Assembly: GCA_016219005.1 (NCBI GenBank)
Contig: JACRCN010000050.1
Location: 1 to 51,533 of the forward strand
Direction: 5' to 3'
Origin: Deltaproteobacteria bacterium
GTDB lineage: Bacteria; Desulfobacterota; Desulfobacteria; Desulfobacterales; SpSt-501
Length of the DNA: 51,533 nt
In this document: one piece after another, positions 1 to 51,533 of the stretch
Layout: each line of letters starts with the position of its first letter
Position numbering within the stretch: the stretch's first letter is position 1
The notes under the pieces: model-generated
What the model was told of the DNA's origin: nothing
What the model saw: only the letters and a program-made list of their open reading frames with translations
The model's database searches: none
Translations under genes and position numbers: made by a program

Positions 1-169
1 CCGGGATGGGGTCGGGAATCAAATCAATAGGGCTGAACGCATAGGCCACAACGGCGGCGGCAACCACCCGGGCATACCAGGGTATCCTTCGATCCTTGGA
101 GGCGAGATAAAGCGCATACACTTCCTGCTTCAACATTCGTGCCTTTGCTTTCCAGCCTTCAAATGCCAT
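1..169 (-). CDS. YkvA/DUF1232-family small membrane protein (5' part only)
   Basis: The gene runs off the left edge, so only about 56 N-terminal residues are visible. The ATG at 169 follows GGAGGA at good spacing. The visible segment contains the pattern [20 protein letters not shown], followed by PDPI. This is the hallmark of the DUF1232 (YkvA) family: small membrane-associated proteins with a conserved [11 protein letters not shown] segment. Function in this family is largely unknown. It lies 63 bp downstream of the ChrB-like gene on the same strand and may be co-transcribed with it. The family call is fairly secure because the SPIDLIPD motif is distinctive. Length and C-terminus cannot be judged. 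Confidence 0.75.
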
Positions 170-231
170 TGCGTTCCTCCATTTCATTCCATTCGAAGGT
201 GAAGAAAGCGGTTTCATGACGGGCTTGGCTT

Positions 232-774
232 TCAGTGGTTTTCGTCGTGCACCTCGAAGACGCGCTGGGCGTAGATTTCAAGCAATGCCTCGCAGTTCCG
301 CAGGCGTTGTTCGGCTTCAGCCGCCAAAGTTGCGCCGTAATAATCAAGCTTGCGGATTTTCCCCAGCCATGATTGAAGCTTCTTCAAATCCACATCGTTT
401 TCTTCGATTTCGGCGTAGTTGAAGTGGCGAGCTGCAGTCTCTTTTGCGATTTCAGCCTCGAAGTCTGCACACTTGGAGATGAACTCCCGGTACTCCTCAT
501 CGCGATCCGATTTGAAACGGGCCACCAGTTTTTCTTTCTGGAGCCGATCCAGCGCCACTGTCTCCAAAATCACCGACTCCCCGCCCATTTCGGTGACATC
601 GTTCTGCAGCATCTTCAGGCGGCGTGCATGGTCGCTGATCTTGGGAAGCAGGCAAACCCCATTCTTCAAATAGACTCCGCCCATACCCTTCAGCCGTCGC
701 CACAAGGCGACCCTCGTCCGGGCAGGTTCCGGGGGGACTTTATAGGTAAACAGCAACCACGTCTGGCTTTTCAC
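232..774 (-). CDS. ChrB N-terminal-domain protein
   Basis: This 180-residue protein opens with [20 protein letters not shown] and continues [19 protein letters not shown], the signature of the ChrB N-terminal domain found in chromate-resistance regulators. Full ChrB proteins are about 300 residues and carry a second domain. Here only the N-terminal domain plus a helical, charged C-terminal half is present. No chrA chromate transporter is visible, so a role in chromate resistance is not shown. The start is a GTG at 774. It lies only six bases after a consensus -10 box, so the message is probably leaderless. A 16-bp palindrome fills the promoter spacer, suggesting tight repression by an unseen regulator. 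Confidence 0.7.
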
Positions 775-780
775 AGGACA

Positions 781-809
781 ATTATATTGTAACGATCGTT
801 ACATGTCAA
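781..809 (-). promoter_or_regulatory. Consensus sigma-70 promoter of the ChrB-like gene
   Basis: Read on the minus strand, TTGACA (804-809) is followed by exactly 17 bases and TATAAT (781-786). All twelve consensus positions match. The GTG start codon begins six bases after the -10 element, so transcription should start at or beside it, giving a leaderless message. Confidence 0.8.
788..803. promoter_or_regulatory. 16-bp perfect palindrome, probable repressor operator
   Basis: TGTAACGATCGTTACA is a perfect palindrome filling the spacer between the -35 and -10 boxes of the ChrB-like gene. A dimeric regulator bound here would block RNA polymerase. Half-sites of this kind are used by TetR-type and some CRP/FNR-type proteins. 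No regulator gene lies in the visible neighbourhood. Confidence 0.65.
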
Positions 810-1028
810 GAGATACGAATTGGCCTAAAGCGGAAGGGCTCCGGATGGCTGCAGACTATGCATCGGTCGAAGATGCATTTAGAATCGATTCGGCGGGCAG
901 CATATTTAAATTGAACGTCTTCGGCCTGCAGGGTTTCCATTCCTGACATGCAGGCAATAATGTAACATACATAATTAAGAAAAAATGAATACCGCAACGG
1001 CACATTCATCAAATACAACTGACGGCTG

Positions 1029-1388
1029 CTACCACGGCCGAATGTATTTCCTGCCGCTCCTGAGCTCGCCGCGCACCTTCTCCATGTGCCGCAGGGCGGC
1101 GATCTCGCGCTCGAGGTCCATCGGCGGGATATTCAAGCGTTCGACCAGCTGCTCGGGCGGTGCACCTCCGGTCTCCTCCAAGATCCCCAGTATTTTTCGC
1201 TGAAGCCCGGTCAGCTCGAATTTTCCGCCGAGATTCTTGCCAAAAGACTTGGCGCTGTGCACCGCCCACGGGTCGCAGGTCTTGGCCGGCGACAGCGCAT
1301 CCATGTAACAGTCCTCGCAGAGTGTCCGGCCGAGGTGCTTCCGCTCTTCTCCTTCGATAATCGATGCTTCGCAGCGCGCGCATTTCAT
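1029..1388 (-). CDS. Zinc-ribbon / winged-helix-like hypothetical protein
   Basis: A 119-residue protein with an N-terminal metal-binding knuckle: CARC at the start and CEDC about 25 residues later. A variable linker follows, then a C-terminal segment (ELTGLQRKILGILEETGGAP, then PEQLVERLNIPPMDLEREIA) that reads like a small winged-helix fold. The ATG at 1388 is preferred over a TTG three codons upstream because it places the first CxxC directly at the N-terminus. Architecture suggests a small DNA-binding or protein-binding regulator, but I do not recognise a named family. It stands alone on the minus strand with no clear operon partner. Confidence 0.6.
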   Translation of the reverse strand: MKCARCEASIIEGEERKHLGRTLCEDCYMDALSPAKTCDPWAVHSAKSFGKNLGGKFELTGLQRKILGILEETGGAPPEQLVERLNIPPMDLEREIAALRHMEKVRGELRSGRKYIRPW

Positions 1389-1484
1389 AATTTGCAATGA
1401 CCTGGATTTAATCAGACAGAGTGTATGCTTCTTTTCACTGACCCAAATTTCCTGCCCGAGAACCTGCCCGCATTCTCGAGGTGG

Positions 1485-1931
1485 TCAAGGACCCTTTGGA
1501 TGCACGTGGTAGAACAGACGGATGGTCTTCGGGTCAATGATCAAGGCCGAAATTCCATCATTAAAATTGTAAATCACATACCCGAAGGTTTCGTCATTTT
1601 CGCCGAGCAATTGCATCACAGGAGAAGAATGGCTTAAAAAACTTGCACAGCCCAAAGCCATCTTGTCGCTGGTGACTTCACGCCAGTCATCAACCCTCTG
1701 AATGGTCTTGTCGCCCTTCAGTTGAAAGAGCATGGCATACGCCTGGTCCACGTCTCCATCCCGGCTTCCTAAACAGTATGTATTGTAGTTTTTCCAGTCG
1801 GCGCGCAGCTCCTTCTCTTTTGGCAGATCGACTTTTCTAATTTTTGCCAGGGATCCGGAGCAGCCCGCCAAAATGAACAGCGAAGCCAATACCATAAGCA
1901 GCCGAAATAGCACAAGCATGCGTGGTCTCAT
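1485..1931 (-). CDS. Putative lipoprotein of unknown function
   Basis: A 148-residue protein with a type II signal peptide. A short Arg-rich start (MRPRML) is followed by a hydrophobic stretch and the lipobox LAGC, so it should be lipidated and exported. The ATG at 1931 has GGGAGGG eight bases upstream. The longer frame starting at 1976 would put 15 extra residues before the signal and is disfavoured. The mature part has no motif I recognise. It contains YNFNDGISALIIDPKTIRLF near the end, which resembles a beta-sheet region. Function unknown. Confidence 0.6.
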   Translation of the reverse strand: MRPRMLVLFRLLMVLASLFILAGCSGSLAKIRKVDLPKEKELRADWKNYNTYCLGSRDGDVDQAYAMLFQLKGDKTIQRVDDWREVTSDKMALGCASFLSHSSPVMQLLGENDETFGYVIYNFNDGISALIIDPKTIRLFYHVHPKGP

Positions 1932-2048
1932 GATTTGGGGCCCTCCCAATGCCCGGGGATTGGATAGTAAGCTCAATATTCTGAAATATCAGCCACGTCT
2001 TTATTCAAGTCAACCCGGTTCAGGTCCTGATTTGCAAAATTATCCCCT

Positions 2049-2939
2049 TTAGGATTTCATATGCCGCTCGCTGTGGTAGGTGGCAATGATTCCTGCCGAA
2101 CATGTCAAGACCGCACCGGCCAGCGTCAGCCCGTCCATGGTCTCCCCCCAGATCAGCCATCCCAAAAGCGCGGCGAAGACCACGTTTCCGTAGTTGAACG
2201 GCCCCACCTGTCCGGCCGGGGCCAGGCTGTACCCCTTGGTCAGGCACATCTGGGCCATGATCGCCAGAATTCCCATGACACCGAGCGCCCACAGGAGATG
2301 GCCCCCTGGAGTTTCCCAAGCCCACACGAGGGGAACAGAGGAAACCAGGGTGCCGAACGTGGTGAAGTAGAAAACGACCCGCGCCACCGGTTCGGTGACG
2401 GTCATGCGGCGAATGCCCACCATGGCGAACGCGGCCAGCAAGCCGCTGGCAAGCCCTGCAAGCCCGGCCGCCTGAAACAGCCCGGAACCCGGCTTGAGAA
2501 TCAGGGCGATGCCGATGAACCCCACGATCACCGCAATCTTCGTCTGCCGGCTGACCGCCTCCTTCAGCCAGAACCTTTCGATGATGGGGATAAAGATCGG
2601 TAGCGTGTAGCTGAGAAGCATCGCATCGGCCAGCCGCAACATTTTCACGGCGATGAAGAAGCAATACATCGCGCCCAGGCCGGCTGCGGAGCGCAACAGG
2701 TGCAGATGAAGGCAGCCGGTCCTGAGGCTCAGGTCACGCTGGCGCAGCATGAGCCATGGCAGAAAAAACACCATGGCCATGGAATTGCGGAAAAAAACGA
2801 CGACTTCGATGGGCAAATCTGCTGCCACGGCCTTCACGATGGCGCCGACCCCTGCAAAAAGAAGCGCCGATGCGAGCACCAGCAACCCGCCCGCCACGGG
2901 CCTATTGCGGCGCGTGGCATGTAACGCCAGCGGTTCCAT
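2049..2939 (-). CDS. EamA/DMT-superfamily transporter
   Basis: A 296-residue integral membrane protein with about ten hydrophobic segments arranged as two similar halves, the usual size and layout of EamA drug/metabolite exporters. Recognisable family segments include VVVFFRNSMAMVFFLPWLML in the first half and PFNYGNVVFAALLGWLIWGE in the second. The start at 2939 lies only 3 bp after the stop of the HcnB-like gene, so it is the last gene of the TRAP/amine-dehydrogenase operon. By position it probably exports a product or overflow metabolite of that pathway, or takes up a related compound. The substrate cannot be read from sequence. Confidence 0.85.
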   Translation of the reverse strand: MEPLALHATRRNRPVAGGLLVLASALLFAGVGAIVKAVAADLPIEVVVFFRNSMAMVFFLPWLMLRQRDLSLRTGCLHLHLLRSAAGLGAMYCFFIAVKMLRLADAMLLSYTLPIFIPIIERFWLKEAVSRQTKIAVIVGFIGIALILKPGSGLFQAAGLAGLASGLLAAFAMVGIRRMTVTEPVARVVFYFTTFGTLVSSVPLVWAWETPGGHLLWALGVMGILAIMAQMCLTKGYSLAPAGQVGPFNYGNVVFAALLGWLIWGETMDGLTLAGAVLTCSAGIIATYHSERHMKS

Positions 2940-2942
2940 GGT

Positions 2943-4349
2943 TCAAGGTTTCTCTCCCGCCAGGCTGCCCAGGTAAATGGGCTTAACCGGCAGGCGCGCG
3001 GAAGGAAGGGGAATGCGGGCGAGCGGCTTGCCGGTGATTGCCGCCAGCACATCCGAGAGAATGGTTTTGCAGGTGCTTCCCTGACAGATGCCCATGCCGC
3101 AGCGCGTGGCTTTCTTCACACCGGCCGGCGTATCGAAGCCCTCGGCTACTGCCTCGCGCACTTCTCCGAGGCTCACCTCCTCGCAGCGGCAGACAGGGAC
3201 GTCGTCCGCCAGGCTGCGGATCCAGCCAGCCGTGTATTCCGGCGATAACAAGTACTGGGAATTGAAATAGCGGGCAAACGCCATCTGCCGCCGCCGCATT
3301 TTCTTGAGCGCGGAAACCTCCGCTCCCATCCGATCCGGTTTCAACAGACCCATCCGCCGCAGAATCCCACAACCGGCCAGCCGACCCTCGGTCAGGGATT
3401 TGGCGGCTCCGCCGACCGCCGTGATCTCGCCGGCAGCATGGATGCCGTCGACGCTGGTCTCGAGGTCTTCGTTGACCCGCACGACCCAGCCGCCAAGTTC
3501 CGAATCAAACGCCAACCCGCAGCCGGCAAGCTGGGCCAGCTCGATGTTGGCGGTGAAGCCGAACCCCACGCCAAGGCAGCCGGAGGGATAGACCACTTCA
3601 CTGCCGGACATCACGGTTCCCTCTTTGTCAACGCGTGCGGCCACCACCTCGCGCAGGCGGTCGTCTCCCCGGGCTGCGAGGATGCGGGTGCCGTTGCGCA
3701 GATCGGTGCCGGCAAGCCGCAGCCGGGCGAGCATGGCGCCACCCTGCGCGAACTTGGCGAACTGCCGGGCCATAAGACCCGGCGGCGGCACCTGCTGGAA
3801 AAAAGCCGTCTCGTTCAGAACGGCCGGCACGCGGCCGCCGCTCTTTTGAATGTCGCGGGCAACAGCGGCCAGGAAAAGCCCGGTGCCGCCCACCAGCATC
3901 TCTCTTGCCGGAAGGATGCCCGACTGCTTGATGAGGATCTGGGCCGCGCCGGTCGCCATGACACCGGGAAGCGTCCAGCCTTTGAAAGGAATGAACCGCT
4001 CGCGGGCTCCGGTCGCGAGCAGGATGCGCTCGCATTTCACGGTGGAAATCTCGCCGTTTCCCCATGCAATCAAGAGTTCGAAACCGGCCTCGATGCCGAG
4101 CACCTCTGCGCGGCTTGCGATTTCAACGGAGGATTGAGGCAGGCGTTCGATCAGGCGCAGCCCCCGGCGTCTGATCCCGTCGCTCCAGGGTTCACTCGAC
4201 CGCCTTCCCCCGCGCAGGTACTGCCCTCCCGGGTGCAGGTTGTCGTCCAGCATTAGCACGTTGACCCCGTGACGGCCCAGCACCCCGGCTGCGGCGGCAC
4301 CGGCGAGCCCACCGCCGACGATGGCGACATCCACCTTCCTATCGTCCAT
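2943..4349 (-). CDS. FAD-dependent amine dehydrogenase subunit with C-terminal [2Fe-2S] domain (HcnB/OoxA/LhpE-like)
   Basis: A 468-residue flavoprotein. The N-terminus has the dinucleotide-binding motif VAIVGGGLAGAAAAGVLGRH, and a second nucleotide site follows near VGGTGLFLA. The last ~90 residues carry a BFD-like iron-sulfur module with VCRCEE and RCGMGICQGSTC. This layout matches HcnB of hydrogen cyanide synthase, OoxA of opine oxidase and the D-hydroxyproline dehydrogenase large subunit. These proteins work with a small [2Fe-2S] protein and a DAO-type flavoprotein, both of which are the next two genes upstream. The start overlaps the small ferredoxin gene by 11 bp and has GGAGG nine bases ahead. 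It likely passes electrons from an oxidised amine or amino acid to the respiratory chain. The substrate is not known. Confidence 0.85.
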   Translation of the reverse strand: MDDRKVDVAIVGGGLAGAAAAGVLGRHGVNVLMLDDNLHPGGQYLRGGRRSSEPWSDGIRRRGLRLIERLPQSSVEIASRAEVLGIEAGFELLIAWGNGEISTVKCERILLATGARERFIPFKGWTLPGVMATGAAQILIKQSGILPAREMLVGGTGLFLAAVARDIQKSGGRVPAVLNETAFFQQVPPPGLMARQFAKFAQGGAMLARLRLAGTDLRNGTRILAARGDDRLREVVAARVDKEGTVMSGSEVVYPSGCLGVGFGFTANIELAQLAGCGLAFDSELGGWVVRVNEDLETSVDGIHAAGEITAVGGAAKSLTEGRLAGCGILRRMGLLKPDRMGAEVSALKKMRRRQMAFARYFNSQYLLSPEYTAGWIRSLADDVPVCRCEEVSLGEVREAVAEGFDTPAGVKKATRCGMGICQGSTCKTILSDVLAAITGKPLARIPLPSARLPVKPIYLGSLAGEKP

Positions 4350-4629
4350 CGGTGACGACCTCCATGCCTTCGCAGACTGCGGTCATGCAGGCGCGGCGGT
4401 CGGGCATCCCGTCGATGGTGACGCGGCACTCCTGGCAGACCCCCATCCCGCAAAAACCGCCTCGGGCGGTTTTTGTCTTGTCTTTCGAAGCATGCCGCAG
4501 GGCCTTGATGCCCTCAGCCAGCAGTGCGGCAAAAACCGTTTCTCCGGAGTATGCGGTAATCGGCCGGCCGTCCACCCGGAGATTCACCCGTTTGCCGCGG
4601 CGGTGGGCTTTGATTCTTAAATCGCTCAT
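4339..4629 (-). CDS. Small [2Fe-2S] ferredoxin subunit (HcnA-like)
   Basis: A 96-residue protein of the HcnA/LhpF type. The cluster ligands are visible as GFCGMGVCQECRVTIDG followed by RRAC, giving the C-x4-C-x2-C-x12-C spacing of plant-type ferredoxin domains. It begins in an ATGA overlap with the stop of the DAO-family gene and itself overlaps the HcnB-like gene by 11 bp. This implies translational coupling and fixed stoichiometry of a three-part complex. Expected role: relay electrons between the two flavoprotein subunits. Cytoplasmic; no signal peptide. Confidence 0.85.
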   Translation of the reverse strand: MSDLRIKAHRRGKRVNLRVDGRPITAYSGETVFAALLAEGIKALRHASKDKTKTARGGFCGMGVCQECRVTIDGMPDRRACMTAVCEGMEVVTDGR

Positions 4630-5786
4630 GCCGCACCTGCCCGGAACCGCTCCAGCCGGAAGGCTTCCAGAGGGAATTGCGTCCGCCCCGTGGTGATCAG
4701 ATCGGCGATGAGTTCGCCGGTGATGGCCGAGAGCGCAATACCGTCGCCTTCGTGTCCGGCAGCCATGATGAACCCTTCCAATTCCGCCACCTTCCCCAGA
4801 ATCGGCAGGCCGTCCGGCGTGTAGGGTCGCAGCCCTCCGAAGGTGCGGATCACCGGCACGCGCTTGAGAGCCGGAATCACGGGAGCGATGCGGCTTGCGA
4901 TCGTGCGGATACCGTCGAAGGTGGTGCGGCGGTCGAAGCCCACGAACTCACGGGTCGAGCCGATCAGGATGTTGCCGCTATCGGCCTGCTCGAGGGAAAA
5001 GCCCATGCCTCCGCTGGCGGCGAGCTCCGGCTTGAACTTGACCGCCACGTACCGGGCGGAGATCAGACAGTGCCGCAGCAGCGGCGGCACTGCCGCCGTG
5101 ACGATGATCTGGCCGCGCCGCGGGGTAATGGGAATCTCCAAGCCCGCCATCCGGCCGATTTCGGCCGCCAGCGCCCCGGTGGCATTGACGACGACGGGTG
5201 CGCTGATTCGGCGGTTACCTGTAAAGACCCCTGTGGCTTTACCCGAAACCACCTCGATGCCATTGACTTCTACCCCTGACAAAATCCGCGCCCCCGCGGA
5301 TTTTGCCGCCCGCAGCAAAGCGAAAGTGAGGGCATACGGGTTTACCTGGGAGTCCAGCGGCGAATAGGTCGCGGCGATCACCTTCGCCGAGAGACACGGC
5401 TCGCGGCGCCGGGCCTCATCGCCGTCGATCAGCTCGACATCGAGGCCGGACTTGCGCTGCTCCGCCACAAAAAGCTGCATGGCGGAGATCTCCGCCTCGC
5501 TTTCGATGAGGCACATGCCGCCCGGGTTCCTGAACTCGATGCTGCTTCCAAGCTGATCCGCCAGGCCGTCGAAACGCCTGCGGCTTTCCAGGGCGAGCTT
5601 CAGGTGCAGGCCTGGTTTCTTCGACTGCAGGAACACCAGTCCGTCGCAGGCCCCCGAACTCCCGGCGGCCGGATCGCTTTTCTCGAATACGAGCGGCCTA
5701 ATCCCATGGCGGGCGAGGTGATACGCGATGGAGGCGCCGATCACGCCGGCGCCGATGATGACGGCATCTGCCGTTTTGGGCACCAC
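4626..5786 (-). CDS. DAO-family FAD-dependent oxidoreductase (HcnC / D-hydroxyproline dehydrogenase beta-like)
   Basis: A 386-residue flavoprotein with the FAD motif AVIIGAGVIGASIAYHLARH near the N-terminus and the C-terminal DAO-family signature FGGLRPYTPDGLPILG, followed by AGHEGDGIALSA. This is the catalytic subunit type of glycine, sarcosine, opine and D-hydroxyproline dehydrogenases. The frame stays open far upstream, but the true start is the GTG at 5786. It follows GAGGAGG at about nine bases and lies just after the TRAP permease stop at 5801. It forms a tight trio with the [2Fe-2S] and HcnB-like genes. It probably dehydrogenates a secondary amine or D-amino acid delivered by the TRAP transporter. 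The exact substrate is an open question. Confidence 0.85.
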   Translation of the reverse strand: MVPKTADAVIIGAGVIGASIAYHLARHGIRPLVFEKSDPAAGSSGACDGLVFLQSKKPGLHLKLALESRRRFDGLADQLGSSIEFRNPGGMCLIESEAEISAMQLFVAEQRKSGLDVELIDGDEARRREPCLSAKVIAATYSPLDSQVNPYALTFALLRAAKSAGARILSGVEVNGIEVVSGKATGVFTGNRRISAPVVVNATGALAAEIGRMAGLEIPITPRRGQIIVTAAVPPLLRHCLISARYVAVKFKPELAASGGMGFSLEQADSGNILIGSTREFVGFDRRTTFDGIRTIASRIAPVIPALKRVPVIRTFGGLRPYTPDGLPILGKVAELEGFIMAAGHEGDGIALSAITGELIADLITTGRTQFPLEAFRLERFRAGAA

Positions 5787-5800
5787 GGAAAGGGGCCTCC

Positions 5801-7693
5801 TCAGGATTCCGGGCTGACGCTTGCATGGCGCGCTGCGGTTGCCCGGTTGTCGATGAAAGACCAGGCGAACCCGCCGATACCGGCACAAAGCCCGAGGATC
5901 ACGTCGATCTGGGCCGAAAAGACGAGAAGCCCGGCGGCAGCGACAAGGGCCAGGCGCTGCAAGGCCCTGAGCGGACCGAACAGGTGCCCGATCACCCCGG
6001 ACGCCAGGCAGACCACCCCGAACACGGTCAGGGCGACGCTGGCCGCGATCTGCCACAGGCTTCCGTTGAGCAGGAGCGCCGGCTGATAGATAAAGGCAAA
6101 CGGCACCAGAAACCCCGCGATCCCCAATCGAAATCCTTCGACGCCGGTGGCCATGGGGTCGGCCCCGGCGATGTTGGCGGCGGCAAAGGCCGTCACCGCA
6201 TCCGGCGGGGTCATGTCGGCCAGGACCGCGTAGTAGAACACGAACATGTGCGCCGCCAGAGGTGCAACCCCGAACTTGCTCAAAGCGTAAGCGCCGACCG
6301 TCACGGCAATGATGTAGGAGGCCGTGGTCGGAATGCCGGTGCCCAGCACACTGACGACGAGAAACACCAGGAACAGCACCAGCAACATGGAGTTCAGGGA
6401 GACCGACACCAGGATGGAACCGAAGGACAGGGCGACACCGGTGCGGGTCAGCACCCCGACCACCATGCCGGAGCCGGCCAGTACCGCCGCGATCAGGGCG
6501 CAGTTCACCAGCGACCCGAAACAGATATCCAGCATCTTCTTGGGGGTCAGCCAGGTCTTGCGGTCCAGGAAACTCAGGATCAAGGTCACCCAGATGGTGT
6601 GAAAGGCCGCCTTGGACGGTGAATAGCCGTAGGAGAGCAGCATCAGCACGGCCAGAAACGGCAGGAAAAAATACGCGTGGCGGATGAGCTTGCGCAAAGG
6701 CGGCCGCTGCGCACGATCGATCGGCTGAACCCCCCGCTTCAGCGCGATGAAGTGCACCATGCAGAAAATACCCAGGTAATAAAGGATCGCCGGAATCACC
6801 GCCGCTTTGATGATGGTGAAATAAGGGATGCCGGTGACCTCGGACATGATAAAGGAGCCGGCCCCCATGACGGGCGGCATGATCTGCCCCCCCACCCCGG
6901 CCACAGACTCGATGGCCGCTGATTCCTTGGCGGTGTAGCCGCTTTTCTTCATCAGCGGAATGGTGAAGGAACCGGTGGCATAGACATTGGCCACAGTCGA
7001 GCCGGACACGGTGCCGTAGAGGGCCGATGAAATCACCGCGACCTTGGCCGCTCCGCCCCGGGCCCAGCCCGCGGCCCAGCTCGCAAACTCGATCAGATAG
7101 TCCCCGGCCCCGGTGCGCAGCAAAACGGCGGCGAAGAGGATGTAGATAAAAAGGATCTCGGCCGAAATCCCCATGAGAAAACCGAAAATGCCCTCGTCGT
7201 TGGGCAGGTAGAGGATCTCGATTGCCCGGTCGAAGCTGAACGGCTTGTAGTGAAACATCCCCGGCCAGTACTGGCAGGTCATGAGGTAGACGATGACGAC
7301 GCCGACCGTTGCGGCAAACCACTTGGAAACCGAACGCCGGCAGGCCTCCATCACGGCCATGGCGAGCAGGCCGCCCAGCGCCACCTCGATCGGTCGCACG
7401 GCGTGGAACCCGACGAAACGCTGGTTCAGGCGGTCGGCGTAGACAACGGTATACAGGGATGCCGCCAGGCACAGAACCGCCAACAGAAGGTCGGGTACAC
7501 TCGGCCGATGCCGCGGGGATTTGGAAGTCGCCGGGTTAAGAAAAAAAACGAACGGCAGGAGCATGGCGAGATGCAGCCCCCGGAAAGTGCGGGGCTCGGG
7601 CGAGCCGAACCCCGCACAGTAAAAGTGAAAAACCCCGGCGATCACCGCCACCACCAGGATGGGTATCTTCCAGGATAACCTCAGTTGACGCAT
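5801..7693 (-). CDS. TRAP transporter fused permease (DctQ-DctM fusion, TAXI type)
   Basis: A 630-residue polytopic membrane protein. It fuses a short 4-TM DctQ-like N-terminal part to a large DctM-like part, the usual form of TRAP permeases that work with TAXI binding proteins. Typical DctM-like segments are GTVSGSTVANVYATGSFTIP, GGQIMPPVMGAGSF and DMTPPDAVTAFAAANIAGAD, which frame the conserved re-entrant loops. The start at 7693 lies about 100 bp after the TAXI binding-protein gene, and the stop lies 14 bp before the DAO gene. The pair should import an organic acid or amino acid in symport with sodium ions. Context points to the substrate of the amine dehydrogenase. Confidence 0.92.
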   Translation of the reverse strand: MRQLRLSWKIPILVVAVIAGVFHFYCAGFGSPEPRTFRGLHLAMLLPFVFFLNPATSKSPRHRPSVPDLLLAVLCLAASLYTVVYADRLNQRFVGFHAVRPIEVALGGLLAMAVMEACRRSVSKWFAATVGVVIVYLMTCQYWPGMFHYKPFSFDRAIEILYLPNDEGIFGFLMGISAEILFIYILFAAVLLRTGAGDYLIEFASWAAGWARGGAAKVAVISSALYGTVSGSTVANVYATGSFTIPLMKKSGYTAKESAAIESVAGVGGQIMPPVMGAGSFIMSEVTGIPYFTIIKAAVIPAILYYLGIFCMVHFIALKRGVQPIDRAQRPPLRKLIRHAYFFLPFLAVLMLLSYGYSPSKAAFHTIWVTLILSFLDRKTWLTPKKMLDICFGSLVNCALIAAVLAGSGMVVGVLTRTGVALSFGSILVSVSLNSMLLVLFLVFLVVSVLGTGIPTTASYIIAVTVGAYALSKFGVAPLAAHMFVFYYAVLADMTPPDAVTAFAAANIAGADPMATGVEGFRLGIAGFLVPFAFIYQPALLLNGSLWQIAASVALTVFGVVCLASGVIGHLFGPLRALQRLALVAAAGLLVFSAQIDVILGLCAGIGGFAWSFIDNRATAARHASVSPES

Positions 7694-7792
7694 GCGCTTA
7701 GAAAGCTCCTGTCGTTAAGACAACCGCACCGTTAATGCGCCGGTTGTTTTTCCGCTGAAAACCCTCTTGCTCGATGAAACGCCGCAGGCGTC

Positions 7793-8773
7793 TCATTTTA
7801 GAATGCCTTTTTCCTTGTAATACTTGATGGCTCCCGGGTGCAGCGGGGTGCCGCAGCCGGTCGGCCCGTCCTTGATCTGGTAGGGCTCCAAGCTGGCATG
7901 GATCTTGTGCACCTTGTCGACACTGTCGTTGAAGGCCTTGGTCAGCCGGTAGGCCAGCGGCTCGGGCATGTCCTTGCTCACGGTGATCACGCTGCCGGAG
8001 GCTGCCGTGACGACGTCCTTGGTGTTGGCGGCCTTGTCATAGGTCCCTTTCGGGATTATGCCCTTGGTGATGCCGAACGGCGCGAGGTACTTGAGCGCAG
8101 TCTCGGAGAAGTCGATCAGCTTGAGCTTGCGGCCCACGGAAGCCTCGGTCACGGCCGCGCCCGGCAGGGCCAGGAAGGTGAACACGGCGTCGACGTTCAT
8201 GTCCTTGAACTGGTTGGCCTGGAAGGCGTAGTTGCCGCGGGCGAACATGAACCCGGCCTTTTCCAGCTCGGGGATGCTGGTCTTGTAGGCTTCGAGGACC
8301 CGCTCCAGGACCCAGGTGTCGGAGCTGCCGGCCTGGGAGATAGCGATGCGCATCTTTTTCTTCTGCCCGAAGATCTCGTCCATGCTGGTGAACGGCGATT
8401 CGGCATCGACATAAAAGTGAAAGTAGTTCATGCTCATGCCGCCGGCCAGCGCGCGCAGGTCGGTGAGCGGCTTCTCGAACGGAGCCATGCCCTGGTAGGC
8501 CGCCGCGTTCAGAAACGGCAGCCCCCAGCCCATTTCGGCCCCCTTGCTGGCCACCACCGCCGGGTTCTGCAGCCCGCCGCCGGGGATGACCTTGATCACG
8601 ATGTCAGGGTCGGCTTCCTTGATGATGGTAGCGATGCCACCCGCCATGCTGTACCAGCCGCCGCCGGCGCCTCCCGCAACCCAACTGAGCGTGATCTGAT
8701 CGCCGGCCTGAAGCGGAGCAGCCAGAACCACGGCGCACACCCATACCACGGCCAAAGTTACAAACCTTCGCAT
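7793..8773 (-). CDS. TAXI-family TRAP transporter solute-binding protein
   Basis: A 326-residue exported binding protein. The ATG at 8773 follows GGAGGTGA and is preferred over an in-frame ATG 43 codons upstream. The signal peptide MRRFVTLAVVWVCAVVLAAP ends near LQAGDQ. The mature N-terminus has LSWVAGGAGGGWYSMAGGIA, the glycine-rich segment of TAXI proteins, and the C-terminal half carries the expected lobes. TAXI proteins bind glutamate, glutamine or other small acids in the periplasm and hand them to the fused permease encoded next. It is the first gene of the leftward operon, and its promoter region (8774-8907) is shared with the divergent racemase-family gene. Confidence 0.92.
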   Translation of the reverse strand: MRRFVTLAVVWVCAVVLAAPLQAGDQITLSWVAGGAGGGWYSMAGGIATIIKEADPDIVIKVIPGGGLQNPAVVASKGAEMGWGLPFLNAAAYQGMAPFEKPLTDLRALAGGMSMNYFHFYVDAESPFTSMDEIFGQKKKMRIAISQAGSSDTWVLERVLEAYKTSIPELEKAGFMFARGNYAFQANQFKDMNVDAVFTFLALPGAAVTEASVGRKLKLIDFSETALKYLAPFGITKGIIPKGTYDKAANTKDVVTAASGSVITVSKDMPEPLAYRLTKAFNDSVDKVHKIHASLEPYQIKDGPTGCGTPLHPGAIKYYKEKGILK

Positions 8774-8844
8774 CCCGTCACCTCCTGTGCTGATGGTTGA
8801 ATGAACCTGCAAAAGAACGATTAAAGGGGAATCTATTGCCAATA

Positions 8845-8865
8845 ACAGCGTGAAACGAACGCTGT
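8845..8865. promoter_or_regulatory. Inverted repeat in the divergent TAXI / racemase promoter region
   Basis: ACAGCG and CGCTGT are separated by nine bases. The right arm overlaps a minus-strand TTGACA (8863-8868), a possible -35 of the TRAP operon, though no good -10 lies 17 bases further on. It may be an operator serving both divergent genes. Weak evidence. Confidence 0.35.
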
Positions 8866-8907
8866 CAAGAAATTCTTGGAGCGGCCGGTTGTCAATTTCC
8901 ACGGTGG

Positions 8908-9639
8908 ATGCTACAAAAAGGCATGCATGCGCAGAATGCCACGGCGCCCGCGCCCGCGATCGGCATCCTGGCGATGGACGCCCGCATCGAGCGTATCCCC
9001 GGTGATGTCGGCAATCCCGCCACCTTCCCCTTCCCGGTGCTCTGCCGCACGGTGGCCGGAGCGACCCTGAAGCGCCTCATCGCCGAGCGGGACCCGTCCC
9101 TGCTGGGACCGTTCATCGCTGCCGGGCGGGAACTGGTGCGGGAAGGGGTGAAAGCCCTCACCACCACCTGCGGGTTCATGATCCTCTTCCAGGAGGATCT
9201 CGCACGCGAGATCCCGGTGCCGGTCTTCACCTCGAGCCTGCTGCAGTTGCCCTTCATCGAACGGACCCTGCGGCCCCAGGACCGGATTGGAATCTTGACG
9301 GCGGATGCCGCCAACCTCACCCCGGAACACTTGCGGCGCGCCGGCGGTGATGCGGGCCGACTCACGGTATGCGGCCTTGAAAACGAGCCTTTTTTCCGGG
9401 AGGCGATTTTCTCAGGCAACGGCCGGTTGGATGCCGGTAACGTCGCGGCCGAAGTGGTGGCGCAGGCCCGCCGGATGACGACAGCCGACCCCGCCATCCG
9501 CGCCGTTCTTCTGGAGTGCGCAAACCTTCCGCCTTACGCAGCAGCAGTGCAGAGGGCCGTGGGGTTGCCGGTGTACGACTTCGTCACGATGGTCCACCAC
9601 GTGCAGAGCGCGCTGTTGCGGGCCCCTTTCCGCGATTGA
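8908..9639 (+). CDS. Aspartate/glutamate/hydantoin racemase-family protein
   Basis: A 243-residue protein with the two-cysteine layout of the Asp/Glu racemase superfamily: the first in LTTTCGF (residue 88) and the second in LLECANLPPY (residue 204). These are the positions of the acid/base pair in PLP-independent racemases. The N-terminal IGILAMDARIERIPGDVGNP resembles the substrate-binding start of maleate isomerase and hydantoin racemase relatives. Two ATGs (8908, 8923) are possible starts and neither has a strong ribosome site. It is transcribed away from the TAXI/amine-dehydrogenase operon. It could supply the enantiomer the dehydrogenase uses, but isomerase or decarboxylase activity is also possible in this superfamily. 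Confidence 0.75.
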   Translation: MLQKGMHAQNATAPAPAIGILAMDARIERIPGDVGNPATFPFPVLCRTVAGATLKRLIAERDPSLLGPFIAAGRELVREGVKALTTTCGFMILFQEDLAREIPVPVFTSSLLQLPFIERTLRPQDRIGILTADAANLTPEHLRRAGGDAGRLTVCGLENEPFFREAIFSGNGRLDAGNVAAEVVAQARRMTTADPAIRAVLLECANLPPYAAAVQRAVGLPVYDFVTMVHHVQSALLRAPFRD

Positions 9640-9654
9640 GCCATATCGCCCACT

Positions 9655-10173
9655 CTAGCGGTCGAAGAAGATGTTCTTGCCTGTCGCCGACAAGGGGATG
9701 CCTATCACGAAATCCCAGTCCACCATCTTCATCGCACGGGCGACGGTCCCGATCCGGTACATGATGCGGTTGTCCACGTTGAGCATGCTGGCCGTCTTGA
9801 CGGCCGAGCCCAGGGCAATACCCATGTCGAGCAGACGGAAGGCGCAGGTGGGGCCGGCAAACTCTTTCTCCTTCTTGGCCTGCTGCTCGAAGCGCTTGCA
9901 GTCCGGGTAACCGCAGGCCCCGCAGTCGAGGCCGACCGCCCGTGCGCCTTTGAGGCCGATGAGAACGATGGCCCGGGAGCGGGCCACGCCCTTGGCGTCC
10001 CGGTCGAAGTCCTTCTTGCCGTTGCGTTCGCCGAAGCGGACCATTTCATCCGCGAGCTTCTGAAGGCTCTCTCCTGTCAGGATGCGTGTCTGCACGAAAC
10101 TCACCCCCTTGCTCTTGGGGGCGGTCACCGCGGAGAGTTCCATCAACTTGGCCGCTATTTCAATCCCCTCCAT
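9655..10173 (-). CDS. DUF2148 ferredoxin-like domain protein
   Basis: A 172-residue protein with the DUF2148 pattern: GLDCGACGYPDCKRF, then GPTCAFRLLDMGIALGSAVK. Its four cysteines probably hold an iron-sulfur cluster. The family is common in anaerobic bacteria and archaea, and its role is unknown. The ATG at 10173 sits eight bases after GGAGG and is preferred over a GTG two codons upstream, which lies too close to that site. It converges on the racemase-family gene (15 bp apart) and diverges from dmeF. Confidence 0.8.
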   Translation of the reverse strand: MEGIEIAAKLMELSAVTAPKSKGVSFVQTRILTGESLQKLADEMVRFGERNGKKDFDRDAKGVARSRAIVLIGLKGARAVGLDCGACGYPDCKRFEQQAKKEKEFAGPTCAFRLLDMGIALGSAVKTASMLNVDNRIMYRIGTVARAMKMVDWDFVIGIPLSATGKNIFFDR

Positions 10174-10303
10174 TTTCACGTCCTCCTTCCTTGTTTACAA
10201 GCACGAATCGCCTGCCTATAATCCACAGGCGGTGAAAGGGTTGATGGCTTCGTAAATAGTCCGATTTCGGCATTGCACTTCATCCTGAGAAGGCGATTCT
10301 GAT

Positions 10304-11251
10304 ATGCATATTCATACGCTGCAACGCTGGCAGCACAACCATCGCTTCCATCTGGAGCAGGCCCACGGCGAGCGCTCCACCCGGCGGGTGATGGTGCTCA
10401 CCCTGGGCATGATGGTGATCGAAATCGCCGCCGGAATGGCCTTCGGCTCCATGGCGCTTCTGGCGGACGGGTGGCACATGGGCACGCACGCCGTGGCCCT
10501 GGGTATCACGGCGCTGGCTTATTATTTCGCCCGCCGGCATGCCGACAATCCGCATTTCAGCTTCGGCACGGGCAAGGTGGGAGAGCTCGGCGGCTTCGCC
10601 AGCGCCGTGGTGCTGGCCGTGATCGCACTGATCATGGCCGCTGAATCCGTGCAGCGGCTGATCACCCCCCAGACCATCCACTTCAACCAAGCCATCGCCG
10701 TGGCCGTCGCCGGGCTCATCGTCAACGTGGCCAGCGCTTACATGCTCCAGGACCGGCACGCGCATGACCATGCGGCCGGGCCGGCTCACCACCGCGACCA
10801 CAACCTCAGGGCGGCCTACCTGCACGTGCTCGCCGATGCGCTCACCTCGGTGCTCGCCATCGCAGCACTTCTGACCGGCAAGGCCTTCGGCTGGGTGTGG
10901 ATGGACCCCCTCATGGGGATCACCGGCGCGGCGATCATCACGCGGTGGTCGTATGGGCTGATGCTCGACACGGGGAAAATCCTGCTGGACCGGGATGTGA
11001 ACCCGCGTGTGCTCGCCGACATTACGGCCCGCATGGAAGCCGAAGCCGACAACCGGGTCGCAGACATCCACGTCTGGCGGCTTTCCACGCACAGCCTCGC
11101 GGTGATCGTTTCGATCGTGACCCACTTCCCGCGTCCGCCCGCGCACTACAAGCAACTCCTGGCCGGCTTGCCCGAAATCGAGCACGTGACCGTGGAGGTC
11201 ATCCCCTGCGAAGGGGAATCCTGCGTGAAGCCGCCTGTTCCAAGCGGCTGA
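10304..11251 (+). CDS. dmeF: CDF-family cobalt/nickel (divalent cation) efflux transporter
   Basis: A 315-residue cation diffusion facilitator. The His-rich N-terminus (MHIHTLQRWQHNHRFHLEQA) and the central His loop (DRHAHDHAAG, AHHRDH) match the DmeF subfamily. The metal-site segment LLADGWHMGTHAVALGITAL has the Asp/His pattern of DmeF (D-x2-H-x3-H) rather than the usual HxxxD. A second site follows in LHVLADALTSV. Six hydrophobic segments and a cytoplasmic ferredoxin-like C-terminal domain are present. It should export Co(II), Ni(II) or similar ions in exchange for protons. No DmeR-type repressor is adjacent. The call to subfamily is good; metal preference is inferred from the family. Confidence 0.88.
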   Translation: MHIHTLQRWQHNHRFHLEQAHGERSTRRVMVLTLGMMVIEIAAGMAFGSMALLADGWHMGTHAVALGITALAYYFARRHADNPHFSFGTGKVGELGGFASAVVLAVIALIMAAESVQRLITPQTIHFNQAIAVAVAGLIVNVASAYMLQDRHAHDHAAGPAHHRDHNLRAAYLHVLADALTSVLAIAALLTGKAFGWVWMDPLMGITGAAIITRWSYGLMLDTGKILLDRDVNPRVLADITARMEAEADNRVADIHVWRLSTHSLAVIVSIVTHFPRPPAHYKQLLAGLPEIEHVTVEVIPCEGESCVKPPVPSG

Positions 11252-11264
11252 ACCCGCAACGAAA

Positions 11265-11296
11265 CGGGGGCGACTGCGGTACCGCAGTCACCCCCG
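11265..11296. repeat. Long inverted repeat between convergent dmeF and pckG
   Basis: A near-perfect 32-bp inverted repeat. The inner 18 bases (GACTGCGGTACCGCAGTC) are a perfect palindrome, flanked by CGGGGG and CCCCCG with one mismatch. It lies between two convergent genes and could slow polymerase from both sides, but neither side has a run of T. Confidence 0.6.
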
Positions 11297-11393
11297 GTGG
11301 TGTCAATCCGGCGCTCGCTCCGTTCGCCGTCATAGAGCTCTCTGTCCGCCCCCGCGCCCTGTCAGTGGGGTCAGAAGGGCTACATGGCATGGT

Positions 11394-13181
11394 CTACCCC
11401 AGGCGCTGCACCAGTAATTTGAGCTGGGCGCTGAGGCGTGCGGGCAGGCGATCGCCGAACCGGTTGAAGTGTTTTTCCATGTCCGGGACCTCGGCCTTGA
11501 ATGCCGGTACGTCGACGCGCATCAGTTCCGCGAAGTCCTGGGCCGGGATGGAAAGACCGGTCAGATCGAGTTCCCCTTCCAGCGGCAGCAGACCGATGGG
11601 GGTTTCGCGCGCGCCGACCTTGCCGCCGACCCGGTCGCACATCCACTTCAGCACGCGGCTGTTCTCGCTGTAGCCGGGCCACAGCCACTTGCCCGCAGGA
11701 CTCTTGCGGAACCAGTTCACGTAGAAGATGCGCGGGGCCTTGGCGCCCAGCTTGTCGCCCATGGCGAACCAGTGCTGGAAATAATCGCCCATGTTATAGC
11801 CGCAAAAGGGCGTCATGGCGAAGGGGTCGCGGCGCAGGTTGCCCACCGCTCCGATGTTGGCGGCCGTGGTCTCGGAGGCGGCGGTGGAGCCCATGAAGAC
11901 CCCGTGGTCCCAGTTGTAGGCCTCGTGCACCAGCGGCACCACACTGGCCCGGCGGCCGCCGAAGATGAAGATGTCGATCGGCACCCCTTCCAGCTTCTCC
12001 CAGTCCGGGCTGATGACCGGGCACTGCTTTGCCGGCGCAGTGAATCGGGCGTTGGGGTGGGCGGCGTCGGACTTGCTGGCGGGGGTCCAATCCCTGCCTT
12101 TCCAGTCGATGGCATGCGCCGGAGGCTTGCCGTCGAAGCCCTCCCACCAGATGTCGCCGTCGTCGGTCAGGGCGCAGTTGGTGAAAATGGTGTTGGCCTT
12201 TATCGAGTCCATGGCCGAGCGGTTGGAGTTGTAGGACGTGCCGGGGGCGACCCCGAAGAACCCGCTCTCGGGGTTGATGGCGTACAGCCGGCCGTCGGGG
12301 CCGATCTTCATCCAGGAGATGTCGTCCCCGATGCACTCGGCCTTCCAGCCCGCGATGGTCGGGTTGATCATGGCAAGATTGGTCTTGCCGCAGGCCGAGG
12401 GGAAGGCGGCCGCGATGTGGAAGCGCCGGCCCTCGGGGTTGGTCAGTCGCAGGATCAGCATGTGCTCCGCCATCCAGCCCTCGCGCCGGGCAACGGCCGA
12501 TGCAATTCTCAGTGCCAGGCACTTTTTCCCGAGCAGGGCGTTGCCGCCGTAACCCGAGCCGTAGGACCAAATCAGATTTTCCTGCGGGAAGTGGCTGATA
12601 TATTTTTGCTCGATGGGCGCGCACGGCCAGGCCGTATCCTTCCGGCCCTTCTCAAGCGGTGCGCCGATGGAGTGCAGGCAAGGGATGAACTCCCCGTCCT
12701 GGCCCAGCGCATCGAGGACCCGCGTGCCGACCCGGGTCATGATGTGCATGTTACAGACCACGTAAGGGCTGTCGGTAATCTCGATGCCGATCTTGGCGAG
12801 CGGCGAGCCGATCGGCCCCATCGAGAAGGGGATGACGTACATGGTGCGGCCCCGCATGCAGCCCTTGTAGAAACCCCTCATGGTGGCCTTGAGCTCACCC
12901 GGGTCGATCCAGTTGTTGGTCGGGCCGGCCTCGAGCTTGGTGGGCGTGCTGATGTAGGTGCGGTCCTCGACCCGGGCGACATCGCTCGGGTCGGAGCGAA
13001 ACAGGAAGCTATTGGGGCGTTTCTTGAGCGGGATGGCCATGCCGCTGGCGACCATCTGGGCCATGAAGCGGTTGTATTCCTCGACCGAACCGTCGCACCA
13101 GCAGATGTCGTCCGGCTGGCACATGGCGGCTGATTCCTGTACCCACTGGTTGAGCTTGGTGTTGGCAGAAGGTGATTTCAT
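11394..13181 (-). CDS. pckG: Phosphoenolpyruvate carboxykinase (GTP)
   Basis: A 595-residue enzyme, the usual size for GTP-type PEPCK. The kinase P-loop motif is [12 protein letters not shown], followed by the metal/PEP site around [10 protein letters not shown]. The conserved FGGRRAS and [18 protein letters not shown] segments are also present. It interconverts oxaloacetate + GTP and PEP + GDP + CO2 and serves gluconeogenesis from organic acids. This fits a bacterium that grows on carboxylates imported by TRAP systems. It starts at 13181 with AAGG close upstream. It appears monocistronic, with an inverted repeat about 100 bp after its stop. Confidence 0.97.
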
Positions 13182-13301
13182 GCCTTTTCAGTCTCCGATT
13201 CTTGAATTTAGTAACCGAATGTAACCTTTGACGTTATTTTACCCCGTGTGGGTTGTCAAGGAAAACTGGGAATCTTGAGGCCGCCTCCCGAAAGCTACTC
13301 T

Positions 13302-14183
13302 TCAGAATGGCGGGGAAACCGGAATCCCGGCTGAGAAGCCTTGCTCGGCGGCTTTGATGTCAAGGTGCAGGCTTGCGATCTGCTCCAGCGGAGGGTAGGA
13401 GCGGCGCGCGAGGACCCGGGCGTCCACCGTCTTGATGTATTTCCGGCAGGACGCACAGGCGTCCACGCGGTACTCCGGTTCTTCGTCGCTGTAGAGGAAG
13501 AGCAGGCGTTCTTGATCCCGGTTGCCGCAGAATGGGCACAGGGCCCGCCGCAGGGGCCACTTGTGCCAACAGAAGCTGCAGAAAAGAGACCGTTGGCCGT
13601 CGCCCTCCAGCCAGGACAGGCCGGGGGGGCTGCCGCATATCGGGCAGTATCCCTGCTCCCAGACCGGCGCACCCGTCAGGAAGCCGGAAAGCTGCCGCGC
13701 GCAGCAGCGCAGCGCAGGCCGCAGGCTGTGGTAGAGGAAGAAGGCCAGGGCCTGCGGGTCCACGCCGATGCCCGCGGCGGCCCGCGTCATGCCGGATTCA
13801 TCTTCGTTGAGAAAATCCCGGAAAAGCGGGTCCATCCCTGCACTCTTTAAAGACAGAATCCGGGCGGAGTTGGAAAGCCCGGTCCCGGAATCGACGGCGA
13901 TGCGGCAGATCTTTCCGAGAAGCACGCCGGCCGCGGCCGGGTCATAGGCCATCTCTGAGACCGGCAACAGGGGCAACTGCTCCCGGCGCCGAATGGCGAG
14001 CAGATCCTCCGGAATCACTACCGGCTCCAGCCGGATTCGCTGCCGCGCGTCTTCCTGGGCCGCAAAGATCCGCCCGTAGAATGCGATCAGGTCACGGTAA
14101 GCCGGTTTGGCGGCAATCATCGCCTCCGCCGCCTGGTTCACCGCCTCAGGAGTAATGTCCAGGGACTCTTGCATGCCGGCCAT
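13302..14183 (-). CDS. fdhE: Formate dehydrogenase accessory protein FdhE
   Basis: A 293-residue protein with the FdhE zinc/iron-sulfur knuckles in order: CPICGSPPGLSWL, CSFCWHKW, CPFCGNRD and CASCRKYIKTVD. This is the classical C-terminal rubredoxin-like metal domain. FdhE binds the catalytic subunit of periplasmic formate dehydrogenases and is needed for their maturation before Tat export. It follows fdhA-fdhB on the same strand but is separated from fdhB by a strong intrinsic terminator at 14209-14245, so it is probably made at a lower level by read-through. The start has only a weak ribosome site; ATG 14174 is an alternative. Confidence 0.93.
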   Translation of the reverse strand: MAGMQESLDITPEAVNQAAEAMIAAKPAYRDLIAFYGRIFAAQEDARQRIRLEPVVIPEDLLAIRRREQLPLLPVSEMAYDPAAAGVLLGKICRIAVDSGTGLSNSARILSLKSAGMDPLFRDFLNEDESGMTRAAAGIGVDPQALAFFLYHSLRPALRCCARQLSGFLTGAPVWEQGYCPICGSPPGLSWLEGDGQRSLFCSFCWHKWPLRRALCPFCGNRDQERLLFLYSDEEPEYRVDACASCRKYIKTVDARVLARRSYPPLEQIASLHLDIKAAEQGFSAGIPVSPPF

Positions 14184-14208
14184 ACCACCAGCGCCATTTC
14201 GTGTTGTT

Positions 14209-14245
14209 AAAAAAACAAGGGGAGAGAACGCGATCCCTCCCCTTG
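14209..14245 (-). terminator. Rho-independent terminator between fdhB and fdhE
   Basis: On the minus strand a 9-bp perfect stem (CAAGGGGAG / CTCCCCTTG) with a 12-base loop is followed directly by seven T. This is the clearest intrinsic terminator in the window. It sits 24 bp after the fdhB stop and 25 bp before the fdhE start. Confidence 0.9.
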
Positions 14246-14269
14246 CAACGCTGACCCAATCCGATGCAC

Positions 14270-14989
14270 CTACCCCAGCCGTGCGAAGAGATCCGTGAAC
14301 GGCCGGAACAACCGCTGCATGGCCATCGCGCGCGTCATGTCAAACTCGCGCTGTGAGGCCACCGCATACTCCCAATAGGTGGTCGGCTCGAAGGCGGTGA
14401 GGTAGATCACCCGCACCTTGTCGGGGTTGAGCAGGGTCGCCTTCGGGAACTTGTGCCTGACTTCGGCCAGGCGCACCCGGGCGTACTCCCGCATGTCCTT
14501 GTATTCGCCGAAGTTCATAGTGCCGGTGGGGCAGGCCTTGACGCAGGCCGGCAGCAGGCCGTTGCTCACCCGGTCGTTGCACATGTCGCATTTGGCGAGG
14601 CTGCCGTCCGGCCCCTTGCGCGGGATGTTGTAGGGGCAGGAGGAAATGATGCTGTCGGCATCCAGGTCCTTGGTGACGCGGGTGTAGAGCACGGCGCCGG
14701 TGGCCCTGTCCTTGTAGATGGCGGTCGGCTCGCCGGCGGCCTCCAGGCAGGGCGGCTCCAGGCAGTGCCGGCACTGGTCCGCGAAGAAGAGCCACCTCAG
14801 TTTGTTGTCGATCTCGGCTTCGGTCATGCGCACGAGCTTGTAGGTCGTGAAGTTGAGATCTTCGGGGTTCTGATACGACCCGTGGTTGGTGGTTTTATCG
14901 CCGGGCAGCCCGTGCCATTGCTTGCAGGCAACTTGGCAGCCCCGGCAGGCGGTACAGGTGGTGGTATCAACGAAAAAGGCTTTGGTCAT
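14270..14989 (-). CDS. fdhB: Formate dehydrogenase iron-sulfur (beta) subunit
   Basis: A 239-residue four-cluster ferredoxin-type subunit. The cluster ligands appear as CTACRGCQVAC, CRHCLEPPC, CDMCNDR and CVKACPTG. It pairs with the selenocysteine catalytic subunit encoded 20 bp upstream and passes electrons onward, in Desulfovibrio-type enzymes to a periplasmic cytochrome c3. It has no signal peptide or C-terminal membrane helix, so it should be carried across the membrane with FdhA by the Tat system and remain soluble. The ribosome site GGAGGTGA precedes the start. Confidence 0.95.
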   Translation of the reverse strand: MTKAFFVDTTTCTACRGCQVACKQWHGLPGDKTTNHGSYQNPEDLNFTTYKLVRMTEAEIDNKLRWLFFADQCRHCLEPPCLEAAGEPTAIYKDRATGAVLYTRVTKDLDADSIISSCPYNIPRKGPDGSLAKCDMCNDRVSNGLLPACVKACPTGTMNFGEYKDMREYARVRLAEVRHKFPKATLLNPDKVRVIYLTAFEPTTYWEYAVASQREFDMTRAMAMQRLFRPFTDLFARLG

Positions 14990-15009
14990 CTCAGCTCACC
15001 TCCTTTCGA

Positions 15010-18000
15010 TCATATCTTCACGATGTTGACCATGAAGGCCTTGGATTCTGGAATGCGGGTGTTGGGATCCCCGGTGGAGGGAGTCAGCAGGTTGACACTC
15101 TCCTCTTTCCCGCTCGCCGGCCAGCGCCAGCCGTAGTGCCAGGGGAAACCGACCTCGTGCACCACGATGTCTGCCAATTTGAACGGCTTGAAGCGCTTGG
15201 TCACGATGGCGGTGCACTCGACCTGGCCCCGGGCCGTGACGGCCTTCACGCGCTCGCCGTTCTTGATCTGCCTGAGGGCCGCCAGTTCCTCGCTCATTTC
15301 CACGAACATCTGGGGCTGCATTTCCATCAACCAGGACTGGTAGCGGGTCATGAGTCCGGTCTGCCAGTGCTCGCTCACCCGGTAGGTGGTGCCCACGTAA
15401 GGAAAGCGCGGGTCGCAGGTCGCGAAAGCGTCGGCCTTGCCGCCCCACACCGGCGCCGTGGGATTGATTCGCTGGGCATTCATGTAGTTCTTCTCCACGG
15501 GGCACTCGAGCGGCTCGTAGTGTTCCGGGAAGGGTCCGTCCTTCAAGCCCGCTCCGAAAATCGTGGCAAAGCCGTGGCGGGTCATGATGAACGGCCACCG
15601 GGCCTTGGCGTTCGGGGATTGCAGGTTTTCCAGGGGGGGCCACGGCCCGTCGGGAACATCGCCCACCCATTTGCTGCCGTCCCACTTGATCACCCAGTCC
15701 TTCGGATCGTAGGGCTGCCCCTGGAGATCGACCGAGGCGCGGTTGTAGATGATGCGCCGGTTGACCGGCCAGGCCCAGGCGAACTCGGGGTACAGGCCGA
15801 TGCCGTTCGGCGCATCCTGCAGGTTGCGGCGGGCGGCCATGTTGCCCTTTTCGGTGTAGCTGCCGCAGTAGACCCAGCAGCCTGAGGAAGTGCTGCCGTT
15901 GGCCTGCAGCAGGCCGAACGTCGGCACCAGGGTTCCCTTCTTGTACACCGTGCCGTCGATGGTGACATCCTCGAGAAAGTAGCCGTTGACCGTCTTGGCC
16001 ACCTTGTGCGGTTCGAATTCACCATGCGAGTCGGCATAATCCCATTTCAGGCCGAGAATAGGCTCGGGGAAGGCCCCGCCTTCTTTTTTGTAAAGTTCCT
16101 TGAGCTTGTTGCCCAGGGCCAGGATGATGTCGCCGTCCGGGCGGCTTTCGCCCAGGGGCTTGGGCCCCTGATAGCGCCACTGCATCCAGCGGCCGCTGTT
16201 GGTAATGCTGCCTTCTTTTTCCACCGAGACGCAGGCCGGCAGCATGAACACCTCGGTCTTGATCTTGGCGGGGTCCATGCCGGGACCGCGCCAGAACGAT
16301 CCGGTCTCGTTGTCGAAGAGATTGACGTTCACCATCCAGTCCAGGTTCTTCATGGCCGCACGGGTTTTGCCGGCGTTCGCCCCGCTGCAGGCCGGGTTCA
16401 TGCCCCAGGCGAAGAACCCTTTGATGCTTCCATTGTACATGGCGTCGAAGAGATCCAGCCAGCTGTAGGCCTTGCCGGCATCCAGTTTGGGCATCCACGG
16501 GTAGCCGAACTCGTTGTTCGCCGTGGCGGCATCGCCGAAGTAGGCCTTGAGCAGGCTTACCATGTACTTGGGTTCGTTCTGCCACCAGTTGGCGCTCAGC
16601 GGGTCGCTGCTCTTGGGCCGGCGCTTCAGGTAGTCCTCGAGCTTCGGCCAGTTGGTGGCCGGGGTTGCGATGTAGCCGGGCAGGATGTGGAACAACAGCC
16701 CGTGGTCGGTGGAGCCCTGGACGTTGGACTCCCCGCGCAGCGCATTCACGCCGCCGCCCGCCACCCCCATGTTGGCGAGCAGCGTCTGGATGATGGACAT
16801 GGCGCGGATGTTCTGGACGCCGACGGTGTGCTGGGTCCAGCCCATGGCGTACATGATAGTGCCGGCCTTGCCCTTGGCGCCGGTGGCGGCATAGGCCTTG
16901 TAGACCTCCAGCAGATCCTTCTTCGGGGTGCCGGTGATCTTGGAGACCTGATCCGGGGCGTAACGGGAGTAATGGGTTTTGAGCAGCTGAAACACGCAGC
17001 GTTTGTCCTGGAGCGTCAAATCCTTCTTGGGGACACCGCTCGCATCCAGCTGGTAGGTCCACTTGCTCGCGTCGTAGGCCCGCTTGCCTGCGTCGTAGCC
17101 CGAATACAGCCCGTCCTTGAAATCGAATCCATCACCGACCAGAAAGGAGGCATCCGAGTAAGCGACAACGTCCGCCTCATTGTAAAGCTTATTGTCAATG
17201 ATGTACTTGATCATGCCGCCCAGGAAGGCGATGTCCGTCCCGGAACGCAGGGGCGCGTAAATGTCCGCTTTGGCGGAGGTCCGGGTGAAGCGGGGGTCCA
17301 CGCTGATGAGCTTGCCCCCCCGGCTCTGGGCCTCGGTGACGTATTTCATGGAAATGGGGTGGTTCTCGGCAGCGTTGCTGCCCATGATCAGAATGCAGTC
17401 GCTGTTTTTAAGGTCGATCCAGTGGTTGGTCATCGCGCCGCGTCCGAACGACTCTGCCAGAGCCGCTACAGTCGCGCTGTGTCAGATACGGGCCTGGTGC
17501 TCGATGTAGACCAGCCCCATCGCACGCAGCATGGCCTGGTAGGCCCAGCACTCCTCGTTGTCCAGCGCGGCACTGCCCACCGAGGCGATGGCCTCGGTGC
17601 GGTTGACGCTCTCGCCCCTGGTGTTCTTGACCATGAAAGTGGCATCGCGCGTGGCCTTGACCCGCTTCGCGATGTTTTCAAGTGCCCAGTCCCAGGACAC
17701 CGGCTTCCATTCCTTTGCGCCGGGCGCCCGATACATGGGCCGGGTCAGTCGCTGCTTGTTTTCCGCCAGCTGGTGCAGGGAAGAACCTTTGGAGCAGAGT
17801 GACCCGCGGTTGATGACGTGGTCCGGGTCGCCCTCGATGTTGATGACCCGGCCATCCTTCTGGCTGGTGGATACGATGGCCCCGCAGCCCACCGCGCAGT
17901 AGGGACAAATCGTGGTCGTCTCCTTGGCGGATTTGGTCCGAAGCTCCTTGGCGTGAGCCACGACCGGAGTAAGATCGGATCCCAGGCCGCTGAATGCCAC

Positions 18001-18054
18001 GCCTGCGGCGGCGGCACCCGTAACCCGGGCAAACTGCCTGCGTGTCAGATTCAT
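15010..18054 (-). CDS. fdhA: Periplasmic formate dehydrogenase catalytic (alpha) subunit, selenoprotein
   Basis: A 1014-residue molybdo/tungsto-bis-MGD enzyme that oxidises formate to CO2. The reading frame is interrupted by an in-frame TGA at 17482-17484 (residue 191) in the context HQARI-Sec-HSATVAAL. This is the exact place where selenocysteine ligates the metal in FdnG/FdhA, so the two open halves are one gene. It begins with a Tat signal (MNLTRRQFAR, cleavage near VVAHA). The [4Fe-4S] ligands are in CPYCAVGC and SLCSKG. The C-terminal MGD-binding domain is present. Length and lack of a membrane subunit match the soluble periplasmic enzyme of Desulfobacterota. First gene of fdhABE; AGGAG precedes the start. 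Confidence 0.96.
17448..17475 (-). promoter_or_regulatory. Candidate bacterial SECIS hairpin in fdhA
   Basis: Six bases after the UGA codon, GCGACU can pair with AGUCGU (five Watson-Crick pairs and one G-U) around a 16-base loop that holds GGCUCU. Bacterial SECIS elements lie in this place and bind SelB. The pairing was read by eye, so the exact fold is uncertain. Confidence 0.6.
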
Positions 18055-18374
18055 AGATCCCTCTCCTTTCCTGATGGTAGGTATGTCATCGTGAAAGCAC
18101 CACTTGAAAACCGGTGGCTGGATAAGACGACGAAGTGCTCATTTGCCCGTAAAGCCATCGTTTGCGATCGGGCTAAAAGGGAAAAGGCAGGCGAAAACCA
18201 GTAAATTACAGGTTATAATTTTCTAGCAACCATGTAAGGAAAAACAAGATCGATGGCGGGATTTATAGGGGATAATAGATTTTGTGTCAATAATTGAATG
18301 GTAATTATTTGTTAAAAGATATGTCAATTTTGGCATACCCACAATGCCCTAGCTTCAAAAAACTAATAAATATT
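18055..18374. other. 320-bp intergenic region: fdh promoter and leader
   Basis: An AT-rich gap between the FmdE-family gene and fdhA, both on the minus strand. It contains the fdh promoter described separately and, from the predicted start near 18255, a leader of about 200 bases before fdhA. I saw no convincing terminator, riboswitch fold or small gene in the leader by eye. Confidence 0.6.
18263..18291 (-). promoter_or_regulatory. Sigma-70 promoter of the fdhABE operon
   Basis: On the minus strand TTGACA (18286-18291) is followed by 17 bases and TATAAA (18263-18268), eleven of twelve consensus positions. The surrounding DNA is AT-rich. Transcription should begin near 18255, leaving a leader of about 200 bases before fdhA. 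Confidence 0.75.
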
Positions 18375-18983
18375 TCACATTTTCAAATAGTTATTAATTG
18401 CTCCCAAAGTGGATGGAAGCGGCTCATAGGGGGCCTGGCCTTGGCAGCCTTTGCAGATCCTGCCATCGCAAGTCGGATAGGCTTCTCCGCACATCGGGCA
18501 GAAATCGACCTTTTCCTTGTGCTGCTTGCCAAGAAAACGAGCCGCGATTCGAATCGGCGCAACCACACACAGCCCTTCTCCGGCTTCCCGGATCTGCTCC
18601 TGCAACAGTGCGGAATCCTGGTCCTGCTTTTTGTTCAGGCACAAGAACCATACTTTGATTGCCGGCCATGCGTCGAGCCTCTTCCCATCAAGGTGCACCC
18701 GGACGCCTTCACCGCTTCTTTTGTCGTAGAGACTCAAGGCATACCGGCCGAGGTTCAACACTTTCAGCCACCCGTTGCCCACGGTGCATGGAGTCAACAA
18801 CTGTATGGCATCCGGCAGGCAGGCGCGGGTCTCACTGACCGCATCGTAAAGCACACCCTGAGTAAGGTTCCGCTGTGCCAAGGCGACCATATACCCGCCA
18901 ATGATAACCCCGGGTGCGGCATAGCCGTGGAAATCGACGACTCGTTCAACGAATTCATCAACGCTGTAAGGTCCGATGGACAC
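18375..18983 (-). CDS. FmdE-family protein with C-terminal zinc ribbon
   Basis: A 202-residue member of the formylmethanofuran dehydrogenase subunit E family. The N-terminal block SVDEFVERVVDFHGYAAPGV and LLTPCTVGNGWLKVLNLGRY are characteristic, with His and Cys residues expected to bind metal. The C-terminus has a TraR/DksA-like ribbon, CPMCGEAYPTCDGRICKGC. I chose the GTG at 18983, preceded by GGAAGG, because homologues begin at this point; an in-frame ATG at 19049 is possible. In bacteria these proteins often sit near molybdenum/tungsten enzymes. Here it lies just upstream of fdhABE, which suggests a link to formate dehydrogenase or its cofactor, but no reaction is established. Confidence 0.85.
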   Translation of the reverse strand: MSIGPYSVDEFVERVVDFHGYAAPGVIIGGYMVALAQRNLTQGVLYDAVSETRACLPDAIQLLTPCTVGNGWLKVLNLGRYALSLYDKRSGEGVRVHLDGKRLDAWPAIKVWFLCLNKKQDQDSALLQEQIREAGEGLCVVAPIRIAARFLGKQHKEKVDFCPMCGEAYPTCDGRICKGCQGQAPYEPLPSTLGAINNYLKM

Positions 18984-19349
18984 AATTCCGATCCTTCCGC
19001 CCACAGTTTCGCTCTGGTTGCCGCAGGCGGACAATGCCGGCCGCGGCAATTACTGCGTCCTGAATCCAAAGTGAAGGATATCGCCTGGCGGATACCGAAC
19101 ATGTGCGGGATGTCCGTTTTCCAGGCGCTCCAAGGCCAAGCGTACAGCATTGGGCGAAGTGGAAAATAGCATGTCGGGCATGGTTTTTCTACAGCTTTCG
19201 TAGCGATGCAAGGTAAGAGGTGTTCAATGGAAAATGTGTCAACAGCAAAAAATAAGCGGAGGGCTGTGCATTTGGTCAAGGTCGATGCGGCAGGCTGGCT
19301 TTGACCGGAGCGTTCCGGGAGAACAACAGACCGCAAATGCCCGGGTGAA
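18984..19349. other. 366-bp gap with one doubtful small open frame
   Basis: No recognisable gene lies between the lipoprotein stop and the FmdE-family start. A 43-codon frame on the minus strand (19050-19181, starting MPDMLFSTSPNAVRLALERL) has a protein-like composition but no ribosome site. It could be a decayed gene fragment, a small protein or chance. No strong terminator or promoter was found. Confidence 0.4.
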
Positions 19350-19685
19350 CTAGGGAGTCGCTTTGCGCAGCGAGAGCGCTCCGACTCCGGGCAACTCGAG
19401 GGTCAGCGCTTGTTGCCCGGGCACGGGTTGAGCAACCATCACTCCCCCGGTCTTGAGGTGCAGCCACAGGGCGTTGCTGCGTTCTTCCCAGCGCAGAGGA
19501 GTGCTTTCCTGTTCAGCCGTCCACTGCCCTTTGCCGCCGGCTTGAAGGGTCAGCGCGACTGTGCCGGCCGGGTCTTGCCCGGGCGGCCCCACATAACGGC
19601 CCTCCCATGAAGACCTGGACTCGCACGCCCAGATCAGCAAACCGATCAGCAGCAGCGGCGCCAGCAGCCGGTGTGCCTGCCTCAT
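19350..19685 (-). CDS. Small exported protein, probable lipoprotein
   Basis: A 111-residue protein with an N-terminal signal (MRQAHRLLAPLLLIGLLIWA) ending at a Cys, giving a weak lipobox (LIWAC). The mature part is beta-rich and has no motif I recognise; it ends in ALTLELPGVGALSLRKATP. The start codon overlaps the stop of the MauE/DoxX gene as ATGA, so it is the last gene of the redoxin / GAF-rhodanese / MauE operon. It probably works in the periplasm with those proteins. The start is fixed by the overlap rather than by a ribosome site. Confidence 0.65.
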   Translation of the reverse strand: MRQAHRLLAPLLLIGLLIWACESRSSWEGRYVGPPGQDPAGTVALTLQAGGKGQWTAEQESTPLRWEERSNALWLHLKTGGVMVAQPVPGQQALTLELPGVGALSLRKATP

Positions 19686-20167
19686 CCTTCCACCTCCTGC
19701 AGGGATTTGAGAAGCCTGCCTTCCAGCTGCAGGGCTGAGGGGAAAAAATAAACATGAAGCGTCATGATGAGCCACACGAGATCGCGTCCGAGAGTGCCCC
19801 AGCCCAGGGGCTCCTCCACCGACGTGAAACACCCGCACCCGATGGGGATGCCCCGCAGCAGCGTGGCCAGGACCGCCAGGCTGAACATCACCAGCATCCC
19901 GCCGATCGCAGCCGCCGCGGATTTGGTGCGAACACCGAGAACCATCAGAATGCCGCTGACCAGCTCGGCCCACGGCATGACCAGCGCCATGAGGTTCACC
20001 GCCCAAAACGGCACCAGCTGGTAGCTAGCGATGGTTTCGGCGAACTCGCCGGGGTAGTTGATCTTGTACATGCTGGCGTAGATGAAAATCCCGCCGACGT
20101 AAGCGCGCAGCAGCAGGCCCAGCACGGGGTGGGCGATCGATGTCTTAAACCAGCCGGGCCATTTCAT
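19682..20167 (-). CDS. MauE/DoxX-family redox-associated membrane protein
   Basis: A 161-residue membrane protein with four hydrophobic helices. Family marks include RAYVGGIFIYASMYKINYPG, FAETIASYQLVP and the GIPIGCGCF motif, which carries two cysteines at the membrane surface as in MauE. MauE-type proteins support disulfide formation or electron transfer in the periplasm; DoxX relatives serve in quinone-linked redox. The gene overlaps both neighbours by ATGA junctions (20167 with the GAF/rhodanese gene, 19682 with the lipoprotein). Together with the redoxin two genes upstream, it suggests a thiol-redox relay across the inner membrane. Confidence 0.85.
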   Translation of the reverse strand: MKWPGWFKTSIAHPVLGLLLRAYVGGIFIYASMYKINYPGEFAETIASYQLVPFWAVNLMALVMPWAELVSGILMVLGVRTKSAAAAIGGMLVMFSLAVLATLLRGIPIGCGCFTSVEEPLGWGTLGRDLVWLIMTLHVYFFPSALQLEGRLLKSLQEVEG

Positions 20168-21906
20168 GGCGCCACCGGAAATCCTTTCTCTTCCCAGGCC
20201 GCGACCCCTCCCTCCAGGACCCGGACATGGTCGTGGCGCTGCAAAAGTCGCTGGGTCACATCTTCGTCATAGCGCTTGCTGATGGTGCGGCCGTAGACAA
20301 ACACCGTCTGCTCGGGTTTGAGCGTGCGCCCGAGCTGCATGGGGTAGATCACGTCAAACAGCGGCGCCGGGATGTTGACGGCCTCGGCAATGTGCTTCTG
20401 TTGAAAAAGCTCAGGCGGCCGGGCATCCACCAGCACCGCCTCGCCCCGGGTCAGCAGTTCGTGCGCGGTGAGCACATCGACCCGGGGGGCTTGCTCTTGG
20501 AAAACAGCTTCCGGCACAACGGGGATGCCGTTCGGGCTGGAATAGTTGAATGCCAGCGCCAAAACAGCGGACAGGATCGCCATCAGCAGCATATCGGCCG
20601 CGCGGAAGCCCCCGGCCCGCTCGGTCTCGCGCTGGATGAGCTGTTTCAGCCGGCTTTTAGCGAACTCCAGCCCCCGTATCCGGTGGCGGGCCTCGGTCAG
20701 GTCGGTAATGGTCTGCCGCAGGTCCGCGTTGGTACGAGCCAGGTCCGCATTGAGGGTCTGGATGGTTTCAAACGCCCGGGCGTTTTTCAGAAACACCATG
20801 CAGTTGGCCGTCAATCCCCGCAAGAGTTCCCGCGCCTCCGCGGACAGCGCCGTTTGGCTCAAGGAAGGGCCGAGGGCGAGCATGCCGAGCAGCGTGTCGT
20901 CCACCGTGAACAGCGCCGCGGTGTGGACGCCAAACCCGAGCTCGGATTCGGGGAAGACAGACGGCGGGTCGAGGATGAAACCGGTCGACATCGGTGCAAG
21001 GCGTCGCTCCTCGGTCGCCTGGAACCCGCGGTAAAGGATTTTTTCAGCCCCTGCGAGGGTCCACTCCCGCGGCCCGGGGATTCCGCGACCGGCGGAACGG
21101 ACCGTCCCGCTCTGCCGGTCGCAGAGCAGAACGCATCCCCGGCTCGCCCCGAAGGTGCCCATCACCATCAGCAGGAATGCCTCCAACAGCTTGTCGGTCG
21201 CGACGAGCGGGCTCAGCTCGGCGGTGAACTCATAGAGGGTCTGCAGATGAAAGATCTGCCGGTCCAGGGTCGCGCGCGCCCTGCCGGCCTGACGCTGGGC
21301 ATCCTGAAGCTCATTGCCCTGGCGTATCAAGCCGGCACTGAGATGCTGGATCTGACGGTGGAACAAGTTCTGCGCCAGGGCGTTGGCCATCGTTCCGGCC
21401 AGGTTGAGCAGGGCCGTCATATCCGCCTCGCCGAAAGACTCCCCAGAGAGCCTGGGCCCGATGGCCGACAGCAGCGCATAGTTGCCGTCCAGCCTTTGTT
21501 TGAGAATGACCGCGGTGTCAGCCGGCAAGAGCCCCGGTTCCGCGGTTTGCCCTGGCAGGACGAATTCGGCATGACAAGGCAGGCTGTCTTCGGGCAGGTA
21601 GTGTTCGGCAATGCGGGCCAGGTTGCGTTCGCAGGCGTCGGCCTCGGGTCCGCTGAGCCCCCGCTGGGTGAGATGCCCCTGACGAGTCTGGGCGTTCATC
21701 AGGATGGCCAGCCCGCGGGTCGCCCCGAACAGGCCCATGGCGGTGAGCAGAAAGGTCTCCATGATCTTGCGGGGCTGGGTGAGGCCGGAGAGTTCGCAGG
21801 CGACGTCATGCAGGGTTTTCAGGTGAAATACCCGCTTATCGAGATCTGCCTGAGCCCGGGAGGCACGCGCAATGGCTTCCCGTAAAGTGGATTCCGCGAG
21901 GGTCAT
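20164..21906 (-). CDS. Tandem GAF - coiled coil - TM - degenerate rhodanese protein
   Basis: A 580-residue fusion. Two similar GAF-like units (about residues 23-185 and 214-375) look like a duplication: LDKRVFHLKTLHDVACELS in the first aligns with LDRQIFHLQTLYEFTAELS in the second. A coiled coil follows (about 380-430), then one membrane helix (437-454) and a rhodanese-like domain (474-580, with LVDARPPELFQQKHI and LEGGVAAWEEKGFP). The rhodanese loop reads VFVYGRTISKRY and lacks the catalytic cysteine, so sulfur transfer is unlikely. Basic residues before the helix place the GAF domains in the cytoplasm and the rhodanese in the periplasm. It is translationally coupled to MauE and lies 5 bp after the redoxin gene. 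Probably a redox sensor or scaffold; function unknown. Confidence 0.8.
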   Translation of the reverse strand: MTLAESTLREAIARASRAQADLDKRVFHLKTLHDVACELSGLTQPRKIMETFLLTAMGLFGATRGLAILMNAQTRQGHLTQRGLSGPEADACERNLARIAEHYLPEDSLPCHAEFVLPGQTAEPGLLPADTAVILKQRLDGNYALLSAIGPRLSGESFGEADMTALLNLAGTMANALAQNLFHRQIQHLSAGLIRQGNELQDAQRQAGRARATLDRQIFHLQTLYEFTAELSPLVATDKLLEAFLLMVMGTFGASRGCVLLCDRQSGTVRSAGRGIPGPREWTLAGAEKILYRGFQATEERRLAPMSTGFILDPPSVFPESELGFGVHTAALFTVDDTLLGMLALGPSLSQTALSAEARELLRGLTANCMVFLKNARAFETIQTLNADLARTNADLRQTITDLTEARHRIRGLEFAKSRLKQLIQRETERAGGFRAADMLLMAILSAVLALAFNYSSPNGIPVVPEAVFQEQAPRVDVLTAHELLTRGEAVLVDARPPELFQQKHIAEAVNIPAPLFDVIYPMQLGRTLKPEQTVFVYGRTISKRYDEDVTQRLLQRHDHVRVLEGGVAAWEEKGFPVAP

Positions 21907-21911
21907 GCTGT

Positions 21912-22469
21912 TCAGCGCACCAGGTCGTTGATCAGTTTAAGAAATGCGTCTATGTCCTCGATGATTCCCATGTGGGTGTACAGGACCTTGCCCTGCGGGT
22001 CGACGAGCAGGGTGAAGGGGGTGCGGGGCTCTCCGAGCAGCTTGTGGACATCGAAGCGCGGGTCCGGGACAATCGGGAAGCTGTACTGGACCTGATCGTA
22101 AAGGTATTGGATCTCGTTGACGTTTCCGCCGGCGGCGAGCGCCAGCATCTTGACCTGACCCTTCAGCTTGCCTTTTTCGATCCGGTTGAACAGGGTATTG
22201 AACAGGGGCGCCTGCCGGTAGCACTGCGGGCAGTAGACGCCGATGACTTCAAGCAGCAGCAAACGGCAGGGGATATCCGCCAGCCGAAAAATGGCCTGGC
22301 TGATGCCGAGGTATTCCCGGGCCTTGTCGGAGGCCGGCGCCTGGAGCTCGAAAGCCGGAAGGGTATCGCCCTTCTTGGGCAGGCCGGCGCACCAGGCCGC
22401 CCCGGCAGCACTTGTCCACAAGATGCCGATCACGGGGAGTACATTCAGGATAAACCGCAAGGGTTTCAT
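21912..22469 (-). CDS. Periplasmic thioredoxin-like redoxin (TlpA/AhpC-TSA type)
   Basis: A 185-residue exported protein. The ATG at 22469 has AAGGGGG just upstream and starts a signal peptide (MKPLRFILNVLPVIGILW, then an A-rich end near AWCAG). The fold is thioredoxin-like: the N-terminal GDTLPAFELQAP of redoxins, the active-site motif GVYCPQCYRQAPLFN (CxxC) and a cis-Pro segment, EPRTPFTLLVDPQGKVLY. It is the first gene of the operon with the GAF-rhodanese protein, MauE and the lipoprotein. It probably reduces or oxidises a partner disulfide outside the membrane, with MauE as a likely electron partner. A TTG five codons upstream is an unlikely alternative start. Confidence 0.85.
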   Translation of the reverse strand: MKPLRFILNVLPVIGILWTSAAGAAWCAGLPKKGDTLPAFELQAPASDKAREYLGISQAIFRLADIPCRLLLLEVIGVYCPQCYRQAPLFNTLFNRIEKGKLKGQVKMLALAAGGNVNEIQYLYDQVQYSFPIVPDPRFDVHKLLGEPRTPFTLLVDPQGKVLYTHMGIIEDIDAFLKLINDLVR

Positions 22470-22492
22470 CACATCCCCCTTCAAAGCAACCC

Positions 22493-22521
22493 ATATAAAT
22501 AGAGAACATATTAAACTGCAA
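22493..22521 (-). promoter_or_regulatory. Possible promoter of the redoxin operon
   Basis: On the minus strand TTGCAG (22516-22521), a 17-base spacer and TTATAT (22493-22498) lie in AT-rich DNA 24 bp before the redoxin start. The match is moderate, so the operon may instead be read from upstream genes. Confidence 0.35.
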
Positions 22522-22587
22522 GCCGGTGAAATTGGAAATACTAAATCCGCAAGAAAACATTCTATCCGATTTACGGAGTCAGAGCTG

Positions 22588-23295
22588 TCATGCCAGCGCC
22601 TTCTCCAGAGAGTCCACCACGGCCACGATTTTCGAAAGCCCTACGATTTCAAACACTTTTCTTAGATTCTCGGACAGCTCGGCCACCACCACCTGGCGGC
22701 CTTGTTTCTGGCTATCCAAAAGAAGCTGGGTCAGGATGGCAATCCCGGCGCCGTTGATGGCGGCGCTCTCCAGAAAGTGCAGCACGATGCGGGGTCTGTT
22801 GAGCGCCAGGGCCTCCTGGTAAAGGGCCTGAAAGCGTGCTTCGGCTTTGGCAGTGATGTTGCCCTGAATCACGATCACGGCGGCCTGGTCGGTCGGCTGG
22901 AGGACCATTTCCGTCGCCTGCGTGCCTGCCAGGCGCCGGCGCTCCTGCGCGCGCTTGATCGCCTGCTCAAGCAGATGGCGTTGGATGGGTTTGTTGATGA
23001 AATCGGTGGCATCCAGGTTCAGTGCCTGGATAGCCAGGTCCATGTCGCCGTGACCGGTAATGACGATGACCTCTGTGGACGGGTCGATCGTCTTGACTTG
23101 CTTCAGCACCTCGATGCCGTTCATGCCGGGCATCTTGATGTCGGTCAGAACGATGCTGGGGCGTTCGCGGCCGAAGACCTCCAATCCCTCCTGGCCGTTT
23201 TCCGCCGTCAGCACCTCGTAACCGTACGCGGCCAGCGTCAACCGAAACATCATCAACGTGGGTTTCTCATCGTCGATGACCAAAATCTTGTCCAT
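22588..23295 (-). CDS. Response regulator with REC and STAS domains
   Basis: A 235-residue two-domain protein. The receiver domain (about 1-120) has DDE at residues 8-10, the phosphorylation Asp in VLTDIKMPGMNG (residue 52) and the Lys in INKPIQ. The C-terminal half (about 133-235, AAVIVIQGNITAKAEARFQA to KIFEIVGLSKIV-like positions) resembles a STAS/anti-sigma-factor-antagonist fold, with SAAINGAGIAILTQLLLDSQ where the switch Ser/Asn region lies. There is no DNA-binding domain, so output is probably by protein contact. It lies 147 bp downstream of the histidine kinase gene and is its likely partner. Confidence 0.8.
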   Translation of the reverse strand: MDKILVIDDEKPTLMMFRLTLAAYGYEVLTAENGQEGLEVFGRERPSIVLTDIKMPGMNGIEVLKQVKTIDPSTEVIVITGHGDMDLAIQALNLDATDFINKPIQRHLLEQAIKRAQERRRLAGTQATEMVLQPTDQAAVIVIQGNITAKAEARFQALYQEALALNRPRIVLHFLESAAINGAGIAILTQLLLDSQKQGRQVVVAELSENLRKVFEIVGLSKIVAVVDSLEKALA

Positions 23296-23442
23296 GCCAT
23301 GTCCTTATTTTCGAGTCTTGACAAGCGCAGAAAACCACACAATGGCGCTTCCGCGCCATTCCAATTGGCGATTAAAATTTACCTTAGAAAAAAGAGCACC
23401 TTCTTCGCAAGTCATCATCGTTGGCTTGCCGGGCCGGGCGCT

Positions 23443-25461
23443 TCATGTCGCGGCAAATCTGAGCTTGAAGGTCGTGCCCTGGCCAACCTGGCTCGTCAGT
23501 TGAATGTCGCCTCTGTAGTCCTTGACGATTCCATACGTGATGGCCAACCCGAGGCCCATGTCGATGCTGCTTTCTTTGGTGCTGAAAAACGGCTCGAAAA
23601 TCTTGTCCCGGACCGCATCGCTGATGCCGATGCCGTCGTCTTCGACCTCGGCCACCACGTGCTCGCCCTCCTGATAGGTACGAATGAGGATCTTGCCGTC
23701 CGCCCGGCCGGGCAGTCGTTGCTTCTTTTCGCTGATGGCATCACGCGCATTGGTGACCAGGTTGAAGAACACCTGCTGCAGCCGGTTGTCGTGCGCCATG
23801 ATGGTGCGGATCCCCTGGGCGAGATCCAGCTCCATGCGGATGTTCTCCAGCTCGAACTGGCGGCCGACCAGGGAAAAAACCGCCTGGATGGGTTTGTTGA
23901 TGTCCACCCGCTCCATGACGAGTTCAGCCTTGCGGCCGAAGGAGCGCAGGGTGTTGATGATCTCGGCCGCCCGGTCGACCTGGGTGCTCATCTCGGTGAC
24001 TACCTGGCGCAGGTCCTGCGGCGGAATCTCGCGCTGCTGCTCAACCATCATGGCCAGGAAATCGCTGCCCATCTTGATGGCGTTGAGCGGCTGGTTCAAC
24101 TCGTGGGCGATGCCGGCGGACATTTCTCCAAGAGACCCCATCTTGCTCGCCTGGATCAACCGGGCGTCCTTTTCGATCATCTCGGTGATGTCGGTCGAGG
24201 CCAGCACGATGGCCTGCTGCCCCTTGTAGGCGATGGTGCTGGCATGCAGGTTGACGTAGAAAGGCGTGTGGCCTTTCTTGTAATGCAGCGCCTTGGGGTA
24301 GGTGACCAACCCGTGGGCTTCCCCCTTGCTCTGAAGGGATTGAAAGTACTCGTGCGTGTGTTCGGGGGCCAGCTCCGTGAAAGCCTTGCCGATCAGCTCC
24401 TCCCGGCTGTACCCGTAGACCTCCACGGCCCGCGGGTTGGCGTCGATGATTTCGAAGGTCTGGGGGTTGACGACGAAGATGGGATCCGGGCCGCTGTCGA
24501 AGAGGGAGCGGTATTTCTTCTCGGATTCGCGCAGGCGCCGCCGGTAAAGCCGGATGCTCCAGATCATGTTGTAAAAGGCATCCGCCAGCTGGGCCACCTC
24601 GTCGCCCTTTTGACGTCTGTAGGACCGGCAGTCCCGGCACACGGGGTCGGTGCCTGAAATCTCATCGACGCCATCCACGACGGCCAACTCCCCATCCAGG
24701 CGCCGGCAGGGTACATCGGGGTTGGCGAAGGCCGGGCATTCCAGGGGTTGGCCGGCATCCGTCCCTTGCTCCGCGTCCAGTTTCACATCGAAGTTGCCCT
24801 TGCTCAACTCGTCCGAAATCCGGGTGAGCTTGGAGATCGGCATGGTGATGTATTTGGATAGGCGGTGGGTTATGACGAAAATGATCACGACCACCAGTGA
24901 CAGAAACCCCAGAAACGTGGTCCGCAGCTTGCCGACCAGCTGGTCGATATGGTCTTTGTTGAGCCCAACGTGCACGGTGCCGATGCGATAGATCCCCTGG
25001 GTGATGGGGATGGCGATGTCGTAGGCCATCTGGCTCCCGATCAGACACAGGCGCACGCTTTTGGTCTCATCCGGCGGGACCCGGTTCGCCAGGCGCAGGG
25101 ACTCGGGGAAGGGTCGCGTCAGGGTATGGCTGAGGACCTGGTCCTCGCGGCCGCTGACAAAGATGTAGGAGACCAGGTGCTGGCGCTCCTTGAGTTTGGC
25201 CTCGTCGAAGATCAGGCTGAGCAGCTCGGGATAGTTCTTGTCGAGAAGGTAACCGCTGCTGCGCTCGGCGATCGTCCGGCCGATCGCGATGCCCCGCAGC
25301 TCAAGCTCGTCGATCAGGTTGTCCACCAGGATCCAGCGCGCCATCAGGGCAATGGCGGCGCTGATGATCAGGATGACCGCAATGATGGAGAAGAAGATCT
25401 TGTTCTTTAGGCTGATATCGCGAAAGCGTTTGGCGGTTTCCCGGATGACATCGCGGTTCAT
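23443..25461 (-). CDS. Membrane sensor histidine kinase with HAMP (Cys-rich insert), PAS and HATPase domains
   Basis: A 672-residue kinase. TM1 is at about 22-44 and TM2 at 182-198, enclosing a periplasmic sensor of about 135 residues. HAMP follows, but between FDVKLDAEQ and KGDEVAQLADAFYNM it carries a ~50-residue insert with Cys at 242, 252, 275 and 278 (CPAFANPDVPC and CRDC), like a degenerate two-CW metal or redox module. Then come PAS (about 315-430), the phospho-acceptor His 453 in AGIAHELNQPLNAIK, and the ATPase with N-box NLVTNARDA, DDGIGI and GLGLAI. It starts 7 bp after the binding-lipoprotein gene and precedes the REC-STAS gene, so the three probably form one signalling unit. Confidence 0.9.
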   Translation of the reverse strand: MNRDVIRETAKRFRDISLKNKIFFSIIAVILIISAAIALMARWILVDNLIDELELRGIAIGRTIAERSSGYLLDKNYPELLSLIFDEAKLKERQHLVSYIFVSGREDQVLSHTLTRPFPESLRLANRVPPDETKSVRLCLIGSQMAYDIAIPITQGIYRIGTVHVGLNKDHIDQLVGKLRTTFLGFLSLVVVIIFVITHRLSKYITMPISKLTRISDELSKGNFDVKLDAEQGTDAGQPLECPAFANPDVPCRRLDGELAVVDGVDEISGTDPVCRDCRSYRRQKGDEVAQLADAFYNMIWSIRLYRRRLRESEKKYRSLFDSGPDPIFVVNPQTFEIIDANPRAVEVYGYSREELIGKAFTELAPEHTHEYFQSLQSKGEAHGLVTYPKALHYKKGHTPFYVNLHASTIAYKGQQAIVLASTDITEMIEKDARLIQASKMGSLGEMSAGIAHELNQPLNAIKMGSDFLAMMVEQQREIPPQDLRQVVTEMSTQVDRAAEIINTLRSFGRKAELVMERVDINKPIQAVFSLVGRQFELENIRMELDLAQGIRTIMAHDNRLQQVFFNLVTNARDAISEKKQRLPGRADGKILIRTYQEGEHVVAEVEDDGIGISDAVRDKIFEPFFSTKESSIDMGLGLAITYGIVKDYRGDIQLTSQVGQGTTFKLRFAAT

Positions 25462-25468
25462 GGCCGGC

Positions 25469-26794
25469 TCAACGTGATGCGTTCAACTGGGCCCTGATCC
25501 CTGCCCAGTCTTTGATCAGAGAAAACTGCCCGTTTTCGAGTCGGGTGAAATGGACGCGATCCAGCCCCTGGTGATCGCTTGCGCTGAAGGCGATGTTGAT
25601 GTCCAGTCCCAGAGCCAGATCATGGATCGATTCGATGGCGTCGATGAACCCCTCCCGGGTGAGTTCCGCACCGGCCCGCTTGAGGCCTTCGACCAGCACC
25701 CGTGCGTTGATGAACCCCTCGAAGCCAACGAAGTTGGGCTGGTCTTCCGGGTAGTAGCGCTTGAGCAGCGTGACGTAGCCGAGCTCGCCGGTCAGCAGCG
25801 GGCTGGGGTCTTGGCGGTCGGGGGGCGGGACCACCTGCGACATGACGACCGTTATGCCCTGCTGGTTTTCAAGCCGCCGGGCCAGTTCATCGGCCCCGAC
25901 GAAGGACACCAGGTAAAACAAGGGCCGGAAGCCCTGTTCATGGGCCAGCCGGATGAATTTGGCGCACGGGTCGTAGGTGCCGATCATCACAACGGCCTCG
26001 GCCCCGGAGGACATGATCTTGTTCAGGCCTTCCTGCACATCCAGCGTGCCGCGGTTGTAAGAGCCCCCGGCGACCGGCGCCAGATTGAATCGCTTCAGGG
26101 CCAACTCCGTCCCCGTCAGGCCGTCAAAGCCGTAGGCGTCGTACTGGTAGAAAACGGCGATCTTATTCAACCCCAGGTCGTCGACCAGGTGCCGGACGGC
26201 GTCACCGGTCTCCTGGTAATAGGAGGCCCGGACGTTGATCAGGAAGCGGCTGAACGGCTCGCGCAGGGCGTTGGCGCCGGTGAACATGCCCAGGAGCGGG
26301 ATGCGTGCTTCCTCGATGAGGGGCAGCACCTTGACCGTCGTGGGGGTTCCCACGTAGCAAAACAGGGCAAACACCTGATCGTCGATGATGAGCTTCTGGG
26401 TGTTCGCCAGGCACATGGGAGGATCGTAGCTGTCGTCATAGGCCACCACCTTGATGCTGCGGCCGTGAACCCCTCCCAGTTCGTTGACGTGGTTGAGATA
26501 GCACATGGCGCCGCGAAACGTCTGGCTGCCCAGAAAACTGGCGTGTCCCTTAAGCGCCAGGGACGAACCCAGAACGACCTCCTGAGTCGTCACACCCGGG
26601 CTGCCGGTCTCCAGGGCCGCTTTCTCATCCGGGGATTGGCATCCCGTCACCAGGAAACCCAAACAGAGAATCACAATGCTTCCCAAGTAGAGCATCGAAC
26701 GCAAAAGAACACCTTTTGGGCCGAGTTGGGCAGAAGCAGAACTGGCTGCTATTGTCAGTACAAGGAATCGTGGGTTTGATTGAAGCGCATTCAT
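25469..26794 (-). CDS. Periplasmic binding lipoprotein, branched-chain amino-acid (LivJ-like) family
   Basis: Up to 441 residues. A hydrophobic signal ends in the lipobox VTGC, and the mature domain is a type I periplasmic binding fold: VVLGSSLALKGHASFLGSQT, YLNHVNELGGVHGRSIKVVA and YDDSYDPPMCLANTQKLI are typical of LivJ/AmiC-like proteins. The start is uncertain. ATG 26794 leaves 33 residues before the hydrophobic core, while GTG 26710 or ATG 26695 give a more normal signal; none has a clear ribosome site. No ABC permease or ATPase gene is nearby. The histidine kinase gene begins 7 bp later, so it likely serves as an extracellular ligand sensor for that kinase. Confidence 0.8.
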   Translation of the reverse strand: MNALQSNPRFLVLTIAASSASAQLGPKGVLLRSMLYLGSIVILCLGFLVTGCQSPDEKAALETGSPGVTTQEVVLGSSLALKGHASFLGSQTFRGAMCYLNHVNELGGVHGRSIKVVAYDDSYDPPMCLANTQKLIIDDQVFALFCYVGTPTTVKVLPLIEEARIPLLGMFTGANALREPFSRFLINVRASYYQETGDAVRHLVDDLGLNKIAVFYQYDAYGFDGLTGTELALKRFNLAPVAGGSYNRGTLDVQEGLNKIMSSGAEAVVMIGTYDPCAKFIRLAHEQGFRPLFYLVSFVGADELARRLENQQGITVVMSQVVPPPDRQDPSPLLTGELGYVTLLKRYYPEDQPNFVGFEGFINARVLVEGLKRAGAELTREGFIDAIESIHDLALGLDINIAFSASDHQGLDRVHFTRLENGQFSLIKDWAGIRAQLNASR

Positions 26795-26964
26795 TTTTTT
26801 ATCTTATTATCTAAAAACTTGCTGCAAGTCCATAGAATTCCCTTTGCGGGTGAGTATCCATCATGCCGGCGAACGGCTTGCGGCAGCTGTTTGACAAGAC
26901 TAAAGGCGGCGCTTATGTTGGCCCTCGTAATTGCTGTTAATGACCGAATGTGGAGGTTGCCGGA

Positions 26965-27642
26965 ATGTCGTTTGAAACCCGCGAGGAAGTTCTTGAAAAG
27001 GTCATCGCCATGCAGCGGCCGAAGTGCCCGCATTGTGGAGTCGAAATGAGCCTCTGGGAGGAGCCGCCGATGCACATGGGAGACGGCCTGGGCTGGGGAA
27101 CTCCTTTTCTCTTTATCTGCTTCAACGACGATTGCGCGCTGTATCGGGAGGGTTGGAAGCACATCGAGGAAAGCTACGCCCACAAAGCCTCATACCGCTG
27201 CATGAACTATCCCGGCACCGACGTTTTCGAGGTGATGCCGGTGTTCAGCAACATGGGCGGCCGGGGCCAGATTTTCAATGACCAGGCCATGGCCGAACAG
27301 GAGGCCATCAAAGAGGCCATCAAGCGCGGATTCAACCTGCTCGCCGAATTTTTTACGACCAAAGACGGGCCGGGGATGATGCGCCTGTTGCTGGACCCCA
27401 CCGAACCGGCGCGGGTGCGGCTCAAGGCAGCGGAGATGATCGGCGACCTCGGAGAGGTCGAGTCCATCGAGCCGCTGCGAAACGTCCGCTTCGGCAATGA
27501 GCTGATCCAAAAAAAAGTAGATGAGGCCGTTGCCAAGATCCACGAACGCCACTTCACCCGGGAATGCCCGTTTTGCGCGGAGATCATCAAACGGCGAGCC
27601 AATGTCTGCAAGCACTGCGGCAAGGAAGTGGACGGGCACTAA
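26965..27642 (+). CDS. Zinc-ribbon protein with HEAT-like middle region
   Basis: A 225-residue cytoplasmic protein. An N-terminal ribbon has CPHCGVEMSLW and FICFNDDCALY; the C-terminus has a second ribbon, CPFCAEIIKRRANVCKHCGK. Between them, RVRLKAAEMIGDLGEVESIE and PLRNVRFGNELIQKKVDEAV look like one or two HEAT-type helical repeats. The start is ATG 26965, eight bases after GGAGG, not the GTG at 26950. This arrangement recurs in Desulfobacterota proteins of unknown function. It is divergent from the binding-lipoprotein gene and convergent with the HSDR_N protein. Confidence 0.7.
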   Translation: MSFETREEVLEKVIAMQRPKCPHCGVEMSLWEEPPMHMGDGLGWGTPFLFICFNDDCALYREGWKHIEESYAHKASYRCMNYPGTDVFEVMPVFSNMGGRGQIFNDQAMAEQEAIKEAIKRGFNLLAEFFTTKDGPGMMRLLLDPTEPARVRLKAAEMIGDLGEVESIEPLRNVRFGNELIQKKVDEAVAKIHERHFTRECPFCAEIIKRRANVCKHCGKEVDGH

Positions 27643-27649
27643 TTAGGCG

Positions 27650-28192
27650 TCACGTTACATGGCGCTGCACGTTGACCGTTTCCTGGTCATAGGTGCGGAA
27701 GATCAGCGCTTCGCGCTCCCGCCGCTCTTCCGAAAGCGGCTCAAACCGGGCGGATGCCAGCCCGCGCAGGGCGTCCGCTTTGGAAGGAATCGCCCCCATC
27801 CCCGTGCCGATGTTCTTTCCCGTGACGGCATCGATGACAGTTGCCGTGCGGCCGTCGCAGACGACGGCGAGCGGGACCTGGACATCCCCGAGCAAACGGG
27901 CCGCCGCCACGGTCTGCCGCTCCCAGGACCCCAGCGAGCCGGCCGCACAGGTGATGAGCATGAGCCGTCGGAGTCCCACCGTCACCACGAGATCCACCTG
28001 CGAGCGGTAGGGCTCGCCCTGGATCGTCAGCTCCAGATCCGCATCCACGGCGATGTCCTGCCGTGCGTAGCCTTTCTGCTCCACGAGAAACCGCTCCACG
28101 ATCTGGCGGTTCTCCTCGGCGCCGATGTTGGGGGTTTCCCGGCCGGTGATGAAATCAATCAGGGTGGTGAAAGGTTTGAGCGGAGGGGGCAT
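27650..28192 (-). CDS. HsdR N-terminal-domain (HSDR_N) nuclease-like protein
   Basis: A 180-residue protein with the PD-(D/E)xK-like fold seen at the start of type I restriction R subunits. ENRQIVERFLVEQKGYARQD is followed by the DADL(E), SQVDLVV and LMLITCAAGS strands, with PLAVVCDGRTATVIDAVTGK after them. The usual catalytic ExK is altered (LITCAAGS), so cleavage activity is doubtful. There are no HsdM/HsdS genes. It is the last gene of the obgE-proBA-nadD-rsfS operon, 13 bp after rsfS. Role unknown. Confidence 0.75.
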   Translation of the reverse strand: MPPPLKPFTTLIDFITGRETPNIGAEENRQIVERFLVEQKGYARQDIAVDADLELTIQGEPYRSQVDLVVTVGLRRLMLITCAAGSLGSWERQTVAAARLLGDVQVPLAVVCDGRTATVIDAVTGKNIGTGMGAIPSKADALRGLASARFEPLSEERREREALIFRTYDQETVNVQRHVT

Positions 28193-28205
28193 GGCTTTCT
28201 CCGCG

Positions 28206-28610
28206 TCACGCGTCCGCGTCCCGGCTGGGCGGCCGGCGCGCGGCGGCCTTGTGTTTCTTCAAGCCCGGTGTTTCGATCCGCCGCGCATCGGTCCATAACC
28301 CTTCGAGGTCGTAGAACTGCCGCACCGACTCGTAGAACACGTGGATGACGACGTTACCGTAATCCATCAGCACCCACTGGCCTTCCTTGGCGCCCTCGAC
28401 GCCCAACGGCTTGACTTTTTGCTTCCGCAGCCTTCTTTCGACGTGCTCGGCGATGGCGGTCACCTGGCGGCTGGAGCGGCCGCTGCATATAATGAAAGCA
28501 TCGGCGATCGAGGTGAGCTCACGCATGTCCAAGGCCACCACGTCGACGGGCTTCTTCCCCAGAACCGCTTTGATGTAAAGATCCAGCTCAGCGTGCATGT
28601 CATCGGTCAT
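28206..28610 (-). CDS. rsfS: Ribosome silencing factor RsfS
   Basis: A 134-residue protein of the Iojap/RsfS family: VVALDMRELTSIADAFIICS, SGRSSRQVTAIAEHVERRL, then EGQWVLMDYGNVVIHVFYES and FYDLEGLW. It binds ribosomal protein L14 and blocks subunit joining during starvation. The ATG at 28610 overlaps the nadD stop as ATGA and is preferred to the longer frame starting at 28769. The nadD-rsfS order is common in bacteria. A basic C-terminal tail (KKHKAAARRPPSRDADA) is longer than usual. Confidence 0.95.
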   Translation of the reverse strand: MTDDMHAELDLYIKAVLGKKPVDVVALDMRELTSIADAFIICSGRSSRQVTAIAEHVERRLRKQKVKPLGVEGAKEGQWVLMDYGNVVIHVFYESVRQFYDLEGLWTDARRIETPGLKKHKAAARRPPSRDADA

Positions 28611-29272
28611 CGATACAACCCCTTGGATGTGATGTAGTGCCGGACGTTCGAAGGCACGAGGTAGCGGATCGAACGGCCCTCGCGCACCCATTCCCGGACC
28701 CGGGTGCTGGAGATGTCGAGTGCCGTCACCTGGAACACGGTGATAGGCTCCAAGCCCGGGGCTTTGCATCCGGCCGGGCCCTCGCAGACGGTGCCGTCCG
28801 GGGAGAGTTTCGACCGGATGAAATCGTGCACGGTCTGCTCGTCGCGGTCGCCGCTGCAGTCGGCCGCGTGAGGACGGGACAGCACGACCACGGGGACCAA
28901 GGCGAGCAGGTCGCGGAAAGACTTCCAGGTGTCGATCTCGAGAAAGGCGTCCAGGCCCATCACGAGAAAAACGTCGGTGTCCGCGGCCAGGCTCTGCTGG
29001 AAGGAGCGGACGGTGTCGATGGTGAAGGAAGGGCCGGAGCGTTTGATTTCCACGTCCGAGACCATCAGCCCGGAGTCGCCTTCGACGGCCAGTTCGATCA
29101 TCCGCAGGCGGTCTTCCGCCGGGGCCACTCCGGTGCGCCCCTTGTGCGGCGGGACGGCGGCAGGGATAAGGAAGACCTGGTCCAGGCCAAACCCCTCCTT
29201 CACTTCCAGAGCCGCCCGCAGGTGCCCGAAGTGGATCGGATTGAAGGTTCCCCCAAACAGCCCTACCCGCAT
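28607..29272 (-). CDS. nadD: Nicotinate-nucleotide adenylyltransferase
   Basis: A 221-residue nucleotidyltransferase. The N-terminal MRVGLFGGTFNPIHFGHL holds the GGTFNPxHxGH motif for ATP binding, and the C-terminal DISSTRVREWVREG holds the ISSTxxR motif. It makes nicotinic acid adenine dinucleotide from NaMN and ATP in NAD synthesis. The start at 29272 places the motif at the N-terminus as in the family; a TTG at 29341 is an unlikely alternative. It lies between proA and rsfS in the operon. Confidence 0.96.
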   Translation of the reverse strand: MRVGLFGGTFNPIHFGHLRAALEVKEGFGLDQVFLIPAAVPPHKGRTGVAPAEDRLRMIELAVEGDSGLMVSDVEIKRSGPSFTIDTVRSFQQSLAADTDVFLVMGLDAFLEIDTWKSFRDLLALVPVVVLSRPHAADCSGDRDEQTVHDFIRSKLSPDGTVCEGPAGCKAPGLEPITVFQVTALDISSTRVREWVREGRSIRYLVPSNVRHYITSKGLYR

Positions 29273-29337
29273 AGATGACTTCGAATCAAACGCCAAGGGG
29301 TAATTCGTGTGGACGCTATCAGCGTGGAGCTTCGCGT

Positions 29338-30600
29338 TCAAGCGTCCCTGATTTGCCCGTTGCCGAAGACGACGAACTTGGTGGTGGTCAGCTCCTCGAG
29401 CCCCATCGGCCCGAAGGCGTGCAGCTTGGAGGTGCTGATGCCGATCTCGGCGCCCAGGCCAAGCTGTCCGCCGTCGTTGAAACGGGTCGAGGCGTTCACC
29501 AACACCACGGAGGAGTCCACCTCGCGCACGAAGCGCCGCGCCCGCTCATAGTCCCGTGTCACGATGGCATCGGTGTGGCTCGAACCGTACGCGGCGATGT
29601 GCGCGATGGCCGCCTCCATGCTCTCCACCACCCGAACCGCCAGAATGAGGTCCAGATACTCGGCCGTCCAGTCTTCGTCCGTGGCAAGGGGGATCCCCGG
29701 CAGCATGCGCCGGGTCTCGGGGCATCCGCGCAGTTCCACGCCGGCTGCGGTAAAGTGCCGGGCCATCGCCGGCAAAAATCGCGCCGCTTCGGCGCGGTGC
29801 ACGAGCAGCGTTTCCATCGCGTTGCACACCCCCGGCCGTTGAACTTTCGCGTTGAAGCACACCGCCTCGGCCATGGCGAGATCGGCGCCTTCGTCCACGT
29901 AGACATGGCAGACGCCCTTATAGTGCTTGAGCACGGGGATGCGCGAGTTGGCGACCACGAAGCGGATGAGGTCCTCGCCCCCGCGCGGGATGATCAGATC
30001 GATGCACTCCTCCTGCTCGAGCAGGGCGTTAACGGCGGCCCGGTCCGCCACCGGAACCACCTGGACGGCGGCTGCGGGAAGCCCCGTGTCCGCGAGCGCC
30101 CGGCCGATGACGGCCGCCAGCGCCTGGTTGGAGTGGAAGGCCTCGGACCCGCCGCGCAGGATGACGGCGTTGCCGGCCTTGAGGCACAGTCCGGCGGCAT
30201 CCACGGTCACATTCGGCCGCGACTCGTAGATGATGCCGATCACCCCCAGCGCGATCCGCATGCGCGCGATCTCAAGCCCGTTCGGCCGGACCTGGCTCGG
30301 ACCGAGGCGGCCCACGGGGTCGGGCAGCTCCGCGACCTCGCGCAGCCCGCAGGCCATGGCGGCGATGGTGCTGTCCGTGATGGCGAGGCGGTCGATCAGG
30401 GCGGCCGCAAGGCCGCCGCTCCGGGCGGCCTGTACGTCCCGTTGATTCTCAGCCCGGACGGCGTCCGCCTGCCGCACGATCTCATCGGCCATGCGCCGCA
30501 ACGCCTGGTTTTTCTGCCCGGAGGTCACGCGCGACATGGCTTGCGAGGCATGGCGGGCGGCCTTGGCCATGGCGGCGATCGTTGCGTTGATCGAGTTCAT
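29338..30600 (-). CDS. proA: Gamma-glutamyl phosphate reductase
   Basis: A 420-residue aldehyde-dehydrogenase-fold enzyme that reduces gamma-glutamyl phosphate to the semialdehyde, the second step of proline synthesis. Recognisable blocks are [20 protein letters not shown], the NAD(P) site near [11 protein letters not shown] and the catalytic Cys in [17 protein letters not shown]. It overlaps proB by one base (TGATG), a common proBA coupling. Confidence 0.97.
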
Positions 30601-31722
30601 CAGCCCTCTTCTACCCCATCTTCCCCCGTAATCACAAGGTTGTCCCGGTGAATCACTTCGTCATAGGGCTTGTGGCCGAGCACCTGCGAGATGTGCTGGG
30701 ACCTGAGACCCATGATCTTGCGGATGTCGGCCGCGCCGTAGTTGACCAGCCCGACCCCGACGGCCTCGCCGCCGGGCGCCTGGAACTCCACCGGGGATCC
30801 GACATTGAACTCCCCCTGCACCCCGACAATCCCGCTGGCGAGCAGGCTTTTGCCGCGGCGGGTCACGGCGGTGCGGGCACCCGCATCGATCGTGAGAACC
30901 CCCTTGGGCTTGAGGGAGAAAGCGATCCAGCACTTCCGACGGGTGAGTTTTTGCCGGCGCGGGACGAAATAGGTGCCGTGGGTCTCACCGTCGAAGAGCC
31001 GGACCAGGATGTCCGGCTTGTCCCCCTTGGCCACCACCATGGGAACCCCGGCGGAGTTCACTTTGCGGGCGGCGTTGATCTTGCTCATCATCCCGCCGGT
31101 GCCCAGGGGCCCCGGCATGCTGCCGGCGGCTTTCTCGGTGCTCTGGGTGATGACGCCCACCACGGGAATGAGTTCGGCGTCGGGCTCGGTGCGCGGGTCC
31201 CGAGTGAACAGGCCGTCGATGTCGCTCAGAATGACGAGCAGGTCCGCGTCCATGAGCAGCGTGATCATCGCCGCCAGGTTGTCGTTGTCGCCCAGCTTGA
31301 TATCCTCGACCGAGACCGTGTCGTTCTCGTTGATGATGGGCACGATCTTCCAGTCGAGGAGGGTGTTCAGGGTGTTGCGGGCGTTCAGGTAGCGCTTGCG
31401 GCTGGAAAGGTCCTCGCTGGTGAGCAGGATCTGGGCCGCCTTGAGGTGATGCCGTTCGAAGGCCTTTTCATACTCCATGATGAGCCCGGCCTGGCCCACG
31501 GCTGATACCGCCTGGCGCTGCCGCAGTTCATCCGGCCTGCGCTCCAACCCGATTTTTTTCAGACCCGAGGCCATGGCCCCTGAGGAGACGATAATCACTT
31601 CGCGCCCGGTTTCCATCAGGCGGCTGACCTGGCCGGCGATGCTGCGCATCACGGGGATGTTCAATCCCTGGCGGGCGGTGAGGACGTTGCTGCCGACCTT
31701 GACGACGACGCGCCGGGCGCGT

Positions 31723-31748
<26 letters not shown>
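30600..31748 (-). CDS. proB: Glutamate 5-kinase (with PUA domain)
   Basis: A 382-residue kinase catalysing the first step of proline synthesis. The amino-acid kinase core shows [47 protein letters not shown] and [13 protein letters not shown]. The C-terminal ~100 residues form a PUA domain ([20 protein letters not shown]). It is usually feedback-inhibited by proline. Its start lies inside obgE (26-bp overlap), and it is coupled to proA downstream. Confidence 0.97.
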
Positions 31749-32744
<996 letters not shown>

Positions 32745-32748
<4 letters not shown>

Positions 32749-33002
32749 GCTGCGGCGTAAACACTCACTTTTTGGCGCGACCGCCCCTGACGCTCATAGG
32801 CGACGACCCCGTCGATCTTGGCGAACAGGGTGTAGTCTTTGCCCAACCCGACGTTCTGCCCCGGGTGGAACTTGGTTCCGACCTGACGCACGAGGATGTT
32901 GCCGGCCCTGACCTTCTGCCCGCCATAGATTTTGACCCCGCGGCGCTGGCCGGCCGAGTCGCGACCGTTCCTGGAACTTCCGGCTGCCTTTTTGTGTGCC
33001 AT
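32745..33002 (-). CDS. rpmA: 50S ribosomal protein L27
   Basis: An 85-residue protein beginning [20 protein letters not shown], the standard L27 N-terminus, with [19 protein letters not shown] and [19 protein letters not shown] after it. The ATG at 33002 follows AAGGAG. It overlaps obgE by 4 bp, but is unusually far (215 bp) from the rplU stop. Confidence 0.98.
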
Positions 33003-33189
33003 ATCCCCTGCTCCTTTGAGTCGATTTCTTATAAGGCCCGATATCTGCGCTTCGTTTCGCTGTTGCGGCGGGGCGCGGTTTGCATGCCTCGCAACCCGAA
33101 ACCGGCGCGCCTTGACCTCGGAACCTCCCAAGAAGCCGGCTGACTTACGGATTTAGAAATTCAAGGTTAATTCGTTATCGATCATAATA

Positions 33190-33223
33190 GCATAATAAGC
33201 GGGCGACAACCCGCTTATTATGC
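33190..33223. repeat. Perfect 14-bp hairpin overlapping the rplU stop codon
   Basis: GCATAATAAGCGGG and CCCGCTTATTATGC are perfect reverse complements around a six-base loop. The rplU TAA stop (33218-33220) lies inside one arm. No T-run follows on the minus strand, so it is not a standard intrinsic terminator. It may stabilise or process the L21 message or slow ribosomes at the stop. Confidence 0.75.
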
Positions 33224-33529
33224 CTCGATGCCGTCAATGCGGATTGCGGTGAAGGGCTGACGATGGCCATTCTTCCGGCGATAGCGCTTGCGGCGTTTGT
33301 ATTTAAAAACGAGAATCTTTTTGGCCTTGTCCTGCTCGACGATCTGGGCCTGGACTGCGACATTCTCCAGGACCGGCTGACCGACACGGATGTTTTCGCC
33401 ATCCGCCACCATCAAGACCTTGTCAAAGGTCACGGAGCTGCCGACCTTGCCCGGGATTTTTTCGATCCGGAGGGTCTCCCCCTTCTGGACCTTGTATTGT
33501 TTTCCGCCCGTGTTGACGACCGCGTACAT
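33218..33529 (-). CDS. rplU: 50S ribosomal protein L21
   Basis: A 103-residue protein with the L21 pattern MYAVVNTGGKQYKVQKGETL and the RNA-binding segment KILVFKYKRRKRYRRKNGHR. The start follows AGGAGG at good spacing. First gene of the rplU-rpmA-obgE-proB-proA-nadD-rsfS operon. A strong hairpin spans its stop codon. Confidence 0.98.
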   Translation of the reverse strand: MYAVVNTGGKQYKVQKGETLRIEKIPGKVGSSVTFDKVLMVADGENIRVGQPVLENVAVQAQIVEQDKAKKILVFKYKRRKRYRRKNGHRQPFTAIRIDGIEA

Positions 33530-33569
33530 GGGTGCCTCCTGAAGTAAATTGGCATTTCAAAACCGTTGA

Positions 33570-33597
33570 ATATTAAATGATACGCAATAATTGTCAA
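33570..33597 (-). promoter_or_regulatory. Promoter of the rplU operon
   Basis: On the minus strand TTGACA (33592-33597) and TAATAT (33570-33575) are 16 bases apart in AT-rich DNA, 41 bp ahead of the L21 start. A perfect -35 with a four-of-six -10. Confidence 0.55.
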
Positions 33598-33660
33598 TAA
33601 AAAAATGAAAAAAGGCCATCTGCTCGATCCGACTGCCGGTGGATGGGGGCATCGCACCGG
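33598..33660 (-). terminator. Possible terminator after ygeW
   Basis: CCGGTG (33636-33641) pairs with CACCGG (33655-33660), with an inner GATG/CATC pairing. About 20 bases later on the minus strand come runs of six and seven T. The distance between stem and T-run is longer than ideal, so termination may rely on more than this hairpin. Confidence 0.4.
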
Positions 33661-33698
33661 CCCCCTGCGACCGCATGAATCCGCCGCGGCGCTCACCG

Positions 33699-34883
33699 TC
33701 AGGCGCGCGGGACGGCCCGGCGCTTCAGCGCCCTCAGCAGCTTGACCGGGTCATCGAAACGGGCGGCCAGCATGACGGCGGCGATAATGTAGGGCTTGAA
33801 GCCCGCCTGGATGTAAGTGGGGATGCGGTAGCGCTCGAACACGCTGGCCGCCACCTCACCGGCGGCGCAAGAGACCCCGGAGATGTCCGCCGGCAGGCAG
33901 TGCATGTAAAGAGCCTTGCCTTTGCGGGTGAGCTTCATCTTGGACTCGGTGCATTCCCAGCCCTTGAATTCGGCGTTTTTTGCGAGGCAGGCCTTCTCCA
34001 GCTCCTTGAGCCCCGGGGTGTCGTTGCTGCGCAACAGCTCGGTGCGCTTTTCCATGACGTGGTAGGGGGCCCAACTCTTGGGGTAGACCACGTCGGCTCC
34101 GGCAAAGGCCTCGTCCATGGAGCTTACGACCTTGAAGCTGCCGCCGTTTTCTTTGGCGGACACACCCGCCTTGGCGACCACATCGGGGATCAGTTGGTAG
34201 CCCTCGGGATGGGCGAGCACCACATCCATGCCGAAGCGCGTCATCAGCCCGATCACCCCCTGCGGCACGGAAAGCGGCTTGCCGTAGCTCGGCGAATAGG
34301 CCCAGGTCATGGCGATCTTCTTGCCCCGCAGTTGGTCCAGGCCGCCGAAGTGGTTTTTCAGCTGCATCAGGTCGGCCATGCTCTGGGTGGGGTGGTCCAC
34401 GTCGCTCTGCAGGTTAACCAGGTAGGGCCGCTGCTCCAGGACCCCGGCCTTGAACCCCTCCTCCACGGCGGCCGCCACCTGCTGCATGTATGTGTGGCCC
34501 GCGCCCAGGAAAATGTCGTCGCGGATGCCGATGAACTCGGTGAAGAAGGCGATCATGTTGGCCGTCTCGCGCACGGTCTCGCCGTGGGCGATCTGCGAAC
34601 GCCCCTCGTCCAGGTCCTGAACGCCCAGGCCCAGCAGGTTTGCCGCCGAGAAAAATGAAAAGCGCGTGCGGGTCGACTGGTCCCGGAAGATGCTCACGGC
34701 CAGACCGGACTCGAAGCAGCGGGTCGAGATGTTTCCCCGGCGCAGCCATTGCAGCGCATCGGCCACGGCAACTATTTTCCTGAGCTCATCAACGGATTTC
34801 TCCCAGGTCAGCAGAAAGTCCTTGTGGTAAAGGTCCCCCGAAAGCGAACCGATTTCCCTCAGCAGGCCTTGAAAATTGCTCAT
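33699..34883 (-). CDS. ygeW: YgeW-family (knotted) carbamoyltransferase
   Basis: A 394-residue member of the aspartate/ornithine carbamoyltransferase superfamily, close to the 396-residue E. coli YgeW in length. Carbamoyl-phosphate binding motifs are STRTRFSF and HPTQSMADLM, and the amino-substrate loop is MHCLPADISGVSC. YgeW is not anabolic OTC; in other bacteria it sits with ygeX and ygeY in anaerobic catabolism of ureido compounds and purines. Here it is the last gene after ygeY and two PLP enzymes. It probably cleaves a carbamoylated amino acid to carbamoyl phosphate, giving ATP through a carbamate kinase not seen in this window. Confidence 0.88.
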   Translation of the reverse strand: MSNFQGLLREIGSLSGDLYHKDFLLTWEKSVDELRKIVAVADALQWLRRGNISTRCFESGLAVSIFRDQSTRTRFSFFSAANLLGLGVQDLDEGRSQIAHGETVRETANMIAFFTEFIGIRDDIFLGAGHTYMQQVAAAVEEGFKAGVLEQRPYLVNLQSDVDHPTQSMADLMQLKNHFGGLDQLRGKKIAMTWAYSPSYGKPLSVPQGVIGLMTRFGMDVVLAHPEGYQLIPDVVAKAGVSAKENGGSFKVVSSMDEAFAGADVVYPKSWAPYHVMEKRTELLRSNDTPGLKELEKACLAKNAEFKGWECTESKMKLTRKGKALYMHCLPADISGVSCAAGEVAASVFERYRIPTYIQAGFKPYIIAAVMLAARFDDPVKLLRALKRRAVPRA

Positions 34884-34954
34884 GGTTCCTCCTTGAAAAA
34901 GTAAAGGTCGGCCTGTCGCCCGTTACCCGCCAGGTATTTTCAGACGCGGACCGT

Positions 34955-36139
34955 TCAAATGCTCCAAGCGTAAAGTGCATAAAACGCAGCGGCGTTGACA
35001 AGATCCTCGACCGGGGTCTTCTCGTTGGGGGCGTGGGCCATGGCTTCGGCGCCCGGGCCGAAACCGATGGCTGGAATTCCGTACATGCCGGAGATGGTGA
35101 CGGCGTTGGTCGAGAAGGTCCATTTTCCGATCCGGGGCAGCTTGCCGAAAAGCGCCTGGTAGGCCCGGGCGCCGGACTGCACCGCCGCATGGTCCTCCGG
35201 CCACTTCCAGGTCGGGTAATATTTTTCCATGCCGTAGCGCCGACCGGTGTAGGCCGTTTCCTCGTAGTTCAGGACGAAGACCCTCGCATCCTCCCCTTTG
35301 ACAAGCGCTTCGATTTCCTTGACAGCCGATTCCTTGGTTTCGCCCCAGGTCAACCGGCGGTCCAGGTGGATGCGGGCGTAGTCGGCCACCGCACAAAGCG
35401 ACGGGCTCCCGGAGACGAATTGGCTGAGTGCAATGGACCCCTTGCCGAGAAAGTCGTCGACGGGCAGCCGCTCGTTGAGCTGCTCGGCGGCCAGGCAGGC
35501 CCGCGAAGCCATGTAGATCGCGTTTTTCCCGCGTTGCGGAGCCGAGCCGTGGGAGGAGACACCCTTGAACTCGACCTCGATCTCCATGCGGCCACGCTGG
35601 CCGCGGTAGAGGCCGCCGTCGGTGGGCTCGGTGCTCACGACCACCTCGGGCCGGATCCCATCTTCTTCGATGATGTACTTCCAGCACAGGCCGTCGCAGT
35701 CCTCTTCGATGACGCTGCCAACGAAGTACACCGTGAGATCCCGGTCCAGGCCCAGCTCCTTGAGAATGCGGCCCGCGGTCACCATGGAGGCCACACCGCC
35801 CTTCTGGTCCGCGGCCCCGCGGCCGTGGACGAACCCGTCGCGGATTTCCCCGCAGAAGGGGTCGAAGCTCCAGTTGGCCGCGTTGCCCACCTCCACGGTG
35901 TCGATATGGCCATCGAAAGCGAGGATGCGTTTGCCGCTTCCGATGCGGCCGATCACGTTGCCGAGCCCGTCGATTTTTACCTCGTCGAAGCGGGCGGCCT
36001 GCATCTGTTCGACCAGTTTTTCCGCAACCGCTTTCTCGCCCAGGCTCGGGGACTTGATCTTGACGAGTTCGGACAAATTGAATGCCGTATCATCCCGATA
36101 TTTTAGGGATAGTTCCAGGATTCGTTTGGCCTTTTGCAT
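34955..36139 (-). CDS. ygeY: YgeY-family M20 metallohydrolase (selenium-metabolism-linked)
   Basis: A 394-residue M20/ArgE/DapE-type zinc hydrolase. Metal and catalytic residues are in FDGHIDTVEVG (His, Asp), GRGAADQKGG (bridging Asp) and SVIEEDCDG (Glu-Glu); a late His appears in EAMAHAPNEKTP. It matches the YgeY family, which co-occurs with ygeW in anaerobes. It should remove an acyl or carbamoyl group from an amino acid. ATG 36139, with AGAGGT ahead, is chosen over a GTG at 36166. It lies 49 bp after the PLP-enzyme gene and 71 bp before ygeW. Confidence 0.88.
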   Translation of the reverse strand: MQKAKRILELSLKYRDDTAFNLSELVKIKSPSLGEKAVAEKLVEQMQAARFDEVKIDGLGNVIGRIGSGKRILAFDGHIDTVEVGNAANWSFDPFCGEIRDGFVHGRGAADQKGGVASMVTAGRILKELGLDRDLTVYFVGSVIEEDCDGLCWKYIIEEDGIRPEVVVSTEPTDGGLYRGQRGRMEIEVEFKGVSSHGSAPQRGKNAIYMASRACLAAEQLNERLPVDDFLGKGSIALSQFVSGSPSLCAVADYARIHLDRRLTWGETKESAVKEIEALVKGEDARVFVLNYEETAYTGRRYGMEKYYPTWKWPEDHAAVQSGARAYQALFGKLPRIGKWTFSTNAVTISGMYGIPAIGFGPGAEAMAHAPNEKTPVEDLVNAAAFYALYAWSI

Positions 36140-36188
36140 GGGAGACCTCTTTATGTTGAATCTCACTTCTCCTGAAAATAAACGCCGC

Positions 36189-37595
36189 TCATGCGGCGCT
36201 GATTCGGTAGCTCTCGATTAGCCGGTCAACCTTTGCCACCTCGGCCTGCTGAGCCTCCCAGTAGGCTTCACCGCGCTGGGAGTTCAACTCGTCGATGGTC
36301 TTGCCCTGCTGTTCCACCCAGGTGAAATACTTGAGATTGTGCCACTGGCTGCGGTTGCGGCGGGTGCCCTCGTCGATCCAGTCGAGCTTCTGGCGATGGA
36401 AGATGCTGACCAGGCGGACCTCGGCGGCGGTCCGGTCCATGCGGCCGAAACGCTCGGTAAGACCGTCCATAACCGAGTGATAGCGGTCGATGGCATCGGT
36501 GCACACCGTGACGATGAGGTCGTCCTTGTCCATGCCGTAGAATTTGGCGGTCTTGATGGCCCCGAGCACATTGCAGACCCCGGAGATGCCGAAGATCTGC
36601 GAAAGGCGTTTCACCTTGTCCTCGGGGACCCCGTATTTGCGGGTGAGCACTTCCCAGCCGGGCTCCTCGGTCAGCATCTGCAGGCCGAGCTTGCTCTCGA
36701 TGTCGTCGATGCACATGACCGCATCCATGTTCATGACGTTGTGGATCCAGGTGACGTGCTTGTCGCCGATGCCCTGGATGTCATGGCCGCCGTAGCCGTT
36801 CCAGTAAAGCGTCGGGCACTGGATCGGCTCGAGCCCCACGATCCTATGGCGGCCGGGCCACTGCTGCTTGAGCCGGTCGCCGGCCGCGATGGTGCCGGAG
36901 GACCCCATGGCCGAGATGTAGGCCGAGACCACGCCCCTGCCGATGCCCTGGGCTTCCAGCACCTTGGCAAGCTCGACGACGGTGTTGCCGGTGACATAAT
37001 AGTGGAAGCGGTAGTTGGCGAACTCCTCGAACTGGTTCATGATGCGGACACGATCGGGGTCCGAGCGCTTGAGTTCATGGCACTTGTCGTAGATCTCCTT
37101 GACGCTGCTTTCACAGCCCGGTGTGAGCTCCAGGCGCGCGCCGTAGCGACGGACGATCTCGAAGCGCTCCTTGCTCATCTCTTCGGGCAGGATCACGACC
37201 GAATCGAATTGCATGCGGCAGCCCACCCAGGCCCCGCCGATGCCGTAATTGCCGGTGGACGGCCAGACGATGGTGTGGCGCGCCGGGTCCACGGCCCCGC
37301 TGATGGCCTTCTCGATCAGGACCGAGTAGGTGGCGCCCACCTTGTGGCTGCCGGTCGGGAAATCCTTACCGTATAAAACCACGATGGGGGTCTCGACCCC
37401 CGTCAGCTCCCGGGGCAGAACTTCATGGTAGATCCGGCCGGAGCCGTCCTTCCAGGAAATGTTGTAAAGGTTGATGGGGTCGAGCGGGTCCTGGGCCTTG
37501 ACGGCCAGGGCCTTTTCGCGCAGGTCCTTGCGGATCTTGGACGGGTCCAGCATCTCCGCGAATGTGGGGCCGGTGATCAGTCGTTGTTGCGTCAT
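36189..37595 (-). CDS. PLP-dependent fold-type II enzyme (Trp-synthase-beta/cysteine-synthase superfamily)
   Basis: A 468-residue enzyme. The Schiff-base lysine is in DFPTGSHKVGATYS, and the phosphate-binding loop is probably SAMGSSGTIAAGD. The context IVWPSTGNYGIGGAWVGCRM fits the substrate Asn of this superfamily. It is longer than YgeX diaminopropionate ammonia-lyase (about 400) and differs from it in motif spacing, so it is a separate family. It lies between a second PLP enzyme (50 bp upstream) and ygeY. Likely reaction: elimination or replacement on an amino acid produced by YgeW/YgeY. Exact substrate unknown. Confidence 0.8.
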   Translation of the reverse strand: MTQQRLITGPTFAEMLDPSKIRKDLREKALAVKAQDPLDPINLYNISWKDGSGRIYHEVLPRELTGVETPIVVLYGKDFPTGSHKVGATYSVLIEKAISGAVDPARHTIVWPSTGNYGIGGAWVGCRMQFDSVVILPEEMSKERFEIVRRYGARLELTPGCESSVKEIYDKCHELKRSDPDRVRIMNQFEEFANYRFHYYVTGNTVVELAKVLEAQGIGRGVVSAYISAMGSSGTIAAGDRLKQQWPGRHRIVGLEPIQCPTLYWNGYGGHDIQGIGDKHVTWIHNVMNMDAVMCIDDIESKLGLQMLTEEPGWEVLTRKYGVPEDKVKRLSQIFGISGVCNVLGAIKTAKFYGMDKDDLIVTVCTDAIDRYHSVMDGLTERFGRMDRTAAEVRLVSIFHRQKLDWIDEGTRRNRSQWHNLKYFTWVEQQGKTIDELNSQRGEAYWEAQQAEVAKVDRLIESYRISAA

Positions 37596-37645
37596 GGTTG
37601 CCGCATCCTTAGAAAAAGTGGGTCTAGTTGTAAAATTTTCTCATA

Positions 37646-39118
37646 TCACTCGACTTTTGACCGGTCAAACCCTGTGAAGAAAAGGCCTACCGTTTCGCCC
37701 CTGTCGATGACTCCGGAATCGGTGAGCTGCATCAGCCCCGCCAGGCCGGATGCGCCCGTGGGGCAGACAGGGATCTCCGTGCGGGATTGCGCCATCTCAT
37801 AGGCGTCCCGGATGGTGTTCTCGGCAAGGATTTCGGCCCTGCCCCCCGAGTGCAGAACGGCGCGCAGCAGATCGTACCAATCGTAGGTGAGGTCGTCCAG
37901 TATTCCGTGGGCCAGGCTGTGCGGGGCGGCACCGTCCCAGGGCCACATGAAGCGATCGCGCTGCCGGGCCATGAGGTCAATGGCTGACTGCACGGCCGGG
38001 GAGTCGAAGCTCCCGGCGACAAAAGCGGCCATCTGCCGCACCTGAGCCGATTGGGTCCTGGTGAAGGCGGCAAGCTTCTGCAGCTCCGTTTCCGGCTCGG
38101 CGTTGTGGTCATAGCACAGGTCAAAGGAATACCCGCTGCGGCGGGCGATCTCGGCCAAGGCCAGCAAATAGGCCCGCACGAAGGGAAAACCGCCCGCGGG
38201 CTGGCAGACGTGGATGCGCGGCAAAACATGGACGAACCCCAGCTGCAGAGCCTCTTCGAAGGCTTGGGCGATGGAGCGCGCCAAGGCGCCGCCGCCCACC
38301 TGGATTACCACGCTGTCGATCTTTTCCGAGCGCTCGAGCAGCTGCATCACCATCTCCCAGCCCATCGTGGCGCCGCCCTCGATGTTCGACCAGTTGTCGT
38401 TGCCGGCGCAGGCAAACGGCAGCCAGCCGTTTTGATTCAGCGCTTTTTGAAAAGCGAGATAGCAGGGGTCGCCTGCGCCGGTGTCCGAGCGGGGGATTTT
38501 TTCCATGACCGTGCCCCGCTCCTCCAGCATGGCGGCAACGACAGGGTCGACGTTGTCCGGGACGAAGGCGTGCAGTTCATAACCGCCGGCGCGGGCCACC
38601 GCGGCAGCCCCCAGGGCAGCGTTGCCGCAGCTGTAGATCGCCAAGACCCTCTTCGCCCCATCACCCTTGAGTTTCCTCAAGGCCTCCACGTAAAGCAGCG
38701 TGCCCATCAGGTGCCGGCCCTTGTGGGATCCGGTTACGTTGCCGGTCTCGTTTTTCACCCACAAACGGCCGGTCCGGCCGAGGGCGGATGCCAAGGCGGG
38801 TTCTTCTTCCAACGGGGTCACATGAAAATCCCGACCCTCCAAGCGCATCAGGCGGTCCGTCATCCCGTCCAGTATCCATGCATAGCGACTATAACCGAGC
38901 AGGTTGCAGCCGGAAAGCAGAGGATGGAAGAGGTCGAAGCTGCGCCTTGATCCTGCCGCCCAGGATTTCCGGATGCCTTCGGCAGGTGGTGAACCTGGGA
39001 GCAGCATCCGGCGCAAAGTGTGCTCCTCGCCGGCGCGGCTGCCGGAACAGCTCAAAATGCCCGATTCTATTGGATAATTTTTTAGGCAAGTTGGGCAATT
39101 TAAGAAAAGCGATGCCAC
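37646..39118 (-). CDS. PLP-dependent enzyme of the threonine/cysteate synthase type
   Basis: A 490-residue fold-type II enzyme. A Cys pair at the N-terminus (NCPTCLKNYP, with SGILSCSG after it) recalls the partial zinc ribbon of threonine and cysteate synthases. The PLP lysine is in NVTGSHKGRHLMG, and the glycine-rich phosphate loop is probably VIQVGGGALARSIAQ. It starts at a GTG (39118) with GGGAGG six bases upstream. It is the first gene of the leftward catabolic operon and diverges from the TRAP genes. It may release a keto acid plus ammonia from a beta-substituted amino acid. True threonine synthase is unlikely because of its partners. Confidence 0.8.
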   Translation of the reverse strand: MASLFLNCPTCLKNYPIESGILSCSGSRAGEEHTLRRMLLPGSPPAEGIRKSWAAGSRRSFDLFHPLLSGCNLLGYSRYAWILDGMTDRLMRLEGRDFHVTPLEEEPALASALGRTGRLWVKNETGNVTGSHKGRHLMGTLLYVEALRKLKGDGAKRVLAIYSCGNAALGAAAVARAGGYELHAFVPDNVDPVVAAMLEERGTVMEKIPRSDTGAGDPCYLAFQKALNQNGWLPFACAGNDNWSNIEGGATMGWEMVMQLLERSEKIDSVVIQVGGGALARSIAQAFEEALQLGFVHVLPRIHVCQPAGGFPFVRAYLLALAEIARRSGYSFDLCYDHNAEPETELQKLAAFTRTQSAQVRQMAAFVAGSFDSPAVQSAIDLMARQRDRFMWPWDGAAPHSLAHGILDDLTYDWYDLLRAVLHSGGRAEILAENTIRDAYEMAQSRTEIPVCPTGASGLAGLMQLTDSGVIDRGETVGLFFTGFDRSKVE

Positions 39119-39186
39119 CTCGGGCCTCCCTTTGGCGCTGAATGATTATTGACTTTTTGCGGATATTCGCTCACAAGTAACAGACT

Positions 39187-39204
39187 ATTGAATCAGGAAT
39201 CAAT
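39187..39204. promoter_or_regulatory. Imperfect inverted repeat in the divergent PLP / TRAP region
   Basis: ATTGA and TCAAT flank AATCAGGA-type sequence in the 131-bp divergent region. It could be an operator for a regulator of both operons. Weak evidence; no regulator gene is adjacent. Confidence 0.25.
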
Positions 39205-39249
39205 CCGATCTTCAAATTCCGGTTTGAAATTCTTTCTGAGGTGTAGACG

Positions 39250-39777
39250 ATGAGCAGCGATTTTATCGCCCGCTTGGATGCATTCGCCCGGCGCCTGAAC
39301 TGGGTGAACGAGCGCATTTGCGCGCTTCTGATGGCCGTCTTGGTCCTGACGGTCTGGCTCGGTGTAGCCGACCGCTATGCGTATACATTGGGTACCACCT
39401 GGACCGAGGAGTTCGCCCGCTACACCATGATCTGGTGCGCCCTGCTCGCGGTTCCGGTCGGGGCCTACCGCCGCGAACACATCGGCCTGGAATTCGTCCT
39501 GAATGCAATGCCGAAGCCTTATCGCCGCTTTCTGCAGCTGGCGCTGGACCTCGTCGGCTTGGCCTTTTTCCTCTTTCTCACCTACTACAGCATCGGCATG
39601 ACGGCAGGGGGAAAGACCCAGCATGCCAACATCTTCGGCATGACCATGCTGGTGCCGTTTGCCTCCGTGCCGGTCTCATCGGCCTTGACAGTAATTCAAC
39701 TGTTTGTGAGCATGGTGCGCGACTTCCCGCTCAAGGCGCCGGAAGCGATGAAAAGGGCGGAGGAGGTGATCGCATGA
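39250..39777 (+). CDS. TRAP transporter small permease (DctQ type)
   Basis: A 175-residue membrane protein with four hydrophobic helices and the DctQ mark TTWTEEFARYTMIWCALLAV followed by GAYRREHIGLEF. It forms the permease together with the large subunit. AGGTG precedes the start. The stop overlaps the large-subunit start as ATGA. First gene of a rightward dctQMP-type operon, divergent from the PLP/ygeY/ygeW operon. Confidence 0.93.
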   Translation: MSSDFIARLDAFARRLNWVNERICALLMAVLVLTVWLGVADRYAYTLGTTWTEEFARYTMIWCALLAVPVGAYRREHIGLEFVLNAMPKPYRRFLQLALDLVGLAFFLFLTYYSIGMTAGGKTQHANIFGMTMLVPFASVPVSSALTVIQLFVSMVRDFPLKAPEAMKRAEEVIA

Positions 39778-41057
39778 CCGTCGTGGGCATCCTCTTCTTC
39801 GGGCTGATGTTCGTGGGGCTGCCCATCGGTTACGTTCTGGGGCTGGCCGGGGTGGCCGGTCTGGTCCAGGTAGGCGGCGAAAACTTCCTGGCCATGGCGC
39901 CCAAACGGTATTTCGAGGGCCTGGACCTTTTCACTTTCATGGCCATGCCGTTTTTCATATTAGCCGGCGAGATCATGAATCGCTCCGGCATCACCATGCG
40001 GCTGGTGGCCTTCACCGACTCGCTGGTGGGCTACCTGCGCGGCGGACTCGCGCACAGCAACATGGTGGCATCCGTGATCTTCGCGGGCATGACCGGGGCG
40101 GCCGTGTCCGATGCGGCGGCCTTCGGCAACACCCTGGTGCCGGCGATGATCTCGAAGGGCTACCCCAAGCCGTTTGCCTGTGCCGTCTGTGTGGCCGGCT
40201 CCATCATCGGGCCCACCATCCCGCCCTCCAACCTGATGGTCATCTACGGCTCGCTCATGGGGGTTTCGATCGCCGGGCTGTTTGCGGCCGGCATCCTGCC
40301 GGGGCTGCTCATCTGCCTTTTCTGCATGTGCTTCATCGCGGCCATCGGCCGGCGCCTCGGCTTGCCCAAGGGCGAGGGCGGATTGAGCCTGTGGCGGATC
40401 GTCACCTCTTTCAAATCGAGCTTCCTCGCCCTGCTCATGCCGGCCATCATTCTGGGCGGCATCCTGGGCGGCCTCGCCACCCCCACCGAAGCGGCCGCGA
40501 TCGCCGTGCTCTACGCGCTCGTCGTCGGCGTGGGGGTCTACCGGGCCATCACCCTCAAGGACATCACCGAGATGCTCGTGCGCACCAGCCTCATCACCGG
40601 CGTGGTGTTCCTGATCATCGCAGCCGCCTCGATCCTGAGCTGGTGGATGACATTCGAGCAGATCCCGCAGATCATCGCCAAGTTCTTTCTGTCGATATCG
40701 CGCGATCCGCAGATGGTGACCCTGATGATCCTGGTACTGCTGCTCGTGATCGGCATGTTCATGGACATCAACGCGGCCCTGATCATCCTCGCGCCGGTTC
40801 TGGGGCCGCTGACCCAGACCATCGGGATGGATCCGGTGCATGCCGGCGTCATGATCGTGCTGGCGCTCAACATCGCCTTGATGACCCCGCCGGTGGGGGC
40901 CTGTCTTTTCGTGATCTGCTCCATCACCGGCATCCGGCTGGAGGCGCTCAGCAAGGCTATCTGGCCGTTCATCCTGATAGAGGTGGCGGTTTTGTTCCTG
41001 ATTGCCTTTCTCCCGCAAATGACCATGTTCATGCCGAACCTGCTTCTCGGAAAGTAG
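39774..41057 (+). CDS. TRAP transporter large permease (DctM type)
   Basis: A 427-residue membrane protein with about twelve helices. DctM marks include TFMAMPFFILAGEIMNRSGI, GAAVSDAAAFGNTLVPAMIS and GPTIPPSNLMVIYGSLMGVS, and the C-terminal LMTPPVGACLFVICSITGI. The start is the ATG in the ATGA overlap with DctQ; the open frame extends upstream but is not used. Sodium-coupled uptake of an organic acid. Confidence 0.95.
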   Translation: MTVVGILFFGLMFVGLPIGYVLGLAGVAGLVQVGGENFLAMAPKRYFEGLDLFTFMAMPFFILAGEIMNRSGITMRLVAFTDSLVGYLRGGLAHSNMVASVIFAGMTGAAVSDAAAFGNTLVPAMISKGYPKPFACAVCVAGSIIGPTIPPSNLMVIYGSLMGVSIAGLFAAGILPGLLICLFCMCFIAAIGRRLGLPKGEGGLSLWRIVTSFKSSFLALLMPAIILGGILGGLATPTEAAAIAVLYALVVGVGVYRAITLKDITEMLVRTSLITGVVFLIIAAASILSWWMTFEQIPQIIAKFFLSISRDPQMVTLMILVLLLVIGMFMDINAALIILAPVLGPLTQTIGMDPVHAGVMIVLALNIALMTPPVGACLFVICSITGIRLEALSKAIWPFILIEVAVLFLIAFLPQMTMFMPNLLLGK

Positions 41058-41103
41058 GACGGTTTCGGAGAGCGTTGGAACATTCAACCCTTAGGAGGAC
41101 ATC

Positions 41104-42147
41104 ATGAAACGTTCATCACTGTTTTTCGCGGCGGCCCTTTTGATGCTGTCTCTGGCGGCCATTCCCTTCGCCCCGGCCACCTCAGAAGCGGGCAAGGTCA
41201 TCAAGATCCACAACCTGAACAAGGACGACCCCTTCGACAACCCCACCGGCGCCATGGTCACGGTGTTCAAGAGCCTGATGGAGGCCGGCACCAACGGCGA
41301 CATCCAGGTGCAGAGCTTCCCCAACGGGCAGCTCGGCAAGGACAATGAGGTCGTAACACAGGTGAAGGCCGGCGTCATCCAGTCCGGCATCCACTCCGTG
41401 GGTGGGTTCGCCTCGATCTACCCCATGATGGGTGTCATCGACGTCCCCTTCGCCTTCCCCAACATCAGCGCCACCTACCCCGTCTTCGACGGCCCCTTCG
41501 GCGCCAAGCTCGCGGCGGATATCGAGAAGAAGACCGGCCTGAAGGTGCTGGGCTTCGGCGATTCCGGCGGGTTCTTTCACTTCACCAACTCCAAGCGGCC
41601 GATCAAGACTCCCGAGGACATGAAAGGGCTCAAGATCCGCACCATGGGTCTCGACACCCACAAGGCGATCGTGAGCTCCCTCGGCGGCCAACCCTCGGTC
41701 ATCCCCTGGGCCGAAGTCTACACCGCGCTTCAGACCGGGGTCGCCGACGGCCAGATGAACCCTGTCCCTATCATCTCGTTTGCCAAGATGAACGAAGTCC
41801 AGAAATATTTGACCCTCTCCGGCCATCTGTTCGCACCCTACGTGTGGGTCATGAACAAGGGATTCTACGATAACCTCACGCCGCAGGAGAAGGTCGTCCT
41901 GAACGATGCCGTCAAATCGGGCATCATCGCCGGCCGCGGCGTCGCCCGCGCGATCGAGGCCTCCGACAAGGGGCTGGCCGCGCTCGGCAAGGAGATGCAG
42001 GTCAACGCCCTCACGGCGGAGCAGCGAATCAAGTTCCGCGATGCCACCTTGCCGGCGGTGAAGCAGATCATCGTGGAAAAGAACGGCGCCGAGGGCGAGG
42101 CCATGATGAAGGCCTTCCTGGAGGCCATCGACGCTGCGTCCAAGTAG
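41104..42147 (+). CDS. TRAP transporter solute-binding protein (DctP type)
   Basis: A 347-residue exported binding protein. The signal peptide ends near TSEAGK. DctP marks are AGVIQSGIHSVGG-like lobe I strands, FHFTNSKRPIKTPEDMKGLK and the conserved Arg in KIRTMG that usually grips a substrate carboxylate. AGGAGG lies just before the start. A clear terminator follows at 42166-42211. With the divergent YgeW/YgeY/PLP operon, an amino or ureido acid is a likely ligand. Confidence 0.94.
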   Translation: MKRSSLFFAAALLMLSLAAIPFAPATSEAGKVIKIHNLNKDDPFDNPTGAMVTVFKSLMEAGTNGDIQVQSFPNGQLGKDNEVVTQVKAGVIQSGIHSVGGFASIYPMMGVIDVPFAFPNISATYPVFDGPFGAKLAADIEKKTGLKVLGFGDSGGFFHFTNSKRPIKTPEDMKGLKIRTMGLDTHKAIVSSLGGQPSVIPWAEVYTALQTGVADGQMNPVPIISFAKMNEVQKYLTLSGHLFAPYVWVMNKGFYDNLTPQEKVVLNDAVKSGIIAGRGVARAIEASDKGLAALGKEMQVNALTAEQRIKFRDATLPAVKQIIVEKNGAEGEAMMKAFLEAIDAASK

Positions 42148-42165
42148 TCCTGCCCTGACCACCAC

Positions 42166-42211
42166 GAGGCCTTGACACCCGCCCGTCCGGCGGTGTTGAG
42201 GCCTCGCTTTT
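42166..42211 (+). terminator. Rho-independent terminator after the TRAP operon
   Basis: GAGGCCTTGACACC pairs with GGTGTTGAGGCCTC over 14 positions (two G-U), with a 12-base loop, followed by GCTTTT. It lies 18 bp after the DctP stop. Confidence 0.8.
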
Positions 42212-42241
42212 CCCGCATCCTCCGCCTGAGACCCCAACCCG

Positions 42242-42270
42242 CTTGAATTGCGTTTGAATTAGGCTTAATC
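42242..42270 (+). promoter_or_regulatory. Three 11-bp-spaced heptamers upstream of fdhD
   Basis: CTTGAAT, TTTGAAT and CTTAATC occur at 42242, 42253 and 42264, exactly 11 bp apart. The spacing matches the PhoB-type repeats near phoB, phnH and pstC, and the last unit resembles the phnH unit CTTAATT. Possible binding site of an OmpR/PhoB-type regulator. Confidence 0.4.
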
Positions 42271-42312
42271 TGCCATGAATATACATCAGTCCGTATCCTC
42301 ACGGAGGAGCAA

Positions 42313-43116
42313 TTGAACAACTCGGCCAGCCATCTCGTCGTCCGTTGGGAAGAGGCCAAGACCACCCGCCAGCAGGTTGATCTGCTGGAGGAGGAACCGC
42401 TCTCGATCCGGATCCAGGGCAACCCCTATTCGGTCGTGATGCGCACCCCCGGGGAGGAGATCGCCCACGTGGCAGGCTTCTGCCTCGGGGAAGGGATTAT
42501 CGATTCGCCGCAGGACTACACCTCCATCGCCTTTTGCGAGCGCGAGGCCACCAACGTGGCCACGGTGACGCTCACGCCGGCACGGCGGGAGATGATCGCG
42601 GCGATTTTGGACCGGCGCAACTACATCAGCCAGAGCAGCTGCGGCCTGTGCGGCAAGGAACTCGTCCAGGATCTCTACCAGAGCATCCGGCCGGTGCCCG
42701 ACGGGGTGCGGATGGGCCTGCGCCAGGCGATGGCCAGTCTGAACGAAATGGCCGCGAACCAACCGGTCCGGGACCGGACCCGCGCCTCCCATGCGGCCGC
42801 GCTTTGCGACCGGGACGGGAACATGCTTTGTGTCGCCGAGGACGTCGGCCGCCACAACGCCCTGGACAAGGCCATCGGCATGGCGCTTCTTGACGGAAGA
42901 CTGCCGAATGCCGCCCTGGCCGTGCTGTCCTCGCGCGTCAGCTATGAGATGGTGCAAAAAACCGCCCGGGCCCGCATTCCCATGATTTTTGCCGTCTCGC
43001 GACCGACCGCCCTCGCCGTTGAGCTCTCAGCACGGCTCAACATGGGGCTGGCCTGCCTGGCCGAAAGAGCGGGGGCTTATGTCTTTTGCGGCGGGAGCAG
43101 GTTTGTGATGGACTAA
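42313..43116 (+). CDS. fdhD: Formate dehydrogenase sulfurtransferase FdhD
   Basis: A 267-residue protein that carries sulfur from the IscS-type desulfurase to the molybdenum/tungsten cofactor of formate dehydrogenase. The key cysteines are in SQSSCGLCGKE (CxxC). Other marks are EDVGRHNALDKAIG, SSRVSYEMVQKTARARIPMI and FAVSRPTALAVELS. It starts at a TTG (42313) with GGAGGAGC immediately upstream. Its target, the selenocysteine enzyme FdhA, is encoded 24 kb away. It lies between the TRAP terminator and phoB. Confidence 0.94.
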   Translation: MNNSASHLVVRWEEAKTTRQQVDLLEEEPLSIRIQGNPYSVVMRTPGEEIAHVAGFCLGEGIIDSPQDYTSIAFCEREATNVATVTLTPARREMIAAILDRRNYISQSSCGLCGKELVQDLYQSIRPVPDGVRMGLRQAMASLNEMAANQPVRDRTRASHAAALCDRDGNMLCVAEDVGRHNALDKAIGMALLDGRLPNAALAVLSSRVSYEMVQKTARARIPMIFAVSRPTALAVELSARLNMGLACLAERAGAYVFCGGSRFVMD

Positions 43117-43217
43117 TCCATCCGGCCGCCCGCAACTATCTCAGGCCGCGCGCCGGCACCGGTGTCGGGTGTCGGACCGGGGGGCGAGACCCCTTCTAAC
43201 CGTAATCTCATCCGGGG

Positions 43218-43235
43218 CTAACACGACGCCAACAT
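43218..43235 (+). promoter_or_regulatory. Putative Pho box upstream of phoB
   Basis: CTAACAC and CCAACAT lie 11 bp apart (7+4+7), with TAATTT (43244-43249) as a possible -10 eight bases later. The repeats match those before phnH and pstC, suggesting autoregulation by PhoB. Confidence 0.55.
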
Positions 43236-43305
43236 CAAGCAAATAATTTGAAAAGAGAAAAAATGTCGCTGATCTGAATCAAACCCAAATTTAGGATGAA
43301 CCGGC

Positions 43306-43998
43306 ATGGCCAAAGAGCGCATCCTGGTTGTCGATGATGAGGAAGATATTCTGGAGCTGGTCCGTTTTCACCTGGCCCGCGAAGGCTACCAATTGACCCT
43401 GGCGGCAAGCGGCGAGGCGGCTTTGAAGAAGGCGAAGCACGAAACGTTTGACCTGGTCGTGCTGGACCTCATGCTGCCCGGGCTGGACGGGCTGGAGGTG
43501 GCCAAGGCGCTGAAGGCCGACACCAGGACCAAAAGCGTGCCGATCGTGATGCTGACCGCCAAGGGCGAGGAAGCCGACGTCGTCTCCGGCCTTGAAATCG
43601 GGGCCGACGATTACATCACCAAACCGTTCAGTCCCCGTGTGCTCACGGCGCGGGTCAAGGCGGTGTTGCGGCGGCGCTCCCGGCAGCCTGCGGATGACAC
43701 CAAGCTGATCACGATCCATGCGCTTGAGATCCATCCCGGCCGCCGCACGGTGCTGGCGGGCGGCAGCCTGCTGGAGCTGACCTTCACGGAGTTTCAGCTG
43801 CTCTGCGTTTTAGCGCGCCGGCCCGGCTGGGTCTTCACCCGCTCCCAGATCGTCGACTCCGTGCGCGGCAGCGACTACCCCGTCACCGACCGCAGCGTGG
43901 ACGTGCAGGTGGTCGGCTTGCGTAAGAAACTGGGGGCCTACGGGGATTACATCGAGACCGTGCGCGGCGTGGGCTACCGCTTCAGGGAAACACCATGA
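43306..43998 (+). CDS. phoB: Phosphate regulon response regulator PhoB-like
   Basis: A 230-residue OmpR/PhoB-family regulator. The receiver has VVDDEED, the phospho-Asp in LVVLDLMLPGLDG and the Lys in YITKPFSP. The C-terminal winged helix shows LTFTEFQLLCVLARRPGWVF and the typical end IETVRGVGYRFRE. Its stop overlaps the kinase start as ATGA. Neighbouring pst and phnH genes and matching 11-bp repeats support the PhoB call. Confidence 0.9.
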   Translation: MAKERILVVDDEEDILELVRFHLAREGYQLTLAASGEAALKKAKHETFDLVVLDLMLPGLDGLEVAKALKADTRTKSVPIVMLTAKGEEADVVSGLEIGADDYITKPFSPRVLTARVKAVLRRRSRQPADDTKLITIHALEIHPGRRTVLAGGSLLELTFTEFQLLCVLARRPGWVFTRSQIVDSVRGSDYPVTDRSVDVQVVGLRKKLGAYGDYIETVRGVGYRFRETP

Positions 43999-45782
43999 GA
44001 AAACCCAGGAAACTGGTCTGGCGCCTGTTTTTTTCCTACATCTTCATTGCGCTGGGCGCCCTGGTGGCGGCCGGCTGGTATTTTACGCACTCGCTGGATG
44101 CGTTTCTTGAGCAAGAGACCGCAGTCGAGCTCTTCGATCGCGCACGCCTGATCGAAAACCAAATCGTTCGGTATCTGGACCCGCCCGATCCGGCCGCCGT
44201 CGATGCCATCTGCAAACTCTCCGGAAAGGCCTCTGAAACGCGCTTCACCGTCATTCTGCCCTCCGGCGCTGTCATCGGTGACACCTGGGAAACGCCCCGG
44301 AACATGGACAACCACGCCAAGCGGCCGGAAATTGCCGGTGCTCTGGCAAGCGGCAAGGCAACATCCAAGCGCTTCAGCAACACGCTGCAGCAAAACGTCG
44401 TCTACGCGGCTGTCGCCGTTAAGAGGGATTCGCAGCCGATCGGTGTGGTTCGGGCGGCCATCGCGCTTGCACGAATGGAAGCCCAGGTCGCACAAATACA
44501 GACGGAGTTTTGGGTCATCGGCGGAATCGTCGCCCTCCTGGCCCTCGGGGTGACGCTCGCTATTTCCCGGCAATACGGCCGGAAAATGGATGAGCTCAAA
44601 CAGGGAGCCGCGCGCCTGGCCGAGGGCGAGCTGGCGCACCGCCTCGCGATACCCGATTCCGAGGAGCTGGGCGGCCTGACCGAATCCCTGAACCGCATGG
44701 CGGCCCAGCTGGAAAGCCGCCTGCAGACTGTCGTCAGCCAGCGCAACCAGCTGGAAGCCGTACTCTCCAGCATGCTCGAGGGTGTCATCGCCGTCAGCCG
44801 CGACGAGAGCATCATCAGCGTGAATCAGGCCGCGGCACGGTGGTTCGACATCGACCCTGAAAAAGTCCGGGGCCGCAGCATCCCGGAGGCGATCCGCAAC
44901 CTCGCCATCCAGAAGTTCGTCACCCGGTCCTTGAATAGCCGCACCTCCGTGGAGGACGACATCACGGTGTACCGCAACGGCGAGCGCATCCTGAACATCA
45001 AGAGCGCGCCGTTGCTCGACGTTGGGCCGGAGCCGATCGGCATGCTCATTGTCTTCAGCGACGTCACCCAGCTGCGTCGCCTGGAAGACATGCGCCGTGA
45101 CTTCGTCGCCAACGTTTCGCATGAGATCAGGACGCCCCTCACGGCCATCAAGGGATTCGTGGAAACGCTTCACCAGAACGCCGACGCAACCCCGGAGGAG
45201 GCGGAGCGATTTATCGGCATCATCTCCAAGCACGTCGACCGGCTGAACACTATCATCGAAGACCTGCTGATGCTCTCGCGCATTGAAAACGAGGGAGAAC
45301 GCGGCGACATTAAACGCGAGAGGACCCGGCTGCGTGACATCTTCCAGAACGCAGTCCAGATCTGCCGTGCGCGGGCCGACGAGAAGCGGATCCAGATCGA
45401 GCTCGGGGGAGACGAGGGGCTCGCGGCGATGGTGGACCCGGTGCTCCTCGAGCAGGCCGTGGTGAACCTGCTGGACAATGCCGTCAAATACAGCGATCCC
45501 GAGAAGGCGGTCCGGATCATTGCAAGAACCGTCGACCATGAAATTCAGATCCAGGTGCAGGACCACGGAATCGGTATCGAGAAAAAGCACCTGCCGCGGC
45601 TCTTCGAACGCTTTTACCGCGTGGACAAGGCTCGCAGCCGGGCGCTCGGCGGCACGGGCCTGGGGCTGGCCATCGTAAAACACATCGCCCAAGCCCACGG
45701 AGGCCACATCACGGTGGAGAGCAGCCTGGGCGAGGGAAGCCTTTTCACCATCCACCTGCCGCGGGACCCGGAGCACGCCTGA
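43995..45782 (+). CDS. phoR: Phosphate regulon sensor kinase PhoR-like
   Basis: A 595-residue membrane kinase. TM1 (about 12-32) and TM2 (about 172-192) flank an extracytoplasmic region of about 140 residues, larger than in E. coli PhoR. HAMP (about 195-245), PAS (about 255-370), HisKA with VANVSHEIRTPLTAIKGF and HATPase with NLLDNAVKYSD, DHGIGIE and GTGLGLAIVKH follow. Coupled to phoB by ATGA. It likely senses phosphate through the Pst system encoded downstream on the opposite strand. Confidence 0.9.
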   Translation: MRKPRKLVWRLFFSYIFIALGALVAAGWYFTHSLDAFLEQETAVELFDRARLIENQIVRYLDPPDPAAVDAICKLSGKASETRFTVILPSGAVIGDTWETPRNMDNHAKRPEIAGALASGKATSKRFSNTLQQNVVYAAVAVKRDSQPIGVVRAAIALARMEAQVAQIQTEFWVIGGIVALLALGVTLAISRQYGRKMDELKQGAARLAEGELAHRLAIPDSEELGGLTESLNRMAAQLESRLQTVVSQRNQLEAVLSSMLEGVIAVSRDESIISVNQAAARWFDIDPEKVRGRSIPEAIRNLAIQKFVTRSLNSRTSVEDDITVYRNGERILNIKSAPLLDVGPEPIGMLIVFSDVTQLRRLEDMRRDFVANVSHEIRTPLTAIKGFVETLHQNADATPEEAERFIGIISKHVDRLNTIIEDLLMLSRIENEGERGDIKRERTRLRDIFQNAVQICRARADEKRIQIELGGDEGLAAMVDPVLLEQAVVNLLDNAVKYSDPEKAVRIIARTVDHEIQIQVQDHGIGIEKKHLPRLFERFYRVDKARSRALGGTGLGLAIVKHIAQAHGGHITVESSLGEGSLFTIHLPRDPEHA

Positions 45783-45813
45783 GTTTGTCTCTTTTATCCA
45801 ATTCTAGTTTTTT

Positions 45814-45831
45814 CTTAATTCCCGCCTAACA
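45814..45831 (+). promoter_or_regulatory. Putative Pho box upstream of phnH
   Basis: CTTAATT and CCTAACA are 11 bp apart, 58 bp before the phnH start. The second unit is identical to both inner units before pstC. A weaker third unit (TCTAGTT) lies a further 11 bp upstream at 45803. Confidence 0.5.
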
Positions 45832-45888
45832 CCACCGCGGTATTCCACTGCAAGAAATCAATCCCCTTTTTCAGCCAGGAGGCCAGAC

Positions 45889-46479
45889 GTGGCCAGATCC
45901 CGTGCCATCCAGTGGTTGCCGGTCACCAAGGAGGATCCTGCTCCCGGCACATTTCAGGCCGTTCTGATCGCCCTGGAACACCCGGGCGCAATCGTCCGGC
46001 TGCCGAAGCCCGACAGCATTCCATGGCCGCTCAACAGCGCCTCGGCGGCGCTCCTGGCAGTCTGGGTCAACCCGGAAACACCCGTCTGGACAGACCTCGG
46101 CTGGGATTCAGATCCATCTGCCTGGCTGCAGCAGACCTGCGCCTGCAGCCTGGTGACGGAGCCGTGCATGGCCAGGGTCGCCTTCATCGCCGAATCTTTT
46201 CGCATCCCCTCTCTCGGGCAGTTTTTCCTTGGGGAAGACGACCGGCCTGAGACTTCCACCACTCTCATTCTGCAAGTCCCAGGTTTTTCGATGCCGAACC
46301 GCAGATCCCGGAACGTGTCCGGCGGGGGCCGCAGTCTCCAGGCGAGGCCGACCGGGCTCCCCCTCCGTTTCTGGTCGGATTGGGAGGACCAGAAACGCTA
46401 TCTCCCGCTTGGGATGGATGTGTTTTTTACCTGCGCGGACACAATGGCTGCCCTGCCACGCGGTATGCAACTCACCTGA
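45889..46479 (+). CDS. phnH: PhnH-like C-P lyase subunit (stand-alone)
   Basis: A 196-residue protein matching PhnH in length and in order of motifs: TFQAVLIALEHPGAIVRL, the PLNSASAALLAVWVNPETPV segment, STTLILQVPGF and the end YLPLGMDVFFTCADTMAALP. PhnH is a structural part of the PhnGHIJ core complex that processes phosphonates. No other phn gene is present here; phoR is upstream and pstB converges from the right. The stretch PNRRSRNVSGGGRSLQARP is basic and diverges from the usual glycine-rich segment. It may be a relic or may act with phn genes elsewhere. Pho-box-like repeats upstream suggest phosphate control. Confidence 0.75.
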   Translation: MARSRAIQWLPVTKEDPAPGTFQAVLIALEHPGAIVRLPKPDSIPWPLNSASAALLAVWVNPETPVWTDLGWDSDPSAWLQQTCACSLVTEPCMARVAFIAESFRIPSLGQFFLGEDDRPETSTTLILQVPGFSMPNRRSRNVSGGGRSLQARPTGLPLRFWSDWEDQKRYLPLGMDVFFTCADTMAALPRGMQLT

Positions 46480-46533
46480 TCCCGGCGTTCCCGTTCCTCC
46501 ATCGCAGATGGACGTTTATCTCATCCGCCTGGA

Positions 46534-47433
46534 TCAACCGAAACGGCCGGTAATGTAATCCTGCGTGAGCTGGTGGCTGGGGTTGGTGAAAATCCGGCCG
46601 GTGGGCCCGACCTCGATCAGATCCCCCAGGTGGAAGTAGGCCGTGCGCTGGGACACCCGCGCGGCCTGCTGCATGGAGTGGGTGACGATGCAGATGGAAT
46701 ACTGGATGCGCAGCTCGTCGATCAGGTCCTCGATGACAGACGTGGCGATGGGGTCCAGCGCCGAGCAGGGCTCGTCCATCAGGATGACCTCGGGGTTGAC
46801 CGCGATGGTGCGGGCGATGCAGAGTCGCTGCTGTTGGCCGCCGGAAAGGCCTGTGCCGGGGTGATCCAGGCGGTCCTTGACCTCTTCCCACAGACCCGCC
46901 TTCCGGAGTGAGGTTTCGACGCATTCATCCAACTCGGCCTTGTTGCGGGCCAGCCCGTGGATGCGCGGCCCGTAGGCGACGTTCTCGTAGATGGATTTTG
47001 GAAACGGGTTCGGCTTCTGAAACACCATCCCCACCTGGGCCCTCAGCGGCACCACGTCGACGCTCTTGTCGTAGATGTTGGTCCCGTCCAGGATGATCTC
47101 GCCGGTCACCCGGCAGCCGTCGATGGTGTCGTTCATGCGGTTCAGGCAGCGGATGAAGGTGGACTTGCCGCAGCCCGAGGGCCCGATCATGGCGAGCACT
47201 TCGTTGCGGCCGATGTCGACCGACACATTTTTGATCGCCTGCTTGTCGCCGTAATACACATTGACGTTGCGACAGACCATGCGGGGGTCGTCGACCGTGA
47301 CCCGGCCGACCGTCTCACGGATTTCGCGGCTGACTCTGCGCTTGCCCGGGTCATCGCCGCTTCTGGGTTTTGAATCGGTCTCAACCATCGTATGCGCCAA
47401 GGCGGTTTCGTCCATTCGTGTCAAGGTGAGCAT
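46534..47433 (-). CDS. pstB: Phosphate ABC transporter ATP-binding protein
   Basis: A 299-residue ABC ATPase. Walker A is [10 protein letters not shown], the signature is [15 protein letters not shown] and Walker B is [13 protein letters not shown]. PstB marks include [16 protein letters not shown] and [21 protein letters not shown]. An N-terminal extension of about 50 charged residues precedes the ABC domain, and no ribosome site marks the start, so a later start is possible. It is 135 bp from pstS with a hairpin between. No phoU follows. Confidence 0.95.
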
Positions 47434-47490
47434 ATCACACTGTCGAGGAATTTACTAGAAGCTATCTCAAATAGGTGGCTTCTATGTTAA

Positions 47491-47554
47491 AGAAAAAAAG
47501 CAAGGATTCGCCTCAGCGGAGGGCAAGCCAAATGGCCTTTGGCCTGCCCCCGCT
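47491..47554 (-). terminator. Hairpin with distal T-run between pstS and pstB
   Basis: An imperfect stem of about 14 bp (AGCGGGGGCAGGCC against GGCTTGCCCTCCGCT, minus strand) lies 15 bp after the pstS stop. A run of seven T begins about 15 bases beyond it. The gap makes it a weak terminator or a stabilising structure that would lower pstB relative to pstS. Confidence 0.45.
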
Positions 47555-47568
47555 GATACAAGCAAGGC

Positions 47569-48621
47569 TTATTTGACCTCCGTCATCGCTTTCGTGGCCT
47601 TGACGTTTTCAGCCACTTGTTTGCGCTCCGCATCCGGCATGGGGATCAATCCCTTTTCGCTTAGGTATCCGTCCTTACCCCAGGCCTTCTCGCTGGTGAA
47701 CTCGGCCAGATACTCCTTGATGCCGGGAATCACTCCAACATGCGCCTTCTTCACGTAGAAGAACAGCGGCCGGGACAGCGGGTATTTCCCGCTGGCGATG
47801 TTCTCAAAGGTCGGCTGGTTGCCGTCCACAAAGGAACCCTGGATCTTGTCGGTGTTCTGATCCAGGAAGCTGAAGCCGAAAATCCCGAGGGCGTTCGGAT
47901 TCGCTCCGAGCTTCTGAACGATGAGGTTATCGTTCTCGCCGGCCTCGATATAGGCGCCGTCCTCACGGATGGAGGAGAACAGCTTTGTGAACTTCTTGGC
48001 ATCCTCTTTGGAGAGCTTCTTTAGCGGCTCGAACTTAAGGGCCCCCGGCTCCATGGCCAGTTCTATGAAGGCGTCGCGGGTCCCGGAGGTCGGCGGGGGA
48101 CCCAGCACCTCGATTTTTACGTTCGGAAGAGACGCGTTGACATCTTTCCAGGTTTTGTAGGGGTTGGCCACCAGGTTTTCGCCGCCCTTGGGATCCGGCA
48201 CCTCCTTGGCCAGCGCCAGGAAGATATCCTTGCTGGTCAGCTTCAGTGCCGGCGTTTTCTTGGAATTGGCCACCACGATGCCGTCGTAGCCGATCTTGAC
48301 CTCGACGATGTCCGTGACACCGTTCTTCCGGCAGGCCTCGAACTCGGAGGCCTTGATGGCCCGGGATGCGTTGGAGATGTCGGGGTGTTGAATACCGACG
48401 CCTCCACAGAACAGCTTGAAGCCTCCGCCGGTGCCGGTGGACTCGATTTTGGGGGCCTTGAACGTCCCGGCCTTGCCGAACTTCTCGGCAACGACCGTGG
48501 CAAACGGGTAGACCGTCGAGGAGCCGACGATGCTGATACCGTCCCGTTGCTGAGCCTGAACCGCTGCCACCGTCGCCATCACCAGAGCGGTGACCATGGA
48601 AAAGATTACTGCTTTTTTCAT
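47569..48621 (-). CDS. pstS: Phosphate-binding periplasmic protein
   Basis: A 350-residue exported protein. The signal peptide is MKKAVIFSMVTALVMATVAA with cleavage near VQAQQ. PstS-type ligand motifs are ISIVGSSTVYPFATVV at the N-terminus and GTGGGFKLFCGGVG in lobe I, with PPTSGTRDAF for phosphate binding. GGAGG precedes the start. It lies 125 bp after pstA; the longer spacing suggests it may have its own promoter for high-level expression. Confidence 0.94.
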   Translation of the reverse strand: MKKAVIFSMVTALVMATVAAVQAQQRDGISIVGSSTVYPFATVVAEKFGKAGTFKAPKIESTGTGGGFKLFCGGVGIQHPDISNASRAIKASEFEACRKNGVTDIVEVKIGYDGIVVANSKKTPALKLTSKDIFLALAKEVPDPKGGENLVANPYKTWKDVNASLPNVKIEVLGPPPTSGTRDAFIELAMEPGALKFEPLKKLSKEDAKKFTKLFSSIREDGAYIEAGENDNLIVQKLGANPNALGIFGFSFLDQNTDKIQGSFVDGNQPTFENIASGKYPLSRPLFFYVKKAHVGVIPGIKEYLAEFTSEKAWGKDGYLSEKGLIPMPDAERKQVAENVKATKAMTEVK

Positions 48622-48746
48622 TCCAATCCTCCTTCGGTTTTGTATCCAACACGTTTGATCGTGTGGTTTTCCAAAATATACGCCCCAATTGTGTGATTCG
48701 CGTTAAAGAAAGGTTTGGATTTCGTTTTGCGGCAATTGCCACGCTC

Positions 48747-50042
48747 TTACCAGCGGCGTTCAAACTTCTTCCGCAGGATAATGGCCCCGGCGTTCATCAC
48801 CACCAGAAATGCCAGCAGCACCATGATGGCCGCCGAGGTGCGCTCCACGAAGGCCCGCTCCGGGCTATCCGCCCACAGGTAGATCTGAACGGGCAGAACC
48901 GTCGCGGAATCGGTGAAGCCCTTGGGGATGTCCACGATGAAGGCCACCATTCCGATCATCAGGAGCGGTGCGCTCTCTCCCAAGGCACGCGCCATGCCGA
49001 TGATGGTGCCCGTCAACATGCCCGGCAGCGCGAGCGGCAGCACGTGGTGCACGACCATCTGCATCTTCGAGGCACCCACGCCCAGAGCTGCCTCCCGGAT
49101 GGACGGCGGCACCGCCGTCAACGCCGAGCGGCTGGCGATGATGATGGTGGGCAGCGTCATGAGGGTCAGCACCAGCCCACCGACCAGGGGGGCTGATCGC
49201 GGCAAACCGAAAAAATTCAGGAAAACCGCCAACCCTAAAAGCCCGAAAACGATGGATGGAACAGCGGCCAGGTTATTGATGTTGACTTCGATCAGGTCGG
49301 TCCAGCGGTTCTTTTTGGCGAATTCCTCCAGGTATACGGCGGCGGCCACCCCGATCGGAAACGACAGAACCAGGGTGATCACGAGGGTGAAAAACGACCC
49401 GGAAACAGCACCCCAGATCCCGGCCAGCTCGGGCTCGCGTGAATCGCCGGCGGTCAGAAACATGGTGTTGAACCGGCGTTCCAGGCGTCCCTCGGCCTCC
49501 AGCCGTTCGATCCAGGCAATCTGCTTGTCCGAAACGCGCCTCTCGGATTCGGGCAGGTCCCGCCGAAAATGGCCTTTGATCAACATGTCCATATCGTCGT
49601 CGGCCGGAAGCCAAACCTCGGCGGTCTTTCCGACAAGGTCGGGGTCCTGCAGCACCATGTCCCGCAGCCGGTAGACGGAACCGCTGCTCAGCATCGAGGT
49701 CAGCTGGCGTTTATCCTGCCGCTCCTCCACCTGCGGGAACCGTTTGAAGAGGGATTCGCGGACGAGGGCGGCGTAGTCTGCATTGACGAGGGTGTCTTTC
49801 TTGATCACCTCCGGGTCGAAGAAGATCGCCAGCCGGATGGACGTCTGCCAGAAAGCCGAATAGCCCTTTCCGACGATGCTGGCGAACAGCAGGGCGAGGA
49901 ACAGGACGCTCAGCATGATGGCCAATAGCCCGTAGAAACGAAATCGCCGTTCGGCGCGGTAGCGACGCTTGAGGCTTCGGTTGACGATCTCGATGGTCCG
50001 CCGGGGCGGTGATGCAGCCGGTGGGGATAAGGTGTTATTCAT
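48747..50042 (-). CDS. pstA: Phosphate ABC transporter permease PstA (with N-terminal DUF3333-type region)
   Basis: A 431-residue permease, much longer than the ~280 residues of E. coli PstA. After TM1 (about 36-58) there is a periplasmic region of about 150 residues (DUF3333-like, with FDPEVIKKDTLVNADYAALV). The permease core of about five helices follows, with the EAA-like loop REAALGVGASKMQMVVHHVL. This longer form is common in Alphaproteobacteria and some others. It overlaps pstC by 8 bp. Confidence 0.93.
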   Translation of the reverse strand: MNNTLSPPAASPPRRTIEIVNRSLKRRYRAERRFRFYGLLAIMLSVLFLALLFASIVGKGYSAFWQTSIRLAIFFDPEVIKKDTLVNADYAALVRESLFKRFPQVEERQDKRQLTSMLSSGSVYRLRDMVLQDPDLVGKTAEVWLPADDDMDMLIKGHFRRDLPESERRVSDKQIAWIERLEAEGRLERRFNTMFLTAGDSREPELAGIWGAVSGSFFTLVITLVLSFPIGVAAAVYLEEFAKKNRWTDLIEVNINNLAAVPSIVFGLLGLAVFLNFFGLPRSAPLVGGLVLTLMTLPTIIIASRSALTAVPPSIREAALGVGASKMQMVVHHVLPLALPGMLTGTIIGMARALGESAPLLMIGMVAFIVDIPKGFTDSATVLPVQIYLWADSPERAFVERTSAAIMVLLAFLVVMNAGAIILRKKFERRW

Positions 50043-51441
50043 ACTGTTCCCGGTATTTGCGGACGATGTACAAGGCGATGATGTTGAGGCAGAGCGTCAC
50101 GATGAACAGGATCAGCCCCAGCGCAAAGGCGGCCAGGGTCTTGGGGCTGTCGAATTCCTGGTCGCCCACCAGCAAGGTCACGATCTGGACCGTCACGGTG
50201 GTCACCGCCTTGAGGGGATTGACAGTCAGGTTGGCGGAAAGCCCGGCCGCCATGACGACGATCATGGTTTCGCCGATAGCCCGCGACACCGCCAGGAGCA
50301 CGCCGCCGATGATGCCCGGAATCGCGGCCGGCAAGATCACCTGCCGTATGGTCTCCGATTGCGTGGCCCCCAGACTGTAGGACCCATCACGGAGAGACTG
50401 CGGCACCGCGTTGATGAAGTCGTCGGAAAGGGAGGAGACGAAGGGAATGATCATGATCCCCATCACCAGCCCGGCTGCCAAGGCGCTTTCAGAGGCGACC
50501 TCCAAGCCCAGGAACTCCCCCGCCGCGCGGATGATGGGTGCTACCGTAAGCGCGGCAAAGAACCCATAGACCACGGTTGGTATGCCCGCCAGCACCTCTA
50601 TCAGCGGCTTGGCAACGGCCCGGAAACGCTTGCTGGCATATTCGGACAGGTAGATAGCGGACATGAGTCCGATGGGGACCGCCACCACCATGGCGATGGC
50701 CGATATCAGCGCGGTTCCCAGGAAGACGGGCACGGCCCCGAAGGCGCCCGAGGAGCCCACCTGGTCGGCACGGATCGCCATCTGGGGGCTCCAATCCAAC
50801 CCGAAGAGGAAACCCGTGACAGGGACGGCCCGGAAGAAGCGGATCGCCTCGTAGAGCACCGAAAGGATGATGCCGATGGTAATGAATATCGCCAAGGTTG
50901 AGCATGCGATCAGGATGAGGGTCAGGATGCCCTCCACCTGATTGCGGGCGCGGAAGGCCGGCGTGATTCGGCGGCGCACGAGCAAAGCCGCCGCGATCAT
51001 GAGCGCGATCGTCGTCACCGCCAGGGCGGCATGACTGATGGTCTTAAGCCTCTGGTAGTTGTCTGCGGCGGCCCGCATGGCGGGATCGACCGCCTGGGAC
51101 ACGATGTTGCCGCTCACCAGGTTGCGGATGTCATTGACCAGCAGGCCCAGGCGATCCGGGGGCAGTCCGCGCATGGATTCCGGAAGCGCGCTCACGACCA
51201 CATGGGTGATGATCTGGGGTTCGAAGGCAAGCCAGAAGCCGAAGATGAGCAGAGCCGGCAGCGCGCACCAGAGAGCGGCCAGCGCCCCGTGATACCCCGG
51301 CTGCGAGTGCAGTCTGACAAAAGAGGCACCCCGACCGGAGACGGCAAATGCCTTGCGCCGGCCGAAATAGTAGGCCGCCGCCGAGAAACCCAAGAGAATT
51401 ACCAGCAATGAAACAGCCGTCATCGACCTTGAACCCTTCAT
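50035..51441 (-). CDS. pstC: Phosphate ABC transporter permease PstC (extended N-terminus)
   Basis: A 468-residue permease with a long N-terminal part: one TM at about 10-25, another at about 57-77, a periplasmic region, then the six-helix core with LIEVLAGIPTVVYGFFAALT and the cytoplasmic loop LRDGSYSLGATQSETIRQVI. The length and N-terminal domain match the long PstC form that pairs with DUF3333 PstA. Start uncertain between 51441 and 51423; the latter has AAGGT closer to normal spacing. First gene of the pst group, preceded by an array of PhoB-type heptamers. Confidence 0.92.
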   Translation of the reverse strand: MKGSRSMTAVSLLVILLGFSAAAYYFGRRKAFAVSGRGASFVRLHSQPGYHGALAALWCALPALLIFGFWLAFEPQIITHVVVSALPESMRGLPPDRLGLLVNDIRNLVSGNIVSQAVDPAMRAAADNYQRLKTISHAALAVTTIALMIAAALLVRRRITPAFRARNQVEGILTLILIACSTLAIFITIGIILSVLYEAIRFFRAVPVTGFLFGLDWSPQMAIRADQVGSSGAFGAVPVFLGTALISAIAMVVAVPIGLMSAIYLSEYASKRFRAVAKPLIEVLAGIPTVVYGFFAALTVAPIIRAAGEFLGLEVASESALAAGLVMGIMIIPFVSSLSDDFINAVPQSLRDGSYSLGATQSETIRQVILPAAIPGIIGGVLLAVSRAIGETMIVVMAAGLSANLTVNPLKAVTTVTVQIVTLLVGDQEFDSPKTLAAFALGLILFIVTLCLNIIALYIVRKYREQYE

Positions 51442-51485
51442 CCTGAGCTAAGCCACATTCAATGGACAGGATGCTATGGATGAAT

Positions 51486-51525
51486 TGTTAGGCTCTTGTT
51501 AGGATTGAGCTAACATTTCATTAAC
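51486..51525 (-). promoter_or_regulatory. Four-unit PhoB-type heptamer array upstream of pstC
   Basis: On the minus strand, GTTAATG, GTTAGCT, CCTAACA and CCTAACA follow each other with four-base spacers, so each begins 11 bp after the last. The last two are identical and equal the phnH unit. This spacing is that of PhoB operators. Confidence 0.65.
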
Positions 51526-51533
51526 GGGCGGCA

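Follow-up and report, generated by a model that had tools for sequence, protein, structure and literature searches.

A conserved gene cluster that may link cytoplasmic sensors to a periplasmic thiol couple through a Cys-less rhodanese-like domain

What can a rhodanese-like domain do once its catalytic cysteine is gone? The question is raised by four genes in a contig from a member of the Desulfobacterota (JACRCN010000050.1, assembly GCA_016219005.1), of which a stretch of 51,533 nucleotides, here called the window, was analysed. They encode a redoxin, a sensor protein that spans the membrane and ends in such a domain, a MauE/DoxX protein, and a small lipoprotein (Table 1). The best explanation, which falls just short of an even chance, is that a sensor in the cytoplasm acts, via the pseudo-rhodanese, on a MauE/redoxin thiol couple in the periplasm. 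If true, the cytoplasm would control the thiol redox state outside the membrane by means of a catalytically dead enzyme domain. That the cluster represents a general inside-out gated redox module is evenly balanced.

Table 1. Features of the window discussed in the text, in order of position.
Feature	Position	Strand	Basis or remark
FdhE-like accessory protein	13302..14183	-	below NCBIfam cut-off
FdhB-like Fe-S subunit	14270..14989	-	below NCBIfam cut-off
FdhA, selenocysteine formate dehydrogenase with in-frame TGA, putative client	15010..18054	-	
Small lipoprotein, no known family	19350..19685	-	lipobox ends LIWAC, by reading
MauE/DoxX 4-TM protein	19682..20167	-	Pfam; CGC at 19829-19837
GAF-GAF-coiled coil-TM-pseudo-rhodanese, 580 aa	20164..21906	-	ORF, Pfam, model
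Periplasmic rhodanese-like domain, residues 470-580	20167..20499	-	Pfam PF00581; GlpE structural match
YGRTISKRYD, in place of the catalytic Cys loop	20266..20295	-	69-relative alignment
Single TM helix, residues 436-456	20539..20601	-	helix in model; positive residues precede, GAF side
GAF 2, about residues 212-383	20758..21273	-	model; structure match
GAF 1, about residues 25-190	21337..21834	-	model; 3cit Z 14.3 over residues 17-190
Periplasmic redoxin, putatively ResA/TlpA-like	21912..22469	-	CPQC at residues 80-83
Receiver-STAS response regulator	22588..23295	-	Pfam; phospho-Asp kept
sCache-PAS histidine kinase	23443..25461	-	Pfam (HAMP below cut-off)
Periplasmic binding protein, Peripla_BP_6	25469..26794	-	Pfam

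Layout and distribution of the cluster

The redoxin gene is separated from the GAF-GAF-TM-rhodanese gene by 5 bp, while ATGA overlaps join the rhodanese gene to the MauE gene and the latter to the lipoprotein gene, all on the minus strand as the initial annotation had described. Promoter and terminator scans gave no more signals than shuffled sequences. Assembly error, which that annotation had kept in view, did not apply, as relatives with the same fusion occur in many genomes; the gene order is likewise kept in many genomes, which rules out error or chance as its origin. The suggestion that the products form one assembly gains support from this conserved order and from natural rhodanese-MauE fusions in 13 loci. 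The four-gene unit survives as a core, but its boundary at 22469 does not, since the genes for a periplasmic binding protein (PBP), a histidine kinase (HK), and a receiver-STAS response regulator (RR-STAS), at 26794-22588, accompany nearly all GAF-type relatives and belong to the cluster too.

RR-STAS lies beside 27 of 28 GAF-type loci compared to none of the 34 loci with a cyclic-nucleotide-binding (cNBD) sensor. HK occurs in 25/27 and PBP in 22/25 of the GAF-type loci, with one locus (L052) containing neither HK nor RR. The phospho-Asp of the regulator is conserved throughout (27/27). A Pfam scan of the window protein found no DNA-binding domain in RR-STAS, which points to protein contact as its probable output.

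Relatives were found in 37 of 395 sampled genomes, spread across the phylum, and no plasmid-borne homologues were found. The locus counts given here are not independent events, as the rows share ancestry. Scanning the genome contigs with the protein returned one locus only (L003); L003 and L005 were taken as the same contig, and L003 alone is counted. One set of relatives omits a cyclase (L066) and two truncated proteins (L037 and L050), while the 69-row rhodanese alignment omits L050 and keeps L037, whose C-terminus is cut off. Reading covered L063-L066 among homologue matches weaker than E 1e-24 and, in the 395-genome survey, L134 (1.2e-28), L135, and L136 among matches from E 1e-28 to 1e-16.

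No system of this composition was found in the open-licence literature, in agreement with the initial annotation, and the conserved gene cluster is apparently undescribed. The MauD/MauE pair, whose role lies in methylamine dehydrogenase clusters, likewise combines a 4-TM MauE carrying CGC with an adjacent redoxin, which is TlpA-like there and putatively so here. In contrast to that pair, the operon described here adds a sensor-TM-pseudo-rhodanese and a lipoprotein, and its frequent neighbour is formate dehydrogenase (FDH).

A rhodanese fold without its cysteine

The rhodanese-like domain of the window protein reaches 47.4 bits against a Pfam cut-off of 22.2, placing it within the fold, and its model matches GlpE (1gmx; Z 14.3, 2.7 Å over 104 residues). 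The absence of the active-site Cys is real: profile alignment superimposes the YGRTIS Gly on the Cys of 6mxv. A Gly occupies the catalytic position in all 69 aligned relatives. Within the same loop S(+4) is invariant (69/69), D(+8) is kept in 66/69, and R(+1) in 46/69. An alternative catalytic Cys was considered and rejected: 45 of the 69 domains have none, in 20 any Cys lies within the TM helix or borders it, and four (L130-L133) have one elsewhere, leaving 65/69 without Cys outside the helix. The invariant Gly and Ser, together with this lack of Cys, argue that the domain is a conserved pseudo-enzyme, selected as a non-catalytic domain. Because it is Cys-less outside the TM helix in 65/69, the rhodanese could not itself carry thiols. 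A thiol relay through this domain is thus not borne out. The exchange between the redoxin CxxC and the MauE protein that had originally been envisaged still stands as feasible, with electrons passing between CxxC and the MauE CGC.

Cys-less rhodanese loops occur elsewhere. The second rhodanese repeat of YnjE from Escherichia coli aligns as a Cys-less loop with YGR, but YnjE shows three rhodanese repeats in the alignment and is a soluble protein without sensor or MauE. A different comparison is offered by four TM-rhodaneses with a YCxxxxC loop (L063, L064, L065, and L134), which share the MauE neighbour and align to the loop without gaps, but carry Cys at positions 0 and +5 in 4/4; no sensor, redoxin, or lipoprotein was found with them. 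The initial annotation had reckoned with relatives that retain the Cys and lack any tie to MauE or redoxin; these four, the Cys-bearing TM-rhodanese relatives examined, all adjoin MauE.

Interchangeable sensors and a near-constant MauE

The GAF domains of the window protein score below the Pfam threshold (GAF_3 17.3 bits against 27), and among 19 proteins scanned it alone matches GAF at E<=0.01. The two halves are 43% identical over 79 aa (E 1e-18), in a region that takes in the coiled coil as well as the first part of each GAF. The model of the 580-aa protein (mean pLDDT 84, locally low in the TM helix) resembles the tandem GAF structures of PDE5A (3mf0) and PDE2A (3ibj and 1mc0). Judged from sequence and model, the tandem is a genuine duplication with a predicted GAF fold, which upholds the proposed link between a cytoplasmic GAF pair and a periplasmic rhodanese. 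A GAF cytoplasmic half is true of the window but not universal, since 35 loci carry a cNBD instead. Assigned by N-terminal length, with three rows (L036, L037, and L058) placed by hand, the sensors found on this kind of TM-rhodanese comprise 22 GAF2, 6 GAF1, 22 cNBD, 13 cNBD-MauE fusions, and 6 without sensor (69 rows).

Pfam confirmed the cNBD in all three proteins scanned. Its canonical FGE...R cassette is retained in 30/34, making ligand binding probable. The GAF pockets are poorly conserved, with three invariant GAF2 positions (G250, G341, and L345) in the alignment of relatives. Over 234 aa, GAF 2 and its coiled coil share 32% identity with L066, a class III cyclase protein, in which the GAF-coiled coil precedes the cyclase as an N-terminal input cassette.

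MauE is the near-constant partner of the TM-rhodanese, missing among loci with room only in L049. The window protein scores 86 bits against 27 for MauE (PF07291) and 38.9 against 23.6 for DoxX, and a sequence search found no solved structural relative. Its CGC is present in all relatives with a gene that extends far enough, being absent only from L058 and L105, which are cut by contig ends. The 13 loci that fuse the TM-rhodanese to MauE form one clade, and two scanned fusions give MauE scores of 81.4 and 74.9 bits. A fusion model was set aside as docking evidence, its pLDDT of 67 being too weak.

The redoxin scores 25.7 bits for AhpC-TSA, just below the cut-off of 26, and 40.3 against 170 for the ResA model. 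CxxC is kept in 28/28 aligned relatives, including the window, in an alignment that omits L036. The single redoxin-rhodanese frame of L036 contains ambiguous bases at the join and was treated as an assembly artefact rather than a natural fusion. The redoxin is missing from 13/13 fusions and 5/22 cNBD loci; in L100, redoxin and MauE lie 2.5-3.4 kb from the rhodanese gene.

Direction of the signal and its possible clients

In the preferred inside-out reading, the periplasmic CGC of MauE would exchange electrons with the quinone pool on one side and with the redoxin CxxC on the other. The rhodanese fold, its chemistry lost, would act as a docking or gating element that connects the TM signal to MauE. 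The signal would travel from HK through phosphorylated RR-STAS to the GAF-coiled coil in GAF forms, and from cyclic nucleotide to the cNBD in the others. The redoxin would then set the disulfide state of periplasmic clients. In GAF-type clusters, it may act on a disulfide of the neighbouring Sec-FdhAB.

The same parts could be read outside-in, with redoxin, MauE, and pseudo-rhodanese registering periplasmic redox or sulfur state; the TM helix would relay it to the GAF or cNBD, and these in turn to RR-STAS. The modelled protein does have domains on both membrane sides, and the cytoplasmic RR-STAS beside nearly all GAF forms would offer a receiver. This direction is nonetheless unlikely: GAF and cNBD are mostly input domains without output activity, the same GAF cassette precedes the cyclase in L066, the cNBD forms have no RR-STAS nearby, and the rhodanese has no reactive Cys for sensing.

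FDH genes lie within 10 kb of 12/29 GAF loci, and of 10/16 where at least 7.5 kb is available on both sides, compared to 1/35 cNBD-group loci (cNBD 1/22, fusions 0/13). FDHA itself (HMM score >60 bits) is near 11 GAF loci against about 0.15 expected, a figure that assumes a round 1.5 FDHA per 4 Mb. In L130 and L131, which lack HK and RR, the genes run fdhA-fdhB-fdhE-rhodanese-MauE-redoxin-carbonic anhydrase. Since GAF types account for nearly all of the linkage, FDH is not a client throughout the family.

These neighbours, particularly the direct order in L130/L131, would also suit MauD/MauE-like maturation that is unregulated or mainly concerned with assembly, in which redoxin and MauE form or shuffle the disulfides of FDH or other metalloenzymes in the periplasm and the sensor protein is only a scaffold. 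The strength of the MauE family match and the adjoining redoxin fit as well. Such a role is improbable, as it leaves three sensor kinds and their strict pairing with partners unexplained, and the fusions have no redoxin.

In GAF types, regulation of FDH by HK/RR could be an alternative cause of the linkage. PBP-HK-RR would then control how FDH is expressed, and only through these genes would the redoxin operon be tied to FDH; they do stand between the two in L042, L047, L049, L103, and L106. Against this, the Pfam scan revealed no DNA-binding domain in the RR, and in L130/L131 and L056 FDH is linked to the core although PBP-HK-RR are absent from between them, so this account too is an unlikely one.

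Under inside-out control, the neighbouring Sec-FdhAB is a tentative and somewhat doubtful candidate for one client of GAF-type clusters. The window FdhA is a Sec enzyme encoded with an in-frame TGA and has both switch cysteines. These cysteines failed as a discriminating test, being kept in 42/42 distinct FDHA examined (13 linked, 29 linkage-blind), with the window's own (L137) counted once. The scoring of FDHA took in up to two candidates from each genome among the matches listed. FdhAB from Desulfovibrio vulgaris, an enzyme of the same type with both switch cysteines, is activated by reduction of a surface disulfide, and the accessible portions of the two reports name no physiological reductant (PMC11134731; PMC13397495). 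The window module is no relative of FdhAB, but would be a candidate physiological partner for the disulfide switch found in CO2-reducing formate dehydrogenases of the periplasm, which are studied for CO2 conversion. The complete scheme, combining interchangeable receptors, a pseudo-rhodanese actuator, and a quinone-linked MauE/redoxin valve that turns FDH on and off by its disulfide and serves other clients in other clades, is less likely still.

The remaining comparison involves SseA, a rhodanese. In Mycobacterium tuberculosis, according to the accessible text of a review, DoxX scaffolds a complex that oxidises thiosulfate and includes SseA and SodA (PMC7662651). Kinship with this complex in thiol or sulfur detoxification is very improbable: a DoxX/MauE-family membrane protein and a rhodanese-fold partner are shared, but DoxX and MauE are related yet distinct families, no SodA was recognised among the neighbour clusters that were read, and the rhodanese here is Cys-less in 69/69, membrane-bound, and fused to cytoplasmic sensors, with redoxin, lipoprotein, and RR-STAS as partners.

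The lipoprotein has no Pfam or NCBIfam match. Among loci of the GAF, cNBD, and fusion types that have room for it, 56/60 contain it; L049, L051, and L052 do not. A C-x4-C pair has been gained in 13/13 fusion-clade loci and in their sister L111, the only one of the five redoxin-less cNBD loci to carry it, as if in the fusion clade the pair were substituting for the absent redoxin thiol partner.

Gene order and the Cys-less rhodanese

The gene overlaps that the initial annotation described for the core operon, from redoxin to lipoprotein, are exact in the window sequence.

Genes of the operon and of the adjoining formate dehydrogenase (FDH) region in the window, in order of transcription
Gene	Coordinates	Strand	Position and remarks
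Periplasmic binding protein (PBP)	26794-25469	minus	First gene
Histidine kinase (HK)	25461-23443	minus	3' of PBP
Receiver-STAS response regulator (RR-STAS)	23295-22588	minus	3' of HK
Redoxin	22469-21912	minus	3' of RR-STAS
GAF-GAF-TM-rhodanese (580 residues)	21906-20164	minus	3' of redoxin
MauE	20167-19682	minus	3' of GAF-GAF-TM-rhodanese
Lipoprotein	19685-19350	minus	3' of MauE
FmdE family, with zinc finger	19049-18375	minus	Between lipoprotein and fdhA; Pfam 115.8 bits
fdhA, in-frame TGA	18054-15010	minus	Downstream of FmdE-like gene
fdhB-like and fdhE-like		minus	Downstream of fdhA

Searching 291 genomes of the order with the 580-residue protein (E≤1e-6) gave some match in 91, many being GAF-only or rhodanese-only as judged by the part matched; wide regions were retrieved for the strong matches and four weaker ones. 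Across the phylum, a TM-rhodanese profile matched 60 of 395 sampled genomes (E≤1e-16). Those 37 genomes with a match below 1e-28 all have the Cys-less kind, carrying Gly in place of the catalytic Cys, and genome G313 (1.2e-28) is Cys-bearing. One genome (G003) encodes two cluster copies (L034 and L035), with 70% and 68% identity to the window protein.

The reported absence of the rhodanese active-site Cys was borne out by alignment of 73 TM-rhodanese domains, comprising 69 Cys-less and 4 Cys-bearing rows. Counted from the catalytic position, Cys-less rows display Gly(0) in 69, Ser(+4) in 69, Tyr(-1) in 68, Asp(+8) in 66 and Arg(+1) in 46, while Cys(0) and Cys(+5) occur in 4/4 Cys-bearing rows. 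In profile comparison the Gly aligns with the catalytic Cys of 6mxv, and YnjE contains a similar Cys-less YGR loop. No Cys at all is present in 45 of the 69 Cys-less domains; in another 20 any Cys is confined to the TM helix or its edge, and the remaining four (L130-L133) have Cys in the periplasmic part. The modelled domain resembles GlpE (Z 14.3, 2.7 Å over 104 residues). Judged from the aligned sequences, the domain is under selection as a non-catalytic shape. The Cys may have been lost more than once, since two short Cys-less TM-rhodaneses that adjoin MauE and lack a sensor (L135 and L136, from a different family, f88) group weakly with the Cys-bearing rows on the tree (84/73).

Sensor domains and neighbouring genes

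Architecture classes and their neighbours (k/n, where n is loci with the gene found or contig room for it; neighbours ≤4.5 kb away on the same strand; last column, FDH gene A, B or E ≤10 kb; cNBD, cyclic-nucleotide-binding domain)
Class	Loci	PBP	HK	RR-STAS	Redoxin	MauE	Lipoprotein	FDH
GAF-type	GAF-GAF 22 (23 with truncated L050); single GAF 6	22/25	25/27	27/28	28/28	26/27	24/27	12/29
cNBD	22	0/17	0/19	0/21	17/22	22/22	19/20	1/22
cNBD-MauE in one chain	13	0/10	0/12	0/13	0/13	13/13 (fused)	13/13	0/13
No sensor	6				4/6	6/6	0/6	2/6
Cys-bearing				0/4	0/4	4/4	0/4	0/4

Sensor classes follow N-terminal length, with three rows assigned by hand. The cNBD was confirmed by Pfam in all three proteins scanned, and its FGE...R cassette is kept in 30/34 (L058 left out). 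On the tree, the cNBD-MauE fusions form one clade (100/100), all cNBD rows fall on one side of a branch (90/99), and the six architecture classes require 7 changes (minimum 5) versus 41.7 with shuffled labels. Individual loci deviate: L049 is without MauE and lipoprotein, L051 and L052 without lipoprotein, L052 also without PBP, HK and RR-STAS, L040 without PBP, and L045 without PBP or HK; L100 has its redoxin and MauE genes 2.5-3.4 kb away from that of the rhodanese.

GAF sensors are paired with RR-STAS and cNBD sensors with none, around an otherwise constant TM-rhodanese-MauE core. This pairing is best read as exchangeable inputs that would feed one constant periplasmic output, with MauE and redoxin as the putative output couple, oxidising or reducing.

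The duplicated GAF pair proposed earlier is weak by sequence and firm by fold: the model (pLDDT 84) matches the tandem GAF domains of PDE5A and PDE2A, and the halves are an internal duplication (E 1e-18). The GAF-coiled coil shares 32% identity over 234 residues with the corresponding part of a protein (L066:6390-7682) that joins it to a class III nucleotidyl cyclase. Its location N-terminal to a catalytic domain there favours a role as an input cassette. Other ~430-residue GAF matches from the order-wide search may be of the same kind.

Sequence and models place a single TM helix between GAF pair and rhodanese. The fusion protein has an additional hydrophobic stretch ahead of MauE's four, and its basic PPVRRSP and GIRTR loops alternate with the CGC loop; its weak model (pLDDT 67) was used solely for helix positions. 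This alternation would put CGC, rhodanese, redoxin and lipoprotein together on the periplasmic side.

The CxxC is conserved in 28/28 aligned redoxins, and every full-length MauE gene encodes the CGC. Lipoproteins of the redoxin-less fusion clade (L117-L129) contain a C-x4-C pair in 13/13, as does that of the sister locus L111; the pair is not found in the other redoxin-less cNBD loci that encode a lipoprotein, L097, L099 and L110. Because L111 and the fusions form one clade (100/98), the pair may have been gained just once. In the RR, 27/27 retain the phospho-Asp. At the Asp-Ser-Ser-Gly site of SpoIIAA, the aligned STAS domains have Asn-Gly/Ser-Ala-Gly (Asn-Gly-Ala-Gly in the window; Asn and Ala each 27/27 in relatives), which makes Ser phosphorylation of the usual kind unlikely.

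A secreted-looking protein of ~400 residues (L129:10641-11852) is conserved 3' of the lipoprotein in 14 loci (11/13 fusion loci, L097, L099 and L111), the one copy scanned having no Pfam match. Cytochrome b (Pfam) and a Rieske-like protein (by reading) lie directly 3' of one cNBD-type module (L061:10691-12522), and an acyl-CoA dehydrogenase gene adjoins those of L055 (Pfam on this copy), L059, L061 and L062.

In open-licence PMC, where absence does not equal absence from print, nothing on topic was found for MauE with rhodanese, nothing beyond proteomics for periplasmic rhodanese with DoxX, nothing beyond the lipocone superfamily for inactive transmembrane rhodanese with cyclic nucleotide-binding, nothing beyond hydrothermal vents for the FdhAB redox switch with thioredoxin, and no paper on 'Redox-associated membrane protein'; its papers on rhodanese, formate dehydrogenase, sulfate-reducing and thioredoxin contained no MauE. 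DoxX with SseA and SodA is covered in PMC7662651.

Linkage to formate dehydrogenase

Among GAF loci with ≥7.5 kb on both sides, 10/16 have an FDH gene (A, B or E) within 10 kb. FDHA lies near 11 GAF loci versus ~0.15 expected, under a density that we assumed and with non-independent loci; this count leaves out L034, whose short contig also carries the 5' half of fdhA at its edge. FDHA is encoded by 196 of 395 genomes (50%); among those matched by the TM-rhodanese profile, it occurs in 9/9 with GAF-type loci, 4/4 sensorless g155 and 15/24 with cNBD or fusion, a distribution confounded by kinship.

D. vulgaris FdhAB (9qm0, 6sdr) is the nearest match to the window FdhA, which keeps Cys at positions 845 and 872 in the alignment with that enzyme. 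C845 is presumably the partner of C872 in the disulfide switch. Both are kept in 42/42 distinct FDHA (13 linked, 29 others), a universality that makes them compatible evidence only for FDH as client. FdhAB activity is reported to be under a disulfide switch, with C872A mimicking the active state (PMC11134731), and the resting O2-stable state carries a disulfide bond whose reduction gives full activity (PMC13397495); thioredoxin is not mentioned in 300,000 of the latter's 334,378 characters.

L130 and L131 share the order fdhA-fdhB-fdhE-rhodanese-MauE-redoxin-carbonic anhydrase and contain no HK or RR; this arrangement ties the core itself to FDH/CO2 chemistry. The carbonic anhydrase of L131 was assigned by Pfam, and its Tat signal is below cut-off.
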